Shown here: positions 1 to 64,000 of the stretch, one piece after another
Position numbering within the stretch: position 1 is the first letter of the stretch
Layout of the letters: each line of letters starts with the position of its first letter
Source of the DNA: Ferrovibrio sp.
GTDB taxonomy: Bacteria; Pseudomonadota; Alphaproteobacteria; Ferrovibrionales; Ferrovibrionaceae
NCBI RefSeq assembly: GCF_002796975.1
Contig: NZ_PEKV01000007.1
Span: forward strand, 76,615 to 140,614
Reading direction: 5' to 3'
Length of the DNA stretch: 64,000 bases
The notes under the pieces: model-generated
Databases searched by the model: none
What the model was told of the DNA's origin: nothing
What the model saw: only the letters and a program-made list of their open reading frames with translations
Translations under genes and position numbers: made by a program

Positions 1-186
1 GGCGTGGTGGTGACCGAGACGGTGTTTAACATCCCCGGTCTCGGGCGCCTGACCGCCGATGCCATCATGCGGCGCGACTATCCCGTGGTGCAGGGCCTGA
101 TCCTGCTGTTTGCCGGCGTCTATGTCATCGTCAATCTGCTGGTCGATCTCAGCTATATGCTGTTCGATCCGCGCATCAGGTTGTAG
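1..186 (+). CDS. ABC importer permease, DppB type (3' end only)
   Basis: The window opens inside this gene, so only about the last 61 residues are seen. They carry the C-terminal signature of DppB/OppB inner-membrane permeases: a TETVFNIPGLGRL stretch, then a last hydrophobic helix and the ending LSYMLFDPRIRL. The protein forms the channel of a peptide/nickel/oligosaccharide-type importer together with the DppC-like permease that begins 5 bp after its stop. The same ending recurs in the second importer at 10005-10946, so the two systems are related. The substrate cannot be told from this fragment; the sugar enzymes downstream suggest a carbohydrate. Confidence 0.9.
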   Translation, partial: GVVVTETVFNIPGLGRLTADAIMRRDYPVVQGLILLFAGVYVIVNLLVDLSYMLFDPRIRL

Positions 187-190
187 CGCC

Positions 191-1072
191 ATGGCTGTCT
201 CGGAAACTGCAGACACGGTCATGCGGCCGCGCCGCGCCGCAGCCTACATCAGCTTCCTGCGCCGCCACCCGACCATCTTGTTCGGACTTGTGGTGTTGCT
301 CGTCGCCGTCGTCGTTGCGCTAATCTCGCCGTATCTGCTGCCAGACCCCAAAGCGATCAATCCAATCTACCGCCTGCGCCCACCGGGTGAGGCATTCTGG
401 TTTGGCACCGACCACCTCGGCCGTTCCGTCCTATCGCGCAGTCTGAACGGGACGCGGGTGTCGCTCGCCGTTGGCATCCTGGTCGCTGTGGCAGTCACGC
501 TGGCGGGTGTCGCCATTGGGCTGCTGTCGGGCTTCCTGCGCAAACTCGACGACATTGTGATGCGGGTGATGGACGGCATCATGGCGGTGCCCGGCGTGCT
601 GCTGGCCATTGCGCTGATGTCCCTGTTCGGCTCCAGCCTGCAGAATGTGGTGATCGCGATCAGTATTCCGGAAATCCCGCGCATGGCGCGGCTGGTGCGC
701 AGCGCCGTGCTCAGCATCCGCGAGCAGCCCTATATCGATGCCGCGATCACCAATGGTACGAGACTGCCGCGCCTGCTCGTGCGGCATGTGCTGCCCAATA
801 CGGTGGCGCCGGTGCTGGTGCAGGCCACCTATGTCTTTGCCTCTGCCATGATCCTGGAAGCCGTGCTGTCTTTCCTGGGCGCGGGCACGCCGCCCGAAGT
901 GGCCAGCTGGGGTAACATGATGGCCGAGGGTCGCCAGTATCTGCAGCGCGCGCCCTGGATGGCGGCATTTCCTGGCGTGCTGCTGGCGATTCTGGTGCTG
1001 ACGGTGAACGTGGTCGGCGACGCGCTGCGCGACGCCATCGATCCGCGTCTTGCCGGTAAGGGGGCGAAATGA
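191..1072 (+). CDS. ABC importer permease, DppC type
   Basis: Inner-membrane permease of about 293 residues. An N-terminal tail is followed by a strong helix near residues 28-48, then the family motif FGTDHLGR (about 72-79), several further helices and the ATPase-contact EAA-type loop around [14 protein letters not shown], and an ending with DAIDPRLAG. An in-frame start at 110 exists, but it lies inside the upstream permease gene; the ATG at 191, just after that gene's stop, gives the usual DppC length. The stop overlaps the next start as ATGA, so it is translationally coupled to the first ATPase gene. It pairs with the truncated DppB-like protein at the left edge. Confidence 0.93.
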
Positions 1073-2094
1073 TCGCCCCCCAGAATGTCGGGCCTCTGCT
1101 CAGTGTCGAAAACCTCAGCGTCAACCTCGCGCTGCCACAGGGTGTCATGCCGGTGCTGCATGATCTGTCTTTCACTGTCCAGCGCGGCGAGACGCTCTGT
1201 CTGGTCGGTGAAAGCGGCTGCGGCAAGAGCATCACTGCGCTTGCGCTTCTGCGGCTACTGCCCAAGGGAATCGGGCGCATTTCTGCCGGCCGCCTTCTGT
1301 TCGACGGTACCGATCTTGCCACGCTCGACGAACCGGCGATGCGCCAGATTCGCGGCAACCGCATCGCCATGATCTTCCAGGAACCGATGACCTCACTCAA
1401 TCCGGTGCTGACCATTGGGCGGCAGATCGGGGAGGTGCTGCGTCTGCATCAGGGGTTGACGCGTCACGAGGCTGACCAGAAGACCGTCCGCCTGCTGGAA
1501 CGCGTGCGCATTCCCGATGCGACGCGGCGTCTCGGCCAGTATCCGCACCAGCTGTCCGGTGGCATGCGCCAACGTGTGATGATCGCCATGGCGCTGGCCT
1601 GCAGCCCGCAGCTTCTGATTGCCGATGAACCGACCACGGCGCTGGATGTCACCATCCAGGCACAGATCCTCGCCCTGCTGGATGAAATCCGTGCTGAGAC
1701 CGGGGCAGCGGTGATCATGATCACGCATGATCTGGGCGTGGTCGCTGAAGTGGCGGACCGCGTCGTCGTGCTCTATGCCGGTCGCGCCGTGGAGCAGGCC
1801 AGTGTCAGTGCGCTGTTCGCCCATCCGCATCATCCCTATACGCGCGGCCTGATGGAGTCGGTACCGCATATGGCGTTGCATCGTGGCGGCCGGGGTGTGT
1901 CGAGGCTGCAGGAAATCAAGGGCACCGTGCCGTCGCCGTTCGACATGCCGCCAGGTTGCGCCTTTGCGCCGCGCTGTGCGCTGGCCAATGACGTCTGCGC
2001 GACCGTGCCTGCTCTGCAGGATTTCGGTGCCGGTCATGCTGCCGCCTGCTGGCACGCCGCGCAGCCGATGCCGCGCAAGGCAGGTGCGCTATGA
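1069..2094 (+). CDS. ABC importer ATPase, DppD/OppD type
   Basis: Cytoplasmic ATPase of 341 residues. Walker A is GESGCGKS at about 47-54, the ABC signature is LSGGMRQRV, and Walker B reads [12 protein letters not shown]. The C-terminal oligopeptide-transporter extension holds several cysteines ([15 protein letters not shown] and a later CW), as usual for OppD/DppD; in some members this region binds an iron-sulfur cluster, which is not proven here. It starts with ATGA on the permease stop and ends in another ATGA overlap with the second ATPase gene, so permease, ATPase 1 and ATPase 2 form one coupled unit. The two ATPases would work as a heterodimer on the DppB/DppC channel. Confidence 0.94.
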
Positions 2095-3080
2095 CCGCGC
2101 CAAATGTCTCTCCGGCGCTTGAAGTCCGCGATTTGGTCAAACATTACCCCTTCCGTCGCAGGCTCTTTGGCGGCGGCGGACATGGCGCCGTACGCGCCGT
2201 CGACGGCGTTTCCTTCACATTGCCGCGCGGCGAGACGCTGGCGCTGGTCGGCGAAAGCGGTTGCGGAAAGTCCACCATTGCCAAACTGATCCTGCGCCTG
2301 ATTGAACCGACCGCCGGCACCGTTCTGCTGGATGGCCAGGATCTGGCCGGCATGCAGGGCGAGGCGCTGCGCCAGGCGCGACAGCGGATCCAGATGGTAT
2401 TCCAGGACCCGTTCGCCTCGCTCAATCCGCGGCTCAATGCCGCCGATATCGTCGGCGAACCGCTGGTCAATTACGGCAAGGGTGATGCGGCTGCTCGCAA
2501 TGCACAGGTCGACGCCCTGTTCGACCGGGTCGGCCTCGCGCGCTACCAGCGCGACCGTTATCCGCATCAGTTCTCAGGCGGGCAGCGCCAGCGGCTCGGC
2601 ATTGCCCGGGCGCTGGCGCTTAATCCCTCCGTGGTGGTGGCTGACGAACCGGTCTCGGCGCTGGATGTTTCAGTGCAGGCCCAGATCCTGAACCTGCTGG
2701 CCGATCTGCAGCGCGATCTTGGCCTGTCCTATCTCTTCATCAGTCACGATCTCGGCGTAGTCGAGTATGTCAGTACCACCGTGGCAGTGATGTATCTCGG
2801 TGCCATTGTCGAAGTGGCGCCGCGGCAGCGATTTTTCAGCGCAGCCTTGCATCCGTATTCACGCGCTTTGCTGGATGCCGTGCCGTCACCAGATCCGACG
2901 CGCCGCAAGCGCCGCAGCCTGCTGCAGGGCGAGGTACCAAGCGCCAGTGCACTGCCCAGCGGCTGCCGCTTCCGCACGCGCTGCCCGAAGGCGACGGCGC
3001 TCTGTGCCGAGGCGGCTCCGGCCCCGCGCGAGATCGTTCCACAGCATTTTGTTGCCTGCCATCACATCGAAAACGCGTAA
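2091..3080 (+). CDS. ABC importer ATPase, DppF/OppF type
   Basis: Second ATPase, 329 residues. Walker A is GESGCGKS at about 54-61, Q-loop FQDPFASLNPR, signature [15 protein letters not shown], and Walker [13 protein letters not shown] followed by the VSVQAQILNLL stretch typical of DppF. The cysteine-bearing C-terminal extension (GCRFRTRCPKA) is present. It overlaps the preceding ATPase by ATGA, and 31 bp separate it from the binding-protein gene. The near-identical layout of 7158-8138 shows that the window holds two paralogous systems. Confidence 0.94.
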   Translation: MTAPNVSPALEVRDLVKHYPFRRRLFGGGGHGAVRAVDGVSFTLPRGETLALVGESGCGKSTIAKLILRLIEPTAGTVLLDGQDLAGMQGEALRQARQRIQMVFQDPFASLNPRLNAADIVGEPLVNYGKGDAAARNAQVDALFDRVGLARYQRDRYPHQFSGGQRQRLGIARALALNPSVVVADEPVSALDVSVQAQILNLLADLQRDLGLSYLFISHDLGVVEYVSTTVAVMYLGAIVEVAPRQRFFSAALHPYSRALLDAVPSPDPTRRKRRSLLQGEVPSASALPSGCRFRTRCPKATALCAEAAPAPREIVPQHFVACHHIENA

Positions 3081-3111
3081 CCCAACAACAGAAACGACCA
3101 CGGAGGAAATC

Positions 3112-4689
3112 ATGCTTAGAATCAAGTCACTCAAACTGCTGGCAGCCACGGCCGTCGCGGCCCTGCTGCTGCAGACCGGCATCGCCGCGGCGCAGGGCAA
3201 TGTGCTGCGCGTGCGTCCCTTCGGCGATCTGAAGGGTATCGATCCGGTCACCAATTCGGATTATATGGCGCGCAATCACGGCTACATGATCTATGACACG
3301 CTGTTCGCCATGGACGAAAAGCTGCAGATCAAGCCGCAGATGCTGGAGAAATACGAGACCAGCGCCGATGGCCTGACCTGGACCTTCACCCTGCGTGACG
3401 GCCTGACTTTCCACGACAAGACGCCGGTGACGTCCGCTGACGTAGTCGCCTCGCTGAAGCGCTGGGGCCAGCGCGATGGACTCGGCCAGCAGCTGTTCGC
3501 CAATACCGCCAGCCTGGAAGCGGTGGACGCCAAGACCACCAAACTGGTGCTGAAGCAGAAATGGGGCCTGGTGCTGGATGCGCTGGGCAAGCCGAGTTCG
3601 GGCGTGCCGTTCATCATGCCGGAGCGCATCGCCAAGACCCCGGCGACGGAATCGCTGACCGATCCGGTCGGTTCTGGGCCCTTCATCATGAAGAAGGATG
3701 AATGGGTACCGGGCTCCAAGGTCGTCTATGTGAAGAACCCGAACTACAAGCCGCGCAGCGATGCCGCTTCGGGGTTGGCCGGCGCCAAGCAGGCGAATAT
3801 CGACCGCGTCGAGTGGCTCTACATGCCGGATGCGCAGACCGCGCTGAATGCTTTGCAGGCTGGCGAGATCGACATCTTCGAGGAAGTGCCGCCGGATATG
3901 CTCGCGCTTCTGTCGAAGAACCGGAAAGTCAAGGTCGCGCCGCAGGACTCGCTCGGTGTGCAGGTGGTGTTCCGCATGAACAGCATCCAGCCGCCGTTCA
4001 ACAATCCGAAAATCCGCGAAGCCATTCGCTACATGGTGGATCAGAATATCTTCATGCGGGCCTATGTGGATATACCGGCACTCTATAAGGACTGCCCGTC
4101 CTTCTATATGTGCTCGTCGCCGTACTACACGGATGCGGGATGGGTGAAGCAGGATCTGGCCAAGGCACGCCAGCTGGTGAAGGAGTCTGGCTATGACGGT
4201 ACGCCGGTTGTCGTGCTGCATGGCACCGAAGCCGGTATCACCAATACCTTCTCCTCGGTCGCCGAACAGCTGATGCGCGACATCGGCCTCAAGGTCGACC
4301 CGCAGGCGATGGACTGGGGTACGCTCACGGCCCGGCGCACCAGCAAGAAGCCGACCAACGAAGGCGGCTGGTCGCTGTTCATCTCGGCGCCGACTGGTGC
4401 CGACATGATGGACCCATTGGGCCATCTCGGTCTGCGCTCCAACTGCGATGCCTCCTGGTTCGGCTGGCCCTGCGATGACCAGATCGAGAAGCTGCGTACC
4501 GAGTTTGCCGTGACGCCGGATCTGGCCAAGCGGCAGGATATCGCCAAGCAGCTGCAGCTGCGCGCCAACCAGGTGGTGCCCTATGTGCCGCTCGGCCAGC
4601 TGCACCTGGTGCGCGGCATCTCGACCAGCCTGACCGATATTCCGAAGGCCGCCATTCCGGTCTACTGGAATATCAGGAAGACGAACTGA
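3112..4689 (+). CDS. Family 5 extracellular solute-binding protein
   Basis: Periplasmic binding protein of about 525 residues for the upstream importer. The ATG at 3112 follows a GGAGG ribosome site by about 7 bases and begins a Sec signal peptide (MLRIKSLKLLAATAVAALLL...) with likely cleavage after Ala27. A longer frame reaches back into the ATPase gene but has no signal peptide. Family landmarks: an N-terminal GIDPVTNSDY segment, the YDTLF and WTFTLRDGLTFHD motifs, VGSGPF and NPNY. Family-5 proteins bind peptides, nickel chelates or oligosaccharides. The fucose-type enzymes following on the same strand argue for a deoxysugar-containing ligand (inference). A hairpin follows the stop. Confidence 0.92.
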   Translation: MLRIKSLKLLAATAVAALLLQTGIAAAQGNVLRVRPFGDLKGIDPVTNSDYMARNHGYMIYDTLFAMDEKLQIKPQMLEKYETSADGLTWTFTLRDGLTFHDKTPVTSADVVASLKRWGQRDGLGQQLFANTASLEAVDAKTTKLVLKQKWGLVLDALGKPSSGVPFIMPERIAKTPATESLTDPVGSGPFIMKKDEWVPGSKVVYVKNPNYKPRSDAASGLAGAKQANIDRVEWLYMPDAQTALNALQAGEIDIFEEVPPDMLALLSKNRKVKVAPQDSLGVQVVFRMNSIQPPFNNPKIREAIRYMVDQNIFMRAYVDIPALYKDCPSFYMCSSPYYTDAGWVKQDLAKARQLVKESGYDGTPVVVLHGTEAGITNTFSSVAEQLMRDIGLKVDPQAMDWGTLTARRTSKKPTNEGGWSLFISAPTGADMMDPLGHLGLRSNCDASWFGWPCDDQIEKLRTEFAVTPDLAKRQDIAKQLQLRANQVVPYVPLGQLHLVRGISTSLTDIPKAAIPVYWNIRKTN

Positions 4690-4700
4690 ACCTTGTAACA

Positions 4701-4734
4701 CCCGGGCCGCCGTGTGCGGCCCGGGACTTTATCG
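4701..4734 (+). terminator. Intra-operon hairpin after the binding-protein gene
   Basis: A perfect 10-bp GC stem (CCCGGGCCGC at 4701-4710, GCGGCCCGGG at 4716-4725) with a 5-base loop is followed by the short T-rich run ACTTTAT. It lies 11 bp after the binding-protein stop and 26 bp before fucU. The weak T-run suggests partial termination or 3' end protection, which would leave the binding protein more abundant than the sugar enzymes. Confidence 0.6.
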
Positions 4735-4751
4735 ATGAAAGCAGGCAACCT

Positions 4752-5192
4752 ATGTTGATTGGTATTTCGGCGCAGTTGCCACCCGATCTTCTGCACGTTC
4801 TCGCCAGCATGGGGCATGGCGACGAGTTGGTGATCGCCGACGCGAATTTCCCGGCCGCGAAGCTGGCGCGCCTGCTCGTGCAAACCACCGCCGACAGCAC
4901 GACGCGGCTGAGCAAGGCCGTGCTCAGTCTGCTGCCGCTCGATGAATTCGTCGCTGCACCTATCGCCCTGATGGCCCCCGCCCGGTCGCAGGATCAGACG
5001 GCGCCGGCCTTGGCTGATCTCTCGGTCGTGCTGGCTTCGCACGGCAAGATCGAGCAGACCGACCGCAACGCGTTTTACGAACGGGCAACCCAGGCCTTCG
5101 CCGTCGTCAGTACGGCCGATGCACGGCCTTACGCCAATGTAATATTGCGCAAGGGCGTGATCGCCCTTAACGCGGCCGGCTATGTCTGCTGA
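4752..5192 (+). CDS. fucU: L-fucose mutarotase (RbsD/FucU family)
   Basis: 146-residue cytoplasmic protein of the RbsD/FucU family, which interconverts anomers of free sugars. GHGDE occurs at residues 21-25 and DANFPA at 30-35, giving the conserved His22 and Asp30. The C-terminal part RNAFYERATQAFAVV followed by YANVILRKGV closely follows FucU (L-fucose mutarotase) rather than ribose-specific RbsD. The start is ATG, with the weak ribosome site AGGCAA ahead. It overlaps the aldo/keto reductase gene by 11 bp. Supplying the correct anomer to a pyranose dehydrogenase fits the next gene. The sugar could be L-fucose or a related aldose such as L-galactose or D-arabinose. Confidence 0.87.
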   Translation: MLIGISAQLPPDLLHVLASMGHGDELVIADANFPAAKLARLLVQTTADSTTRLSKAVLSLLPLDEFVAAPIALMAPARSQDQTAPALADLSVVLASHGKIEQTDRNAFYERATQAFAVVSTADARPYANVILRKGVIALNAAGYVC

Positions 5193-6225
5193 TATGCAGG
5201 GTGTCGTCGAACGCGCAGCGCGCAGGCGCATTCTGGGCCGCGGCAATCTCTCGCTGACCCGTCTCGGCCTCGGCGGCGCGCCGTTGGGCAACCTGTATCA
5301 GGCGGTGGAAGAGGCCGAGGCCGAGCGTGTCATCGATGCCGCCTGGCAAGGCGGGGTTCGCTATTTCGACACCGCGCCGCTCTACGGCAGCGGCCTGAGC
5401 GAGCGACGTATGGGACGTGCACTGGCCCGGCGGCCGCGTAGTGATTATGTGCTGTCGAGCAAGGTCGGCTGGCTGATCGAACCGGGCGTCGGTATCCGCG
5501 ACGACGGGTTGTATGTCGGCCTGGAAGGCGGGCCGCGCCGTTGCGATTACAGCTACGACGGCACGCTGCGCTCGCTGGAAGCCAGCCTGCTGCGGCTTGG
5601 CCTTGACTATGTGGACATTGTCTACATTCATGACCTTGATACGGTGCAGCATGGCGCTGCGCTGACTGAACGCTACGGCGACGCCATGGACGGCGCGTAT
5701 CGCGCGCTGGACAGGCTGCGCGGAGAAGGCGTTGTCGGTGCCATTGGACTTGGCGTCAATGAATGGCAGATCTGCGACCGTCTGCTGGCAGATGCTGATC
5801 CGGATTGCTTCCTGCTGGCCGGGCGCTATTCACTGCTCGATCAGTCAGCGCTTTACAGCTTCCTTCCGGCCTGCATTAAGCGCGGCATCGGCGTAGTGAT
5901 TGGTGGTGCATTCAATTCTGGCATTCTGGCCACCGGGGCAGTGCCGGGTGCACGCTACGATTACATGCCAGCGTCAGCCGAAATTATGACGCATACAGCA
6001 CGGCTTGAGGCCGTGTGTCATCGGCATAACGTGCCGCTCGCGGCGGCTGCATTGCAATTTCCATCCTTCCACCCAGCCGTCGTATCGGTGGTGCCCGGTG
6101 CGCGCAGTGCGGCCGAGATGGCCACAAACCTCGACCTGTTCAGCCGCATTATCCCCGCGGCGCTGTGGCAGGAGTTGCGTGCCGAGGGGCTGCTGCCGGC
6201 CGAGGCACCGCTGGGGCCGGACTGA
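5182..6225 (+). CDS. Aldo/keto reductase, L-fucose (D-threo-aldose) 1-dehydrogenase-like
   Basis: 347-residue NAD(P)-dependent aldo/keto reductase. The N-terminal LGLGGAPLGNLY and the catalytic Asp/Tyr in YFDTAPLYGSG, Lys in SSKVGW and His in DIVYIHDLD complete the AKR tetrad. The GxGxSE-type start and the length match the D-threo-aldose 1-dehydrogenase / L-fucose dehydrogenase / pyridoxal 4-dehydrogenase subgroup. It would oxidise the sugar to its 1,5-lactone. It overlaps fucU by 11 bp and ends 2 bp before the lactonase-like gene, so mutarotase, dehydrogenase and lactonase form a three-gene unit. The pathway role is inferred from this order; pyridoxal oxidation is the main alternative. Confidence 0.85.
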   Translation: MSADMQGVVERAARRRILGRGNLSLTRLGLGGAPLGNLYQAVEEAEAERVIDAAWQGGVRYFDTAPLYGSGLSERRMGRALARRPRSDYVLSSKVGWLIEPGVGIRDDGLYVGLEGGPRRCDYSYDGTLRSLEASLLRLGLDYVDIVYIHDLDTVQHGAALTERYGDAMDGAYRALDRLRGEGVVGAIGLGVNEWQICDRLLADADPDCFLLAGRYSLLDQSALYSFLPACIKRGIGVVIGGAFNSGILATGAVPGARYDYMPASAEIMTHTARLEAVCHRHNVPLAAAALQFPSFHPAVVSVVPGARSAAEMATNLDLFSRIIPAALWQELRAEGLLPAEAPLGPD

Positions 6226-6227
6226 TC

Positions 6228-7097
6228 ATGCGGATCGACGCCCATCAGCATTACTGGCAGCTAGGCCGCAGCGATTATGCCTGGATGCAGGCGCCGCATG
6301 CGGTCATCAGACGCGATTTCCTACCGTCCGACCTAGCACCACTGCTGAAGGCCACAGGTATCGACGGTACTGTACTCGTTCAGGCAGATGCGACGGCGCG
6401 CGAAACAGATTTCATGCTCGAAATCGCGGCAGTCACGGCAAATGTTCTCGGCGTCGTCGGCTGGGTGGATTTCACCGCCAAAGATGCAGTCGCGCAGGTC
6501 GAATATCGGGCGGGGCAAGATAAGCTGCGTGGCCTGCGTCCCATGCTGGAGTTCATAGCCGATCCGGAATGGATTCTGCAGCCCGCATTCAAGCCCGTAC
6601 TGCGCACCATGGTGCAACAGGGATTGAGTTTCGATGCGTTGGTGCATCCTCAGCATCTTCCGGCGATCGAGACTTTGGTGCGGCGCCATCCCGATTTGCC
6701 GATGGTGATTGATCACGGCGCCAAGCCCAAACTGCGGGCTTGGCGCGGCAATGCGCTGGCACTGGTGGCCTGGCGCGATGATATGCGTAAGCTCGCGCGG
6801 CATCAGCAGGTCTATTGCAAGCTGTCTGGCCTGCTGACCGAAGCAGGGGCGGGCTGGCAAGACGGCGATCTGCTGCCAGCGATGCAGATATTGCTCGATC
6901 TCTTCGGGCCATCGCGGCTGATTTGGGGTAGCGATTGGCCTGTTATGACACTGGCGGGCCAGTATTCTGATTGGATCGAGCTTAGCGAACAGGCGTTAAT
7001 TGGGCTGACACATTCAGAAAAGCAGCAGATCTATTCGGATAATGCCGCGGACTTTTACAAGCTCGATATATCTAGATCTGCCTGCAAACACTCATAA
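6228..7097 (+). CDS. Amidohydrolase 2 family, L-fuconolactonase-like
   Basis: 289-residue TIM-barrel amidohydrolase. The metal-binding HxH is in MRIDAHQHYW at the very N terminus, a later His is in MVIDHGAK, and the catalytic Asp is in IWGSDWPV. The ATG at 6228, 2 bp after the dehydrogenase stop, puts the HxH at residues 6-8 as in COG3618 lactonases; a longer in-frame start lies inside the previous gene and is unlikely. It would open the sugar-1,5-lactone made by the preceding dehydrogenase. Other family members are 4-sulfomuconolactonases and related lactonases, so L-fuconolactone is an inference from context. Confidence 0.85.
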   Translation: MRIDAHQHYWQLGRSDYAWMQAPHAVIRRDFLPSDLAPLLKATGIDGTVLVQADATARETDFMLEIAAVTANVLGVVGWVDFTAKDAVAQVEYRAGQDKLRGLRPMLEFIADPEWILQPAFKPVLRTMVQQGLSFDALVHPQHLPAIETLVRRHPDLPMVIDHGAKPKLRAWRGNALALVAWRDDMRKLARHQQVYCKLSGLLTEAGAGWQDGDLLPAMQILLDLFGPSRLIWGSDWPVMTLAGQYSDWIELSEQALIGLTHSEKQQIYSDNAADFYKLDISRSACKHS

Positions 7098-7157
7098 TCT
7101 ACTGGCCGCGATGAAATCGTCGGCAAGGTGCCCGTCCCAAAAGCCAAGTTGAACAGA

Positions 7158-8138
7158 TCACGGTCGCGCTGTTTCGCGGAGGTGGCAGGACACCCAGTGG
7201 CCTGGCGTCACTTCCCGCAAATCAGGGGATTCGATCCGGCAGCGATCGAACGCATAGGGACAGCGTGTGTGGAAGTGACAGCCCGAAGGCGGGTTCATCG
7301 GGCTGGGCACATCGCCCTCGATCACCAGCTCGCGACGCCGGGCGCGCGGATCGGCCACAGGGGCGGCGGCAATCAGGGCTTCCGCATAGGGATGCAGGGG
7401 CTGGGCAAACAGTGCCTCCTTGTCCGCCATCTCGACGATGCGGCCCAGATACATGACCGCCACGCGGTGCGCGATATGCTCGACAACGCCAAGGTCGTGC
7501 GAGATGAAGAGATAGGCAAGGTTGAATTCCTCCTGCAGATCCATCATCAGGTTGATGACCTGCGCCTGCACGGAGACGTCGAGCGCTGAGACCGGCTCGT
7601 CGGCCACGATCACCGCCGGCTGCAGCGCCAAGGCGCGCGCCAGGCCGAGCCGCTGGCGCTGACCGCCGGAGAATTCGAACGGATACTTGACCAGGGCGTC
7701 GGCGCGCAAGCCGACCCGCTCCAGCAACATCGCGGCCTTTTCCTCGCGGGCCGTGCGGGTCAGATCCTCGAAATTCTCCAGAGGCTCCCCGACGATTTGG
7801 CCGACCGTGAGCCGCGGATTGAGCGACGCATAAGGATCCTGGAACACCAGCTGGATCCGCCGGCGGTGCGGCCGCATGGCTTCCTCGTCGAGATGCGTCA
7901 CGTCGACCCCGTCGAGCAGGATGCGGCCCGAGGTCGGCTGCATCAGCTTGACCAGCAGGCGGCCGACGGTCGACTTGCCGCAGCCGGATTCGCCAACCAG
8001 GCACAGGGTTTCGCCGCCGCGCAGGGCGAAGGAGACGCCGTCGACGGCCCTGATCTGGCCCACGGCATGGCGAAGCAGGCCGCGAAGGACGGGGAAATGC
8101 TTGATCAGATTGTCGACTTCGAGTACCGGCGCCGTCAT
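7158..8138 (-). CDS. ABC importer ATPase, DppF/OppF type (second system)
   Basis: ATPase of about 326 residues. Walker A is GESGCGKS at about 49-56, the Q-loop is [11 protein letters not shown], the signature [15 protein letters not shown] and Walker [13 protein letters not shown]. The ATG at 8138 overlaps the stop of the previous ATPase gene as ATGA and starts [10 protein letters not shown]; the longer upstream extension has arginine- and histidine-rich shadow composition and is excluded. It is the last gene of the minus-strand operon and faces the lactonase gene tail to tail across 60 bp with no clear terminator. Confidence 0.93.
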
Positions 8139-9127
8139 GCGGATATGCTCCGGCCGGCTTCCCAGCAGGCCACGATGTGGCCCGGTACAGGCTCGGTGAG
8201 CGGTGGGGCCTCGGCGCGGCAATGCGCGGTGGCAGACCCGCACCGCGGTGCAAAGGCGCATCCCACAATTGGCTCGCGCAGGGATGGCACGATACCGGGA
8301 ATTTCCGCCAGCCGTCGCGTGGCGGTTCCGGCACGGCGACCGCGCGGGATCGAGGCCATGAGGCCGCGCGTGTAGGGATGTAGCGGGCGATCGAAGAGTT
8401 CGAGCACCGGCGCCTCCTCGACCTTGCGCCCGGCATACATGATGATTACGCGTTGCGCGGTTTCCGCGACGACGCCGAGATCGTGGGTGATCAGGATGAT
8501 TGCGGCATCCAGTCTGTCCTTGAGCTCACGCATAAGCTTCAGGATTTGTGCCTGGATCGTGACATCAAGCGCGGTGGTGGGTTCGTCGGCAATCAGCACC
8601 ATGGGATTGCAAGACAGCGCCATCGCGATCATGACACGCTGCCGCATTCCACCGGAGAGCTGATGCGGATAGTCGCCCAGGCGACGCTTTGCATCGGGAA
8701 TACGGACCAGATCGAGCATGTCTCGGGCCCGCTCAAGCGCCGCTACACGCGCCAAACCCTGATGGATCATGACGGTCTCGGCGATCTGGTCGCCGATGGT
8801 CATCACCGGGTTGAGCGACGTCATCGGCTCCTGAAAGACCATGGCGATGCGGTTGCCGCGGATGCCGCGCATCTGCGCTTCTGGCAGGCGCGTCAGATCG
8901 GTCCCGCCGAAATGCACCGCGCCGGATACGATGCGGCCACTGGTCTCCGGGATGAGGCGCATGATCGATAGCGCGGTCACGCTCTTTCCGCAGCCGGATT
9001 CGCCGACAATTGATAACGTCTCTTTCGCGCCGACACTGAAAGACAGGCCGTCTACGGCGCGCACGACGCCGTCGCGGGTAAAGAACTGGGTGTGGAGGTT
9101 CTGAACTTCGAGAACGGGGGGGGGCAT
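8135..9127 (-). CDS. ABC importer ATPase, DppD/OppD type (second system)
   Basis: 330-residue ATPase. Walker A is GESGCGKS at about 42-49, signature [15 protein letters not shown], Walker [13 protein letters not shown]. The C-terminal cysteine segment ([15 protein letters not shown]) marks the oligopeptide/dipeptide subfamily. It lies 3 bp after the DppC-like permease and overlaps the DppF-like gene by 4 bp. It is paralogous to the ATPase at 1069-2094, and both keep the same signature and Walker B wording. Confidence 0.93.
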
Positions 9128-9130
9128 CGC

Positions 9131-10003
9131 CTACATCCGTCGTGCCAGGCGCGGATCGAGATGATCGCGCAATCCGTCACCCAGCAGATTGATGGCCAGG
9201 ACAACGAGGGCGAGACAGGCACCGGGGAAGAAAATTGTCCAGGGTGCGAGGGCCAGAAGCAGCCGGCTCGAGGCGACGATATTGCCCCAGGTCGGCGTCT
9301 CGGGTGGCACGCCGGCGCCGAGGAAAGACAACCCGGCCTCGGTCAGGATCGCCGACGCGGCCACGTAGGTTGCCTGGACGATCAGCGGCGGGATCGTGCT
9401 CGGGAGGATATGACGCAGGATGATCTTACGCCTGCGGCTGCCGCCGCTGATCGCCGCGTCGATATAGAGCTGCTCGCGGGTGGTCAGCACGACGGAACGT
9501 ACCAGACGCACGACGCGGGGGATCTCAGGGATGGTGATCGCCACAACGACGATTCCGACGCCGGCCTGATTGAGAGATACGAGGGCGATGGCCAGAAGAA
9601 TTGCCGGAATAGCCATCAATCCATCCATAAACCGCATCACCAGATTATCGACGCTTCGCAGGTAGCCGGCAGCAAGTCCGATGGCGAGCCCGCCGGCCAC
9701 TGCGAGAGCTGCCACCGACAGCCCGACAACCAGCGACACGCGGGCCCCGTAGACGCAGCGCGCGAAGATGTCCCGGCCGAGATGATCGGTGCCAAAATAG
9801 TGCACTGCAGAGGGGCGCTGCAGCCGGTCCACGGGATTGATGAAGGTCGGATCGCCCGCCAGGAACGGCGCCAGGATTGCGACGCATGCCATGAAAACCA
9901 GGATCGTGGCGCCGATCACGATTGTCGGATTGCGCCGTCCGAATTCGGCAAGGCGGGCGGGAAGGCCGGGGCTTCGGCTGCGTATCTGGGAAAAGGCTGC
10001 CAT
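9131..10003 (-). CDS. ABC importer permease, DppC type (second system)
   Basis: 290-residue inner-membrane permease. A first helix lies near residues 27-47, followed by the family motif [12 protein letters not shown], about five further helices and the ATPase-contact loop around YIDAAISGGSRRRK, with an ending HLDPRLARRM. It follows the DppB-like permease after 1 bp, consistent with coupled translation and a heterodimeric channel. Confidence 0.93.
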   Translation of the reverse strand: MAAFSQIRSRSPGLPARLAEFGRRNPTIVIGATILVFMACVAILAPFLAGDPTFINPVDRLQRPSAVHYFGTDHLGRDIFARCVYGARVSLVVGLSVAALAVAGGLAIGLAAGYLRSVDNLVMRFMDGLMAIPAILLAIALVSLNQAGVGIVVVAITIPEIPRVVRLVRSVVLTTREQLYIDAAISGGSRRRKIILRHILPSTIPPLIVQATYVAASAILTEAGLSFLGAGVPPETPTWGNIVASSRLLLALAPWTIFFPGACLALVVLAINLLGDGLRDHLDPRLARRM

Positions 10004-10004
10004 C

Positions 10005-10946
10005 TCAATACCGAATGCGCGGGTCGAGGAAGGTGTAGGACAGGTCGACGAGCAGGTTCACCAGCACATAGATGCCGGAGAAGATCATGATGACGCCCTG
10101 AATGATCGGATAGTCGCGCCGTGCGATCGCGTCGACGACAAGCCGGCCGATGCCCGGGATGTTGAACACCGTCTCGGTGATCACCACGCCGCCGATCAGC
10201 AATGCCACACCAATGCCTACGACCGTTACGATCGGCACGGCCGCGTTCTTGAGGGCATGGCGCAGGAGCATTGGGGCTCTAGCTACCCCCTTGGCGTTGG
10301 CGGTGCGGATGTAATCCTCTGCCAGCACGTCGAGCATGGTCGTGCGCGTGATGCGCGCGATCAGGGCCACGTAGGCGAGACCGAGCGCCAGCGTTGGCAG
10401 GATAAGATTGTGAAGCCAGGGCAGGATGCCCTCGGCGATCGGCGTATAGCCCTGCACCGGCAGCCAGCGAAGTTCGATGGAGAACAAAAAGATGAGCAGG
10501 TATCCGACAACGAAGACCGGAACAGAGAAGCCTGCGACGGCGAGGCCCATCACGAAGCGGTCGACAACCCGTCCAACGTTGGCTGCAGCCACCACGCCAA
10601 GGCAGACCGCGACCGTCACGGCGAACAGGATCGTGGTCAGGGCGAGAGAGATGGTCGGTTCGGCACGCTGGGCGATCAGCGTGGTAACCGGATCGCCCCA
10701 GAACATCGAGCGGCCAAGGTCGCCCGACGCCAGATTGGCGAGCCAGACCACGAGCTGCCGCCACAACGGCTCGTCCAGCCCAAGCTTGTGGCGGATTTCC
10801 ACGATGCTCTCGGGGGAGGCATTGTCCCCGGCCATGATGGCTGCCGGGTCGCCGGGAGAGAGATGAAGCAGAAAGAAGACAAAGACGGCGACCAGGCCCA
10901 TGACGGGGATCGTCATGAGCAGGCGCCGAATGATATACGCGGTCAT
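10005..10946 (-). CDS. ABC importer permease, DppB type (second system)
   Basis: 313-residue permease. It begins with the DppB hallmark MTAYIIRRLLMTIPVM, followed by the extracytoplasmic LSPGDPAAIM segment, six predicted helices, an EAA-type loop around YIRTANAKGV and the end LSYTFLDPRIRY. That end is almost the same as the DppB fragment at 1-186. It lies 96 bp after the binding-protein gene; that gap holds a strong hairpin. Confidence 0.93.
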   Translation of the reverse strand: MTAYIIRRLLMTIPVMGLVAVFVFFLLHLSPGDPAAIMAGDNASPESIVEIRHKLGLDEPLWRQLVVWLANLASGDLGRSMFWGDPVTTLIAQRAEPTISLALTTILFAVTVAVCLGVVAAANVGRVVDRFVMGLAVAGFSVPVFVVGYLLIFLFSIELRWLPVQGYTPIAEGILPWLHNLILPTLALGLAYVALIARITRTTMLDVLAEDYIRTANAKGVARAPMLLRHALKNAAVPIVTVVGIGVALLIGGVVITETVFNIPGIGRLVVDAIARRDYPIIQGVIMIFSGIYVLVNLLVDLSYTFLDPRIRY

Positions 10947-10985
10947 CTAGTGCTCCCGATCTTGCCTCTTCTGACAGAGAAGCCG

Positions 10986-11031
10986 CCCCCGAGACGCGGA
11001 GGACTGGTCTGCGCCTCCGCGCCTCAGGGGG
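10986..11031 (-). terminator. Intra-operon hairpin between binding-protein and permease genes
   Basis: The minus-strand transcript can form an imperfect stem. CGCGGAGG (10995-11002) pairs with CCTCCGCG (11014-11021), and the stem extends outward through GAG/CTC and a run of C/G pairs with one mismatch and one bulge. Only a short T-rich stretch follows, so it looks like an attenuator or an RNA-end stabiliser that keeps the binding protein in excess over the membrane genes. Confidence 0.5.
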
Positions 11032-11042
11032 GCGTGATCAGG

Positions 11043-12647
11043 TTACACCTTCTCCGCATTCCACCATGGCACAATCTCGGCGACCGGGATCACGCCGCGC
11101 AGATTGCGGCGCATGGCCGCGGGCTGCACCCATTGTCCGTAATAGAGCTGGGGCACGAAATTCCACGCATTGGCCTGCAGCTCGCGGGCCACAGCCTTGC
11201 GGGCGTCCAGCGTCGGGGCCAGGGCCCATTTGTTGCGTAGTTCCTCATGCTTGGCATCGGAGGGCCAGCCGAACCAGGCTTTGTCGCCGGTTGCGGCATG
11301 GGCGGAGAGCAGGATCGGATTGCCGATGGCGGCCCCGCCCGACCAGGTGATGAAGATGTTCCAGCCGCCCTGGTTCGGCGGGGCCTTGCTGGCGCGACGC
11401 TGCACGACGTTCGACCAGTCCATAGCCTCGACCTGCACGTTCAGGCCGGCCTGGCGCATCGCCTGCGCGATCACCAGGCTGGTGTTGCTCATCACGGCAA
11501 TATTCGTCGCCTGCATGATGACGATCGGACGACCGTCATAGCCGGCCTCCTTGAACAGTTCGCGCGCCTTGGCGATGTTCTGCCCGCCTTTGAACCAGTC
11601 GATATTGGCATCGTTCTCCATCGGCGTACCCATGCCAAAATACGACGACACCTGTTTGACGTACTTCGAATCGCCGAAGGTGGCCTTCAGCACGTCGCTC
11701 TGCTTGACGAGGTAGAGCATCGCCTGTCGCGCTTTGACGTTGTCGAAGGGCGGATGCAGGTAGTTCAGCCGGACCTGGCCGACATTGCCAAGCCCGTTCA
11801 GCACTTCGATCTTGATGTTGCGGTCGCTCTCGAGCTGCGGCAACAGGTCGGTCGGCGGCACTTCATAGAAGTCGATCTCGCCGGCCTGCAGGGCGGCAAC
11901 CGCGGTCTGCGCGTCCGGCATATTCATCATGATGACGCGGTCGACCTTGGCGATCTTGCCGCCGGCGATACCGGATGCGGCTTCCGCGCGCGGCACGTAG
12001 TTCGGGTTGCGGTCGTATACATACTGCGTGCCAGGCTTGGTTTCGTTGAGATTGAGCGTGAAAGGCCCGGAGCCGACGACCTGATCGATCTTCTGCATCG
12101 GATCGGTCTCGGCCTCCTTCTTACGCATCATGAAGCACATCGGCATGTTGGTCTTGGCCAGCACGTCCAGCACCAGACCATATGGCTCCCGCAGTGTGAT
12201 GCTGAATGTCTTCTCGTCCTTGGCGGCGAGATCCTTGACCCGTTCCATCAGATGCTGGCCGCCGCCGTCGCGTGCAGCCCAGCGTTTCAGGGAGGGCAGG
12301 ATGTCGGCCGTGGTGACTGCCGAGCCATCATGCCACTTGAGCCCGTCGCGCAGCTCGAATGTGTAGGTCAGCTTGTCGTCCGAGACGCCGTGGCGGCCGA
12401 CCATTTGCGGCTGGGGCTGCTGGTTGCCGTCGATGCCGAACAGGGTGTCGTAGACCATGCCGCCGTGGTAGCCGGCCATATTCGCCGTCGTCCATATCGG
12501 GTCGTAGGTCGGGATGTCGCCGTGCATGACTGCGCGGATTGTGCGGGCCGCACTTGGCCTGGCTTGCCCACGTACGATACTGGGCGCGGCCAGAATGGCG
12601 GAGGCGGCGAGGCCGGTCTGTATGGCGGTACGGCGAGTGATCTTCAT
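11043..12647 (-). CDS. Family 5 solute-binding protein with Tat-type signal
   Basis: Binding protein of about 534 residues heading the minus-strand importer operon. The ATG at 12647 follows a GGGGAGA ribosome site and gives MKITRRTAIQTGLAASAILAAP, a twin-arginine signal with a likely AxA-type cut before QA; an in-frame ATG at 12677 would lie upstream of that ribosome site. Family landmarks are YDTLFGIDG, YTFELRDGLKWHDG, VGSGPF and NPNYVP. It shares PDAQTA-ALQAGEID with the binding protein at 3112-4689, showing common descent. The Tat signal, unlike its paralogue's Sec signal, implies export in a folded state. The ligand is unknown; the adjacent hydrolase suggests an ester or peptide. Confidence 0.92.
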   Translation of the reverse strand: MKITRRTAIQTGLAASAILAAPSIVRGQARPSAARTIRAVMHGDIPTYDPIWTTANMAGYHGGMVYDTLFGIDGNQQPQPQMVGRHGVSDDKLTYTFELRDGLKWHDGSAVTTADILPSLKRWAARDGGGQHLMERVKDLAAKDEKTFSITLREPYGLVLDVLAKTNMPMCFMMRKKEAETDPMQKIDQVVGSGPFTLNLNETKPGTQYVYDRNPNYVPRAEAASGIAGGKIAKVDRVIMMNMPDAQTAVAALQAGEIDFYEVPPTDLLPQLESDRNIKIEVLNGLGNVGQVRLNYLHPPFDNVKARQAMLYLVKQSDVLKATFGDSKYVKQVSSYFGMGTPMENDANIDWFKGGQNIAKARELFKEAGYDGRPIVIMQATNIAVMSNTSLVIAQAMRQAGLNVQVEAMDWSNVVQRRASKAPPNQGGWNIFITWSGGAAIGNPILLSAHAATGDKAWFGWPSDAKHEELRNKWALAPTLDARKAVARELQANAWNFVPQLYYGQWVQPAAMRRNLRGVIPVAEIVPWWNAEKV

Positions 12648-12699
12648 CGGTTGTCTCCCCTGCGAATTCTTTTTCATTTGCCGTTTGGCAGAATAGTTA

Positions 12700-12740
12700 G
12701 TATTGGCACGAGTTAGTGCATAAATGTACTATATGCTCGG
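12700..12740. promoter_or_regulatory. Divergent promoter/operator region (binding protein / hydrolase-marR)
   Basis: The AT-rich part of the 140-bp gap between divergent genes holds two short inverted repeats: GCAC (12706-12709) against GTGC (12716-12719), and GCATA (12718-12722) against TATGC (12732-12736). Such small dyads would suit a MarR-family dimer, and a MarR gene closes the plus-strand unit. No experimental support; the arms are short and could be chance. Confidence 0.3.
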
Positions 12741-12787
12741 CGCCCGGGGAATCCAAGCTCATTTGAGACGGAGCGGCGGGCCGGGGA

Positions 12788-13825
12788 ATGGCGATGGTGC
12801 AAACGATCGAGGATGGAATAGCGGACGGCGAACAGGCCCGCCTGCATCGGCTGCGCGCCCCCGGGACGGACGACGTCTGGCTCGGGCTCATTCAACGGGG
12901 GAGCCGGGACACGGATAAGGGTCTCCGGCCGGTCCTGGTGATTCACGGTTCGACCTTCGGAGTCACCCTGTTTGACCTGCCCGTCGCTGGATATTCGATG
13001 CTGCGCGAACTGGCGGGCAGCGGCCGCGCGGTCTACGCGATCGATGTGCGCGGCTATGGCCTGTCATTGAACGGCCGGGTGATGGACGCGCCACCGGACG
13101 CCAATCCGCCATTCGGCACACTGGAACATGCCGTCCTGGACATCGGGGCGGCGGTTGACTTCATCCTGGCGCGTGAGAACGCGACCGCGCTCGACATGAT
13201 CGGAAGTTCGTGGGGCACAATCACGGCAGCGCTATATGCAACCCGATACCCGCAGAAGGTCGCGCGGCTTGTGCTGTCCGCACCGCTCTATGCCGAGAGG
13301 AACGAGCCCTGGCTCGAGCGTATCGCCAACCCGGACAACCGCCGGCAACTCCATCCACGATTTGGCGCCTATCGCCTGCAGACTTTGGAGGAGCTGACGC
13401 AGCGCTGGACGGACGACCTTGGGAACGAGGATCCAGCCAGTCGCCGCGAACCGAACATCGCGGCGGCGATCTTTTCGGCGCTCTCTGCCGCCGATCCTCG
13501 CGCCCTGTCACATCGTCCGCCGGCGCTGCGCATCCCCAATGGGGCCCTTGTGGATCTTGTCACCGTGTTCAATGGTGAGCCGCTCTATGACCCGGCAAAG
13601 CTGACAATGCCGACCCTGATCATCCGCGGCGCCGGCGACACGACATCGACAGATAGCGACGCGCGTCGTCTGCTGGCCCGCGTGGCGGCGCGCGACAAGG
13701 ACTATCACATCGTGTCGCCAGGCTCGCATTTTCTGTGCGTCGAGCGAAACCGGCACCAGTGGTATGATCCGATCAGACGTTTTCTGGACGGCGACAGCAG
13801 CGAATCATTCGACCGAAAGATATGA
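12788..13825 (+). CDS. Alpha/beta hydrolase
   Basis: 345-residue alpha/beta-hydrolase-fold protein. The oxyanion-hole motif VIHGSTFG is at about 51-58, the nucleophile elbow GSSWGT gives Ser141, the acid is probably the Asp in RGAGDTTST, and the catalytic His is in SPGSHFLCVE. No signal peptide, so it is cytoplasmic. The ATG at 12788 follows GGGGAATG; an ATG two codons on is also possible. It is divergent from the importer operon at 11043-12647 and overlaps the MarR gene by 4 bp, so it may cleave an ester or amide brought in by that importer. The substrate cannot be read from sequence. Confidence 0.85.
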   Translation: MAMVQTIEDGIADGEQARLHRLRAPGTDDVWLGLIQRGSRDTDKGLRPVLVIHGSTFGVTLFDLPVAGYSMLRELAGSGRAVYAIDVRGYGLSLNGRVMDAPPDANPPFGTLEHAVLDIGAAVDFILARENATALDMIGSSWGTITAALYATRYPQKVARLVLSAPLYAERNEPWLERIANPDNRRQLHPRFGAYRLQTLEELTQRWTDDLGNEDPASRREPNIAAAIFSALSAADPRALSHRPPALRIPNGALVDLVTVFNGEPLYDPAKLTMPTLIIRGAGDTTSTDSDARRLLARVAARDKDYHIVSPGSHFLCVERNRHQWYDPIRRFLDGDSSESFDRKI

Positions 13826-14364
13826 AAATGAGTAAGTCCGCGAATTTGCCAGCAGATGAAGGGCACACGGTGTGGGAGCCCGATGGCGATTTCGGCCGCC
13901 GCGAGAGACTGGCGGCTGTCCTGAAAGGCAATCCGATCCCGGTGGCTTATCGCCTGAACTACGTGGCGAATTTTTATGTCGGCCCGCTTGTGAAGAATAT
14001 GGAGCAGGCGTTCGGCCTGTCGCGTCCTGAGTGGATCATCCTGTTCTGCCTGACCCAACGCCCGGATTTGAACGCGCAGCAGATCAGCGATGTCTCGGGT
14101 CGGCCAAAAACCAGCATCTCCAAGGCCGTACGGCAATTGCTGAGCAAGAAGCTGATCGTACGGAGTGCCGATGTGCGGGATGGCCGTCGTCTCGTACTGC
14201 ATCTCACGGATGCAGGGCGCAGGATCTATAAAAAGATTCTCGCCAGCTTCGTGGCGCGCGAAGCCGACATGATGGCCTGCCTCGATGACAACGAGCGCCA
14301 AACGATTCTGGGGCTGCTCGACAAGGTCATCGACAACAGCGCGAACTGGGCTAAACCTTACTAA
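13822..14364 (+). CDS. MarR family transcriptional regulator
   Basis: 180-residue regulator. A winged helix-turn-helix spans roughly residues 65-135, with the recognition-helix region ISDVSGRPKTSISKAVRQLL and the wing DVRDGRRLVLHLTDAGRR typical of MarR proteins. Its start overlaps the hydrolase stop (ATGA), so the two are co-translated. It probably controls its own unit and the divergent importer operon through the dyads between 12700 and 12740, with a ligand related to the imported compound (inference). Confidence 0.88.
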   Translation: MKMSKSANLPADEGHTVWEPDGDFGRRERLAAVLKGNPIPVAYRLNYVANFYVGPLVKNMEQAFGLSRPEWIILFCLTQRPDLNAQQISDVSGRPKTSISKAVRQLLSKKLIVRSADVRDGRRLVLHLTDAGRRIYKKILASFVAREADMMACLDDNERQTILGLLDKVIDNSANWAKPY

Positions 14365-14893
14365 CGATCGCTTTCAACGCCGTGGAAGTCAGAGTTGGAA
14401 ATAGTGACAATCATCTAAAGAATCGATCATCGCTATTTCGGGATATGCTCAACCGATCATGTCGCCGGCCTACGATATTGTTCCGGCCCGGGGTTATGAC
14501 CCCCATCGCCCGATATACTGAGTGTGAGCAGGGCTAAGCTGGATATCTGCAGTGATGCCGTAATACTGGCCAGTAGATCTGCTAGTTGCTCCCTGCTGAG
14601 GAGGCGATTTTGGCCGCTGCCACTTCGGCGGCAACAATTTCAATTATACCAATGGCCGAAAAATGGCACAGGCCCTGGCCCAATCACTCGTCAGTGGATT
14701 TAGCCAATTTGATCGCCGCCGGTAGATATTCGCAATGAGTCTCCTTCCGGTCGGATTGGAAATCTACATTCTGGTGATCGTCCGTTGGGGTTCAGTTATT
14801 GTGCAGTCGTAAATGCCTGGATCGTGGTAGTTGGACGGCAGCCAGGCATTTACGACCAGCGCTATCGCTTCATGCGCCGGACCAGACCCGAAG
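14365..14893. other. Gene-poor stretch between marR and deoR genes
   Basis: This 529-bp gap holds no convincing gene. It is less GC-rich than its surroundings. A short open stretch near 14602-14725 reads like part of a protein (NNFNYTNGRKMAQALAQ) but lacks a start with a ribosome site, and a 25-codon frame from about 14734 encodes a hydrophobic peptide of doubtful reality. The only strong structure is the 15-bp inverted repeat at 14806-14856. It may be a decayed insertion; no transposase remnant was recognised. Confidence 0.5.
14806..14856. repeat. Perfect 15-bp inverted repeat with 21-bp spacer
   Basis: GTCGTAAATGCCTGG at 14806-14820 is exactly complementary to CCAGGCATTTACGAC at 14842-14856. 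It sits 38 bp beyond the stop of the minus-strand DeoR gene. No T-run follows on either strand, so it is a poor intrinsic terminator. It could be a recombination or insertion scar, a regulator site or an RNA stem. Confidence 0.75.
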
Positions 14894-15664
14894 TTAATCC
14901 GCGACGATGATCTCGCCGATGCCGGCGCGGCGCAGTTCAGTCAGCGCCTTGCGCCCGGCGGAGCTGTCGGTGACCAGGCGGTGGATATGGCTGCAGCCGC
15001 AGATATTGGCGCGGCTGACCTGTCCGATCTTGCCGTGATCGGCCAGCAGCGCGAATTCATCGGCGTAGCGGATCATGGCGCGGGCCACTTCGGCCTCATG
15101 CAGCACGAAATTGCTGGCGCCGCGCTCAGCGTGGAGCGCCACCGGCGACAGCAATGCGATATCGACCTGGAAGCGGGCGATCTCGCTCAACGTCAGTTCG
15201 CCGAAAGTGCCGGGCACATCGCTGTGCAACTGCCCGCCCAGCAGCAAGGCCGTGGCCTCGATGCCCTCGCGGTTGATCGTACCGGCCACATCGATCGAAT
15301 TGGTGATCACCGTGATGCCCGGAATCTTCGCCAGCTCTTCCGCCAGCAGCGCCGTGGTGCTGCCGGCATCGACGAAGCAGGTCTGGCCAGGTTCCACCAG
15401 CTGGGCGGCGGCGCGGGCGATGGCCTGCTTTTCGCGCCGGCGCACCTGCAGGCGATCGGCAAACGGTGCTTCCTTGCCGGTCGAGTCCGGCAGGATGGCG
15501 CCACCATGCACGCGACGCAGCAGGCCGGCAGCTTCCAGTTCGACCAGATCGCGGCGGATGGTTTCCCGCGAGACATCCAGTTGCCGCGCCAGTTCGTCGG
15601 CCGAGACCTGCTTATGGTGGCCAAGCAGGCCCTGGATGCGGCGATGCCGTTCCTGCGCCCACAT
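14894..15664 (-). CDS. DeoR/GlpR family transcriptional regulator
   Basis: 256-residue regulator. The N-terminal DeoR helix-turn-helix (about 6-57) contains VSADELARQLDVSRETIRRDL, then the LLRRVHGGA hinge, and a C-terminal phosphosugar-isomerase-like sensor domain with FVDAGSTTALL and VITNSID. Members sense phosphorylated metabolites. It lies 3 bp after the permease gene, as the last gene of the importer operon, and probably controls the divergent importer and glutamylation operons. An effector that is a phosphorylated intermediate would fit the phosphatase-like enzyme encoded across the divergent promoter (inference). Confidence 0.92.
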   Translation of the reverse strand: MWAQERHRRIQGLLGHHKQVSADELARQLDVSRETIRRDLVELEAAGLLRRVHGGAILPDSTGKEAPFADRLQVRRREKQAIARAAAQLVEPGQTCFVDAGSTTALLAEELAKIPGITVITNSIDVAGTINREGIEATALLLGGQLHSDVPGTFGELTLSEIARFQVDIALLSPVALHAERGASNFVLHEAEVARAMIRYADEFALLADHGKIGQVSRANICGCSHIHRLVTDSSAGRKALTELRRAGIGEIIVAD

Positions 15665-15667
15665 GGC

Positions 15668-17359
15668 TCAGGCCTCGGCCGACAGGCGAATGCGTCGCTG
15701 CGCCAGCCACAGCGTTCCGCGCGCCAGCAGCAAGGCGGCGGTGACCACCAGCATGATGGCGGTGGAGAAGGCGGCGGCCTGTGCCGTGTAGCCGCCCTCG
15801 TCGAGGCGCATCACGGTCACGGCAGCGAGCATCAGATTGGGGGTGACCAGGAAGATAACGGCAGAGAGCGTAACCATCGAACTCATGAACAGGAAGAAGA
15901 ACACCGAGATCAGGGTGGGCAGCGTGTAGGGGATATAGACATCGCGCAGCACCGCCCAGGCCGAGGCGCCGATACAGGTGGCGGCTTCCTCCAGCGCCGG
16001 CGGGATCTGGCGCAGGCCCGTCGTCATCGTGGCGAAACCCTGCGTGTGATAGTGGTAGAAATTGCACATCGCAAGCAGTGCGGCGCTGCCATAGAGCAGG
16101 ATCAGCGGCGTGCCCGGCTGGTTGAAGGCAAAGACATAGGCCAGGCCGAGCACGAGGCCCGGCACGGCGGCCGGCAGCATCGACACGAAGTAGATCGCGC
16201 GCGCCGCCGGGCCACCCAGCCGTTTCAGCGCGACGCCGAGAAACAGCAGGAAGATGGTACCGAATCCGGCGGCGGCGGCAGAGATGCCGATGCTGATCCA
16301 CAGCGGATCGTAACCGCCGGCCAGTTTGATGTCGTAATGCCGGAGGGTGAAGTCAAGGCGATAGGGCCACAGCCGCATGAAGCTGGCATAGACCACCACG
16401 CCAACGACGGTGACCGGTGCCAGCGCGACCAGCCAGGCCAGCGTGCCGATGATCCCGTCGCGCCACGGATCGTGGCCGGGGCGGTAGGGCACGGCGGCTT
16501 CGGACTGGGTGCCGAACTGGCGCTGCGTCGCCAGGCGTTCGAAGTAGAAGGCCAGCACGGTAGGCAGCAGCAGCAGCATGCCGACCACGGCGCCGAGATT
16601 CAGGTTCATCTGGCCGATGACCTGGTTGTAGATCTCAATCGCCAGCACGGTGTAATCGCCGCCGATTACCGCGGCATTGCCGAAATCGGTGATGGTGACG
16701 GTGAAGACCACAAACGTGGCGCTGAGCAGGCCGAAGCGGATATTGGGCAATGTCAGGTCGATGAAGCGGCGCCAGCCGGTGGCGCCCATCACTTCGGCGG
16801 CCTCGAACAGCCGCGCATCGGCATTGCGCAGCGCCGCGCCAATGATCATCGCGGCCTGCGGCAAAGCGTAGAGCGAGTTGGCAATCAGCAGGCCCCAGAA
16901 ACCGTAGATCTCAACCTGCAGCCCGAAGGTCTTGTTGATCAGGCCGTTGCGGCCGAGCAGGAAGATCAGGCCGAGCCCCTGCACCAGCGAGGGCGCGATC
17001 ACCGGCAGGCTGATGGCGCCGAGCAGGACGATGCGCAGCCAGAGGCGGCAGCGATGCAGCGCAAAGGCGAGCAGAAGACCGAGTGCGACAGTGACGGCCG
17101 TGGTGGCCAGACCCATGGTCAGGCTGTTGACCAGCGCCCGGAGGAAGCTGCGTGAGCCGATGATCTGGCTGAAATTGCCGAAGCCGAGCGAACCATCGGG
17201 CAGCAGCAGGCTGCGATAGCCCATCATGCCGATGGGATAGACAAAAAACAGCAGCAGTGCCGCAGCCGGAATCCACAGGCAGGCGAGATCGAATATCCGG
17301 TCGGCGCGTTCACGCGCCAGAGGGGTCACCCGGGGCGCCACTGCACTGACGGCCGTCAT
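15668..17359 (-). CDS. Fused ABC permease, 2-aminoethylphosphonate/iron type
   Basis: 563-residue inner-membrane protein with two tandem permease domains and about 12 helices. The first half carries FVYPIGMMGYRSLL and an EAA-like loop (DARLFEAAEVMGATGWRR). The second half repeats it (LEEAATCIGASAWAVLRDV). The start at 17359 (MTAVSAVAPRV) overlaps the ATPase stop as ATGA; the longer upstream extension is shadow sequence. Fused permeases of this length occur in FbpB-type iron and PhnU/PhnV-type 2-aminoethylphosphonate systems; the binding protein in this operon favours the latter. Substrate assignment is tentative. Confidence 0.88.
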   Translation of the reverse strand: MTAVSAVAPRVTPLARERADRIFDLACLWIPAAALLLFFVYPIGMMGYRSLLLPDGSLGFGNFSQIIGSRSFLRALVNSLTMGLATTAVTVALGLLLAFALHRCRLWLRIVLLGAISLPVIAPSLVQGLGLIFLLGRNGLINKTFGLQVEIYGFWGLLIANSLYALPQAAMIIGAALRNADARLFEAAEVMGATGWRRFIDLTLPNIRFGLLSATFVVFTVTITDFGNAAVIGGDYTVLAIEIYNQVIGQMNLNLGAVVGMLLLLPTVLAFYFERLATQRQFGTQSEAAVPYRPGHDPWRDGIIGTLAWLVALAPVTVVGVVVYASFMRLWPYRLDFTLRHYDIKLAGGYDPLWISIGISAAAAGFGTIFLLFLGVALKRLGGPAARAIYFVSMLPAAVPGLVLGLAYVFAFNQPGTPLILLYGSAALLAMCNFYHYHTQGFATMTTGLRQIPPALEEAATCIGASAWAVLRDVYIPYTLPTLISVFFFLFMSSMVTLSAVIFLVTPNLMLAAVTVMRLDEGGYTAQAAAFSTAIMLVVTAALLLARGTLWLAQRRIRLSAEA

Positions 17360-18348
17360 GCCGCGACCCAGGCTCCGCGTGCCGGGTCCGGTGCAATGTC
17401 GATGCCGTCGCCGGGCGCGAAGTCTGCCTGGCCGGGCAGTTCCGCGACCAGCATGCCCAGCGGGGTGTCGAGTTTCAGCCGCGTGATGTTGCCGAGGAAT
17501 GTGGTGCTCATCACCTTGCCCAGCGTACCGGGGCGCACGGCCAGGTGTTCGGGCCGCAGGCACAGCAGCTGATCGCCGCCGGGATAGTCCTGCATCAGTT
17601 GCGGCAGCAGGGCAGAGAGCCGCGACGGTTCGATCAGGTTGCTGACGCCCATGAAATCGGCCACGAAACGCGTGGTGGGGCGCGCGTACAGATCAGCCGG
17701 CGTGCCGGCCTGTTCGATACGGCCCCTGCTCATGCAGACGATGCGGTCGGCGAGCGTCAGGGCTTCCTCCTGGTCGTGCGTCACCATCACGGTCGGAATG
17801 CCAAGCCGGCGCTGCAGGTCGCGGATTTCCTCGCGCAGTTCGGCGCGCACCTTGGCATCCAGCGCCGACAGCGGTTCATCCAGCAGCAGCAGGGCGGGAT
17901 CGGCGGCGATGGCGCGGGCCAGCGCCACGCGCTGCTGCTGGCCGCCGGACAATTCCCAAGGGTAGCGGTCGGCGATCTGCGGCAGCTTGATCAGCGCCAG
18001 CAGGTCGTTCACGCGCTTGGCGATATCCGCTGTCGGCGTGCCGCGCAATTTCAGGCCGTAGCCGATATTGGCAGCCACGCTCATATTGGGGAACAGCGAA
18101 TAGGACTGGAAGACGATGCCGAAGCCGCGCAGGCGCGCCGGCACCTGCGTCAGGTCGCGGCCAGCCAGGGTAAGGCGGCCGGAATCCATCGTGAGAAGCC
18201 CGGCGATGATACGGAGCAGCGTGGTCTTGCCGCAACCGGATGGGCCGAGCAGACAGACGAATTCGCCGGTGTCGACGCCGAGCGAGACATTATCGAGAGC
18301 GACGACGGAACCGAAACTCTTGGCGACCTGCTCAATCGCGAGATGCAT
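17356..18348 (-). CDS. ABC ATPase, 2-aminoethylphosphonate/spermidine type
   Basis: 330-residue ATPase of the CysA/PotA/PhnT type. Walker A is GPSGCGKTT near residues 34-42, Q-loop FQSYSLFPNMSV, signature LSGGQQQRVALARA, Walker B LLLLDEPLSALDAK, H-loop VTHDQEEAL. A C-terminal TOBE-like regulatory domain (LCLRPEHLAVRPG) is present. It energises the fused permease downstream (ATGA overlap) and follows the binding-protein gene after a hairpin-bearing 68-bp gap. Confidence 0.9.
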   Translation of the reverse strand: MHLAIEQVAKSFGSVVALDNVSLGVDTGEFVCLLGPSGCGKTTLLRIIAGLLTMDSGRLTLAGRDLTQVPARLRGFGIVFQSYSLFPNMSVAANIGYGLKLRGTPTADIAKRVNDLLALIKLPQIADRYPWELSGGQQQRVALARAIAADPALLLLDEPLSALDAKVRAELREEIRDLQRRLGIPTVMVTHDQEEALTLADRIVCMSRGRIEQAGTPADLYARPTTRFVADFMGVSNLIEPSRLSALLPQLMQDYPGGDQLLCLRPEHLAVRPGTLGKVMSTTFLGNITRLKLDTPLGMLVAELPGQADFAPGDGIDIAPDPARGAWVAA

Positions 18349-18367
18349 ACGACATCCTGGTGCAGCA

Positions 18368-18402
18368 GAAACGAAAACGGGCGGCTGGAAGCCAGCCGCC
18401 CG
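18368..18402 (-). terminator. Intra-operon terminator after the binding-protein gene
   Basis: On the minus strand an 11-bp perfect stem (18392-18402 with 18378-18388, 3-base loop) is followed by TTTTCGTTTC. This is a credible intrinsic terminator between binding-protein and ATPase genes, expected to give much more binding protein than ATPase or permease. The T-run also resembles TTTCGTTTC motifs that some DeoR proteins bind, so regulation is an alternative. Confidence 0.7.
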
Positions 18403-18416
18403 TCAGTGTAGCAGGC

Positions 18417-19433
18417 TCAGCGGCCGATTTCCTTGGTCCAGCGCGCCAGGATGGCTTCGCGCTGCACGGCGGAGGCGGCGAAATCCATCTTGTACAGGAT
18501 GCTGCCCGGATCATCAGGCATGCCGGCATCGCGCGCGGCCTTGGCAGGCTTGTAGCCCGGCAGGGTCACCAGTTCCTTGTACTTGGCATAGAGACCGGAG
18601 GCGCCTGGCGACATGGTCCAGTCGAGGAATTTCTTCGCGTCGGCCTTGTTCTTCGACGCGGCCATCAGCGCCGAAGCTTCGAGTTCGTAGCCGGCGCCTT
18701 CGCTGGGCAGCACCATGGCGAGCGGGAAGCCTTCCTCGATCGACTTGATCGCGGCGAAGGCCAGCGAGGTACCGACGGTGAACTCACCCGCGCGCGCCGA
18801 GCGGCAGGGGCGCGAGCCGGACTTGATATACTGGTTCACATTGCCGTCGAGTTGCTTGAGGAAGGCCCAGCCTTTTTCCTCGCCCATCTTCTGCAGGATC
18901 GAGACGATCTGCAGATAGCCGGTGCCCGAGGAAACCGGGTTCGGCATGGCGATTTCGCCCTTGAAGGCCGGATTGAGCAGGTCGTTCCAGCTCTTCGGCA
19001 TCGGGAGGTTCTTCTGCTTCAACCGCTCGGTATTGACGCAGAAGGCGCCGATATAACCGGTGGCGGCAAACCATTTGGAATCGGCGGCCTGATAGGCGGC
19101 GCCCAGCTTGTCGCTGCCCTTCACCTTATAGGGCTCGACCAGCGCCAGGATGCGCGGGTCCATCATGTTGGTGACGGCCCAGCCCCAGATCACGTCATGC
19201 TGTGGATTGCCGGCTTCGGCCATGATGCGCGCGCCAAGATCGCCGGTGGAGAGGCGCAGCACATTCACCGTCACATCGGGAATGTCCTTCTTGGCGAGCG
19301 CCACGTAATCGGCAATCTCGTCTTCTTCCAGCGCGGTGTAGACCGTGATGGTGCCGGCCTGTGCGGCGCCGGCGGTGAACATCAGCATGCTGGCGGCGCC
19401 AGCGAGCAGCATGGATTTAAAACGCTCGAGCAT
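18417..19433 (-). CDS. Periplasmic binding protein, putative 2-aminoethylphosphonate type
   Basis: 338-residue binding protein. The Sec signal peptide MLERFKSMLLAGAASMLMF... ends AQA, with cleavage near residue 26, and the mature protein opens with ITVYTALEEDE as in Fbp/PhnS-like proteins. The segments DVIWGWAVTNM, NPVSSGTGYLQI and KSGSRPC resemble the family annotated as putative 2-aminoethylphosphonate ABC binding proteins. Ligands for the wider family include iron, thiamine and phosphonates, so the name is provisional. As first gene of the minus-strand operon it is divergent from a phosphatase-like/glutamine-synthetase-like operon, which suggests an amine-bearing, possibly phosphorylated ligand (inference). 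Confidence 0.85.
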   Translation of the reverse strand: MLERFKSMLLAGAASMLMFTAGAAQAGTITVYTALEEDEIADYVALAKKDIPDVTVNVLRLSTGDLGARIMAEAGNPQHDVIWGWAVTNMMDPRILALVEPYKVKGSDKLGAAYQAADSKWFAATGYIGAFCVNTERLKQKNLPMPKSWNDLLNPAFKGEIAMPNPVSSGTGYLQIVSILQKMGEEKGWAFLKQLDGNVNQYIKSGSRPCRSARAGEFTVGTSLAFAAIKSIEEGFPLAMVLPSEGAGYELEASALMAASKNKADAKKFLDWTMSPGASGLYAKYKELVTLPGYKPAKAARDAGMPDDPGSILYKMDFAASAVQREAILARWTKEIGR

Positions 19434-19514
19434 TGTTTATCCCCCGTCTGTCGGCCGGCATCCGGACCCTGTATCCGGGCGACCATGCGGAATTGTTGCA
19501 GACCCCCGTAAAGC

Positions 19515-19560
19515 CGTCTATAAAAAATTACACAGAAATCCACAAATGCCCAAAAATGCA
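19515..19560. promoter_or_regulatory. Divergent promoter with three 10-bp direct repeats
   Basis: The 122-bp gap between the divergent operons contains the AT-rich TATAAAAAATTA (from 19519), a plausible plus-strand -10. It is followed by three in-phase 10-bp repeats (CACAAAATGC-like): 19531-19540, 19541-19550 and 19551-19560. The last covers the start codon of the phosphatase-like gene. DeoR-family repressors often bind direct repeats at about one helical turn, so this is the likely DeoR operator (inference). Confidence 0.45.
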
Positions 19561-20362
19561 ACAGTCGCCTGTCGCTTCAGCATCGGCCAGCAGCATTCTC
19601 CAGATTCACCTGGCCACGGCGCGCGACCTGGTGGCGACGGCCCGGCCGATCGCGCGGCGCTATTTCCGTCAGCGGCTTACGGTAGAACGCAAGGCCGACG
19701 CGAGCCCGGTCACCGTTGCTGACCGCGGCATCGAAGCCGAGCTGCGTGCGATCCTGACCGCCCGGCATCCCGAACATGCCATTTTCGGCGAAGAACAGGG
19801 CGCGGAGCGTCTGGGAGCGCGGTTCACCTGGGTGATCGACCCGATCGACGGTACAAAGAGTTTCGTCACCGGCATGCCGCTGTTCGGCACACTCATTGCC
19901 TTGCTGGAGAACGGCCGGCCGCAGCTTGGCCTGATCGACATGCCAATGCTTGATGAGCTGTGGATCGGCGAGGCCGGTCAGGGTACCCGCCTGAATGGCC
20001 AGCCCTGCCGCACCAGCGGCTGCAGCGATCCGGCAACAGCCACGCTGTATGCGACCTCGCCGGACATGTTTACTGGCACGGAGCTTGCGTCTTTCGAGCG
20101 GCTGAGCGGCCAGGTCGCCCTGCGGCGGTTCGGTGGCGACTGCTACGCCTATGCCCTGCTGGCGGCCGGACATATCGATCTGGTGGTGGAGGTGGGGCTG
20201 CAGCCTTACGATTACCTGCCGCTGGTGCCGGTGATCGAAGGCGCCGGCGGCGTCATTACCGACTGGAACGGCCAGCCGCTTGGCCTGGGAGCGGATGGTC
20301 GCGTGGTGGCGGCAGCCACTCCGGCGCTGCACCGCTGGGCATTGGGCACACTGCTGGGATGA
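19556..20362 (+). CDS. Inositol-monophosphatase family enzyme, HisN-like
   Basis: 268-residue Mg-dependent phosphatase fold. GEE is at about 78-80 and the metal-binding core WVIDPIDGTKSF at about 92-103 (Asp95, Asp98); the PVTVADRGIE segment and the C-terminal PYDYLPLVPVIEGAGG are typical of HisN-type histidinol phosphatases. The ATG at 19556 gives the expected length; no Shine-Dalgarno sequence is evident and it lies in a direct-repeat array, so translation may be leaderless or weak. Being first in an operon with amine and aldehyde enzymes, not histidine genes, it probably dephosphorylates a small catabolic phosphoester (inference); true histidinol phosphatase activity is the alternative. 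Confidence 0.85.
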   Translation: MQQSPVASASASSILQIHLATARDLVATARPIARRYFRQRLTVERKADASPVTVADRGIEAELRAILTARHPEHAIFGEEQGAERLGARFTWVIDPIDGTKSFVTGMPLFGTLIALLENGRPQLGLIDMPMLDELWIGEAGQGTRLNGQPCRTSGCSDPATATLYATSPDMFTGTELASFERLSGQVALRRFGGDCYAYALLAAGHIDLVVEVGLQPYDYLPLVPVIEGAGGVITDWNGQPLGLGADGRVVAAATPALHRWALGTLLG

Positions 20363-20387
20363 ACAGGGCGATGGACGGGGGCAGGGA

Positions 20388-21761
20388 ATGGCGATGAAAC
20401 CCAGACAGGTCAAGACGGCGGCCGACGCCCGCCGCATCCTGACCGAACGCAAGATCGACCGGGTCAAGGTCGGCGCCTTCGATATCGACGGCATCCTGCG
20501 CGGCAAATACATCTCGGCCGAGAAATTCCTTTCCGCGCTCGACAGCGGTTTCGGCTTCTGCGACGTGGTGCTGGGCTGGGACTCCAACGACCAGCTTTAC
20601 GACAATGTGAAATACACCGGCTGGCACACTGCTTATCCCGACGCGCCGGTCCGCGTGCTGCCCGAAACCTGCCGCGAGATTCCCTGGGAGCCGGAGACGC
20701 TGTTCTTCCTGGGCGAATTCTCGCCGCCGGCGGAAACCGTCTGCCCGCGCGCCGTGTTGCGCCGCGTGCTGCAGCGCGCCGACAAGCTGGGTTACAAGGT
20801 GCTCAGCGCCTGCGAATTCGAGTTCTTCGTTTTCAACGAAACGCCACACAGTATCCGTGAGAAGGGCTATCGCAAGCTGCAGCCGATCACGCCGGGCTTT
20901 TTCGGCTATTCGGTGCTGCGCAACTCGGTCGAGTCCGACCTGTATCACGAGCTGATCGATCTCGGCCTCAAGATGGATTTCCCGCTCGAAGGGCTGCACA
21001 CGGAAACCGGCGCCGGCGTGCTGGAAGCCGCCATCACCGTGGACGAGGCGCTGGCATCGGCCGACAAGGCAGCGCTGTTCAAGACTTTCACCAAAGCGGC
21101 GCTGCAGCGCCGTGGCCTGATGGCCACTTTCATGGCGAAATGGTCGCATGACTGGCCGGGCCAGAGCGGCCATATCCATGTCTCGCTCAAGAAGAAGGAC
21201 GGCAAACCGGCCTTCCATGATGCGAAGAAGCCGCATGCAATCTCCGACACCATGCGGCATTTCATTGGCGGACAGCAGGCGATGCTGCCGGAATTTCTCG
21301 CTATGGTCGCCTGCACGGTGAACAGCTACACCCGGCTGATTCCCGGCTTCTGGGCGCCGACGCAGGCCTCATGGGGTGTGGAGAACCGCACCACGGCGCT
21401 ACGTGCCATTCCCGGCTCGCCGAAGTCGCAGCGCGTCGAGTTCCGCATCGCGGCGGCCGATATCAATCCCTATGTCGCGATGGCGGCGGCCATCGGTGCA
21501 GGCCTGTGGGGCGTCGAAAACAAGATCGAGCCGACCGCGCCGATCCAGGGCAATGCCTATGAGAAGGAGCTGCCGGCGAAATACCAGTTGCCGCGCACGC
21601 TGTCGGAGGCTGCCGCGCGGCTGAATGCCAGCAAGCCGGCGCGCGATCTGTTCGGCGATGCCTTCGTCGAGCATTACGCCGCGACGCGCGACTGGGAAGA
21701 GCGCGAATACCGCAAGGCGATCACCGACTGGCAAATGGCCCGTTATTTCGAAATCATCTGA
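20388..21761 (+). CDS. Glutamine-synthetase-family ligase (gamma-glutamyl-amine synthetase-like)
   Basis: 457-residue glutamine-synthetase fold. Visible are the beta-grasp segment FDIDGILRGKYI, the catalytic/metal stretch CEFEFFVF, the Glu-rich LHTETGAGVLEAAI, the metal His in GQSGHIHVSL, the substrate Arg region WGVENRTTALR and the closing RVEFRIAAADINPY. It departs from housekeeping GlnA and resembles PuuA/GlnA3-4-type enzymes that ligate glutamate to amines. The start at 20388 follows GGGGGCAGGG; a second ATG two codons on is possible. Flanked by a phosphatase-like and two dehydrogenase genes, it likely activates an amino alcohol or amine by gamma-glutamylation (inference). Confidence 0.88.
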   Translation: MAMKPRQVKTAADARRILTERKIDRVKVGAFDIDGILRGKYISAEKFLSALDSGFGFCDVVLGWDSNDQLYDNVKYTGWHTAYPDAPVRVLPETCREIPWEPETLFFLGEFSPPAETVCPRAVLRRVLQRADKLGYKVLSACEFEFFVFNETPHSIREKGYRKLQPITPGFFGYSVLRNSVESDLYHELIDLGLKMDFPLEGLHTETGAGVLEAAITVDEALASADKAALFKTFTKAALQRRGLMATFMAKWSHDWPGQSGHIHVSLKKKDGKPAFHDAKKPHAISDTMRHFIGGQQAMLPEFLAMVACTVNSYTRLIPGFWAPTQASWGVENRTTALRAIPGSPKSQRVEFRIAAADINPYVAMAAAIGAGLWGVENKIEPTAPIQGNAYEKELPAKYQLPRTLSEAAARLNASKPARDLFGDAFVEHYAATRDWEEREYRKAITDWQMARYFEII

Positions 21762-21773
21762 GGTCTGTCGTTC

Positions 21774-23165
21774 ATGTCCGCTTCGTTTCAATGCATCAGC
21801 CCGGTCGACGGTCGCGTTTATGTCGAGCGCCCGCTTGCCAATGCTTCCGCCATCGAAGCCGCGCTGGCGAAATCGGTTGCTGCCGGTGCCGGCTGGCGCG
21901 CCACACCGCTGGATGAACGGCGGGCCGTCCTGACCCGCGCTGTCGAGGTCTTCATTGCGAAGGGCGTCGAGATCGCGCAGGAACTGACCTGGCAGATGGG
22001 CCGGCCGTCCGGCCAGACGCCGGGCGAGGTGCGCGGCTTTGCCGACCGCGCCACGCACATGATCGCCATCGCGCCCGATGCGCTGGCCGATCTGCAGCCG
22101 GCGGCAAAGGACGGCTTCCGCCGCTTCATCCGCCGCGAGCCGCATGGCGTCGTCTTCGTCATCGCGCCGTGGAATTATCCCTATCTCACCTCGGTCAATG
22201 CCGTGATCCCGGCGCTGCTGGCTGGCAATACCGTGCTGCTGAAACATTCACACCAGACGCCGCTCTGTGCCGAACGCTATGCCGAAGCCTTCCGCGAGGC
22301 CGGGCTGCCCGAAGGCGTATTCCAGTTCCTGCACATGACCCATGCCGATACCGAAACGGCGATGCGTGATGCGCGCGTCGGTTATGTCGCTTTCACCGGA
22401 TCGGTTGCTGGCGGTCGCGCCGTGCAGCATGCGCTGAGCGACCGCTTCATTGGTGCCGGCCTGGAACTGGGTGGCAAGGATCCGGCTTATGTGCGCGCCG
22501 ATGCCGATCTGGCCCATGCGGTGGAGAATCTGGTCGATGGCGCGTTTTTCAATTCCGGCCAGTCGTGTTGCGGTATCGAACGCATCTATGTGCATGACTC
22601 GCTGTATGACCGGTTTGTGGATGGTTTCGTCGCGCTGACGAAGCAGTACAGGCTGGGTGATCCAACCAGGGCAGACACCAATCTCGGGCCCATGGTGCGC
22701 GGTCAGGCTGCCGATTTCGTGCGCGGCCAGATCGCCGAGGCCGTGCAGCAGGGCGCCAGGGCGCTGATCGCGCCACAGGATTTCGCAGCCGACCAGAAAG
22801 CCTCGCCCTATCTGGCGCCGCAGGTGCTGGTCGATGTCAGCCACAAGATGCGGATCATGAGCGAGGAAACCTTCGGTCCCGCCATCGGCATCATGAAAGT
22901 GTCGGGCGACGACGAGGCGATCCGGCTGATGAATGACAGCGAATATGGTCTGACGGCTGCGCTGTGGACCCGGGATGCCGACACGGCCGCCAGACTGGGT
23001 GCGCAGCTGGAAACCGGCACCGTGTTCATGAACCGCTGCGATTATCTCGATCCGGCACTGGCCTGGACCGGGGTGAAGAATTCCGGCCGCGGCTGCACGC
23101 TGTCGAGTGTCGGATTCGAGCAGCTGACCCGGCCGAAATCCTTCCATCTGCGTGTTGCCACGTAA
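21774..23165 (+). CDS. NAD(P)-dependent aldehyde dehydrogenase
   Basis: 463-residue aldehyde dehydrogenase. The cofactor-binding VIAPWNYP, the proton-relay Glu in GLELGGKDPAYV, and the catalytic Cys265 in NSGQSCCGIER are seen, with the C-terminal EETFGPAIGIM segment. It starts 12 bp after the ligase gene in the same operon. It probably oxidises the aldehyde made by the iron alcohol dehydrogenase, while the amine stays protected as its gamma-glutamyl derivative (inference from order). Succinate- or amino-aldehyde substrates are alternatives. Confidence 0.92.
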   Translation: MSASFQCISPVDGRVYVERPLANASAIEAALAKSVAAGAGWRATPLDERRAVLTRAVEVFIAKGVEIAQELTWQMGRPSGQTPGEVRGFADRATHMIAIAPDALADLQPAAKDGFRRFIRREPHGVVFVIAPWNYPYLTSVNAVIPALLAGNTVLLKHSHQTPLCAERYAEAFREAGLPEGVFQFLHMTHADTETAMRDARVGYVAFTGSVAGGRAVQHALSDRFIGAGLELGGKDPAYVRADADLAHAVENLVDGAFFNSGQSCCGIERIYVHDSLYDRFVDGFVALTKQYRLGDPTRADTNLGPMVRGQAADFVRGQIAEAVQQGARALIAPQDFAADQKASPYLAPQVLVDVSHKMRIMSEETFGPAIGIMKVSGDDEAIRLMNDSEYGLTAALWTRDADTAARLGAQLETGTVFMNRCDYLDPALAWTGVKNSGRGCTLSSVGFEQLTRPKSFHLRVAT

Positions 23166-23187
23166 TTCTTTTTCGGAGTTTTTGACG

Positions 23188-24360
23188 ATGTCCGCCCCTG
23201 TTCTGACCGGCAAATGGAATTACCCGACCACGATCTGGAGTGGCCCCGGCCGCATCGCTGAACTGCCGCAGGCCTGCCGCTCGCTCGGCATGAAGAAGCC
23301 GCTACTGATCACCGATCAGGGTTTGGCCGGGTCCGCGATGGTGAAGGCCTGCATCGAACGCAACGCTGCGGCGGGCCTGCCCACCGGGCTGTTTGCCGGC
23401 GTGAAAGGCAATCCGACCGGCGCGAATGTCGAGGCCGGCGTTGCCGCCTACAAGGCTGGCGGACATGATGGCGTGATCGCCTTTGGCGGCGGCAGCGGTA
23501 TCGACGCCGCCAAGGCGGTGGCGCTGATGGCGGGACAGACCCGGCCGCTGTGGGATTTCGAGGATGTCGGCGACAATTCCGACCGCGTGAATGTTGCCGG
23601 CATGGCGCCGGTGGTGGCCGTGCCCACCACGTCGGGCACCGGGTCGGAAGTCGGCCGCGCCTCGGTGATCACCAACGAGGACAGCCACGAGAAAAAGATC
23701 ATCTTCCATCCCCGCATGCTGCCGGCGCTGGTGATTGCCGATCCGGAGCTCACCGTCGGCCTGCCGCCGCATATCACGGCGGCCACCGGCGTCGACGCCT
23801 TCGTGCATTGCTTTGAAGCCTATTGCGCGCCGGGCTTCCATCCGATGGCGGACGGCATCGCGCTGGAGGGCATGCGCCTGATCAAGCAGTATCTGCCGCG
23901 CGCCTATCGCGACGGCACGGATATCGAGGCGCGCTCGCGCATGCTGGCGGCGGCGTCCATGGGCGCGGTGGCCTTCCAGAAGGGCCTGGGCGGCGTGCAT
24001 GCGCTGGCGCATCCGATCGGCGCCGTTTACGACACCCATCACGGCCTGACCAATGCCGTGCTGCTGCCCTATCTGATGCGGCACAACCGCGCCGCCATTG
24101 CCGAGCGCATGAGGCTGCTGGCCCAGGTGCTCGATCTGCCGCAACAGACCTTCGAGGCCGTCTTCGACTGGGTGCTGGCATTCCGCAAGGAGCTCGGCAT
24201 TCCCAACAGCCTGGCCGATATCCGCGTGCCGGTGGACCGCGCCGCCGAGATCGGTCGCATGGCCGAACAGGATCCCTCGGCGGGCGGTAATCCGATTCCG
24301 GTGAATGCCGCCGCACTGGAGGCGGTGTTCCGCAAGGCGGTGGCGGGCGATCTGGCCTAA
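23188..24360 (+). CDS. Iron-containing (group III) alcohol dehydrogenase
   Basis: 390-residue metal-dependent alcohol dehydrogenase. The NAD-binding GGGSGIDAAKAVAL, PTTSGTGSEV and the metal-ligand stretches GVDAFVHCFEAY and GGVHALAHPIGAVYDTHHG are present. The start at 23188 (MSAPVLTG) follows a GGAG site by about 9 bases; a longer frame begins inside the previous gene. As last gene of the operon it would interconvert an alcohol and the aldehyde used by the neighbouring aldehyde dehydrogenase. The 209-bp gap to the convergent UxaA-like gene shows no obvious terminator. Confidence 0.92.
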   Translation: MSAPVLTGKWNYPTTIWSGPGRIAELPQACRSLGMKKPLLITDQGLAGSAMVKACIERNAAAGLPTGLFAGVKGNPTGANVEAGVAAYKAGGHDGVIAFGGGSGIDAAKAVALMAGQTRPLWDFEDVGDNSDRVNVAGMAPVVAVPTTSGTGSEVGRASVITNEDSHEKKIIFHPRMLPALVIADPELTVGLPPHITAATGVDAFVHCFEAYCAPGFHPMADGIALEGMRLIKQYLPRAYRDGTDIEARSRMLAAASMGAVAFQKGLGGVHALAHPIGAVYDTHHGLTNAVLLPYLMRHNRAAIAERMRLLAQVLDLPQQTFEAVFDWVLAFRKELGIPNSLADIRVPVDRAAEIGRMAEQDPSAGGNPIPVNAAALEAVFRKAVAGDLA

Positions 24361-24569
24361 AGAATCTGTCGCGGCAGCGTTTCGTATCCTAGTCATAATC
24401 GACAAATTGGACTGGCGTTGTCGTACTGCCGCTGCGCAATCCCGCTGTCACCCGTACATAGGGCGTGGTCTCATGTTGCGGCGTACGCCATCGCTTGTGG
24501 CCGACGCGCTACTCAGCCCGATCCGACGTCATGTCAAACTAAACTGAGATCTGGCGCCAGCCTGGTTTC

Positions 24570-26099
24570 CTACATCGTCGCGCCAATTTGCCATGGCACG
24601 AATTCGGCATCGCCGAAGCCGAGTTCCTCGCTCTTCGACGGATTGCCTGAAGCGACATCAACGATCTTGTCGAAAATGCGCTGACCCATCTCAGGCACGC
24701 TAATGCCTTCGTCCAGCACCGCGCCGCAGTTGATGTCCATGTCATCTTCCATACGGCGATACATGGTCGAATTGGTGGCGAGCTTGATCGAGGGGACCGG
24801 TTTGGCGCCGAACACCGAGCCGCGTCCGGTGGTGAAGCAGATGATATTGCCACCGCCGGCGATCTGCCCGGTGGCCGAGCAGGGATCGTAACCGGGCGTA
24901 TCCATGAAGACGAAGCCCTTGGTGTCGACCGGTTCGGCATATTTGTAGACGCCGCGCAGGTTGGTCGTACCGCCCTTGGCGGCGGCGCCGAGCGACTTTT
25001 CCAAAATGGTGGTCAGACCACCCTTCTTGTTGCCGGGCGAGGGGTTGTTATCCATCGAGCCGCCATTGCGCTCGCAATAACCTTCCCACCAGCGGATGCG
25101 CTCGATCAGTTTCTCGCCGATGGCACGATTTTCGGCACGCCGGGTCAGCAGATGTTCGGCGCCGTAGATTTCCGGTGTTTCGCTCAGGATCGCCGTGCCG
25201 CCATGCCGTACCAGCAGGTCGGCTGCCGCGCCAAGTGCCGGATTGGCGGTGATACCCGAATAGCCGTCCGAGCCGCCGCATTGCAGGCAGAGCGTCAGAT
25301 GCGAGGCTGGTACGGTGGTGCGTTTCAGCGCATTGGCAGCCGGCAGCATTTCCTTCAGTTGGGCGACGCCACGTTCCACTGTCTTGCGAGTGCCGCCGGT
25401 ATCCTGGATGGTCATGCTCTGCAGGCGCGGGCTGTGTTTCAGTCCCTGCGCCTCCATCATGAAATCGATCTGCGCCACTTCGCAGCCCAGACCCAGCATC
25501 AGTACGCCAGCGAAATTCACATGCTGGGCATAGCCCCACAGCGTGCGCTGCAGGTTGCCATAGCCTTCGCCGGTGTCGGCCATACCGCAGCCGGTGCCAT
25601 GTACGATGGCGACCACGCCATCCACATTGGGGTAATCCTTCAGCGCATCGCCCTTGAAAGCATCGGCGATATAGCGTGCCACGGTGGCGGAGCAGTTCAC
25701 GCTGGTAATCACGCCGAGATAATTGCGGGTGCCGGCTTTGCCGTTCTCGCGCATGTAGCCCTGGAAGGTCGCGCGCTCGGCTTCGGGGATGAACAGGGTC
25801 GGCCGCATGTCGGCGCCGAAAGCGTAGTCACGCTCGAAATCGCCGATCGCCATGTTGTGGCTGTGCACATGCTGGCCCGGTTCGATGGCCTGCGAAGCAA
25901 AACCGATGATCTGGTTGTACTTGCGTACCGGCTCGCCCTGGGCAATCGGCGCGGTCGCCACCTTGTGACCGGCGGGAATTGCGCTGCGGGCAGTGACATT
26001 GCCTCCCTCAATGCTGGCGCCGGGGAGCAGCTCGGCACGCGCCACTACCACATTGTCATTTTCATTCAGGCGGATCACCGCCGAAACCCGGTCGAGCAT
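24570..26099 (-). CDS. UxaA/GarD-family sugar-acid dehydratase (altronate dehydratase-like)
   Basis: 509-residue protein with both domains of the UxaA family: an N-terminal SAF domain (about 1-95, with HKVATAPIAQGEPVRKYNQIIG) and a C-terminal dehydratase domain with GTRNYLGVITSVNCSATVA, HGTGCGM, LGLGCEV and the cysteine-bearing CLQCGGSDGYSG and TPGYDPCSATG. These enzymes remove water from hexonates or hexarates to give 2-keto-3-deoxy acids. It follows the XylX-like gene in the same minus-strand operon after 43 bp. D-altronate is the commonest substrate; no uronate isomerase or reductase gene is nearby, so the natural acid is uncertain. Confidence 0.9.
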   Translation of the reverse strand: MLDRVSAVIRLNENDNVVVARAELLPGASIEGGNVTARSAIPAGHKVATAPIAQGEPVRKYNQIIGFASQAIEPGQHVHSHNMAIGDFERDYAFGADMRPTLFIPEAERATFQGYMRENGKAGTRNYLGVITSVNCSATVARYIADAFKGDALKDYPNVDGVVAIVHGTGCGMADTGEGYGNLQRTLWGYAQHVNFAGVLMLGLGCEVAQIDFMMEAQGLKHSPRLQSMTIQDTGGTRKTVERGVAQLKEMLPAANALKRTTVPASHLTLCLQCGGSDGYSGITANPALGAAADLLVRHGGTAILSETPEIYGAEHLLTRRAENRAIGEKLIERIRWWEGYCERNGGSMDNNPSPGNKKGGLTTILEKSLGAAAKGGTTNLRGVYKYAEPVDTKGFVFMDTPGYDPCSATGQIAGGGNIICFTTGRGSVFGAKPVPSIKLATNSTMYRRMEDDMDINCGAVLDEGISVPEMGQRIFDKIVDVASGNPSKSEELGFGDAEFVPWQIGATM

Positions 26100-26142
26100 T
26101 GGAACCTCCCTCGATTGGGCGCAGTCTAGCGCAGTAGACTGC

Positions 26143-27315
26143 CTAGCGCAGCAGTCCGCGTTGGGCGAGGTTGCGCATCAGCGCGGCCGTGCCGAACTGC
26201 CATGGCGGCAGCTTGTCGCAGAAATCTACCCGGTTGATCAGAGCGCCGAGTTTTGGTGAGCGGATGGTAACCACGTCGCCGGGTTTGTGGGTGAAGCCCA
26301 TGCCCGGTGCGTCGCGGTCCTGGATCGGCGCGAACATTGTGCCGGTATAGAGCATGGCGCCGTCGGGGTACTGGTGCGAATGGCCAAAGGTCTGGGCAGC
26401 GAGTTCGACCGGGTCGCGGCTGATCTTCGACAGATGCGAGGCGGCCTCAAGGCGGAAATTGTCGGTGCCGGCGATGGTCAGGCTGACTTCGGTCTTGCGC
26501 AGGTCATCAAGGCTGAAATGCGCATCGAACAGCCGGATGAAGGGCCCAATGGCACTCGACGCGTTGTTATCCTTGGCGCGGCCGAGCAGCAGCGCGCTGC
26601 GGCCTTCCACGTCGCGCAGGTTGACGTCGTTGCCCAGCGTCGCGCCCACGATCTGCCCGCGGCTGTCGATGGCCAGCACCACTTCCGGCTCGGGATTGTT
26701 CCAGGTCGAGTCAGGATGAATGCCGACACCCATGCCGGTACCGACCGAGGCCATTGGCTGGCATTTGGTGAAGACCTCGGCGTCCGGGCCGATGCCGACT
26801 TCCAGATACTGCGACCAGGCACCACGCTTCATCAGCGTTTCACGCAGGCGCATGGCTTCCGGCGAGCCAGGTTTGATACGGGAAATCTCGCCGCCGAGCG
26901 CGGTTGCGATCTCAGCACGCACGGCCTCGGCGCGGCTGGCATCGCCGCGGATCTGTTCCTCGATCACGCGCTCGATCAGGCTGTCGGCAAAGGTGACGCC
27001 GGCGGCTTTGACCGCCTGCAGGTCGCAGGGCGGCAGCAGGTACGGTGCCTGCAGTTTCAGCGTATTTGTCAGCACATGCTGCAGGCTGCCGATCACAGGC
27101 GCCTTGCCCAGCGCCACCTGTACGGCGGCTGCCGCATCCGGCCGGTCCAGCAACTCGCTCATCGTGGCGGTCAATCCGCTGAGATCGACCAGATCCTCGC
27201 CGCGCATGGCCACCACAACCGGCCCCGCCGGATTGCCCGCCACCCAGGCGCGGCCGACCAGTGTGGCGCGGTCGTGGTCCTCCGGCAGGGTCTGACGGAT
27301 CAGGTTCTCTAGCAT
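26143..27315 (-). CDS. FAH-family 2-keto-3-deoxy-acid dehydratase, XylX-like
   Basis: 390-residue fumarylacetoacetate-hydrolase-superfamily protein. The start at 27315 (MLENLIRQTLPEDHDRATLVGRAW) is chosen because the upstream extension is shadow-like and would cover the operator palindrome. The length and blocks such as PEPEVVLAIDSRG, GNDVNLRDVEGRSALLLGRAKDNN, HQYPDGAMLYTGTMFAP and FTHKPGDVVTIRSPKLG resemble, from memory, Caulobacter XylX, which dehydrates 2-keto-3-deoxy-xylonate to an alpha-keto semialdehyde. With the UxaA-like gene behind it, it would form a two-dehydration sugar-acid route (inference). A dedicated semialdehyde dehydrogenase is not in this operon. Confidence 0.85.
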   Translation of the reverse strand: MLENLIRQTLPEDHDRATLVGRAWVAGNPAGPVVVAMRGEDLVDLSGLTATMSELLDRPDAAAAVQVALGKAPVIGSLQHVLTNTLKLQAPYLLPPCDLQAVKAAGVTFADSLIERVIEEQIRGDASRAEAVRAEIATALGGEISRIKPGSPEAMRLRETLMKRGAWSQYLEVGIGPDAEVFTKCQPMASVGTGMGVGIHPDSTWNNPEPEVVLAIDSRGQIVGATLGNDVNLRDVEGRSALLLGRAKDNNASSAIGPFIRLFDAHFSLDDLRKTEVSLTIAGTDNFRLEAASHLSKISRDPVELAAQTFGHSHQYPDGAMLYTGTMFAPIQDRDAPGMGFTHKPGDVVTIRSPKLGALINRVDFCDKLPPWQFGTAALMRNLAQRGLLR

Positions 27316-27352
27316 GGTATGGGGCTCCGAACGTGGGCGGATAGATAGAATC

Positions 27353-27371
27353 GGCAATATACAATATTGCC
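27353..27371. promoter_or_regulatory. 19-bp palindromic operator upstream of the xylX-like gene
   Basis: GGCAATATACAATATTGCC is a perfect dyad of 8-bp arms around ACA, 37 bp upstream of the XylX-like start and about 109 bp upstream of the divergent GNAT-like start. Size and symmetry fit a dimeric repressor such as a GntR-family protein. No such regulator gene is adjacent; the closest is at 30258-30971. Confidence 0.6.
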
Positions 27372-27479
27372 AGCGGAAAACGGCTGTGCACGGACCAGCT
27401 TGCAATCAGTAGTCCCATTTAAAGAAAAATGACTATCTAAGGTTACATTGGTGGCGCACACACACAAAGGAGGTTGCCG

Positions 27480-28223
27480 ATGCGCCGTAAGATGTCCGTC
27501 GACAAATACATCAACCTGATCCTGGCATCCCTTGATGCCAGGGGGTTTTTTATCGAGCAGGATCCAGACCTTAACCGCTGGCGCCGTTGTCTTGAATCGA
27601 TGCCGGGGATCGTCGGGATCAACCCCAGCTTCGATCCCGCGCACCATGATTTCGAGGTCGGCGGTCCACAATACTGGCTGCGGCTTTCCACCATCCCGAA
27701 TCATCCCGCCCATCAGATGCGCAAAACCAGCGAAATAGCAGCTGTGATTGCTTTCCGGCTGATCGATACCGGAAAGGGGGGCTGGACCGAACTGCTGCGC
27801 AGCGGCCGGTTGTTCTCCGACCGCTTTCCGCCGCTCGGCACGCCCAAAATCCTGCAGCCGCGTGACTGCAACTGGACAGGCAGGATCGGCCATCATGGCG
27901 GTCTGGTCGTTGGCGAAGCCTATCGCCGCCAGCGGCTGGCTTATCTGCTGACACATCTGATCCGCGCGGTCAGCGTCAAGCGCTATGACGTCGACCATCA
28001 TTGCGGTCTGGTCTACGAAAATCTCTATCGCAGCGGTATTCCACTCAGAGCCGATGGTTATGGCTATGCGCGGGCAGATCTGGCGATGGACGGCTTTATC
28101 GGCGCAGTCGGCCGTTCAGCGCGGATGTACACCACGCAGATTGATCGCGCCGGCATGCTGGCCCAGATCGAAAATGGCCCGCTGATGGAACTGCTCGAAC
28201 CTGAAGTCGAGATGGCTGCGTAA
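27480..28223 (+). CDS. Orphan protein, possible GNAT-fold acyltransferase
   Basis: 247-residue cytoplasmic protein not firmly recognised. The ATG at 27480 lies 6 bases after a strong AAAGGAGG site; an in-frame TTG two codons earlier is too close. The C-terminal half looks like a GNAT fold: a strand and pyrophosphate-loop-like helix GGLVVGEAYRRQRLAYLLTHL (about 140-160), then YENLYRSGIPLRADGYGY, similar to the N...Y...GF end of acetyltransferases. The N-terminal 100 residues have no clear match. Its neighbours (PAS-like and small orphan proteins) give no pathway. Function unknown; acyl-amino-acid or autoinducer-type synthesis is possible but unsupported. Confidence 0.6.
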   Translation: MRRKMSVDKYINLILASLDARGFFIEQDPDLNRWRRCLESMPGIVGINPSFDPAHHDFEVGGPQYWLRLSTIPNHPAHQMRKTSEIAAVIAFRLIDTGKGGWTELLRSGRLFSDRFPPLGTPKILQPRDCNWTGRIGHHGGLVVGEAYRRQRLAYLLTHLIRAVSVKRYDVDHHCGLVYENLYRSGIPLRADGYGYARADLAMDGFIGAVGRSARMYTTQIDRAGMLAQIENGPLMELLEPEVEMAA

Positions 28224-28243
28224 TTACGGCCATATAGCATCGG

Positions 28244-28759
28244 TCAGTGCGAAACGGTCGCGAGCGCCACTCCCGGCGTGAGCGGCCGTATCAGCGTCGC
28301 CACGCGTGAGACATGGCCGTTCGCGTCGAAGAACGGGAACATGGCACGCTGATAGACGCGGATGCTCATCGCCACCTGGAAACACGCCGGTAGCCTTTCG
28401 GCGACGACGGCGGCGTAGGTCTGTTCGGCGGCAATGCGTGCAGGTGCCTGGCGAATGGCACCGAGGCAGAGATTGCTGACATCGTCGCCATCCAGCACGA
28501 AGGGATGATGATCGAAATCGATGATGCGCCAGGCCAGCACATGTTGCGGCGTGGTGTCGATCACATGCGCCGGATCCGGGGCGAACAGGTGCCGCATGGC
28601 GGTTACGAAGGGTAGTGTGGCCGCCTCGCTGTTATCGCGGCACCAGACCGCTTCGGCCAGGCTGAACTTGCCGTCGCGGACCTGAATCTGGGCGAGCGGA
28701 ATGCGGTCGATCCGCACCAGGGCATGCTCGCTCGGAATGAACAGGGGTTCCGCAGACAT
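28244..28759 (-). CDS. PAS-like domain protein of unknown function
   Basis: 171-residue soluble protein. The segments FDHHPFVLDGDDVSNLCLG, YQRAMFPFFDANGHVSRVATLIRPL and the alternating strand pattern resemble compact alphaproteobacterial PAS-domain proteins that have no output domain. The start ATG at 28759 is the only sensible one, without a strong ribosome site. It is convergent with the GNAT-like gene (20 bp apart) and 62 bp from the next minus-strand gene. Role unknown, perhaps a ligand or redox sensor; the PAS call rests on pattern only. Confidence 0.6.
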   Translation of the reverse strand: MSAEPLFIPSEHALVRIDRIPLAQIQVRDGKFSLAEAVWCRDNSEAATLPFVTAMRHLFAPDPAHVIDTTPQHVLAWRIIDFDHHPFVLDGDDVSNLCLGAIRQAPARIAAEQTYAAVVAERLPACFQVAMSIRVYQRAMFPFFDANGHVSRVATLIRPLTPGVALATVSH

Positions 28760-28821
28760 GCAGCCAGTTTGCGAGTGATCCGAAAAAAAGACAACCGATA
28801 ATACATAATGAGGCTGCTCAG

Positions 28822-29271
28822 CTAGCGTTTCCGACGCATCCGCTCGGCCAGAATCCGGGCCCGGGCCAGGGCGGCCTCGCTGCTGGAGCCCCCTGTTGGC
28901 TGAGCCGGGGCGTCGGCCTGCCGCTCCACATAATATTGTATGAGCGTATTCCGTTGGCGTGCGGTGAGTTTGATACCGAGCCGTTCGGCCTCGTTCAAGG
29001 CGTAAAGATCGGCTTCGGCGAAGCGGATGGCCTGTTCGTCGCGGCGCTGCAGACCGCGCGTGATCGTCGCGATGTAGCGACTGTCCTCATCCGATAGCGG
29101 CGCTATTTCATCTTCGGCTTTCGCCAGGGCATCAAGGCAGGCGTTGCGCTCTTCAGGAACCGCAGCCACGAAGAGTTCAAGCAACTGCACTGCCTGCTCC
29201 AGCAGCAGGGCATCTTGCGGCAGGCTGAGAACCAGCCGGCCATCCTGAACCTGCGCTTTTACGGGTGGCAT
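28822..29271 (-). CDS. Hypothetical helical protein
   Basis: 149-residue, charged, mainly helical protein with no signal peptide or recognised domain. A short beta-like N terminus (MPPVKAQVQDGRLVLSLP) is followed by Leu/Ala-rich helices and a basic end with ARARILAERMRRKR. The segment GIKLTARQRNTLIQYYVERQ might be a small helix-turn-helix-like unit, but this is weak. It lies between the PAS-like and YciI genes on the same strand. Codon use looks like the neighbours, so it is probably a real gene. Confidence 0.65.
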   Translation of the reverse strand: MPPVKAQVQDGRLVLSLPQDALLLEQAVQLLELFVAAVPEERNACLDALAKAEDEIAPLSDEDSRYIATITRGLQRRDEQAIRFAEADLYALNEAERLGIKLTARQRNTLIQYYVERQADAPAQPTGGSSSEAALARARILAERMRRKR

Positions 29272-29350
29272 GCGTTATTTACCCTGCATCCAGATCAAGC
29301 CGAGGGCGCAGGGTGCTGGACGTGCTACGGCACGTCAATGAGTTTTGGAC

Positions 29351-29641
29351 TCAGTCGCGCCGGTCGACCCGTTTCAGGAAGCGGTGGATGCGGATTTCCG
29401 CCCAGATTCCGGCGCGGTGGAAGGGATCGGCGGCATTAAAGGCTTCCACCGCCGCCTTGGTGTCGGCTTCGATCAGGAACAGACTGCCGATCATTGTCTC
29501 GCCGTCGTCCGACATCAGCGGACCGGAAACCAGGATGCGCACTGGCGCAGCGCTCAAATATGCCTTGTGCGCCTCATAATGCTCCAGGCGGCGCGGCAGC
29601 GCGTCCGGAGCATCGAGACAATGAACGATGAAATGCGGCAT
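29351..29641 (-). CDS. YciI-like protein
   Basis: 96-residue protein of the YciI/DGPF-like dimeric alpha-beta-barrel family. It opens MPHFIVHCLDAPDALPRRLEHYEAH, continues with VSGPLMSDDGETMIGSLFLIEADTK and closes with the helix AVEAFNAADPFHRAGIW, in which the conserved Asp-Pro-Phe is visible. The start at 29641 shares bases with the nitroreductase stop (TAATG), so the pair is translationally coupled. YciI proteins act on small halogenated or dicarbonyl compounds or have unknown roles. Coupling to a malonic-semialdehyde-reductase-like nitroreductase hints at handling a reactive aldehyde (inference). Confidence 0.85.
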   Translation of the reverse strand: MPHFIVHCLDAPDALPRRLEHYEAHKAYLSAAPVRILVSGPLMSDDGETMIGSLFLIEADTKAAVEAFNAADPFHRAGIWAEIRIHRFLKRVDRRD

Positions 29642-30228
29642 TATAGAAGCGTGCAGGCGCGCTCGAAGGCATGGCGCGGTTGCCGCCCCATCAGCTTGGA
29701 TGTGTCGCCGTAGCCGATATTGCACAGGAAATCGGTCTGGCAGCGGCCATCGGGGAGGAATTCGGCATTCACCTTGGCGACATCGAAACCGCTCATCGGG
29801 CCGCAATCGAGTCCGATGGCACGGGCGGCGATCATCAGATAAGCGCCCTGGAGAGTCGCATTGCGCACGGCGGTTGCCTGCGCCATCGGCGCGTTGTTGG
29901 CGAAGGTGTCGCGTGCCGTTGGGTTGTGCCATATCTCGGGCATGTACTCAAAGAACTGCATGTCGCGCGCCACGATGGCGGTCACCGGTGCCGCCATGGT
30001 CTTGTCCAGATTGCCCGGCGACAGGGCAGGGGCCAGACGCTGCTTGGCTTCCTTGCTGCGCAGGAAGATCACGCGCATCGGCTGCGTGTTCATCGATGTC
30101 GCACCCATCTTGGCGATGTCGTAAAGCTCGCGCAGCTGTTCGTCGGACACGGGCTTGTCGAGCCAGCCGTTCTGTGTGCGGGCATCGAAGAAGAGCTGCT
30201 TGAGGGCATCAGCGGAAATCTTGGTCAT
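29641..30228 (-). CDS. Nitroreductase family, malonic semialdehyde reductase (RutE/HadB)-like
   Basis: 195-residue FMN-dependent nitroreductase-fold protein. The N terminus ARTQNGWLDKPVSDEQLRELYDIAKMGATSMNTQPMR is the RutE/HadB pattern; further on are NNAPMAQATAVRNATLQGAYLM, GLDCGPMSGFD and NIGYGD. RutE reduces toxic malonic semialdehyde from pyrimidine breakdown to 3-hydroxypropionate, but no other rut genes are present, so the natural substrate may differ. It starts 29 bp downstream of the GntR gene on the same strand and is coupled to the YciI gene. Confidence 0.88.
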   Translation of the reverse strand: MTKISADALKQLFFDARTQNGWLDKPVSDEQLRELYDIAKMGATSMNTQPMRVIFLRSKEAKQRLAPALSPGNLDKTMAAPVTAIVARDMQFFEYMPEIWHNPTARDTFANNAPMAQATAVRNATLQGAYLMIAARAIGLDCGPMSGFDVAKVNAEFLPDGRCQTDFLCNIGYGDTSKLMGRQPRHAFERACTLL

Positions 30229-30257
30229 GTTTTTTGCTTTTTACTTGAGAAGGGAAG

Positions 30258-30971
30258 TTAGAGAGCGACGGAACTGCGTACGATGGTGGCAGTCTTACGC
30301 AGGTGGGTTTCAAGTGCAGCGACGGCACGTTCGACATCGCGTTCCATCACGGCATCGAAAATCGCCTTATGTTCGGCCGGCACGTCACGGGTTCCAGTCT
30401 GCTGCGGCATCGAGACCGACATGCGGCGATAGCGTTCACTCTGTTCGTACAGCATGGCGCGCATGCGCAGCAGCCAGTCATTGCCGCAGGCACCGACCAG
30501 TTCGGCATGGAAATCGGCATGGGCACGCGACCAGGTTTCGCTCAGATGCTGGTCTTTGCCGGCATCGGTCTGGCTCAGGCGCGACAGCTTGTGCCAGCTC
30601 GCCACCAGGCGGCTTTCCCAGGCGAGGTCGCCGCGTTCGATGGAAGTGCGCAGACACAGCGCCTCGATAGCGATGCGTGCTTCGGTGATGTCAGCCAGTT
30701 CCTTCGGCGAAACCGGGCTCACCGTGTAACCGCGTTGCGGTTCAGAAACCACCAGCGCTTCCGACTGCAGCATCGACAGTGCCTCACGCACCGCGCCGAG
30801 ACTGACATCCAGATCGGCTGCCAGGCCTGCGATATTCAGCTTGGTGCCGGGCAGGTGATGGCAGGACAGGATATCGGCGCGGATCTGTGTATAGGCGCGA
30901 TGCGATTTCGTACCTGGACTTTCAGTCAGGACGGCAGGAACGACATCGGTGGGGCTGTGGATTATTTTCAT
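30258..30971 (-). CDS. GntR family regulator with FCD domain
   Basis: 237-residue FadR-subfamily regulator. The N-terminal winged helix (about 25-90) contains AYTQIRADILSCHHLPG and LDVSLGAVREALSMLQSEALV followed by the GYTVSPVS wing. The C-terminal FCD domain has the metal-ligand-like residues in AHADFHAELVGACGN and EHKAIFDAVMERD. The ATG at 30971 gives MKIIHSPTDVV; longer versions run into the divergent gene. It is divergent from the dioxygenase/transporter operon at 31066 and most likely represses it in response to an aromatic or organic acid (inference). Confidence 0.9.
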   Translation of the reverse strand: MKIIHSPTDVVPAVLTESPGTKSHRAYTQIRADILSCHHLPGTKLNIAGLAADLDVSLGAVREALSMLQSEALVVSEPQRGYTVSPVSPKELADITEARIAIEALCLRTSIERGDLAWESRLVASWHKLSRLSQTDAGKDQHLSETWSRAHADFHAELVGACGNDWLLRMRAMLYEQSERYRRMSVSMPQQTGTRDVPAEHKAIFDAVMERDVERAVAALETHLRKTATIVRSSVAL

Positions 30972-31065
30972 CCGAAAAATATATTGCGATGACAGAAATC
31001 TATGTGTAAGACGAAAATATAGAAAAATCCAGACCCTTACAAGGGCGGTTTTGGAGGAGACAGAG

Positions 31066-32022
31066 ATGGCAGATCCCCGGCGCCCCGGCGTCACCGCAAT
31101 CCATTCCCTTGATCGTTTCGTCTTCAGTGTGCCCGACCTTGGCGTCGCGAAGCAGTATTTCACCGACTTCGGCCTTGATGTGCGACAGGTCGGCAACCGC
31201 ATCGATCTTTACACCTTCGGCCATCCGCATCGCTGGGGCTCGGTCTTCGAAAGCGGCAAGCCGAAGAAGCTCGAATACCTGACGCTCGGCGTTTATGCCG
31301 AGGATTACGAGCCGCTGCGCAAGCATCTCGAAAAAATCGGTGTGAAGTTCATCGACCCGCATCCGCTGGTGGATGAGCAGGGCTTCTGGCTGCGCGATCC
31401 CGACGGCATTACGCTGCAGGTCGTTGTGGCCGAGAAGTCATCGCCCAGCGTGAAGGGTGAGACCTTCGGGCCGCTGAATATGAAGAATCCGGCGGGCACC
31501 GACATCGGCATCAATCGCCGTTCAATGCAGCCGGTCAAGCCGGTGCGTCTGACCCATGCGCTGCTGTTCTGCTCGGACGTGCCGCGCTCGCTGAAATTCT
31601 ATCGCGAAGCCATGGGCATGAATCTCTCGGATCAGTCGGGCGATGGCATCGCTTTCATGCATGGCGTGCATTCCAGCGATCACCATCTGCTGGCTTTCGC
31701 CAAGTCGGATGGCCCCGGCTTGCACCACACCAGCTGGGTCGTGCGCGGTGTCGACGAAGTCGGCCTCGGCATGGAGCAGATGGTCGGCAAGGGTTACAAA
31801 TACGGCTGGGGCATGGGCCGCCACGTGCTGGGCTCGAACTACTTCTACTATCAGCGCGATCCCTGGGGCAGCTTCACCGAATATTCCTACGACATCGACT
31901 TCGTCGGCCTTGATGGTTGGCCGGCGCAGGATCATCCGCCGGAGGATTCCTTCTACCTCTGGGGCCCGGCCGTGCCGGAAGACTTCATCACCAATCACGA
32001 AACCCAGGCCCATAAGGCCTGA
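31066..32022 (+). CDS. Two-domain extradiol ring-cleavage dioxygenase (VOC/type I)
   Basis: 318-residue protein with two vicinal-oxygen-chelate domains (about 12-125 and 160-290), as in type I extradiol dioxygenases. The second domain keeps the iron triad: His164 in THALLFCSD, His220/221 in LHHTSWVV and Glu272 in FTEYSYD. It also has the conserved His in GRHVLGSNYFYYQRDPWG. The start at 31066 follows TTGGAGGAGA. It would open a catechol-type ring with O2. It leads an operon with an FAH hydrolase and a LIV-type importer, which supports catabolism of an imported aromatic acid. The exact catechol is not readable. Confidence 0.9.
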   Translation: MADPRRPGVTAIHSLDRFVFSVPDLGVAKQYFTDFGLDVRQVGNRIDLYTFGHPHRWGSVFESGKPKKLEYLTLGVYAEDYEPLRKHLEKIGVKFIDPHPLVDEQGFWLRDPDGITLQVVVAEKSSPSVKGETFGPLNMKNPAGTDIGINRRSMQPVKPVRLTHALLFCSDVPRSLKFYREAMGMNLSDQSGDGIAFMHGVHSSDHHLLAFAKSDGPGLHHTSWVVRGVDEVGLGMEQMVGKGYKYGWGMGRHVLGSNYFYYQRDPWGSFTEYSYDIDFVGLDGWPAQDHPPEDSFYLWGPAVPEDFITNHETQAHKA

Positions 32023-32057
32023 CCAGAAACCTGAGTAAAAAAGAGGACTGTCTCCCC

Positions 32058-32909
32058 ATGCGTCTGCTCAATTACCTGAACAACGGCAAGGCTTCTCTCG
32101 GCGCCCGCGTTGGCGACAACATCGTTGACCTGAACTCGGTGGCGGCTAGCGTCGATGCGCTGCTCGCTCAGGGCGTCAGCGGTCTGGCCAAGGCCAAGGA
32201 AGTCGCCGCGAAGGGCGGCGCCTCTACGCTGCCGTTCAAGGGTGCCAAGCTACTTCCGCCGGTGCTCAATCCGTCCAAGGCGATCGCGGTCGGCCTGAAT
32301 TACATCGATCATGCCGCTGAAAGTCCTTACAAGGACGCGCCGAAATATCCGGTACTGTTCCATCGCTTCCCGTCGTCCTGGGTCGCGCATGACGACGCCC
32401 TGATCAAGCCGACGGTGTCGGACCAGTTCGACTACGAGGCCGAACTGGCCGTGATCATCGGCAAGGCCGGTCGTCACATCTCGAAGGACAAGGCGCTGGA
32501 GCATGTCGTCGGTTATTCGCTGTTTAACGACGGCTCGATCCGCGACTATCAGTTCAAGTCGCACCAGTGGATGATCGGCAAGAATTTCGACAAGACCGCC
32601 TCCTTCGGCCCCGAACTCGTCACCGCTGATGAACTGCCGGCCGGTGCAGTCGGCCTGCGCATCCAGTGCCGCCTGAACGGGGAAGTGCTGCAGGATTCCA
32701 ATACCGAACACATGATCTTCGACGTGGCCACGCTGGTCAGCACCTGCTCGGAAATCTTCGAACTGGTTCCGGGCGACGTGATCATCTCGGGTACGCCGGC
32801 CGGTGTCGGCTTCGCGCGCAAGCCGCAGCTTTTCATGAAGCAGGGCGATGTGGTCGAAGTGGAAGTCGAGAAGGTGGGTATTCTGCGCAACGGTATTAAG
32901 AACGAGTAA
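32058..32909 (+). CDS. FAH-family hydrolase (acylpyruvase/fumarylpyruvate-hydrolase-like)
   Basis: 283-residue fumarylacetoacetate-hydrolase-family enzyme. Mg-binding residues are visible as Glu127 and Glu129 in FDYEAELAVIIG and Asp158 in SLFNDGSIRDYQ, with ISGTPAGVGFARKP near the C terminus. Such enzymes cleave C-C bonds or decarboxylate/hydrate ring-cleavage products. It starts 35 bp after the dioxygenase gene behind an AAGAGGAC ribosome site, so it most likely processes the dioxygenase product. It differs in length and subfamily from the XylX-like protein at 26143-27315. Confidence 0.9.
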   Translation: MRLLNYLNNGKASLGARVGDNIVDLNSVAASVDALLAQGVSGLAKAKEVAAKGGASTLPFKGAKLLPPVLNPSKAIAVGLNYIDHAAESPYKDAPKYPVLFHRFPSSWVAHDDALIKPTVSDQFDYEAELAVIIGKAGRHISKDKALEHVVGYSLFNDGSIRDYQFKSHQWMIGKNFDKTASFGPELVTADELPAGAVGLRIQCRLNGEVLQDSNTEHMIFDVATLVSTCSEIFELVPGDVIISGTPAGVGFARKPQLFMKQGDVVEVEVEKVGILRNGIKNE

Positions 32910-32943
32910 GACGTCGATAAGACACACATCTAGGGAGGAAACA

Positions 32944-34143
32944 ATGAAAAGCTTGAAACGGATTGTCGCCATGGCGGCAGTCGCGGCGGGCTGTTTAAGC
33001 CTTGCCGCTTCGCCGGTACTGGCGCAGAGCGCGCCGGTCCGCGTTGGCAGCACGCTGGCGCTGACCGGTCCGCTCTCGGCCACGGCTCTGGTGCATAAGC
33101 TGGTCGGCGAGATTTACGTTGAGGATCTGAATGCCCGCGGCGGCCTGCTCGGCCGCAAGGTGGAATGGATCGTCAAGGACGACCAGTCCAAGCCGGATGT
33201 GGCACGCACGCTCTATGAGCAGCTCGTCACCTCCGACAAGGTCGATCTGCTGATGGGCCCCTATGCCACCGGCGCGATCCTGTCCGCCATCGGCGTGGCG
33301 CAGCGCTATAACAAGATGCTGATCCATCACACCATGGGCGTGCCTTCGCTGGCGAAGTACGACATGCACTTCCCGGCCTGGTCGCTCGGCCCCAATCCGG
33401 GCACCACTGTCCCCAATACGCTGTTCGATGCTCTGGCTGCTTTGCCGAAGCCGCCGAAGACCATCGCCATCGTCACCTCCAAGTTCCCCTCGCTGCATTT
33501 CCTCAGCCTGGGTGCGCGTGAAGTGGCCAAGAAGCGTGGCCTGCAGGAGGTGCTGTTCCTCGAATGGGAATTCGGCAACCGCGACTTCGGTCCGATCGCC
33601 GCCCGCGTCAAGGATGCCAAGCCTGATCTCGTCTTCGTTGGCGATATCGGTCTGGAAGGCAACATGCTGCTCGAGGCGATGAAGAAACTCGACTACGAGC
33701 CGCCGCTGCATTTCCATCTCTACCCGGCTCCTGGCCCGATGGCGACGTCACCGGAAACCAAGAATGCGCTCTCGGTCACCATCTTCGAAGAGCATGCGCC
33801 ATTCACCAATAATCCGGTGGCTGCAAAGTTCGTGAAGACCTACAACGAACGGGCCAAGGCGGCCGGCTTCCCCTACACCAAGGTGGAAGTGCAGGCAGCA
33901 GCAAGCTTCACGGCCTGGCAGTTGCTGGAAGCCTCGGTTGTTGCCACCAAGAGCCTGGATGACAAGAAGATGGCGGCCTGGCTGAAGGCCAATCAGGTCA
34001 AGACCATCCAGGGCACGTTGCGCTTTGACAAGGGCAACAACTTCGGTGACGACCTGATGCGCATCAAGCAGGTGCAGAATGGCAACTGGGTCACCGTCTG
34101 GCCGAAGGAATGGGCTGCGCCGGGCGCCACGCTCAAGCAGTAA
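32944..34143 (+). CDS. LIV-type periplasmic binding protein (family 1)
   Basis: 399-residue branched-chain-amino-acid-type binding protein. The start at 32944 follows AGGGAGGAA and begins a Sec signal peptide ending VLAQ (cleavage near Ala27). The mature protein shows VRVGSTLALTGPLS, LNARGGLLGRKVEWIVKDD and a typical two-lobe pattern ending VWPKEWAAPGA. Many such proteins in catabolic operons bind aromatic acids rather than amino acids, which fits the dioxygenase and hydrolase genes upstream. It precedes the LivH permease by 21 bp. Confidence 0.92.
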   Translation: MKSLKRIVAMAAVAAGCLSLAASPVLAQSAPVRVGSTLALTGPLSATALVHKLVGEIYVEDLNARGGLLGRKVEWIVKDDQSKPDVARTLYEQLVTSDKVDLLMGPYATGAILSAIGVAQRYNKMLIHHTMGVPSLAKYDMHFPAWSLGPNPGTTVPNTLFDALAALPKPPKTIAIVTSKFPSLHFLSLGAREVAKKRGLQEVLFLEWEFGNRDFGPIAARVKDAKPDLVFVGDIGLEGNMLLEAMKKLDYEPPLHFHLYPAPGPMATSPETKNALSVTIFEEHAPFTNNPVAAKFVKTYNERAKAAGFPYTKVEVQAAASFTAWQLLEASVVATKSLDDKKMAAWLKANQVKTIQGTLRFDKGNNFGDDLMRIKQVQNGNWVTVWPKEWAAPGATLKQ

Positions 34144-34164
34144 TCGTAACCGAGTAAACTCCTG

Positions 34165-35022
34165 ATGACTTTCCCAAGCCTGAACCTTCTGCTGCAATCC
34201 ATCCTGTCTGGCGTATTCATAGGCGGGATGTACAGCCTGATCGGTCTGGGCTTGGGATTGTCCTGGGGCCTGCTGCGCCAGATCAACCTGGCACATTTCG
34301 GCTTCGTCTTTCTCTCCGCCTATCTCAGCTACCATATGGTGTCGGTCTGGGGCCTCGATCCGCTGCTCACGCTGCTGATCCTGCCGCCGTTCTTCTTCGC
34401 CATCGGCGTGGCACAGCAATGGCTGCTGTCGCGCTTCAAGATTTCTCCCTTCAATTCTCTGCTCGTCACCTTCGGTTTCACAGTGATGATCGAAAGCCTG
34501 ATCCAGTATGTCTGGACTGCCGACTTCCGCAAATTGCAGTCGGCCTATGGTGAGGAGAAGTTCAAGATCGCCGGCCTGTTCGTGCCGGTGCCCGAGCTGC
34601 TGACTTTGCTGCTCGCCATCCTGTTCGCCTTCGGCGTCTGGGCGGCCATGAGATTTACCGACATCGGCAAGGCAATGCGCGCCATGGCCGAGGACGGGCC
34701 GATCGCGGCTGCTTTCGGCATCAACCAGCGCTGGCTGTCGCTGATGCTGTCGGGCACCTGCGTCGCATTGGCCTCCATCGCAGGTGTCTGCTTCGCACTG
34801 ACCTTCACACTGACGCCTACGCAAATTTTCTCCTGGGTCGGCGTTGTTTTCGCCGTGGTGATGCTGGGCGGGCTGGGCAGCGCGCTCGGGCCGCTGGTCG
34901 CCGGTATCATCATCGGGGTGAGCGAGGCCATCGCCATGGCGATCTTCGCGCCAAGCTGGGCGCCCATCGTGTCTTTCTCATTGCTGATTCTCATGCTGCT
35001 GTTCCGTCCGGGTAGGGCCTGA
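34165..35022 (+). CDS. livH: LIV-type permease, LivH family
   Basis: 285-residue inner-membrane permease. It opens LLLQSILSGVFIGGMYSLIGLGLGLSWGLLRQINLAHF, the standard LivH start, with about eight helices and the C-terminal GGLGSALGPLVAGIIIGVSEA. The stop is followed after 2 bp by the LivM-LivG fusion gene. It forms the translocation pathway with the LivM part of that fusion. Substrate probably an aromatic acid, as for the operon. Confidence 0.92.
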   Translation: MTFPSLNLLLQSILSGVFIGGMYSLIGLGLGLSWGLLRQINLAHFGFVFLSAYLSYHMVSVWGLDPLLTLLILPPFFFAIGVAQQWLLSRFKISPFNSLLVTFGFTVMIESLIQYVWTADFRKLQSAYGEEKFKIAGLFVPVPELLTLLLAILFAFGVWAAMRFTDIGKAMRAMAEDGPIAAAFGINQRWLSLMLSGTCVALASIAGVCFALTFTLTPTQIFSWVGVVFAVVMLGGLGSALGPLVAGIIIGVSEAIAMAIFAPSWAPIVSFSLLILMLLFRPGRA

Positions 35023-35024
35023 TC

Positions 35025-36783
35025 ATGAACAAGGCCATTGTTTCCGGCATCGTGGCAGCCGGCATCGCTTTGTCGACGCTGCCCTGGCTTGGTGCGCCGG
35101 CTTTCTGGGAATCCTTCCTCTATCTGCTGTTCCACTGGATCATCCTCGCGGTGTCGTGGAACATCCTATCCGGCTATACCGGCTACTTCTCCTTTGGTCA
35201 TGGCGCCTTCTTCGGCGCCGGCATCTACGGCACGGCCTATCTGGCCGGCACTGTGGGCTGGCCTTTCCTCGCCACGCTGCCCGCCGCGGTGCTGGTGGCA
35301 GCCGCACTCGGTGTGGCGCTCGGCGCGGTCGTGTTCCGCGTCGCCAGTGTGCGCGGGGAGTTGTTTGCATTGCTCACTCTTGCCATCACCTTCGTGCTGG
35401 CCACCATCATCCTCAACACCAGCATCGATGGCGGCCCCGGCATCTACCTGCTCGGCGTCGATATCCCCAGGCTCGGCCCGTCGCCGGCAGCCTCGCTCTA
35501 TATGCTGGGCCTCGTCAGCGCAGTGGCGACATTGCTGATCTCCTACTGGATTTATGCTTCCAAGTTCGGTGCGGGCCTCTTTGCCATTCATGACGACGAA
35601 GACGTCGCCGAGGTGATGGGCGTACCGACCTATCGTTTCAAGCTCTATGCGCTGGCGATCTCCTGCGGTCTGGTCGGTCTGGCTGGCGGCATCCATGCGG
35701 TGTTCATCTCCTATGTCACTGTTTCGGAGACCTTCTCGATCACGGTGCCGCTGTCGGTGGTGCTGATGAGCATCCTGGGCGGCAGCCGGCACTGGATCGG
35801 GCCGGCCGTTGGTGCGGTGTTCATCACTTGTCTGCTGTATTTCTTCACCTCGGGCGATTTTGCCGTGTTCGGCCGTGCCATGGTCGGCCTGATCCTGGTG
35901 GTCGTGATCCTGTTCATGCCGACCGGCGTGCTGGGCGTCTTCACCAACTGGCGTCATGCCCGACGCAAGCAGCAGGCCGTGGTCGAGCCTCCGCCATCAC
36001 ATGAGGGTGTCGACGGGCAGGCGGCCCCGGTGGTGCGGCTGGCAGCCAAGCCGGTGATCTCGGGCGAGGTGCTGCTGCAGGTGCGCGGCCTGACCAAGTC
36101 GTTTGCCGGCCTCAAGGCGCTCGACGATGTAACCCTCGAAGTGCGCAAGGGCGAGATCCTGGGCCTGATCGGGCCGAACGGTTCGGGCAAGTCGACCTTC
36201 ATCAATGTGGTCAGCGGGCATTTCAAGTCGACGGCCGGCGAGATCGTGTTCGATGGCAAGACCCTGACCGGGCTGGACGCGCATCGCTTCGCCCAGGCCG
36301 GCATCGCGCGCACCTATCAGATTCCGCGGCCCTTCGGCCATATGACCGTGCTGGAAAATGTCGCCATGGTCGGGATGTTCGGCGGCGAGGGGATGAGCCG
36401 TGCCGAAGCGATGAAGCAGGCCGAGGAATTCGTTGCCTTCGCCGGGCTGTCGCATCGCGCCCATGTGTTGCCCGAGGATCTCAACCTCCACCAGCGCAAG
36501 TTCCTGGAACTGGCACGTGCGCTGGCGGCGCGGCCCAAGCTGCTGATGCTGGACGAAGTGCTGTCCGGCCTGACGCCGAGCGAGATCAACGAAGCCATCG
36601 AGATGATCCAGCGGATCCGCGACCGCGGCACCACGATCATCTTTGTCGAGCATGTGATGCGCGCGGTGATGGCGCTGACCGACCGGATCGTGGTGCTGAA
36701 TTACGGCGGGTTGATCGCGCAGGGCGCAGCGGTGGATGTGATGAACGACGAGCAGGTCAAGGCGGCCTATCTGGGGAAAGCCC

Positions 36784-36791
<8 letters not shown>
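35025..36791 (+). CDS. LivM-LivG fusion: permease plus ATPase
   Basis: 588-residue fusion. Residues about 1-310 are a LivM-type permease (WNILSGYTGYFSFGHGAFFGAG, GVPTYRFKLYALAISCGLVGLAGG, ILGGSRHWIGPAVGA). A charged linker of about 30 residues follows, then a LivG-type ATPase from about 345. Walker A is GPNGSGKS near 382-389. The ABC signature is unusual, LNLHQRKFLELARAL instead of an LSxGQ form, and Walker B is LLMLDEVLSGL with Val after Asp-Glu; similar wording exists in some LivG homologues. No frame break is seen. The gene overlaps livF by 8 bp. Confidence 0.92.
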
Positions 36792-37491
<700 letters not shown>

Positions 37492-37957
37492 GGAAACTGG
37501 CCGCCCGTTGGCGCCTGTTTCGTCCTGTTCGGGGCCAGTTTCGTCCCATTCGGGGCCAGTTCCGTCCCGTTCTAGCCAGTTCCGTCCCGTTTCGGCCTGT
37601 TCCGTCCCGTTGCATCCGTCTTGAACCTCGGTATTCCGTGCCAAGGCATTGATATCCCTATCTACGATGTCCAACAACGCAACTGGGCCGGCTGACGCGG
37701 ACACAAAGGCACACGAGTAAGTGTTATTGATATAGGAATAATAGCACATTTTCAGCCAAGTTCAATGCGAGTCTCGCCCGCCGACGCCGGCCTGGCTGGC
37801 CAGGTTCGACAGTGGTTGCCATGGACCTTCGCCAGTCATCGAGCGGTGGCCGGCACGGGCAAACCGCCTGTCCGGCTGCAGACGACGGATCATGCGCTTG
37901 TCACCGGCTTCCCGCCGCCCCGGGCTTTATCCTTCCCGGCCGAGCGAGGAGACAAAC
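37492..37957. other. Intergenic region with tandem repeats and AT-rich promoter zone
   Basis: 466 bp without a credible gene. The first 125 bp hold the 20/21-bp tandem array described separately. Further on, about 37720-37760 is AT-rich (GTTATTGATATAGGAATAATAG) and is the most likely promoter zone for the FkbM gene, whose ribosome site CGAGGAGA sits just before 37958. Nothing else was recognised. Confidence 0.5.
37513..37614. repeat. Tandem array of five degenerate 20/21-bp units
   Basis: Units begin at 37513, 37534, 37555, 37575 and 37595 with the consensus GCCAGTTCCGTCCCGTTCGG (first two 21 bp, last three 20 bp). They differ at several positions: Cys-like GCCT/GCCA starts, TTTCG/TTCCG middles. 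The array begins 21 bp after the livF stop. The irregular 20/21 period breaks frame, so it is not a coding repeat. Confidence 0.85.
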
Positions 37958-38836
37958 ATGCTGACAGAAAGCCAAACCACCGAACCTTCCAGGGCCGGTT
38001 TCCCGGGTGCAAGCCTGCTGCGAGACGGCAAGCGCACCTTGCGGTCGCTGTGTCCGCAATCCGTGCTGAATTGGCGGGAAGAGCAGTTCTACCTGCGTTA
38101 CGGTGAAGTCGAACTGCATCTGCTCGACCTGCTGTGCGATCCACAGCGCGATTCGATCGACGTCGGCGCCAATGACGGCAGCTACGTACATTTCATGCGC
38201 AAGCATTCCCGCATGGTGCATGCCTTCGAGCCGATGCCATCGCTGGCCGAGGCCCTGCGCGAGAAATTCGAGAGCAGGGTGACGGTTCATCCAGTGGCGC
38301 TGTCGCGCGAAACCGGTGAGACCGAACTGCGTATTCCGGTGGTGGATGGCGTGGCGGTGACGGGCTGTTCCACCATTTCAGATGGAGCCTCGGCGACCTA
38401 TCCAGGCTTCACTACGGTCCAAGTGCCACTGGACCGGCTCGATGCGATCTACGAGGGCGATGTCGGTTTCATCAAGATCGACGTGGAAGGCCACGAACAG
38501 GCCGTACTGGATGGCGCCGTCAGCACCATCCGCCGCTCTCAGCCGCGTATGCTGGTGGAGGTGGACGAGCGACTCTCCCCGGGCGGCCTTGCGCGGGCGC
38601 GCAGCTATTTCGATGAACTGGGCTATCGCGGCTATTTCGTCGCCGATGGCGAGCTGCGGCTGATCAAGTCATTTTCCTCCGACAAGTACCAGCGACCGGA
38701 AAATCTGCCGGATCTGAAGGCACCGCTCAGCAAGCGCGAACGGTTTGGACGGTATCTCTACAACTTCATTTTCCTGCCGCCTGATGAGTCGCCGGCCATG
38801 CCACATCGCATTGCCGAAAGGCTCAAGCGTCTTTAA
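37958..38836 (+). CDS. FkbM family SAM-dependent methyltransferase
   Basis: 292-residue methyltransferase. The SAM-binding segment DSIDVGANDGSYVHFMRK, then VHAFEPMPSLAEALR and the later VGFIKIDVEGHEQAVLDGA match FkbM enzymes, which O-methylate sugars or other hydroxyls. The ATG at 37958 follows CGAGGAGA; an earlier in-frame ATG lacks a ribosome site. It converges with a glycosyltransferase gene and overlaps its end by 4 bp, so the pair probably serves surface-glycan or glycolipid decoration (inference). Confidence 0.88.
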   Translation: MLTESQTTEPSRAGFPGASLLRDGKRTLRSLCPQSVLNWREEQFYLRYGEVELHLLDLLCDPQRDSIDVGANDGSYVHFMRKHSRMVHAFEPMPSLAEALREKFESRVTVHPVALSRETGETELRIPVVDGVAVTGCSTISDGASATYPGFTTVQVPLDRLDAIYEGDVGFIKIDVEGHEQAVLDGAVSTIRRSQPRMLVEVDERLSPGGLARARSYFDELGYRGYFVADGELRLIKSFSSDKYQRPENLPDLKAPLSKRERFGRYLYNFIFLPPDESPAMPHRIAERLKRL

Positions 38837-40053
38837 TCGGCGCCAGCTCTGGCCATGCCCGCCGCTGGACTGGTCCCGGTGCGGCGGCGGGCATCGCGGA
38901 GCATACGGAACAGATTGCTGCCGATCTCCTTCCAGTCGAATGCCTTTTCGCAAGCCGCATAGGCCGCCATCTGCTGTGCATTCAGGGCCGGAAGATCATC
39001 CATGGCATCCACTACGCCCCGGCCGAGTGCCGCATGGCTGTCGAATTCGCGCAGCGAAATGCCGTCCACCAGCGGTGTGCCTGGCACAGCGCCCTGCATG
39101 GCGAAAATCGGCCGGCGATGGAACACGTAGTCGAGCGTCTTGAGTTTGAAGCCGCCCAGCAGATCGGGCACCAGCGCAATGCGGGCTCCGGCCAGATAGC
39201 GCCGGATATCGGGGACGCCGCCGGTGAAATCGACCGCCGGGTATTCGGCAGCCAGCCGGGCGAGGTATTCGCTTTCGGTTTGTCCCACCACCTGCAGTTC
39301 GATGCCGCTGGCGTCGAACAGAGGTGCGGCATCCTTGAGGAAAGCTTCAAGGCTGATCCGCTTGGGCAACCAGTCGAAACTGCCGACGATCACGGCGCGA
39401 CGCGGCAGGGAGACATCCAGCTGTCGCTGATGGCGGTTTCCGCCGTAGCCCGGCGGGAGCAGCGCAACTGGCGGTGCTCCTGCAGTGGCGGCAAATTTTG
39501 TAACATCGTCCGGGGTGTTGGCGGTCAGCAGGTCGGCATGGCGTATCAGGCGGCTTTCAAGCCACGTCACCTTCGCAGCGTCGATGATTCGCAGTAGGCG
39601 ACGTGGCAGGCCTGCCTCGTGCGACGCGATATGCCAGGCAACGCTTCTCTCATGGTTATGCGAAAGATAGACCACTGCGGTTTCCGGCCGGTCCTTTTGA
39701 TAACGCAGCACATGCCTGAGCGCCCAGCCAACGGCAATGCTGTCGAACAGGATCGCATCCCAGGAGTCATTGAGACAGGATTCAATCGCCTGCCGCATGG
39801 CGGGCGTCCGGCTCCGCGAGGCGACCTGCGGCCAGGGTGAGAGCAGGGCAGCGGAGGCGGATTGAGGCGCCTGGGCCACCAAATGCCAGCGGATCTGCCC
39901 TGAAGCGGCGCGTTCTGCTGCATCGCGCGCCAGCCCAACCACCGTCAGTCTGGCACCACTGCCCGCCAGTGCGTCGATCAGGCCGCCCGAATAGATGTAT
40001 TGCCCGTTCGTACGGGGTTCGGGATCGGCAAGCGTAAGCCACAGGCATTTCAT
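38833..40053 (-). CDS. Glycosyltransferase, group 1 (GT4-like)
   Basis: 406-residue GT-B fold glycosyltransferase. The N-terminal domain opens MKCLWLTLADPEPRTNGQYIYSGGLIDALAGSGA with the donor/acceptor loop YSGG. The C-terminal domain has VIVGSFDWLPKR, LQVVGQTESEYL and DFTGGVPDIRRYLAGARIALVPDLLGGFKLKTLDYV, the usual E/K-rich nucleotide-sugar-binding end. The ATG at 40053 is chosen because the further upstream start adds a non-family tail. Sugar donor and acceptor unknown. Confidence 0.85.
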   Translation of the reverse strand: MKCLWLTLADPEPRTNGQYIYSGGLIDALAGSGARLTVVGLARDAAERAASGQIRWHLVAQAPQSASAALLSPWPQVASRSRTPAMRQAIESCLNDSWDAILFDSIAVGWALRHVLRYQKDRPETAVVYLSHNHERSVAWHIASHEAGLPRRLLRIIDAAKVTWLESRLIRHADLLTANTPDDVTKFAATAGAPPVALLPPGYGGNRHQRQLDVSLPRRAVIVGSFDWLPKRISLEAFLKDAAPLFDASGIELQVVGQTESEYLARLAAEYPAVDFTGGVPDIRRYLAGARIALVPDLLGGFKLKTLDYVFHRRPIFAMQGAVPGTPLVDGISLREFDSHAALGRGVVDAMDDLPALNAQQMAAYAACEKAFDWKEIGSNLFRMLRDARRRTGTSPAAGMARAGAD

Positions 40054-40378
40054 ATGGTTTCCTGGCGAGTCGATCACGGTCGGGATGATCACCGCCAGTA
40101 GAGTGGCCTCAGCCGGGTATGCTCGGCCAGTGATCAAAAGGGGGCAGCGACCACCCTGCCGTCATCGAATTGCCTATGCGGACTGGCTCACCTCGCAGCG
40201 CAATATGCGCAGGCCTTGGGCAGACACCGGCTAGTCACTGGTTGGAAAGGGGATTTCGGCGGATCGTCGGCGTTGTGATCCGCAACCAAGGCAGCACGAC
40301 TTTCGGATAGTCAGTGCATGTGCTGCAGCGGGCAACAGCGGTGGAAGCTATGGAAATGCTTCTCGGGAGGTGACGCCG
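40054..40378. other. Divergent intergenic region
   Basis: 325 bp between the glycosyltransferase and aminotransferase genes. A 7-bp inverted repeat (GCGGATC at 40259-40265, GATCCGC at 40277-40283) is a possible operator. No clear promoter boxes, terminator or small gene were recognised; the ribosome site CGGGAGG at its right end serves the aminotransferase. Confidence 0.4.
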
Positions 40379-41821
40379 GTGCTGGCTACTGAAGACGAAC
40401 AGGATTGCCAACCCTATACGTGCAAGCGGTCGGACAGTGTGTTCGCCGCGATCGAGAAATGCCTCGATAACGGTGTCGGGGCCTGCGTGGTCGTCGACGA
40501 GGGCAAGCCGGTCGGCAAGGTCTCGCTCGACGATATCCGCCGCGCCATCCTGGACGGCAGCGCGATTCATGAGCCGATGCTGGATCCGCTGGTCAGCCAC
40601 ATGGCTGATCCTTTGGGCAATGGCCAGTTGCGCAACGATGTGAATGTCGACGACAAGATCCTTAGCCCGATCGTAACGGAGAACGGTTATCTCAACAGCA
40701 TCAGACTGGATCGCAGCGAGCAGTATATCCAGATCGCCCATCCCGACCTGACGCGCCACGAGTTCCGCGCCGTACTGGACGCATTCATCTCCTCCTGGGT
40801 ATCCAGCAAAGGCCCGTATATCGGCAAGTTCGAGGAGGAGTTCTCTGCCTTTGTGGGGCTGCCGCACGGCATTGCGGTGTCGAACGGGACCGCGGCGCTG
40901 CATCTGGCGCTGGTCGCACTTGGCATCGGCCCGGGCGACGAAGTGATCGTGCCGGATCTGACTTTCGCAGCGACCATCAACGCCGTACTTTATTGCGGCG
41001 CCACGCCTGTGATTGTCGATATCGATCCGCTGACCTGGACCATGAGTGCGGCCGGCTTTGCCGCTGCTTGCACGCCGCACACCAAGGCAGTGATCCCGGT
41101 GCATCTGCATGGCCGCCCTGCCGAGATCGGCCCGATTGCCGAACTGGCACGCAGCCGCAGCATCTTCGTCATTGAAGATTGTGCCGAGGCGCACGGCGCC
41201 ACGTATGACGGTGCCCGCGTCGGCACTTTTGGCGACATCGCCTGCTTCTCCTTCTTCGCCAACAAGATCGTCACCACCGGTGAAGGCGGCATGTGCCTGA
41301 CGGCCTCCGACAGCCTTGCGCGTATGCTGCGTGAGTTGCGCGATCACGGCATGGTGCCGGGCAAGTCTTATTGGCATGAGCGGGTCGGCTACAATTACCG
41401 CATGACCAATCTGCAGGCAGCGATCGGCCAGTCGCAGCTTTGGCGCATCGACCGCATTCTGGATCGCAATCGCAGTATCGCCGCGCGATATCGCCATGCG
41501 TTGGACGGAATCCCTGGCATTGCTTTTCCGCCTGAGCTGCCGGACTCCTACGGCAATGTGGTCTGGCTGACCTGCCTTCAGGTACCTGCCCATCTGCGCA
41601 GCCGGCTGATTGCAGCGGCGCATGCTGCCGATATCGAAATGCGGCCGTTCTTCCATTCGCTGTCGGCCATGCCGCTATACGAGAAATATGCCGGCGATTG
41701 TCTCCATAGCAGGGCACTGTCGGAAACCGGCGTCAACCTGCCGACCTCGCGATCCGTCGACGACCAGGTGATCGGCCGTATCGCCACCTTGATCCGGGAT
41801 GTGATGGGGGCGGCTTCGTGA
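40379..41821 (+). CDS. CBS-domain / DegT-DnrJ-EryC1 aminotransferase fusion
   Basis: 480-residue fusion. Residues about 8-95 look like a CBS-type regulatory module (SVFAAIEKCLDNGVGACVVVDEGKPVGKVSLDDIRRAIL). The rest is a PLP-dependent sugar aminotransferase with VSNGTAALHLALVALGIGPGDEVIVPDLTF, VIEDCAEAHGA and the Schiff-base Lys296 in FSFFANKIVTTGEGG. The GTG at 40379 is 8 bases after CGGGAGG; a GTG at 40370 overlaps that site and is rejected. The product would be an amino sugar for a glycan or antibiotic-like molecule. It shares a GTGA overlap with the flavoprotein gene. A CBS fused to this enzyme family is unusual and may sense a nucleotide. Confidence 0.85.
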   Translation: MLATEDEQDCQPYTCKRSDSVFAAIEKCLDNGVGACVVVDEGKPVGKVSLDDIRRAILDGSAIHEPMLDPLVSHMADPLGNGQLRNDVNVDDKILSPIVTENGYLNSIRLDRSEQYIQIAHPDLTRHEFRAVLDAFISSWVSSKGPYIGKFEEEFSAFVGLPHGIAVSNGTAALHLALVALGIGPGDEVIVPDLTFAATINAVLYCGATPVIVDIDPLTWTMSAAGFAAACTPHTKAVIPVHLHGRPAEIGPIAELARSRSIFVIEDCAEAHGATYDGARVGTFGDIACFSFFANKIVTTGEGGMCLTASDSLARMLRELRDHGMVPGKSYWHERVGYNYRMTNLQAAIGQSQLWRIDRILDRNRSIAARYRHALDGIPGIAFPPELPDSYGNVVWLTCLQVPAHLRSRLIAAAHAADIEMRPFFHSLSAMPLYEKYAGDCLHSRALSETGVNLPTSRSVDDQVIGRIATLIRDVMGAAS

Positions 41822-43146
41822 CATTACCTTCCACGATCATTCTGGGCGGCGGACCAGGCGGTACGGGTGCGCTGATCTGGGCGGCCCAGACCGGATTCCT
41901 CGATGCGTGGCTGGACCAGGGCATCGTGCTGATCGAAAGTCAGCCGCAACTCGGCGGATCGCTCGGGCGCTATGCGATCAATTCCGATACGCTGGGCAGC
42001 GCATATCTCGAATGCCTGGACGGCGGCAGCGCGCATCCCTTTCTACGGCAGATGCGGTCCGATCCCGTCACGCAGGAGATGCAGCATTATCGTGACGGTT
42101 TGCCGCCATTATCCCTGGTTGGCCGCTTCATGGCGCGGCTCGGCACCGGTCTGGCCGATCTGTTGTCGCGGCATCCGCGCTGCGCCGTGCTGACCAATAC
42201 GACCGCCCGCTCAGTCACTGTCATGCCGGATGGCAGCGTGAAGGTGAAAGCCGTCGGCAAGGCCGGCCGGCGCCGCAAGCTGCAGGGCCAATCGCTGGTG
42301 ATGGCCCTTGGGGCTATGCATGCAGCCATGCCGCCCGCCACCTTGCATCCGAACATCCTGCCGTCCGACAAAATCCTCACGGCGGCGGGTCTGTGCGAGG
42401 CCGTTGATATCCTGCGCCGCGCGCAGCGCCGGCGCGTCGCGATCCTTGGCGGATCGCACAGTGCCTATTCAGTCGCCTGGGCCCTGACGCATCTGTTGGG
42501 GGAGGAGGCGGTGCCCGGGCTTGAGATCGTGATGCTGTCGCGCCAGGAGCCGCCAGTCTTCTATTCGAATGCTGCTGCCGCTGCCGCCGACGGCTACGCG
42601 TTCCTGCCCGGCGATGTCTGCCCGCGCACCGGCCGGGTCAACCGCCTTGGCGGCCTGCGTGGCAACGGCAGGGATGTCTGGCGGCAGCTTCGCCGGGATC
42701 CGGCCAGTCTGCCGATCCGCTGCCAGGACGCGACCGAACTGTTGCCCGACGCGGTTCAGGCTCTGCTTGCTGATGCCGCGCTCGTTGTGCCGGCATTTGG
42801 CTACAGGTCGCGACATCTGCCGGTCTTCGATCATGCCGGGTGCAGGATTCCGCTGCAGACCGATATGTCGCTGCCGGCCGTGGATGCCGCCTGCAGGGTT
42901 TACCGGGCTGATGGCACTGTACTACCCAATATTTTCGGGATCGGTCTGGGTACCGGATTCCGGCCGACCGAGGCGATGGGCGGCGAGCCGAACTTCACCG
43001 GGCAGGCCAACAGCCTCTGGCTTTACCAGAACGATATTGGCGCCACCGTCTTCCGCGGCGTACAGCAGGCGGCGCATGACGCACGGCATTCGCCGATGCG
43101 TCCATCGACCGTCCCCGTTCTGGGCGAGGCGATGGCTTTCAGCTAG
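41818..43146 (+). CDS. FAD/NAD(P)-binding flavoprotein of unknown substrate
   Basis: 442-residue protein. An N-terminal FAD-binding Rossmann motif IILGGGPGGTGALIWAAQTG (about 7-26) is followed by a mid-protein nucleotide motif VAILGGSHSAYSVAWAL (near 210-226) and a C-terminal LPNIFGIGLGTGFRP stretch. The layout recalls two-dinucleotide-domain oxidoreductases such as N-hydroxylating monooxygenases, but the subfamily is not recognised. The start is GTG at 41818, overlapping the aminotransferase stop as GTGA, so the two are translationally coupled. It may oxidise the amino sugar or its product (inference). It converges on an aldo/keto reductase with a 4-bp overlap. Confidence 0.75.
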   Translation: MTLPSTIILGGGPGGTGALIWAAQTGFLDAWLDQGIVLIESQPQLGGSLGRYAINSDTLGSAYLECLDGGSAHPFLRQMRSDPVTQEMQHYRDGLPPLSLVGRFMARLGTGLADLLSRHPRCAVLTNTTARSVTVMPDGSVKVKAVGKAGRRRKLQGQSLVMALGAMHAAMPPATLHPNILPSDKILTAAGLCEAVDILRRAQRRRVAILGGSHSAYSVAWALTHLLGEEAVPGLEIVMLSRQEPPVFYSNAAAAAADGYAFLPGDVCPRTGRVNRLGGLRGNGRDVWRQLRRDPASLPIRCQDATELLPDAVQALLADAALVVPAFGYRSRHLPVFDHAGCRIPLQTDMSLPAVDAACRVYRADGTVLPNIFGIGLGTGFRPTEAMGGEPNFTGQANSLWLYQNDIGATVFRGVQQAAHDARHSPMRPSTVPVLGEAMAFS

Positions 43147-44000
43147 ATCATTTCCAGCGGTTGCGCGTGTTTCGGCGGCGGGAAGAGGCGGTCGAGCGCC
43201 GCAAGATCGTCAGCGCCGAGCTTCAACGTGAGCGCGGCATGGTTTTCCCGCACATGCTGCTCGGCGGTCGCTTTCGGAATAGAGATCACGTTGTCCTGCC
43301 GCAGCAGCCAGGCCAGCGCCACCTGCGCCGGGGTAGCATTCAGCCGCTGGGCAATCTCCCGCAATCCCTTGTGGCCGGCGAGACGTCCCTGCTCGATGGG
43401 CGAATAGGCCATGATCGGCTGTTGCTGCTTGCGCTGCCAGGGCAGCAGATCGAATTCGATGCCGCGCCGGGTCAGGTTGTAGAGGACCTGATTGGTGGTG
43501 CAGGTCTTGCCACGCGGGTCCTGCGCCAGTTCCTGCATATCATTGACATCGAGGTTGCTGACGCCCCAATAACGGATCTTGCCGGCGTGCTGCAGTTCCT
43601 CGAAGGCGTCCAGCGTCTCCGACAGCGGTGGGCTGCCACGCCAGTGCAGCAGGTAGAGGTCGATGCGGTCGGTGCGCAGGCGCCTGAGACTGCGTTCGCA
43701 GGCGGTGACTGTGCCCTTGCGGCTGGAATTGCTCGGCAGCACCTTGCTGACCAGGAAGAGGTCGTCGCGCCGGCCGGCAATGGCCTCGGCGGTCAACTCC
43801 TCTGCGCCACCGCTGGCATACATCTCGGCGGTATCGATCAGCGTCATGCCCAGTTCGATGCCCAGCCGCAGCGCAGCGATCTCGGCCTTGCGCAAGGCCG
43901 GCTTCTCGGCCATCTGCCAGGTGCCCTGGCCAAGCCGCGGCACGGTTTCGCCGCCAGAGAGTCCATTGGCGTGCAGGCGAACGGTTGTCATTGCAGTCAT
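43143..44000 (-). CDS. Aldo/keto reductase (AKR family)
   Basis: 285-residue aldo/keto reductase. The tetrad is visible: Asp and Tyr in LIDTAEMYASGGAEE, Lys in LVSKVLPSN, His in DLYLLHWRG. Later blocks are YWGVSNLDVNDM and MAYSPIEQGRL. It resembles 2,5-diketo-gluconate-reductase-like/YeaE-type enzymes that reduce methylglyoxal or other aldehydes. It belongs to a different subgroup from the fucose-dehydrogenase-like protein at 5182-6225. Its end overlaps the flavoprotein end by 4 bp in convergent orientation. Substrate unknown. Confidence 0.9.
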   Translation of the reverse strand: MTAMTTVRLHANGLSGGETVPRLGQGTWQMAEKPALRKAEIAALRLGIELGMTLIDTAEMYASGGAEELTAEAIAGRRDDLFLVSKVLPSNSSRKGTVTACERSLRRLRTDRIDLYLLHWRGSPPLSETLDAFEELQHAGKIRYWGVSNLDVNDMQELAQDPRGKTCTTNQVLYNLTRRGIEFDLLPWQRKQQQPIMAYSPIEQGRLAGHKGLREIAQRLNATPAQVALAWLLRQDNVISIPKATAEQHVRENHAALTLKLGADDLAALDRLFPPPKHAQPLEMI

Positions 44001-44058
44001 AGGGCCTCCGATGTACCCGATGCAGAGGCCTCAGATTAGCGGCATGACAGCTGGATGG

Positions 44059-44847
44059 CTATTTCAGACCCGGCTGCACCGCCGTCGCTTCGGTTGCCAC
44101 TGCCTGCGTCACCGTCAGGTGATTCACCAGGTACAGGCTGTCGGTCGTGAGCTGCCGCACATCCTGGAACAGCACGGCGAGTTCGAGGCTGGCGACGAAG
44201 GCCGCACAGTAGAAGGATGTGGCATGGGCTTTTTCCCAGCGCAGCAGCGGCTGAGCCAGCAGACGCGGCCGCAGGACGGCAAAGGCAATCTGCATGATCG
44301 CGATGCCGGTCACCGCACCGACGAGGACGTCTGTGGCGTAGTGATAACCGAGGAAAACACGCGGCAGGCAGATCGCCAGACTGCTCCACAGGAAAGCGAA
44401 AATACCGAGCGGGCGATTCAGGCGCCAGACCGCCAGGGCGAGCGCAAAAAACAGCACGGCATGGTCGCTCGGGAAGGAACTCCAGCCATCCAGCGTATCG
44501 GGATTGACCACAGTCGGCGGCGTCAGATTGAGGGCATCATTGTGCAGCGGACGCTCGCGGAACGGCAGCAGGAGCTGCAGCACGCGTGCGATGGCAATGG
44601 CGGAAATCGCACCAGCCAGAGCCGTCAGGATGGTCTGGCGCCGCTCAGTGGTCGCGTCGTCGCGCTTGAACCACAGCCACCAGAAGAAAGCCATGAACAG
44701 GCCGCCCTTCAGCATCGCGGAATCGGCAATGTTGTAGACGAAGCGGTCCAGCGCGGGATTGCTGCCGGCGAAACCGTTGAGCCACAGGCTGACGGTATGA
44801 TCCCAACTGATGATCGGGGCCAGGGAAGCAGCGAAGTCGTGTAGCAT
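44059..44847 (-). CDS. PAP2-family membrane phosphatase
   Basis: Integral membrane protein of about 262 residues. The phosphatase motifs are seen in order: FRERPLHND (motif 1 region), SSFPSDHAVLFFAL (motif 2 with catalytic His), and RVFLGYHYATDVLVG (motif 3 with the second His). Six helices are predicted. These enzymes remove phosphate from lipid-pyrophosphate or phosphatidate carriers, for example recycling undecaprenyl pyrophosphate, which would suit the nearby glycan genes. An in-frame ATG at 44889 would add 14 residues; neither start has a strong ribosome site. Confidence 0.85.
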   Translation of the reverse strand: MLHDFAASLAPIISWDHTVSLWLNGFAGSNPALDRFVYNIADSAMLKGGLFMAFFWWLWFKRDDATTERRQTILTALAGAISAIAIARVLQLLLPFRERPLHNDALNLTPPTVVNPDTLDGWSSFPSDHAVLFFALALAVWRLNRPLGIFAFLWSSLAICLPRVFLGYHYATDVLVGAVTGIAIMQIAFAVLRPRLLAQPLLRWEKAHATSFYCAAFVASLELAVLFQDVRQLTTDSLYLVNHLTVTQAVATEATAVQPGLK

Positions 44848-45086
44848 GACGGACACCGTGATGTAATTTTTCTGACGCCAATGTGTCACGTTTTCTTACA
44901 CCAGGCTTACAACAAACAGCCCCGCTGCGATGACCAAACGGTGACCGTAACTGCGCCGCAATATGGCTAACGGGAATTAATGCTTGTGCTGTAATTTGTT
45001 ACGCAGAATTGCACAGCGCAGATTACTGCATCGCACGCATTCCAGTCGCACTAGACCAATGGCCGTACTTCAAAGGAGAAGCAGCC

Positions 45087-45812
45087 ATGGTCACCGGCGT
45101 CGGAAACGTCAACACGACTCAAACTTCAGCCGCCAACAACGCCGCCAGTGCGCTGGCAGGCAATTTCGAGATGTTCCTGCAACTGCTGACCACGCAACTG
45201 AAGAACCAGGATCCGACCTCGCCGATGGACCCGAGCGAATTCACCCAGCAGCTGGTGCAGTTCAGCCAGGTCGAGCAGCAGATCAACATCAACAAGAATC
45301 TTGAAGCCATGATGGCGATGCTGAAAACCAGCCAGGCCAGCAGCAACCTGAATTATATCGGCAAGGTGGTGGACTTCGAAAGCCCGGAGGTCGAACTGAC
45401 CGATGGCGGCTCGGCCTTCTGGACCTACAATCTGCCCCCCGGCACCGAGACGGTCGAATTCAAAATTCTCGATGAGGATGGCAATGTGGTGCGCAGCGGC
45501 AGCATGCCAGCCGAGGATATCACTGTCGGTCCCAACGGTCGTACCGAGGTGGCCTGGGACGGCACCGATGCCGACGGCGAACCCTGCGACCCTGGCAGCT
45601 ATACGCTGGAAGTGGTGGCGAAGGATGCGTCGGGCAAGACCATCGACGGCGTCAACGTCAACGGACGCGGCTATGTGCAGGCTGTCGAAGTGATCGATGG
45701 CGAGCAGTATCTGATTGTCTCGGGCACCAGGGTTCCGCCGGAAGATGTGGTCGGCGTTTTCGACCCCGGTGAGATTCCCGAGCCGGAAGATCCGGAAGAA
45801 GAGGCGGCTTGA
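45087..45812 (+). CDS. flgD: Flagellar hook-assembly scaffold FlgD
   Basis: 241-residue protein. The N-terminal block GNFEMFLQLLTTQLKNQDPTSPMDPSEFTQQLVQFSQVEQQ is the classic FlgD signature, and the C-terminal half has the FlgD Ig-like/FlgD-TUDOR-like fold with PNGRTEVAWDGTDADGEPCDPGSYTLEV. It ends in an acidic tail. The ATG at 45087 follows AAAGGAGAA; an upstream in-frame start lacks a ribosome site. FlgD caps the growing hook and is needed for FlgE polymerisation. It stands alone, about 2.2 kb from flgE, separated by a response-regulator gene and an oppositely oriented hook-like gene. Confidence 0.95.
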   Translation: MVTGVGNVNTTQTSAANNAASALAGNFEMFLQLLTTQLKNQDPTSPMDPSEFTQQLVQFSQVEQQININKNLEAMMAMLKTSQASSNLNYIGKVVDFESPEVELTDGGSAFWTYNLPPGTETVEFKILDEDGNVVRSGSMPAEDITVGPNGRTEVAWDGTDADGEPCDPGSYTLEVVAKDASGKTIDGVNVNGRGYVQAVEVIDGEQYLIVSGTRVPPEDVVGVFDPGEIPEPEDPEEEAA

Positions 45813-45942
45813 GCGCGGGTGTCTTGCACTCTTGGTAAACGCGCATTAACAGCACTGCGTTACAAACTCTTGCTTTCGAAAGACAATTCCGGCTGGCATC
45901 ATGCGCCCGCATGAAACATTGATTCCCCCAGTGCAGAGTCCG

Positions 45943-46668
45943 ATGTCCCGTACGCCTCATATTCTGATCGTCGATGGCGATCGCGAGATCCGCAATCGCG
46001 TGATGCGGTTTCTGGTCGAACATGGCTTCCGCGTCACACCGGCGGCCGATAGCCGCGGCATGTCGCTCGCGCTTAAAACGGGCCGCTTCGACCTGATCGT
46101 GCTCGATCTGATGCTGCCGGGCGAAGACGGCGTGCAATTGTTCCGCCGGCTGCGCCAGCAGGTGACTGTGCCGATCCTGCTGCTGACTGCATTGTCGGGC
46201 GAAGCCGACCGCGTGTTGGGCCTGGAGAACGGCGCCGACGACTATCTGACCAAGCCGTTCAGTCCGCGCGAACTGGTGGCCCGCATCAAGGCTATCCTGC
46301 GACGCAGCGCTGCAGCCGTGCCTGACGACAGCGACCGGCCGCAGGCTTATATGTTCGAAGGGTGGGCCCTGGAAATCGGCAAGCGTCACCTGCGCGCGCC
46401 CGACGGCGGTATATTGCCGCTGACATCCGGGGAATTCGACCTTTTGCTGGCCTTCGCCGAGCATCCCCAGCGCGTGCTGAGCCGCGAGCAGCTGCTGGAC
46501 CTGACCCGCGGTCGCTCCACCGTGCTGTTCGACCGCAGCGTGGATGTGCAGGTCAGTCGTCTGCGCCGCAAGATCGAGGCTGATCCCAATATGCCCGAAC
46601 TGATCAAGACGGTGCGCAGCGGCGGCTATATCTTCACGCCGGCCGTCCAGGCGCTCCAGACCGCCTGA
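45943..46668 (+). CDS. OmpR-family response regulator
   Basis: 241-residue two-component regulator (255 if an in-frame ATG at 45901 is used; the shorter start begins directly with the receiver domain, SRTPHILIVDGD). The receiver has Asp11/Asp13, the phosphoacceptor Asp55 in VLDLMLPGEDG, Thr82 and Lys104 in LTKPFSPREL. The acidic pair reads DGD rather than the usual DDD/DD. The C-terminal winged helix (about 128-225) has LTSGEFDLLLAFAEHPQRVLSREQLLD and VDVQVSRLRRKIE. No histidine kinase lies beside it, so it is an orphan here; its place among flagellar genes may be fortuitous. Confidence 0.92.
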   Translation: MSRTPHILIVDGDREIRNRVMRFLVEHGFRVTPAADSRGMSLALKTGRFDLIVLDLMLPGEDGVQLFRRLRQQVTVPILLLTALSGEADRVLGLENGADDYLTKPFSPRELVARIKAILRRSAAAVPDDSDRPQAYMFEGWALEIGKRHLRAPDGGILPLTSGEFDLLLAFAEHPQRVLSREQLLDLTRGRSTVLFDRSVDVQVSRLRRKIEADPNMPELIKTVRSGGYIFTPAVQALQTA

Positions 46669-46681
46669 GACGGTCTGGAGC
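46653..46681. terminator. Hairpin between convergent regulator and hook-like genes
   Basis: A perfect 11-bp stem (46653-46663 with 46671-46681) and a 7-base loop overlap the response-regulator stop codon, just 10 bp from the convergent hook-like gene. Following bases are only mildly T-rich, but its position suits a bidirectional terminator. Confidence 0.55.
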
Positions 46682-46690
46682 TCTCACCTT

Positions 46691-47563
46691 CTAGCCTTTC
46701 AGATTGACAGCCGTGGTCAGCATCTCGTTGGCCATCTGGATCACCTGCGAATTCATCGAATAGGCCTGCTGTGCCACGATCAGCATGGTCATCTGGCCGG
46801 CGGTGTCGACGGTGGAGTTTTCCAGTGCGCTGCCCTTGATCGTGCCGATGCCGGCGCGATTGGCGGCATTTATCGGATTGCCGTAGACGGCATCGCCTGA
46901 CTCTGCCGTGGTGCGATAGGCGGTCCCATCCACGCGGTCGAGCTTATCGGGTTCGCGGAAATTGGCCAGCAGCACCTGGCCCTGCTGGGCGGTGGTCTTG
47001 TCGTCGTAATGCACGGTGATCACGCCGCCATCGTCGATACTGACATGGCTGAAGCCGCTGCCGGCGGCATTGTCGCGCGTGTCGATGGTCAGCACCGAGG
47101 GTGTGGTGCCATTGGCGCTGGCCGAACCCATCAGATAGAAACCTGCCGAATTGACCAGCCGGCCGCTGCTGTCGAGGTGGAAATCCCCCTGGCGCGTATA
47201 ATACGTCTCGGTTTCGAAACCGGTGGCAACGCCGGTTTCCGGATCGACACCGGCAGGCTTGGCCACCGCGAAGAAACCGTTGCCGTCGATCGCTGCCGAT
47301 GCCGGATTGTCCAGGTCGCTGGCGATCTGACCCTGCCTGCGGTTGTTGAAATCAGCATAGCCGATCACGCCAGCCTGTTTGGTGCCGCCCAGCACCGGAC
47401 TGGCGGCCGACTGCATGCCCTGCACCAGATCGCGGAACTGCGTCTCCACCGCCTTGTAACCGACAGTGCCGGCATTGGCGACGTTGTCGGCAATGTTGCT
47501 GATCGCCATCGACTGCGCGTTCAGCGCCTGCACCGCCATACTCATTACGCCACTTATCGCCAT
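46691..47563 (-). CDS. Short flagellar hook/basal-body rod-like protein (FlgE/F/G family)
   Basis: 290-residue axial protein. The N-terminal rod motif MAISGVMSMAVQALNAQSMAISNIADNVANAGTVGYK and the C-terminal helix MTMLIVAQQAYSMNSQVIQMANEML frame a central domain with GNGFFAVAKPAG, as in hook-basal-body proteins. It is shorter than FlgE (446 residues here) and has an N terminus closely similar to it, so it may be a second hook-type subunit, a hook-rod junction protein or FlgF/FlgG-like. The start at 47563 follows AGGAGCG and lies under its own sigma-54 promoter, divergent from flgE. Confidence 0.88.
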   Translation of the reverse strand: MAISGVMSMAVQALNAQSMAISNIADNVANAGTVGYKAVETQFRDLVQGMQSAASPVLGGTKQAGVIGYADFNNRRQGQIASDLDNPASAAIDGNGFFAVAKPAGVDPETGVATGFETETYYTRQGDFHLDSSGRLVNSAGFYLMGSASANGTTPSVLTIDTRDNAAGSGFSHVSIDDGGVITVHYDDKTTAQQGQVLLANFREPDKLDRVDGTAYRTTAESGDAVYGNPINAANRAGIGTIKGSALENSTVDTAGQMTMLIVAQQAYSMNSQVIQMANEMLTTAVNLKG

Positions 47564-47594
47564 CGCTTCGCTCCTGTTGTGTTGTCGATGCAGG

Positions 47595-47610
47595 AGCAAG
47601 GTGCATGCCG
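47595..47610 (-). promoter_or_regulatory. Sigma-54 promoter for the short hook gene
   Basis: Read on the minus strand, CGGCATGCACCTTGCT has the -24 GG and -12 GC elements 10 bases apart and matches TGGCACG-N4-TTGCT at most positions. It lies about 32 bp before the 47563 start codon. Confidence 0.75.
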
Positions 47611-48000
47611 CGCGTGAGGGATGCTTCGTATCGGAGCAATGAAGGGCTCGACACGATCCGTAACATGGTAACGACGATGTTCATGATGAACGCAGAGTGG
47701 GGCGAGGGCGGCACGGGTTGCGGAGATAAACCGTTCTCGGACAATCGGAAGTCTGTTCCTGAAACAGTCTTACAGAGCTGCCCTAACGGGTTTTAAGCAT
47801 CTCCAGTAATGTTAACTTTTATTACCTGTAATATACCGTAGCAAGACTACGGGGTATCGTTAAAATCATTGAAACTACGCAGTTTTTTCCTAGTTTGGCA
47901 ATTTCTGCCCGGCCGCCCGGCAAAGCTTGATCCTTAACTGCCATTAACCCTTTGGCAACAAATGGCGCTTTGCCAAGGGGATAGGATAGGAGTCATAAAC

Positions 48001-48016
48001 CGGCACGATCCTTGCT
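48001..48016 (+). promoter_or_regulatory. Sigma-54 promoter for flgE-flgK-flgL
   Basis: CGGCACGATCCTTGCT matches the sigma-54 consensus TGGCACG-N4-TTGCT except at the first base, with GG and GC 10 bases apart. Transcription would begin near 48027, about 31 bases before the flgE ATG at 48058. Late flagellar genes in this class of bacteria are commonly sigma-54 dependent. Confidence 0.8.
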
Positions 48017-48057
48017 CCAGGCAGCGGCGACATCGCCATCCAACCAGGGAGCAAACC

Positions 48058-49398
48058 ATGTCGATCACCGGTGCAATGCAGACCGCGATTTCCGGAATGA
48101 ACGGCCAGTCCGCTGCTATCGGCTACATCTCCGATAACGTCGCGAATGCCAGTACAGTCGGTTACAAGAAAGTGGAATCGCGTTTCCAGACGCTGGTCAC
48201 GCAATCGAGCGCGCAGGCCAATACGCATTCCTCGGGCGGCGTGCTGAACCAGCCGTTCTTCGCCAATAATGCGCCGGGCCCAATCACGCGGGTGTCATCC
48301 ACCACCTCGATCGCCATTTCGGGCAACGGCTTCATTCCGGTGTCGAAGCAGACGGGCGTCGATCCGTCCACCGGCCTGCCGATCTTCGAAGCCACCAACT
48401 ACTACACGCGCGTCGGCGACTTCAATCAGAACTCGGAAGGCTTCCTGATCAACTCGTCGGGCTATTACCTGCAGGGCTGGCGGGTCGATCCGGTGACCGG
48501 CGAGGTGGACACCTCCAGCACCTCCGAGGTGCGCGTGTCCAACCTGCTCGATGCACCGGTCGCCACCAACCTGGTGGAATACGCGGCGAACCTGCCGTCG
48601 AACGCGCTGGATGCCAACGGTAATCTGCCGGCCACCCTGCCAGCCAGCTCGATCCAGATCTTTGACGCGCTGGGCAATGCCCGTACCGTCAACCTGACCT
48701 GGACGCGGATTGGCGACAGCGACTGGACGCTGCAGGTCAATGCCCCCGACAGCACACCCTCCAGCTTCGGTCCGGCCACCGTCAGCTTCGGCGGCACCCT
48801 GACCGACGGGACGGTTACACCGGACGGCACCATCTCCTCGATGAGTACTGCCGGTGGCCTGACCGCCACCGCGAACACCGCCACCGGCGCCAATGCCGCT
48901 CTCGGTTTTAATCTTGATTTCGGCAACGGGCCGCAGGCGATCAGCCTCGATCTCGGTTCCTACGGCAACAACACCGGCACCACGCAGTATGCCGGCGACA
49001 AGCTGACGCTGAACAGTTTCGAGCAGAATGGCGTCCCGCAGGGCAACTTCAAAAGCCTGGCCATCGACGAGCAGGGTTACGTTTCGGTGACCTTCGACAA
49101 TGGCAATGTGAAGACCTTCTACCAGATACCGATTGCGCGCTTTAACGACCCCACAGAACTCGATCGCGTGAATGGAAATGCCTTCGTTGCCACGCCCCGG
49201 TCGGGTTCGCCGATCCTGGCTGAAGCCGGCTCCAGTGGCGTTGGCGATTTCGTCTCATCGGCTGTGGAAGGCTCGAATGTCGATATCGCCGAGGAATTCT
49301 CCAAGCTGATCGTCGCCCAGCGTGCCTATTCGGCCAATGCACGCATCATCACGACGACCGATGAGCTGCTGCAGGAAACCATCAACATCCGACGCTGA
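48058..49398 (+). CDS. flgE: Flagellar hook protein FlgE
   Basis: 446-residue hook subunit. The N-terminal MSITGAMQTAISGMNGQSAAIGYISDNVANASTVGYKKVESRF, the mid-protein ISGNGFIPVSKQ and IQIFDALGNARTVNLTWTR, and the C-terminal helix SKLIVAQRAYSANARIITTTDELLQETINIRR give a full FlgE. The ATG at 48058 follows CAGGGAGC and a sigma-54 promoter. It is secreted by the flagellar type III apparatus under FlgD's cap. flgK follows after 26 bp. Confidence 0.95.
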   Translation: MSITGAMQTAISGMNGQSAAIGYISDNVANASTVGYKKVESRFQTLVTQSSAQANTHSSGGVLNQPFFANNAPGPITRVSSTTSIAISGNGFIPVSKQTGVDPSTGLPIFEATNYYTRVGDFNQNSEGFLINSSGYYLQGWRVDPVTGEVDTSSTSEVRVSNLLDAPVATNLVEYAANLPSNALDANGNLPATLPASSIQIFDALGNARTVNLTWTRIGDSDWTLQVNAPDSTPSSFGPATVSFGGTLTDGTVTPDGTISSMSTAGGLTATANTATGANAALGFNLDFGNGPQAISLDLGSYGNNTGTTQYAGDKLTLNSFEQNGVPQGNFKSLAIDEQGYVSVTFDNGNVKTFYQIPIARFNDPTELDRVNGNAFVATPRSGSPILAEAGSSGVGDFVSSAVEGSNVDIAEEFSKLIVAQRAYSANARIITTTDELLQETINIRR

Positions 49399-49424
49399 TG
49401 CGCCGGATCTGAGGAGGCGAGATC

Positions 49425-50813
49425 ATGTCGCTGACGGCCGCACTCAACACCGCGCTGATGGGCCTGTCGACCATACAGGCTCAGACGGGGGTGGCTTCGG
49501 GCAATATCGCGAATGCGCAGAACCCGAACTACGCCCGCAAGATGGTGCAGCTCACCACGCCGGCCGCCGGCGGCGATCCGATGGCGGCGGTGGTGGCTGC
49601 CATCGTGCGCGCCGCCGCGCCGGACGTGCTGCAGGATTACTACGGCGCCACGGCGGATTACGGCCGGCTGAGTACGAGTGCCGATCAGGCGCGTCGTCTG
49701 GCGGAAGTGCTGGGGATAGACATCACAGACGGTGGGCAGACGCCGCTGGAATCGCGGCTGACCAGTTTCGAGGATGCCGTGAAGCGGCTGGAAGCGACAC
49801 CGGAAGATACGACGCTGAAGGCGCTGGTAGTGCAGCGCGGCCAGGAACTCGCCAAGGAGGTCAACCGGCTTGCCGGCCAGCGCACCACGCTGCAGAATCT
49901 GGCGCAGGACGATATCCGGCTGGGCGTCGACACGCTGAACGATGCCACCAAGGGCATCGCCGCCCTGAATGCCAAGATCGTCAGCCTGAAGGCCACCGGT
50001 ATGCCGACCGGAGATCTGGAAGATCTGCGTGACGCCGAAGTGGCCAAGATCGCGGGTTTGGTCGGCGTACGCACCGTCATGGCCGACAACGGCTCCATGT
50101 CACTCTACACTGATGCTGGTGTCCAGCTGGTTGGCGTGACGGCGCAAAATTTCAGCTACGATACCAATACCGGCACGATCAGCAATGGCACTGGTGGCGA
50201 TGTCACCGGGGGATTCGACCAGGGATCGTTGCGTGCCAGCCTGGACTATCTGAACGGCAGCGCCGCGGCGCTGGCCAGTTCGGACGGCAATGTCGGCGCG
50301 ATGGAGAAATTCTTCAACCAGCTCGATTCCATGGCGCGCAACATCGCCGACGTTGTGAACGCCGCTTACGGTTCGAATCTGTTCAACTACACGGCAGGGA
50401 ATGCCGCCGCCACGCTGGAGATCGACGGCTCTTTCACGGCCGATCCGACGACGCTGGACGCCACCCGCATGGGAGATGTTCAGCAGGCGATGCGCAATAC
50501 CACGCTGACCGCGGCGCAGATCAATCCGGCCGGCGAGCCGAACGGGCTCAGCACCGCCAATGTCAATATCTTCGGCCTGGTCAGCGGCGTGATGGCCTAT
50601 CACGCCCGGCAGGTCTTCGACAACGAAGCCGCCCGCGACACCGCCGAGAATCTGCAGGCCAGCGTCGAACAGAAATTCCGCAATCTCACCGGCGTCAATG
50701 TCGATGACGAACTGGCACAACTAACCGTGCTGCAGAACAACTACGCGGCACTCGCCCAGGTGATGAATGCGATCCGCGAAATGTTCGATGAAATAATCTC
50801 AATCGGGAGGTAG
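49425..50813 (+). CDS. flgK: Flagellar hook-filament junction protein FlgK (HAP1)
   Basis: 462-residue axial protein. The N terminus SLTAALNTALMGLSTIQAQTGVASGNIANAQNPNYARKMVQL and the C-terminal GVNVDDELAQLTVLQNNYAALAQVMNAIREMFDEIISIG are the usual FlgK ends; the middle has ITDGGQTPLESRLTSFEDAVKRLEATPED. It lies 26 bp after flgE with the ribosome site GAGGAGG and 3 bp before flgL. It joins the hook to the filament. Confidence 0.93.
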   Translation: MSLTAALNTALMGLSTIQAQTGVASGNIANAQNPNYARKMVQLTTPAAGGDPMAAVVAAIVRAAAPDVLQDYYGATADYGRLSTSADQARRLAEVLGIDITDGGQTPLESRLTSFEDAVKRLEATPEDTTLKALVVQRGQELAKEVNRLAGQRTTLQNLAQDDIRLGVDTLNDATKGIAALNAKIVSLKATGMPTGDLEDLRDAEVAKIAGLVGVRTVMADNGSMSLYTDAGVQLVGVTAQNFSYDTNTGTISNGTGGDVTGGFDQGSLRASLDYLNGSAAALASSDGNVGAMEKFFNQLDSMARNIADVVNAAYGSNLFNYTAGNAAATLEIDGSFTADPTTLDATRMGDVQQAMRNTTLTAAQINPAGEPNGLSTANVNIFGLVSGVMAYHARQVFDNEAARDTAENLQASVEQKFRNLTGVNVDDELAQLTVLQNNYAALAQVMNAIREMFDEIISIGR

Positions 50814-50816
50814 ATC

Positions 50817-51839
50817 ATGGTTGCCCTGACCGGAACGACCCAGCTGGCCATGCAGCAGGCGATGAGCCGCAATATCAGCCTGCTCACCACCATGCTGAAC
50901 CGGCAGAACCAGCAGCTCGCCACCGGGCTGAAGCTGGACGGCCTGATCGGCGTTTCCAGCCAGGCGCAGGAACTCGGTGCACTGAAGTCCAAACTCGGCA
51001 CGGTGGAGAACTATACCGAGGCGCTGAAGACGGCAGCCAATCGCACTGATCTCTATGCACTTTCGCTGGAGAAGATCATCGACCTGGCGACCGACGCCAA
51101 GGACATGATGATCAAGAACCGCGACCCGTATTTTGCATCCACGGCCGCCCCGGCGACGCAGGCCGCCACGCTGCTCAATCAGATCGGCAGTATCCTGCAA
51201 ACCAAGGACGGCGACCGCTACATCTTCTCCGGCAGCAATTACAACGCCAATCCGCTGTCGGGCGCGCTGTCTGACCTGCCGGCGGTCTATGGACCGGGCG
51301 CAGTGCCGGGTACGCCGGGCTATGACGATCCGCTACAGGTGGTAACGGATGGAACCCAGCCCGGCCAGCCGCCGTATCTCAATCTCGGCCCCGCCGACCT
51401 GCAGAATTTCTATGATACGAGTGAAGTCGGGCTTTACGTGGACGACAATGAGCGCGTTTCCTATGGTGTCTCCGCCGTGGAGTCGGGCTTTCAGCGCGTG
51501 ATCGATGCTATCTTGCGTTTCCGCGATGCCACGGCCGATCTCGGTGTGGACGATCCGAACTATCAGGCTCGTGTCGACGATGCGATGAAACAGCTCGACC
51601 TGGCGATTTCAGATCTCAAGTCGACAGCCTCAAGCAACGGCTACCGGCAGCAGCATCTCGAAGAGGTGCAGGAGCGTCATGCCCGCGCGGCCGATCTGCT
51701 GAAAATCCGCATCGGCGGCATCCAGGATGCGGATACCGCCGAGGTCACAACCAGCATCGCCGGCCTGCAATCGGCACTGGAGGCATCCTATGTGGTGACC
51801 AGCAAGATGCTGTCGCTCTCGCTGGTCAATTACCTGTAG
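50817..51839 (+). CDS. flgL: Flagellar hook-filament junction protein FlgL (HAP3)
   Basis: 340-residue flagellin-like junction protein. The N-terminal helix QQAMSRNISLLTTMLNRQNQQLATGLKLDGLIG and the C-terminal helix VTTSIAGLQSALEASYVVTSKMLSLSLVNYL are flagellin/FlgL-type; the middle has ILQTKDGDRYIFSGSNYNANPL, specific for FlgL. It follows flgK after 3 bp with a GGGAGG site and is the last flagellar gene in the window. Its end overlaps the convergent methyltransferase-like gene by 14 bp. Confidence 0.93.
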   Translation: MVALTGTTQLAMQQAMSRNISLLTTMLNRQNQQLATGLKLDGLIGVSSQAQELGALKSKLGTVENYTEALKTAANRTDLYALSLEKIIDLATDAKDMMIKNRDPYFASTAAPATQAATLLNQIGSILQTKDGDRYIFSGSNYNANPLSGALSDLPAVYGPGAVPGTPGYDDPLQVVTDGTQPGQPPYLNLGPADLQNFYDTSEVGLYVDDNERVSYGVSAVESGFQRVIDAILRFRDATADLGVDDPNYQARVDDAMKQLDLAISDLKSTASSNGYRQQHLEEVQERHARAADLLKIRIGGIQDADTAEVTTSIAGLQSALEASYVVTSKMLSLSLVNYL

Positions 51840-52344
51840 CCGGAGCAATTGTACGTCGTGATTGCAGCGCATTTTCTTCCACGCGGATGCGATGCCAGAG
51901 CAACAGCGCATTGAGCAGGCTCCAGATCAGCGCGATCTGCCAGGCACCGAATGCCAGCGGCAGTACAGCGATCTCGCCGACCACCACGGCATAGTTGGGG
52001 TGCCGCAGCCAGCGGAACGGGCCATGCCGCACCAGTGGTGCGGAATCCAGTGTGATGATGCGGGTGGTCCAGTAAGGTCCGAGCGTGACCACCACCCAGA
52101 TGCGCAGGAGCTGTAGCACCGCGAATACACACAGCAATGGCCAATGCGGTGGTGTTTCGGCGGGAACCGTCAGCGCCAGCGCGATCAGCCATGAGCCATG
52201 CAGCAGCACGAAGAGCGGATAGTGCCCTGCGCCAATCTCTTGTGCGCCGCGCGCCAGCAGGCGGCGGGTGTTGCGCGCCGACCAGACCAGTTCGGCCAGG
52301 CGTTGCACCACGACGAAAGCCAGTACGATGTGAAAGACGGTCAT
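51826..52344 (-). CDS. Isoprenylcysteine carboxyl methyltransferase (ICMT)-like membrane enzyme
   Basis: 172-residue integral membrane protein with about four or five helices and the ICMT-type SAM segment GPFRWLRHPNYAVVVGEI followed by NALLLWHRIRVEENAL. The start at 52344 overlaps the polyketide synthase stop as ATGA, so the two are co-translated. In known type III PKS operons a homologous methyltransferase (SrsB) O-methylates the alkylresorcinol product. The same role is likely here: methylation of a phenolic lipid or pyrone in the inner membrane. Confidence 0.88.
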   Translation of the reverse strand: MTVFHIVLAFVVVQRLAELVWSARNTRRLLARGAQEIGAGHYPLFVLLHGSWLIALALTVPAETPPHWPLLCVFAVLQLLRIWVVVTLGPYWTTRIITLDSAPLVRHGPFRWLRHPNYAVVVGEIAVLPLAFGAWQIALIWSLLNALLLWHRIRVEENALQSRRTIAPATGN

Positions 52345-53414
52345 TGCAGATCGATGACCTGCAGCGCAGCTGTGAAACCGGGACCGAGCGCGGTCAGCAG
52401 TTGCCGGCCGTGCACGCCATCCGCCATCGCGGCAGCCAGAACGAACAGCACGGTGACCGAGGACATATTGCCATGTTCGCGCAGCACCTCGCGGGCATGA
52501 CGCATGGCACCGTGCTGCAGATCGAAGCATTCCTCCAGCGCATCCAGCACCTTGGCGCCACCGGGGTGGCAGAGATAGCCGGCGATCTCTTCGGGCAGGA
52601 TGCCATGATCGGCAAAGAAGCGGTCGACCACCGGGCGCAGGTCGTTACGTACCAGGTCTGGGATATTGCCCGAGAAGATCACCTTCAGCCCATCATCGCC
52701 GACATCCCAGCCCATCACATCCAGGCTGTTGGGCCAGGTATGTTCGCCGGCCGCGCCCAGCATGGGCTTGCCGGCATGACGGCTGCGGCTGCTGATCACG
52801 GCCGCCGCTGCGCCATCGCCAAAGAGAGCAGTGGCGACGATGTTGCTTTTCGAACGGTCCTGCGCGCGGAAGGTCAGTCCGCAGAGTTCGACCGCCAGCA
52901 GCAGCACATTGGATTGCGGCCGCGCCTTGGCCATCGCGGCGGCGCGCGAGAGGCCGAGTACGCCGCCGGCGCAGCCCAGGCCGAAGACCGGCAGGCGTTG
53001 CACGTCGCTGCGCAGGCGAAGCCGGCCGATCAGCCGTGCATCCAGGCTGGGTGTGGCAATGCCGGTGGAGCAGATGGTGACGACGATGTCGATCTCATGG
53101 GCCGCAATACCAGCTTCCGCCAATGCCTTCTCGGCCGCCTCGGCCAGCAGGTCGGTGGCATTGCCGAGAAACAGGTCGTTGCGCTCGCCGAATGAATGCC
53201 GCTGGACGTACCAGTCGATTGGCACGCAGGAATGGCGCTGCTCGATTTCTGCGTTGCGATAGATCGGCGTCAGGCGGCCGAAATCGGAAACCATCGGCGC
53301 GAACAGTTCGCCGGCGCGACGCGCGACGTCATCCTGTGCCAGTCCAAAATCCGGCACGGCGGTTGCCAGCGATACCAGATGCGCGGTCGGCTGGCGAAAG
53401 ACACTGCTGTTCAT
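52341..53414 (-). CDS. Type III polyketide synthase (alkylresorcinol/alkylpyrone type)
   Basis: 357-residue chalcone-synthase-like enzyme. The Cys-His-Asn triad is complete: Cys148 in FGLGCAGGVLGLSR, His283 in YLCHPGGAKVLDALE and Asn316 in EHGNMSSVTVLFVL. It extends a fatty acyl-CoA starter with malonyl-CoA to make alkylpyrones or alkylresorcinols. It is co-translated with the ICMT-like methyltransferase. No dedicated fatty-acid or hydroxylase gene is adjacent. The product would be a membrane phenolic lipid, known in some bacteria as a cyst or envelope component (family knowledge). Confidence 0.92.
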   Translation of the reverse strand: MNSSVFRQPTAHLVSLATAVPDFGLAQDDVARRAGELFAPMVSDFGRLTPIYRNAEIEQRHSCVPIDWYVQRHSFGERNDLFLGNATDLLAEAAEKALAEAGIAAHEIDIVVTICSTGIATPSLDARLIGRLRLRSDVQRLPVFGLGCAGGVLGLSRAAAMAKARPQSNVLLLAVELCGLTFRAQDRSKSNIVATALFGDGAAAAVISSRSRHAGKPMLGAAGEHTWPNSLDVMGWDVGDDGLKVIFSGNIPDLVRNDLRPVVDRFFADHGILPEEIAGYLCHPGGAKVLDALEECFDLQHGAMRHAREVLREHGNMSSVTVLFVLAAAMADGVHGRQLLTALGPGFTAALQVIDLQ

Positions 53415-53510
53415 GAACGCTCCCGGGTCAAGCCATCAGCCTAACCCAAGGGCGTGCATCCAGTTCCTCACGCCTTGGTGAGTGAATTGAGGTCCAAGGT
53501 TATTCGGAAG

Positions 53511-54599
53511 TTATTCCGCTGCCACGGCGGAGAGCGCCGGATAGTCGGTATAACCCTCGGCGCCGCCGCCATAGAGCGTGGTGCGGTTGAGTTGCGCCAG
53601 CGGAGCATCATTGCGCAGGCGCTCGACCAGATCGGGGTTGCTGATGAAGGGCCGGCCGAAGGCAATCAGGTCGGCGCGACCGTTGACCACTGCATTCTCC
53701 GCCATGGCGCGGTCATAGCCGTTATTGGCGATCCAGGCGCCGCGATAGCGGCTGCGCAGCGCGCCGTAATCGAAGGGCAGGTTGTCGCGCGGACCGCCGG
53801 TCGAGCCCTCGATCACATGGATATAGACCAGGCCGAGCCGGTCGAGCTGTTCGACCACATAGTTGAACAGAGGCTGCGGATTGCTGTCGACCGCGTCGTT
53901 GGCAGGTGTCACCGGTGAGATGCGGATGGCGGTGCGGTCAGCGCCGATCTCCTTCACGATAGCTTCGGTCACTTCCAGCAGTAGGCGGGCACGGTTCTCG
54001 ATACTGCCGCCGTAAGCGTCCGTGCGCTGGTTGATGCCGTCGCGCAGGAACTGGTCGAGCAGGTAGCCATTGGCGCCGTGGATCTCGACGCCGTCGAAGC
54101 CGGCAGCGACTGCATTCGCCGCACCCTTGCGATAGCCATCGACGATGGCTGGGATTTCATCCAGCCGCAGCGCACGCGGTTCCGAGACATCGGTGAAAGT
54201 GCCGCCGACGAAGGTCTTGGTCTTGGCGCGGATGGCAGACGGCGCCACGGGAGCCTGACCACCCGGTTGCAGGTCGACATGGCTGACGCGGCCGACATGC
54301 CAGAGCTGCAGGAAGATGCGACCGCCCCCGGCATGCACGGCATCGGTCACGCGTTTCCAGCCCGCCACCTGCTCGGCGGAGTGAATACCGGGCGTATCCT
54401 GATAGCCCTGGCCCTCGGGCACCACCTGCGTAGCCTCGGCCACGATCAGGCCCGCGCCGGCGCGCTGCGCATAATATTCGGCCATCAGCGCGGTCGGCAC
54501 ATTCCCGGCACCGGCGCGGTTGCGAGTCAGCGGAGCCATCACGATGCGGTTGGAAAGCCTGAGGTTGCCGAGGCGGTAGCTGTCGAAGAGTCCGGTCAT
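53511..54599 (-). CDS. Old Yellow Enzyme family ene-reductase (NemA-like)
   Basis: 362-residue FMN-dependent TIM-barrel reductase. It has RIVMAPLTRNRAGAGNVPTALMAEYYAQRAGAGLIVAEATQV, the active-site block LQLWHVGRVSH, FDGVEIHGANGYLLDQFLRDGINQRTD with the His/Asn pair, and the FMN-phosphate segment DLIAFGRPFISNPDL. It reduces activated C=C bonds or nitro groups (N-ethylmaleimide reductase type). It is monocistronic, with a 21-bp dyad about 98 bp upstream that may be a regulator site. Confidence 0.93.
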   Translation of the reverse strand: MTGLFDSYRLGNLRLSNRIVMAPLTRNRAGAGNVPTALMAEYYAQRAGAGLIVAEATQVVPEGQGYQDTPGIHSAEQVAGWKRVTDAVHAGGGRIFLQLWHVGRVSHVDLQPGGQAPVAPSAIRAKTKTFVGGTFTDVSEPRALRLDEIPAIVDGYRKGAANAVAAGFDGVEIHGANGYLLDQFLRDGINQRTDAYGGSIENRARLLLEVTEAIVKEIGADRTAIRISPVTPANDAVDSNPQPLFNYVVEQLDRLGLVYIHVIEGSTGGPRDNLPFDYGALRSRYRGAWIANNGYDRAMAENAVVNGRADLIAFGRPFISNPDLVERLRNDAPLAQLNRTTLYGGGAEGYTDYPALSAVAAE

Positions 54600-54996
54600 G
54601 GGAGTCCATCAGGGAAGGGAAGGGGAATGGTCCTAGAGAGTGCGGCGACGCCTAAAAGGCAAGTGCGCCGGCCTTTGCAGAAAGATGATTTGTATTTGAC
54701 GTGGCGTCATCACGTCAGGCCGGAGTACGGGAGCTGGGCGGCCGTTGGGGGACTCGGGGCCGTACGACCGTAACGGGCGAAACCGTTCCGTCCGATGCCC
54801 CGGAATCCGGCCGTCCCGGGTTATCGGAAAACCACCCGGCGATGAGAATCAAATTTATAGTTAAGCTATTGTTATTATTATAATTTTATGAATCTTTGGA
54901 ATTCTTGTGAGAATAAGCGTTGCCAAGAATTAACGGCTGGGCAATGAACAACTGCTACTAGAATTCTTGCAGTCCCGAAGCGAACCCAGTTTTCCC
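54600..54996. other. Divergent intergenic region with dyad and AT-rich promoter
   Basis: 397 bp between the OYE gene and the coiled-coil gene pair. It holds the dyad at 54697-54717, then a GC-rich part, then a very AT-rich stretch (about 54848-54895, with TTATTATTATAATTTTATG) that probably carries the promoter of the plus-strand pair. GAATTCTTG occurs twice (54899 and 54961). No gene was recognised. Confidence 0.5.
54697..54717. promoter_or_regulatory. Dyad upstream of the OYE gene
   Basis: TGACGTG (54697-54703) and CACGTCA (54711-54717) are perfect inverted arms around 7 bp; a nested TGACG/CGTCA dyad overlaps them. It lies 97 bp upstream of the OYE start. Size fits a TetR- or LysR-type operator; the regulator is unknown. 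Confidence 0.45.
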
Positions 54997-55551
54997 ATGA
55001 ATATCGTCGACATCGCGTTTGCGACCATTCCGGGCATGATCCTGCTGCTGGCCATTGGCATCGGCGGCGATGCCCTGTCGCGCCTGATCAAGACGATGGC
55101 GACCAGACACCATGACCTCGGTCAACTGACTTCAGCAGCCGAAGAGGCGCGGCGCATCTACCATGAAAAGGCCGGCCTGCTGGCCGATCGCAACAAGCGG
55201 CTGCAGGGGATTGAGTCGCAGTATCTCGGCGTATTCCGCGAGGTACAGGCCCTGCGCAATGCCGAAGAGGCGCTGCAGGATCCGCAGAACAACACAGTCT
55301 TCGAGATCGGCGTTCCGGCCATGGGCGCGCAGGGCTGGTATGCCCGTGTGCTGCTGCGCCGCAAGCACGACATGTTTCATGGTCTTGGCACCACGTCGAC
55401 CAACAGCGAAGGTTATCGCATGGGCCGGCTGGTGATCTGGGGCGTCGACGGCGACACGGCGAAGCAGCTCTGTTACCAGCGGTTCAACAAGGAAGCCTCG
55501 ATCCTCTCGATCCAGCCGTTCCGTGGAAAGCTGAAGCGCGCCGATGTCTAG
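54997..55551 (+). CDS. Membrane-anchored coiled-coil protein (hypothetical, first of a pair)
   Basis: 184-residue protein. An N-terminal helix (about residues 5-25, IAFATIPGMILLLAIGIGG) is followed by a charged coiled-coil stretch (about 45-92, with AAEEARRIYHEKAGLLADRNKRLQG) and a C-terminal domain of mixed strands with WYARVLLRRKHDMFHG and GRLVIWGVDGDTAKQL. No family recognised. The ATG at 54997 has no evident Shine-Dalgarno; an in-frame TTG lies 10 codons upstream. It overlaps the next gene, of similar design, by 8 bp, suggesting a hetero-complex at the inner membrane. Function unknown. Confidence 0.75.
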   Translation: MNIVDIAFATIPGMILLLAIGIGGDALSRLIKTMATRHHDLGQLTSAAEEARRIYHEKAGLLADRNKRLQGIESQYLGVFREVQALRNAEEALQDPQNNTVFEIGVPAMGAQGWYARVLLRRKHDMFHGLGTTSTNSEGYRMGRLVIWGVDGDTAKQLCYQRFNKEASILSIQPFRGKLKRADV

Positions 55552-56110
55552 CCTGTTCAATCTCGACATGATGTCGTTGACCTATGTGCTGGTGGCAGCG
55601 GCCAATCTGGCGCTGGTCCTGCTGATTGGAAATCTGACCTACGAGCGCGCGCGCGACGCCTGGCACTCGGTCAGCGGCCGGGCAAACACCCTGCAGACCA
55701 GCCTGACCGATCTGCAGGCATCTGCCGAAGCAGCGGAACGCCAGTCCGCCGAGGCGGACCAGAATATCGGTGCTGCGCTGAAGAAACTGGCCGCCATCGA
55801 AGACGAGCTCGAGCAGCTGAAAAAGCGGCATGAGGAAGAACCGCTGCCTTTTGTCTACCGCGTCACGCCAACCGAGAATTTCGATCCCGGCGGTGCAATC
55901 TGGGAATTCCTCGTGCAGCATGATGAAGGCCTGCAGGAGATCGATGCGCATCATCCGGCGCGTCAATGGGTCAACGGTCGCCATTACCTGATCCAGGGGG
56001 CGACGCAAAAGGCCGCCCAGCGCCAGCTCGAGCGGCATGTGCCGGAATCGGCCGGTTTCCGCATCACGCTGCTGCGCAATCATGATACCGGCTTCGCGAA
56101 AGCCGGCTGA
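55544..56110 (+). CDS. Membrane-anchored coiled-coil protein (hypothetical, second of a pair)
   Basis: 188-residue protein of the same plan as its neighbour: an N-terminal membrane helix (about 11-29, TYVLVAAANLALVLLIGNL), a coiled coil (about 38-97, with AEAAERQSAEADQNIGAALKKL and ELEQLKKRHEEE), and a C-terminal domain of about 85 residues. It starts within the last codons of the first gene, so the pair is translationally coupled. No catalytic motif is visible. Possible roles are a scaffold or envelope complex; this is a guess from topology. Confidence 0.75.
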   Translation: MSSLFNLDMMSLTYVLVAAANLALVLLIGNLTYERARDAWHSVSGRANTLQTSLTDLQASAEAAERQSAEADQNIGAALKKLAAIEDELEQLKKRHEEEPLPFVYRVTPTENFDPGGAIWEFLVQHDEGLQEIDAHHPARQWVNGRHYLIQGATQKAAQRQLERHVPESAGFRITLLRNHDTGFAKAG

Positions 56111-56158
56111 TTCCACACCTGATTTGACGTTGTATGACCGCGAGACATGACGTGGGGG

Positions 56159-56175
56159 CTGACAGTTTCTGTCAG
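56159..56175. promoter_or_regulatory. 17-bp palindrome upstream of the candidate sRNA
   Basis: CTGACAGTTTCTGTCAG is a perfect dyad with 7-bp arms around TTT, 20 bp before the CRP-type site. It may be a regulator site or a weak RNA hairpin for the upstream gene pair. No T-run follows. Confidence 0.4.
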
Positions 56176-56195
56176 TTCCGCTGCGCTCTCCGGCC

Positions 56196-56211
56196 TGTGA
56201 CCGCGATCACA
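56196..56211. promoter_or_regulatory. Perfect CRP/FNR-type binding site
   Basis: TGTGACCGCGATCACA is a full TGTGA-N6-TCACA dyad, the textbook CRP consensus. Its centre (56203.5) is about 41 bp upstream of position 56245, where a roughly 76-nt RNA ending at the terminator would begin, the geometry of a class II activator site. Confidence 0.6.
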
Positions 56212-56242
56212 GCGCAGGGCCGGGTGACCGTGGAATGATCTC

Positions 56243-56320
56243 CGGGTCAGCGTCGAGGGATGACCCTCGTGTTCCCCAACTGAAGCCCCGGAGCCTTGTG
56301 CTCCGGGGTTTTCTTTTTTT
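56243..56320 (+). ncRNA. Candidate suhB/mmgR-like small RNA
   Basis: This intergenic stretch ends in an excellent intrinsic terminator and has a second small hairpin, CGAGGG/CCCTCG (56254-56259 with 56264-56269, loop ATGA). The hairpins are joined by the single-stranded TGTTCCCCAACTGAAG. From memory, the hairpin plus CCCCAAC linker plus terminator resembles the alphaproteobacterial suhB/mmgR (alpha-r8) trans-acting RNA family, about 77 nt long. It lies between a coding pair and the convergent fccB gene and has no ribosome site or reading frame. The 5' end is estimated from family size and the upstream CRP-type site. It could alternatively be only the 3' leader and terminator of the upstream pair. 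Confidence 0.55.
56286..56320 (+). terminator. Intrinsic terminator (end of candidate sRNA)
   Basis: A perfect 9-bp GC stem (CCCCGGAGC 56286-56294, GCTCCGGGG 56300-56308) with a 5-base loop is followed by TTTTCTTTTTTT. It is 4 bp from the convergent fccB stop and may also block read-through into it. Confidence 0.9.
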
Positions 56321-56323
56321 GGC

Positions 56324-57607
56324 TTAACCAAATGTGTCGGCGATGATGCTGGCATACCAACCCATCGTGTATTCGGCTTCGGCCTTGCGTTGCGCGGCGG
56401 TGGCACGTGCCGGCGACACGCCGCCGGAATTCGGCACCAGCGTCGGACCTTGCGGGCCCGGACGATAGGTATCGCTGACCGAGATGCCGTAGTCCGGCGT
56501 CACCAGGCTGTAGCAGGTATTGTGATACACGGCGGCCGGCGGCTGCACGCCGCGCAGGCTCGCCACGATGTTGGCTGCTACCACTTTGGCCTGGCTGTTG
56601 GCCGAAGTGCCGGATTTCGGCATCTGGCCGGCAATCGAGGCATCGCCCAGCACATAGACATTCTGCGCTTTGCGCGACGCGAAGTTGTTGGGATCGACGG
56701 CGCACCAGCCATTCGACTCTGCAAGTCCGGCATCCAGCGCGATCTTGCCCGCCGTCTGCGGCGGGATCACATTGATCACCGCGCCTTTCTCCTTGCCGAA
56801 GCCAGCGGTCACCGTCATCCCCTTGGGATCGACGCTTTCCACCTTGCCGCCGTCCTTGCCGGCGATCCAGGTGATCATGCCGGGATACTGGCTTTCCCAG
56901 CCGGCCATGAACAAGCCCTGCTTGGAGAAGGCATCCTTGGCATCCAGCACCAGGATCTTCGACTTTGGCTTACGGGTCTTCAGGTACCAGGCGATCATGC
57001 TGACGCGCTCGTAGGGACCGGGCGGACAGCGGAAGGGATTGGCCGGTGGCGCGATGATCACGGTGCCGCCATCGGCCATGGCTTCCAGCTGCCTGCGCAG
57101 CAGCACCGTCTGCGGACCGGCTTTCCAGGCATGCGGCATCACCGTATTGGCGGCCCGCTCGCTCCAGCCCGGCACGCCGGCATAATTCAGCTCGATGCCG
57201 GGAGCGACGACCAATCGGTCATAAGGCAGATTGGCGCCGTCCTTCAGCTTCACGCTGCGGGCACTGGTATCGACAGCCGTGGCTTCGCCGCGCACCAGCC
57301 GCACGCCGTAGCGCTGGCGCAGCGGATCGCGCCCATGCGTGATGCTGTTGATGTCGCGGATACCGGCCAGCACATAGTTCGAGAAGGGGCAGGTGACATA
57401 GGTGGCATCGCGCTCCACCAGCACCACATCAATGTCGGGCGAGAACAGTTTTATATAGCGCGCGGCCGTCGCACCGCCGAAGCCGCCACCGATCACGACG
57501 ACGCGGCCGGCCGAGCCTTGCGCGCGGGCAATGTGGGGCGCCGCGAAGAGTCCGGCGGTGGCGCCGAGACCGGCGAGGATTTTGCGGCGAGAGATATTCG
57601 AGGTCAT
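56324..57607 (-). CDS. fccB: Flavocytochrome c sulfide dehydrogenase, flavin subunit (FccB/SoxF-like)
   Basis: 427-residue periplasmic flavoprotein. A Tat signal ([28 protein letters not shown]) is followed by the FAD-binding [18 protein letters not shown], the redox-Cys region [15 protein letters not shown], a mid-domain with [17 protein letters not shown], and the FCSD C-terminal domain with [25 protein letters not shown] and YHNTCYSLV. It oxidises sulfide to sulfur and passes electrons to the c-type cytochrome encoded 14 bp upstream. No other sox genes are near. Function may be sulfide detoxification or thiosulfate metabolism. Confidence 0.92.
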
Positions 57608-57621
57608 GGCTGTTCTCCCGC

Positions 57622-57927
57622 TCAGTTCTTCGACAGATAATCGGCGAGCGCCTTGAGCTGCTCATCCGAATAGCCGCGAGAGATACGCCCCATAATGGTG
57701 CTGGGGCGCTTGTCGGTCTTCAGCTCGATCAGCGCCGTGTACAGTGTCGCGGCATCGACGCCGCGGATCGCCGGCATGGTCGGCGAGAGATACGACTGGC
57801 TGCCATGGCAGACATTGCAGCCCTGTGCGGCCAGTGCCGTATCGTTAAGTGGGATGCGTTGCTGGGCAACAGCGCTGCCGGCCGTCAGCACAAGTGCGAC
57901 GGCAAGGGCATGAATCCGGAATGACAT
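57622..57927 (-). CDS. Monohaem cytochrome c, FccA-like partner
   Basis: About 101 residues. The Sec signal peptide ([22 protein letters not shown]) is followed by a single haem site CNVCH (about 37-41) and the distal Met in [27 protein letters not shown]. An in-frame ATG at 57936 sits only one base after the GGGGAG ribosome site; the ATG at 57927 gives better spacing. FccA partners often carry two haems; this one has one, as in SoxE/SoxF pairs. It is co-transcribed with the flavin subunit and would take its electrons. Confidence 0.88.
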
Positions 57928-58009
57928 GAGGTGCATTCTCCCCTCTGCTGGTGGGAGCATGCTATGCCGGTGGCGCTATTTTATCAAATTCAGGTCGTTG
58001 ATAATAATT

Positions 58010-58915
58010 TTATACATTCAGCGTAGTGTTATTTGGCTTTGCCTCCTGCCGCTCACCGCGCGCGGCCAGCAGGATCGCACCGATGATCATCGCGGCACCG
58101 GCCAGAGTGGTCGGTTCCAGTGACTCGTTATAGGCAACCGCGCCCACCACCAGCGCAGTGACCAGTTCGCTGGCGCCGGCGACGGCCGTGCGTTCGGCCC
58201 CCGCGATGGGCGCGCCATAAAGCAGCAGCCCAAGTGCAAACACCGTGCTCAGCAGCGCCAGCGCGATCGCTGCGCCCCAGCCGGCGGCAGTGGCGGGCGC
58301 TGTGATGCGGCCTTCCATGACCAGACCGAGCACGACCATCGCGATCAGCCCGCCGAGAAAGACGCCGCCGAGCCGCACCGGAATGGTCATCGAACTGAGG
58401 CGCTTGGCGGCGATATGCACGAACAGCGCATAGGCAGCAGGCGGCACGAAGGCCATACCGAGCCCGACCGGATCGACCTGATCGCCAAAGCCAGTCGGAG
58501 CGAGGATCAGGATCGCAGCAAGCAGAACGATCAGCGCGGCCGTGGCATTCTGCCATGTCAGCTTCTCGCGGAAGCCGAGCCAGCCGATCAGGATGGTGAA
58601 AAGCGGATAGGTGAAGAGGATCAGTACTGTCAGCGCGACGGTGAGGCGTTCGAGCGCCAGGAAGTAGAAGAGGTTGATGCCCATGTAACCAGCGCCTGTC
58701 AGGACGGCGATCAGCGTATCGCGCCGTGCCGCCAGTAGACGCGGCAGGAAGGGCAGCAGGCAGAGTACGGCAAATCCGAAGCGCCAGCTCAGCAGCGACA
58801 GCGCGGATAAACCGTCGGCATAGGCGGTGCGGGCAAACAGCGGCATCAGACCGAAGCCGATGGCACCGAGGGCGACCAGTGCCATGCCGGTGGCGGGAGA
58901 GCGAGTAGATTGCAT
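58010..58915 (-). CDS. EamA/DMT superfamily transporter
   Basis: 301-residue inner-membrane protein with ten predicted helices in two EamA repeats. The first opens ALGAIGFGLMPLFARTAYADGLSALSLLSWRF and the second near VDPVGLGMAFVPPAAYALFVHIAAKRL, with AERTAVAGASELVTALVVGAVAYNE in the last part. These proteins usually export metabolites or amino acids. It is monocistronic, 82 bp upstream of the cytochrome gene on the same strand, and substrate is unknown. Confidence 0.92.
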   Translation of the reverse strand: MQSTRSPATGMALVALGAIGFGLMPLFARTAYADGLSALSLLSWRFGFAVLCLLPFLPRLLAARRDTLIAVLTGAGYMGINLFYFLALERLTVALTVLILFTYPLFTILIGWLGFREKLTWQNATAALIVLLAAILILAPTGFGDQVDPVGLGMAFVPPAAYALFVHIAAKRLSSMTIPVRLGGVFLGGLIAMVVLGLVMEGRITAPATAAGWGAAIALALLSTVFALGLLLYGAPIAGAERTAVAGASELVTALVVGAVAYNESLEPTTLAGAAMIIGAILLAARGERQEAKPNNTTLNV

Positions 58916-58931
58916 GCTTGACTGTCACTTT

Positions 58932-58998
58932 CGGGCTTGACCCGAGAGTCCCATTTGTTTTTTCCACCATAAAAAACGGGATGCGCGGGTCAAGCCCG
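58932..58998. repeat. REP-like inverted repeat
   Basis: CGGGCTTGACCCG (58932-58944) and CGGGTCAAGCCCG (58986-58998) are perfect 13-bp inverted arms around 41 bp that include a T-run (TTGTTTTTT) and CATAAAAAACGGG. The phrase GGGTCAAGCCCGGGCATGAC is common in alphaproteobacterial intergenic palindromic repeats (from memory). It lies between the DMT and hydratase genes. Confidence 0.65.
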
Positions 58999-59017
58999 GG
59001 CATGACCGGATACGTAA

Positions 59018-59764
59018 TCAGGCAGCGAAGCTGGCGCTGACTGGCGGCAGGTTGGCAATGCGGCCGGTCAGCTGTGCGCCTTTGGCAAAGAAGCGCAGTC
59101 CGGTGAAGGAACCGGTGGTGACGATCTGGCCCGGCTGTACGCCACCGCAGTGATCGCCGCAGGTGCGGACCAAGTCGGCCAGCATCCCGAACGGCGTATT
59201 GGTGTTCAGCATTGCCGGGCCGGCGCAGACATCCACGCCGTCGGCGGTCAGTTGCACTTGCGGACGGGCGAAATCGTCAGGCTGCCACGGTGTCGTCAAC
59301 GGTTCAGCATAGACCAGCCCCGCGTTGAGCTGGAAATCGGCCAGCTGCCACAGCTTGCTGGCGGTTCTCGGTTCGGCCAGCCGGCTGTCGACGATCTCGA
59401 ACACCGTCATCGGCGTGACGCAGGCCGCCAGCGCCGGCAGGAAATCATGCGCACCAGGCGAGGGCAGTGGCGCATCGATCCGGAAGCCGAGTTCGAGTTC
59501 CGCACCGCGCAGGCGGCATTCCGCCGGCTGGCGCGTATCGGGCGCCGGACGCATCAGGTCGGCGCGGATCGGTGCAAAGATCAGCGGCGAGCCCGCGTCC
59601 CAGCGGCCGACTTTCCAGCCGCGGACACGGCCAAGCCCGGCCATCACGCCGGACTGGATCGCATAGACGGCGTCGAAACCGGGAAGGTCTTCGGTGGGCT
59701 GCAGTAATGGCCCGCCGCGTCGTGCCGCCAGCAGTTGGTCAACGATAGCGGCGATCTGCGTCAT
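59018..59764 (-). CDS. 2-keto-4-pentenoate hydratase (MhpD)-like
   Basis: 248-residue protein of the hydratase branch of the FAH superfamily. Visible are YAIQSGVMAGLGRVRGWKVG, ELELGFRIDAPLPSPG (metal-binding Glu region), FEIVDSRL, and TTGSFTGLRFFAKGAQLTG at the end, as in MhpD/DmpE. The start at 59764 (MTQIAAIVDQLLAARRGG) is preferred to 59791. Such enzymes hydrate dienoates from meta-cleavage of aromatics. It lies 10 bp after the SDR gene, in one operon; a link to the dioxygenase operon at 31 kb is possible but not shown. Confidence 0.87.
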   Translation of the reverse strand: MTQIAAIVDQLLAARRGGPLLQPTEDLPGFDAVYAIQSGVMAGLGRVRGWKVGRWDAGSPLIFAPIRADLMRPAPDTRQPAECRLRGAELELGFRIDAPLPSPGAHDFLPALAACVTPMTVFEIVDSRLAEPRTASKLWQLADFQLNAGLVYAEPLTTPWQPDDFARPQVQLTADGVDVCAGPAMLNTNTPFGMLADLVRTCGDHCGGVQPGQIVTTGSFTGLRFFAKGAQLTGRIANLPPVSASFAA

Positions 59765-59774
59765 GCGGCGAAGG

Positions 59775-60497
59775 TCAGGCCTTGATCCCACAGAAGTCGC
59801 GGGCGTTGATCCATTCGCCGTTGCGCGTGCTGCTGGCTTCGGCCAGGGCGACGAAGACTTCGGTGATGTCTTCCGGTTTCGGCAGCGTGCTCGGATCTTC
59901 GCCAGGGAAGGCCTCGGCGCGCATCTTCGAGCGTGTGCCGCCCGGATTGACCAGGTTCACACGGATGTTGCTCTGCGCCACTTCCTTCGCATAACCCATC
60001 ACCATGTTGTCGAGCGCCGCTTTCGAGGCCGCATAAGCGCCCCAATAGGCGCGGATTTCGCGGCTGACGGTGGAGGTGACGAAAATCGCGCGGCCGGCGG
60101 TGGAGGCGAACAGCAACGGATGCACGGCGCGGATCAGGCGCTGGTTGGCATGCACGTTCACCTTGAATACCTCTTCCCACAGATTGGGCGGGAACTGATG
60201 CAGCGGCGTCATGCGGCCGAAGATGCCGGCATTGCCCACGAGAATGTCGATGCGGCCGAAGCGCTCCAGCAGCGGTGCGGCCAGGCCGTCGATCATCTCG
60301 GTCTTGGCAAGGTCGAGCGGGATCAGCGTGGTGGAACCGCCGAGCGCCTTGATCTCGTCATCGAGTTCTTCCAGGCCGCCGGTGGTGCGGGCGACGCAGA
60401 TTACATGCGCGCCTTCGGCAGCATAACGTTTGGCAATCGCGGCGCCGATGCCGCGGCTGGCGCCGGTGATCAGCGCGATCCGGTCCTTGAGACGCAT
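59775..60497 (-). CDS. Short-chain dehydrogenase/reductase
   Basis: 240-residue SDR. NAD(P)-binding TGASRGIG is at about 11-18, VGNAG in place of NNAG, catalytic Ser in FVTSTVS and the YxxxK in YAASKAALDNM. It carries out oxidation or reduction of an alcohol or ketone; the substrate is unknown. It follows purF after 25 bp and precedes the MhpD-like gene by 10 bp. An SDR beside purF is a common gene order in Rhodospirillales (recalled), so it may be a conserved neighbour. Confidence 0.9.
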   Translation of the reverse strand: MRLKDRIALITGASRGIGAAIAKRYAAEGAHVICVARTTGGLEELDDEIKALGGSTTLIPLDLAKTEMIDGLAAPLLERFGRIDILVGNAGIFGRMTPLHQFPPNLWEEVFKVNVHANQRLIRAVHPLLFASTAGRAIFVTSTVSREIRAYWGAYAASKAALDNMVMGYAKEVAQSNIRVNLVNPGGTRSKMRAEAFPGEDPSTLPKPEDITEVFVALAEASSTRNGEWINARDFCGIKA

Positions 60498-60522
60498 TCT
60501 TCTACAGTCTTCTTGTTACGGG

Positions 60523-61980
60523 TTACGCCGTTTCGGCGAGCAGGGTGAGCTGGCGCGGGCCGCGGGTGCCGCGGTTGACTTCGTCGGTCAGGCCGATCGG
60601 ATAATCGCCCGAGAAACAGGCGTCGCAGAAAGCGGGCTTCAGCGGATCGCGCGCCGGCTTGCCCATGGCGCGATACAGGCCCTCCATATTCAGGAAGGCA
60701 AGGCTGTCGGCCTTGATGAACTTGGTCATCTCTTCAATCGAGTGGGTCGCCGCCAGCAGCTTGCCGCGTTCCGGCGTATCGACGCCGTAGAAGCAGCTAT
60801 GCGTGGTCGGCGGCGATGCGATGCGCATATGCACTTCCTTGGCGCCAGCATCGCGCACCATCTCGACGATCTTGGTCGAGGTCGTACCACGCACGATGGA
60901 GTCATCCACCAGGATCACCCGCTTGCCTTCGATATAGGCGCGATTGGCGTTGTGCTTCAGCTTCACGCCCAGATGGCGGATCTGGTCGGTCGGCTCGATG
61001 AAGGTGCGGCCGACATAATGATTGCGGATGATACCAAGCTCGAACGGGATCTTGCTTTCGGCCGCATAGCCGATGGCGGCCGGCACGCCGGAATCGGGCA
61101 CCGGGATCACCACATCGGCATCGACGGCACTGGCGCGGGCCAGTTCGGCGCCGATGCGCTTGCGCGATTCATAGACGCTGAGGCCTTCCATCTGCGAGTC
61201 CGGCCGGGCGAAGTAGATGTATTCGAAGATGCAGAAGCGGCGCTGCACTGGCGGGAAGGGGTGGTGACTGTGGATGCCCTCGGCATCGATCACGATCAGC
61301 TCACCCGGCTCCACGTCGCGCACGAAGTCGGCGCCCATGATGTCGAGCGCGCAGGTCTCGGACGCCAGGATCGGCGCGCCCTTGAGGTTGCCCAGCACCA
61401 GCGGACGTACGCCCCAGGGATCGCGCACGCCGATCAGCTTCTTCGGCGTCAGCGCCACCAGCGCATAGGCACCTTCGATCTGCTTCAGCGCGTCGACGAT
61501 GCGGTCGACCACGCTGGTCTTGCGGCTCAGCGCCACCAGATGGGTGATCACTTCGGTGTCCATGGTGGACTGGAAGATGCTGCCCTTGGCCACGAGGTCG
61601 TCGCGGATCATGCGCGCGTTGGTCAGGTTGCCGTTATGGGCCAGCGCAATGCCGCCCAGTTCGAGATCGGCATAGATCGGTTGCACGTTGCGCAGCAGCG
61701 TGCCGCCCGAGGTGGAATAGCGCACATGGCCGATGGCGCGGTCGCCCGGCAGTTCGCGGATCACCTTCTCGGAGGAGAAGTTCGGGGCGACATGGCCCAG
61801 CGCACGGTGACTGTTAAAGCGGCCTTCGTTATAGGCGACGATGCCCGCCGCCTCCTGGCCGCGATGCTGAAGCGCGTGCAGGCCCAGCACCGTGTTGGCA
61901 GCGGCGTCGGACGTACCGAAGATGCCGAAGATGCCGCATTCTTCATGCAGCTTGTCGTCGTCGAAGGGGTTCGTTTGCAT
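60523..61980 (-). CDS. purF: Amidophosphoribosyltransferase (purine biosynthesis step 1)
   Basis: 485-residue PurF. The propeptide MQTNPFDDDKLHEE precedes the N-terminal nucleophile Cys15 (CGIFGIFG), and the glutaminase domain has LQHRGQEAAGIV and HNGNLTNA. The phosphoribosyltransferase domain has the PRPP loop RVILVDDSIVRGTTS. The start at 61980 lies 9 bases after GGAG; an ATG at 61995 would use that site as codons. Late Cys in FCDACFSGDYP suits the iron-sulfur cluster type. It converts PRPP and glutamine to phosphoribosylamine. It lies in the radA-cvpA-purF order, a conserved alphaproteobacterial block. Confidence 0.97.
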   Translation of the reverse strand: MQTNPFDDDKLHEECGIFGIFGTSDAAANTVLGLHALQHRGQEAAGIVAYNEGRFNSHRALGHVAPNFSSEKVIRELPGDRAIGHVRYSTSGGTLLRNVQPIYADLELGGIALAHNGNLTNARMIRDDLVAKGSIFQSTMDTEVITHLVALSRKTSVVDRIVDALKQIEGAYALVALTPKKLIGVRDPWGVRPLVLGNLKGAPILASETCALDIMGADFVRDVEPGELIVIDAEGIHSHHPFPPVQRRFCIFEYIYFARPDSQMEGLSVYESRKRIGAELARASAVDADVVIPVPDSGVPAAIGYAAESKIPFELGIIRNHYVGRTFIEPTDQIRHLGVKLKHNANRAYIEGKRVILVDDSIVRGTTSTKIVEMVRDAGAKEVHMRIASPPTTHSCFYGVDTPERGKLLAATHSIEEMTKFIKADSLAFLNMEGLYRAMGKPARDPLKPAFCDACFSGDYPIGLTDEVNRGTRGPRQLTLLAETA

Positions 61981-62026
61981 TTCTAACGGCTCCATCGTCC
62001 GACGAGCGAAACCGGCTCGTGGCGGC

Positions 62027-62683
62027 TCAAGGTTTGTCCTGCTTCTGGATCAGACTCTCGATGCCCTGGCGTTCCTCGGTCTTATACCCGGTTTGGGCGC
62101 GCGAGTCAGCGCCGCCCCCCGGATTTGTATGGGCTGGAATGGGAGTGGATTGCGGCCCAACCGCCCTTTTCGGGGGTACCCGAGTCGGGTCAATTTGCCG
62201 CAGGATCATCTCGGCACCCCATTCATACCCCATCACCGCCAGCGGGCGGGTGCGGGCTTCGGCCAGCCAGGTCGGCTGGGTCTGCACCGGAATCAGCCTG
62301 TCCACGATCCACCAAGCCACCACAATGATCAGCGCACCCCGGGCCAGACCGAACAGGAAGCCCAGTGAGCGGTCGACGGCAGAAATCGCCGAAGCCCGTC
62401 GAACCTGTTCGGAAATCCAGTGAGTCAGGATCGAACACAGAATCAGGGTCGGCAGGAAGAGGGCGATGCCGGCCGCGATATCGGCGAAAATCCGTGACTC
62501 GATATAGGTACGCGCAATGTCGCGGGCAAGGGGGAAGAAGAAGTAGGTAACGGCCAGCGCGGCCACCCAGCCGACGATGGACAGCACTTCCTTCACAAAG
62601 CCCCGGAACAGCGCCAGCAAAGCTGACAGCAGCAGGATGACGATGACGATCAGGTCGACGATATTGATTGGCAGGGACGACAC
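62027..62683 (-). CDS. cvpA: CvpA family inner-membrane protein
   Basis: 218-residue protein. It opens with a GTG start (62683) and four helices with the CvpA pattern NIVDLIVIVILLLSALLALFRGFVKEVLSIVGWVAA and SAISAVDRSLGFLFGLARGALII. The C-terminal third is a soluble, Pro/Gly-rich tail. CvpA is linked to purF in many proteobacteria and is needed for colicin V export and envelope stress tolerance in E. coli. It lies 3 bp after radA and 46 bp before purF. Confidence 0.93.
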   Translation of the reverse strand: MSSLPINIVDLIVIVILLLSALLALFRGFVKEVLSIVGWVAALAVTYFFFPLARDIARTYIESRIFADIAAGIALFLPTLILCSILTHWISEQVRRASAISAVDRSLGFLFGLARGALIIVVAWWIVDRLIPVQTQPTWLAEARTRPLAVMGYEWGAEMILRQIDPTRVPPKRAVGPQSTPIPAHTNPGGGADSRAQTGYKTEERQGIESLIQKQDKP

Positions 62684-62686
62684 GGC

Positions 62687-64000
62687 TCAGTCCTCCTCAC
62701 CGGTCCAGTTCGCACCGCCACGGCCGGCATTGGCGCGCTTGGCGGCAGCCCGGGCAGCGGGGAAGAGTTCGACCAGTTCGTTCAGCCGCATCAACTCGCT
62801 CGTTCCGATATCCTTGACCTTAGATTTTGCGCCAGCCGGCATGACAGCGTGGGTGAAACCGAGCTTGGCCGCTTCCTTCAGCCGCGAGTCCGACTGGCTG
62901 ACCGGGCGGACTTCGCCGGCCAGGCTTGCCTCGCCGAAGAAAACCGTACGTTCCGGTGCCGGCGTATCGGCCAGAGCCGACAATAGCGCAGCAGCGACGG
63001 CCAGATCGGCGGCCGGCTCCACGACCCGCAGTCCGCCGGCCACGTTGAGATAGACGTCGCAGCCCGAGTAACGCAAGCCGCATCTTGCATCCAGTACCGC
63101 CAGCACCATGGCCAACCGGCCGGAATCCCAGCCGACGACGGTGCGGCGCGGTGTCGCAAGCGGCGAAGGGGCGACCAGCGCCTGGATTTCCACCAATAAG
63201 GGCCGCGTACCTTCCATACCCGCGAAGATGGCAGAACCGGCGACGGGGTCGGCCTTGCCGGCTTCCGAGCGGCCGAGGAACAGGGCCGAGGGATTGGCCA
63301 CTTCGGCCAGGCCGCCATCGGTCATGCTGAATACGCCGATTTCGTCGGTGGCGCCGAAGCGGTTTTTCACCGCGCGCAGGATGCGGAACTGATGGCCGCG
63401 CTCGCCCTCGAAATACAGCACGGTGTCGACCATATGCTCGACCACGCGGGGGCCGGCGATCTGGCCGTCCTTGGTGACATGGCCCACGAGGAACACGGCG
63501 GCATTCGACTGTTTGGCGACGCGGACCAGTTCATGGGCGCAGGCGCGCACCTGGTTCACCGTGCCGGGCGCGCTTTCGATATTGTCGGCGAAGATCGTCT
63601 GGATCGAGTCAATCACGATCACGGCAGGGCCACCCTTGGCCTGGCTCATCGCCTGATCGATGCCGGCGAGGATGTCGCGCAGGCTGTTGGCCGCTGACAG
63701 CATCACCGGCGCATCGGCCAGACCCAGACGCTGCGCGCGCAGGCCGATCTGTGCCACGGCCTCTTCGCCCGACACATACAGCGCTGTCGTGCCCTTGCGG
63801 GCGAGCGAGGCGACAGCCTGCAGCAGAATGGTGGATTTGCCGATGCCGGGATCGCCGCCGATCAGGATGGCGGAGCCGGGCACCAGGCCGCCACCCAGCA
63901 CGCGGTCGAATTCATTGATGCCGCTGATGGTGCGTACCACCTTGTCGGGCTGTGTGCTCAGACTGGCGAAGCCGATCGCCTTGCCCTTGCCGGCGGAAAG
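62687..64000 (-). CDS. radA: DNA repair protein RadA (5' end missing)
   Basis: The gene runs off the right edge, so the N-terminal zinc-finger is outside the window; about 437 residues are seen. The RecA-like ATPase core has Walker A GGDPGIGKST, the RadA-specific KNRFGATDEIG, and the C-terminal Lon-like domain with VEIQALVAPSPLATPRRT and VNVAGGLRVVEPAADLAVAAALLSA. It branches recombination intermediates. It starts upstream of 64000 and heads the radA-cvpA-purF block. An internal Met near 63940 should not be taken as the start because family sequence continues before it. Confidence 0.96.
   Translation of the reverse strand, partial: LSAGKGKAIGFASLSTQPDKVVRTISGINEFDRVLGGGLVPGSAILIGGDPGIGKSTILLQAVASLARKGTTALYVSGEEAVAQIGLRAQRLGLADAPVMLSAANSLRDILAGIDQAMSQAKGGPAVIVIDSIQTIFADNIESAPGTVNQVRACAHELVRVAKQSNAAVFLVGHVTKDGQIAGPRVVEHMVDTVLYFEGERGHQFRILRAVKNRFGATDEIGVFSMTDGGLAEVANPSALFLGRSEAGKADPVAGSAIFAGMEGTRPLLVEIQALVAPSPLATPRRTVVGWDSGRLAMVLAVLDARCGLRYSGCDVYLNVAGGLRVVEPAADLAVAAALLSALADTPAPERTVFFGEASLAGEVRPVSQSDSRLKEAAKLGFTHAVMPAGAKSKVKDIGTSELMRLNELVELFPAARAAAKRANAGRGGANWTGEED

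Follow-up and report, generated by a model that had tools for sequence, protein, structure and literature searches.

The genome of a Ferrovibrio species (G000, 4.23 Mb, an alphaproteobacterium) very probably contains a real and new small RNA gene of restricted lineage, as judged from sequence comparison. The gene is located next to fccB, in the 64,000-nucleotide stretch of DNA analysed here, which we refer to as the window. Its presence, its promoter layout and its complementarity to other transcripts are supported by comparison among related genomes. The reading that we favour, with somewhat more than even confidence, is that of a lineage-restricted, CRP-activated, trans-acting sRNA of about 73 nt which would pair with two mRNAs, those of a porin and of an MBL-fold hydrolase, in their 5'UTRs.

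The original prediction had placed a perfect CRP-type site about 41 bp before the estimated start of a small RNA, followed by a small hairpin, a linker and a strong terminator, and all of these elements are borne out (Table 1). The site, TGTGACCGCGATCACA, is a perfect two-fold symmetric palindrome and the only perfect TGTGA-N6-TCACA in the whole window, where 0.026 would be expected from the base composition; the entire genome of G000 contains four, as compared to none for the reversed-pattern control. Another perfect CRP palindrome in G000 (L106:1501-1516, C8:44000) is flanked by a sigma-32-like (rpoH-type) gene on one side and a dienelactone-hydrolase-like gene on the other, and a matching palindrome is present in G005 at position 931302. 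With the predicted +1 at G56245 the centre of the site in the window falls at exactly -41.5, a placement which, counted from this predicted start, is the same in all five genomes that carry the locus. Together with the -10 element this is the layout of a class II CRP promoter, for which a -35 is not required. The RNA from 56245 to 56320 (76 nt) folds with -39.2 kcal/mol (z = -6.2 versus dinucleotide shuffles), the arms of the terminator stem being 56286-56294 and 56300-56308, followed by the T-rich run at 56309-56320. The U-rich 3' tail after the terminator is of the UUUUCUUU type in four of the five carriers, and G008 has a short U6 run.

Table 1. Features of the small RNA locus and its convergent neighbour (window coordinates)
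Feature	Position	Strand	Basis
CRP-type palindrome TGTGA-CCGCGA-TCACA, centre 56203.5	56196..56211		sequence; half-sites invariant in 5 species, N6 varies
Extended -10-like element TGG-AATGAT (AATGAT 56234-56239)	56231..56239	+	TGG[AG]AT[AG]A kept in 5/5 species
Predicted small RNA, ~73 nt, +1 predicted at G56245	56245..56317	+	-41.5 spacing; 37-nt invariant block; score of covariance model R1
Predicted target-pairing region GUCAGCGUCGAGGGAUG	56246..56262	+	17/17 complementarity to MBL-fold 5'UTR (4 genomes); porin 5'UTRs of G000, G005 and G008
5' hairpin CGAGGGATGACCCTCG, CGAGGG-AUGA-CCCUCG, 6-bp	56254..56269	+	fold
C-rich linker TGTTCCCCAACTGA (RNA UGUUCCCCAACUGA)	56270..56283	+	sequence; first 12 nt invariant in 5 species
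Intrinsic terminator, 9-bp stem and T-rich run	56286..56320	+	fold; stem varies, largely kept
fccB-like flavocytochrome c sulfide dehydrogenase flavoprotein gene, convergent neighbour	56324..57607	-	Pfam FCSD_central, FCSD-flav_bind

The unit is found beside fccB in five of ten genomes of the genus (G000, G001, G004, G005 and G008), with hairpin, linker and terminator recurring in register in the four genomes other than G000. The 37-nt block at 56245-56281 is 100% identical (37/37) in all five carriers, and both CRP half-sites are invariant, with only the six bases between them changing (CCGCGA, CCGCGG or CCATGG). The spacing from palindrome to -10 is likewise constant. Around these elements the DNA diverges: the stretch from the CRP site to the -10 is 28-78% identical across the carriers (18 bp with 2 invariant positions), and the DNA upstream of the site 38-67% (48 bp with 8 invariant positions). 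An invariant block and invariant half-sites held at constant spacing within diverging surroundings are the mark of a promoter plus RNA gene. The terminator stem shows one two-sided change among the five species, and covariation in the hairpin is uninformative because the hairpin never varies.

It is highly improbable that the locus is merely a terminator, or the 3' end of an upstream ORF pair and of the convergent fccB, although the terminator stem, located within a few tens of bp of the stop codon of fccB, could act on either strand. The 37-nt invariant block, the CRP palindrome and the -10 in register would be superfluous for a plain terminator, and genomes without the unit have a different sequence with different terminators after fccB. 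The upstream neighbours in G000, G001, G004 and G005 are two same-strand ORFs of unknown family. In the window these ORFs overlap (194 and 188 aa, 54967-56110) and have no Pfam or NCBIfam match; the pair is kept beside the sRNA in four species. In G008, however, a divergent hemN takes the upstream place and promoter and RNA are still kept, which excludes read-through from the ORFs of the other species as the source. This conservation argues against a 3'UTR by-product. A type III polyketide synthase gene and an isoprenylcysteine-type methyltransferase gene, an adjacent, alkylpyrone-like pair, were also observed in the window at 51826-53414.

Could the conserved segment instead encode a tiny translated leader? 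The frame ATG ACC CTC GTG TTC CCC AAC TGA (MTLVFPN, 56260-56283) is open and its stop is kept in all five species, with TGA changed to TAG in G004. However, a synonymous change is found at none of its codons, the start lies inside the stable hairpin with GAGGG directly abutting, and no same-strand gene follows before the convergent fccB. The seven-codon ORF is probably untranslated, and we regard a leader peptide as highly improbable.

The covariance model R1, built from the small RNA unit, gave 95-105 bits at the five loci, which are the model's own training sequences. A search with R1 of the five other members of the genus, eight other genomes of the family and 43 other genomes of the class yielded nothing comparable, and those weak matches that were inspected align mainly in the terminator. 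When 84,980 species genomes were scanned for an exact 21-mer, three records only were returned, consistent with the known carriers. Named records with the element belong either to Ferrovibrio sp. or to an unclassified Alphaproteobacteria MAG. The sRNA looks like a previously undescribed one that is confined to one branch of the genus Ferrovibrio.

It had also been suggested that the locus is a suhB/mmgR-like RNA of the alpha-r8 family, with a link to polyhydroxybutyrate regulation. This family is defined by an internal single-stranded core, the 10-mer 5'-UUUCCUCCCU-3', and in Caulobacter its members SisA-D have been connected with the carbon state (PMC12559287). The candidate shares with suhB, mmgR and SisA-D (RF00519) the plan of a short alphaproteobacterial RNA with hairpin, single-stranded linker and terminator, although a 5' hairpin and a Rho-independent terminator are not specific to alpha-r8. 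The alignment to RF00519 is weak, with 19.9 bits as against a gathering score of 41, and an Rfam scan of the window gave no match at the gathering score. The core UUUCCUCCCU is absent from the candidate; its linker has UUCCCCAAC at this place and consists of UGUUCCCCAACU plus variable bases in G000 and the four other carriers. A genuine suhB RNA with an intact core, GUUUCCUCCCUAGACUU, is located elsewhere in G000 (C2:95472-95545, L068:1501-1574; 72.1 bits), and the other four carriers also possess a genuine suhB RNA with the core. The usual alpha-r8 neighbour, an N-formylglutamate amidohydrolase gene, is not found beside the candidate, where fccB and the two ORFs of unknown family are located; unlike in the usual setting, such a gene was not recognised within 1.5 kb of the G000 suhB RNA either. 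On the grounds of the low score, the missing core and the separate true copy, the suhB/mmgR identity is rejected as hardly credible, and the polyhydroxybutyrate link falls with it, because it rested on this identity. By its sequence, the candidate is an RNA separate from suhB.

In another reading the candidate would act as a sponge on the suhB RNA of its own genome, in the way of CrfA and SisA-D in Caulobacter (PMC12559287). Like CrfA, it would be a carbon-state RNA of an alphaproteobacterium with a purine-rich hairpin segment; both the candidate and suhB RNAs coexist in the same genomes, and UCCCU of the suhB core has its complement in AGGGA of the hairpin. However, the gain from cofolding the candidate with suhB is only 2-4 kcal/mol, and in none of the five species does the suhB core become paired. 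The candidate thus differs from CrfA in lacking a predicted pairing with the suhB core and in having predicted mRNA targets instead, and the chance of a sponge function appears very slim.

With regard to the regulator, the CRP site had been taken to imply catabolite control. Conservation gives good support to a small RNA gene with a CRP site, and control by CRP (cAMP) is plausible. Three CRP/FNR-type helix-turn-helix proteins among the best of G000 were examined, and two of them have FNR/DNR-like helices. The L123 protein (G000:C16:121177-121908) contains cNMP_binding and HTH_Crp_2 domains, and its recognition helix TTRETVARVL aligns to RETVGR of E. coli CRP. The genome therefore encodes a cAMP-binding-type CRP with an RE..R recognition helix, as the class II reading of the promoter supposes. 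Its orthologues are 94-98% identical in the carriers and 72-74% in the non-carriers. From the recognition helix we infer that this CRP homologue would bind the palindrome, and activation of the sRNA by CRP seems likely to us. Hfq is encoded in all five carriers.

The 5' region of the sRNA, GGUCAGCGUCGAGGGAUG, is complementary to the 5'UTRs of an MBL-fold hydrolase mRNA and a porin mRNA. When the locus was used in blastn searches, a second conserved place was found in four genomes, matching nt 2-18 of the sRNA as the reverse complement and located within the 5'UTR of the MBL-fold hydrolase gene (PF12706). In the MBL-fold mRNA, CAUCCCUCGACGCUGAC-GGGAAAAAGGAGGCCACG-GUG, 17 of 17 nt at -35 to -19 are complementary, and this antisense match is present in G000, G001, G004 and G005. 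A position-free scan over 800 kb gives the MBL site a score of 45, which is only about 1.4 sd above the best matches of shuffled probes. The MBL-fold gene of G000 (L211, C33, ~412.9 kb) is weakly similar to a phosphodiesterase family that degrades cyclic nucleotides (42 bits, the cut-off being 400).

In G008, blastn led to the 5'UTR of a porin, one of three Porin_4-type porins in tandem (C53, L224:2885-6953), with a duplex of 18 contiguous pairs and -55.1 kcal/mol over nt 2-35 of the sRNA. The 5'UTR of the middle porin is nearly antisense to the entire 5' half of the sRNA, forming a 32-nt near-complement. The porins of G000 and G005 were picked by synteny (ubiB/leuS), without use of complementarity. 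Of the pair in each genome, the downstream porin possesses a site that ends in GGCGCUGACA, which the upstream paralogue lacks. The comparison of porin leaders covers the carriers G000, G005 and G008; roughly 400 kb sampled from the non-carrier G002 contained neither the porin nor the MBL-fold gene. A perfect CRP palindrome, TGTGATTGCCATCACA, was also observed ~190 bp before the start of the middle porin in G008.

Start-like regions were ranked by duplex energy in sampled parts of the genomes, with gene starts taken from a simple rule. Among 1,342 such regions in G005 (mean -31.3, sd 4.1; ~0.9 Mb covered), the MBL-fold mRNA is first (-50.0) and the porin second (-49.4 kcal/mol). The same two lead the 293 regions of the G000 sample in this order, and the porin leads the 65 of the G008 sample. 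The MBL-fold mRNA was included in these samples because it was already known, so that the porins of G005 and G000 represent the independent test. Complementarity to mRNA start regions is conserved for MBL in four species and for the porin in G000, G005 and G008. Other blastn matches of the 5' arm, at C33:471702, C13:44158 and G005:3281579, appear inside coding sequence and were rejected.

The pairing region of the sRNA lies partly inside the stable hairpin, with an opening cost of 15.0 kcal/mol. With full competition, the G008 porin shows a strong net cofold gain (-21.1) and MBL a fair one (-11.0); for the porins of G000 and G005 (-7.4 and -4.9) the gain is within the range of shuffled mRNAs. 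Taking the sequence evidence together, we lean slightly towards the porin and MBL-fold mRNAs as the two targets. Alternatively, the same CRP-controlled sRNA might pair mainly through its exposed C-rich linker UUCCCCAAC with G-rich Shine-Dalgarno regions, in an anti-SD style, the 5'-arm matches being secondary. All five species have this linker without any change, and the predicted fold leaves part of it unpaired. However, exact TTGGGGAACA sites are mostly antisense to coding sequence, with no convincing start-region target, and the inspected TTGGGGAA-N-ATG sites that are common to several species lie inside coding sequence or lack a convincing start, which makes pairing through the linker rather unlikely.

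For the preferred reading, pairing through the 5' arm, we propose the following course of events. At low levels of preferred carbon, cAMP would go up and the cAMP-bound CRP homologue would occupy the palindrome at -41.5, activating the class II promoter, whose -10 is extended and which lacks a good -35. The sRNA transcript would stop at the intrinsic terminator. Its 5' segment would nucleate at GUCAGCG, nt 2-8 of the RNA, and nt 2-18, probably together with Hfq, would pair with the 5'UTR of the porin (about -45 to -27) and that of the MBL-fold mRNA (-35 to -19). This pairing would be near the ribosome-binding region; translation of both mRNAs would fall, repression being the most likely outcome, and by repression the CRP signal would lower porin synthesis. 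In this scheme we infer transcription itself, dependence on CRP and on Hfq, and the direction of regulation.

In enterobacteria, CyaR is an Hfq-binding sRNA that is activated by cAMP-CRP and represses the mRNA of the outer-membrane protein ompX. With its predicted CRP activation and porin mRNA pairing, the candidate would act alike. It has, however, no relation to CyaR in sequence, synteny or Rfam family, belongs to a different class of Proteobacteria, and differs in its predicted targets, a Porin_4 porin and an MBL-fold hydrolase, which would be paired by the 5' arm. By analogy, the candidate may be described as functioning like CyaR without being related to it, and it is not mmgR. That a newly arisen, lineage-specific CRP-sRNA circuit lowers a major porin, a parallel to CyaR reached independently, is a tentative suggestion.

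The CRP site at the porin in G008 may indicate that CRP acts on the porin gene and on its sRNA, in a feed-forward loop. Should the MBL-fold product of L211 degrade cAMP, a feedback loop would result. The 32-nt near-complement in the G008 porin 5'UTR would even be compatible with the sRNA having arisen from porin leader DNA. If our reading is true, this little-studied alphaproteobacterial genus would possess a young sRNA family for which the trigger (cAMP-CRP) is defined and two targets are predicted, and which would be a case of CRP control of a porin via an sRNA outside the gammaproteobacteria. Its presence and absence within one genus would provide a test of the joint origin of the sRNA and its targets.
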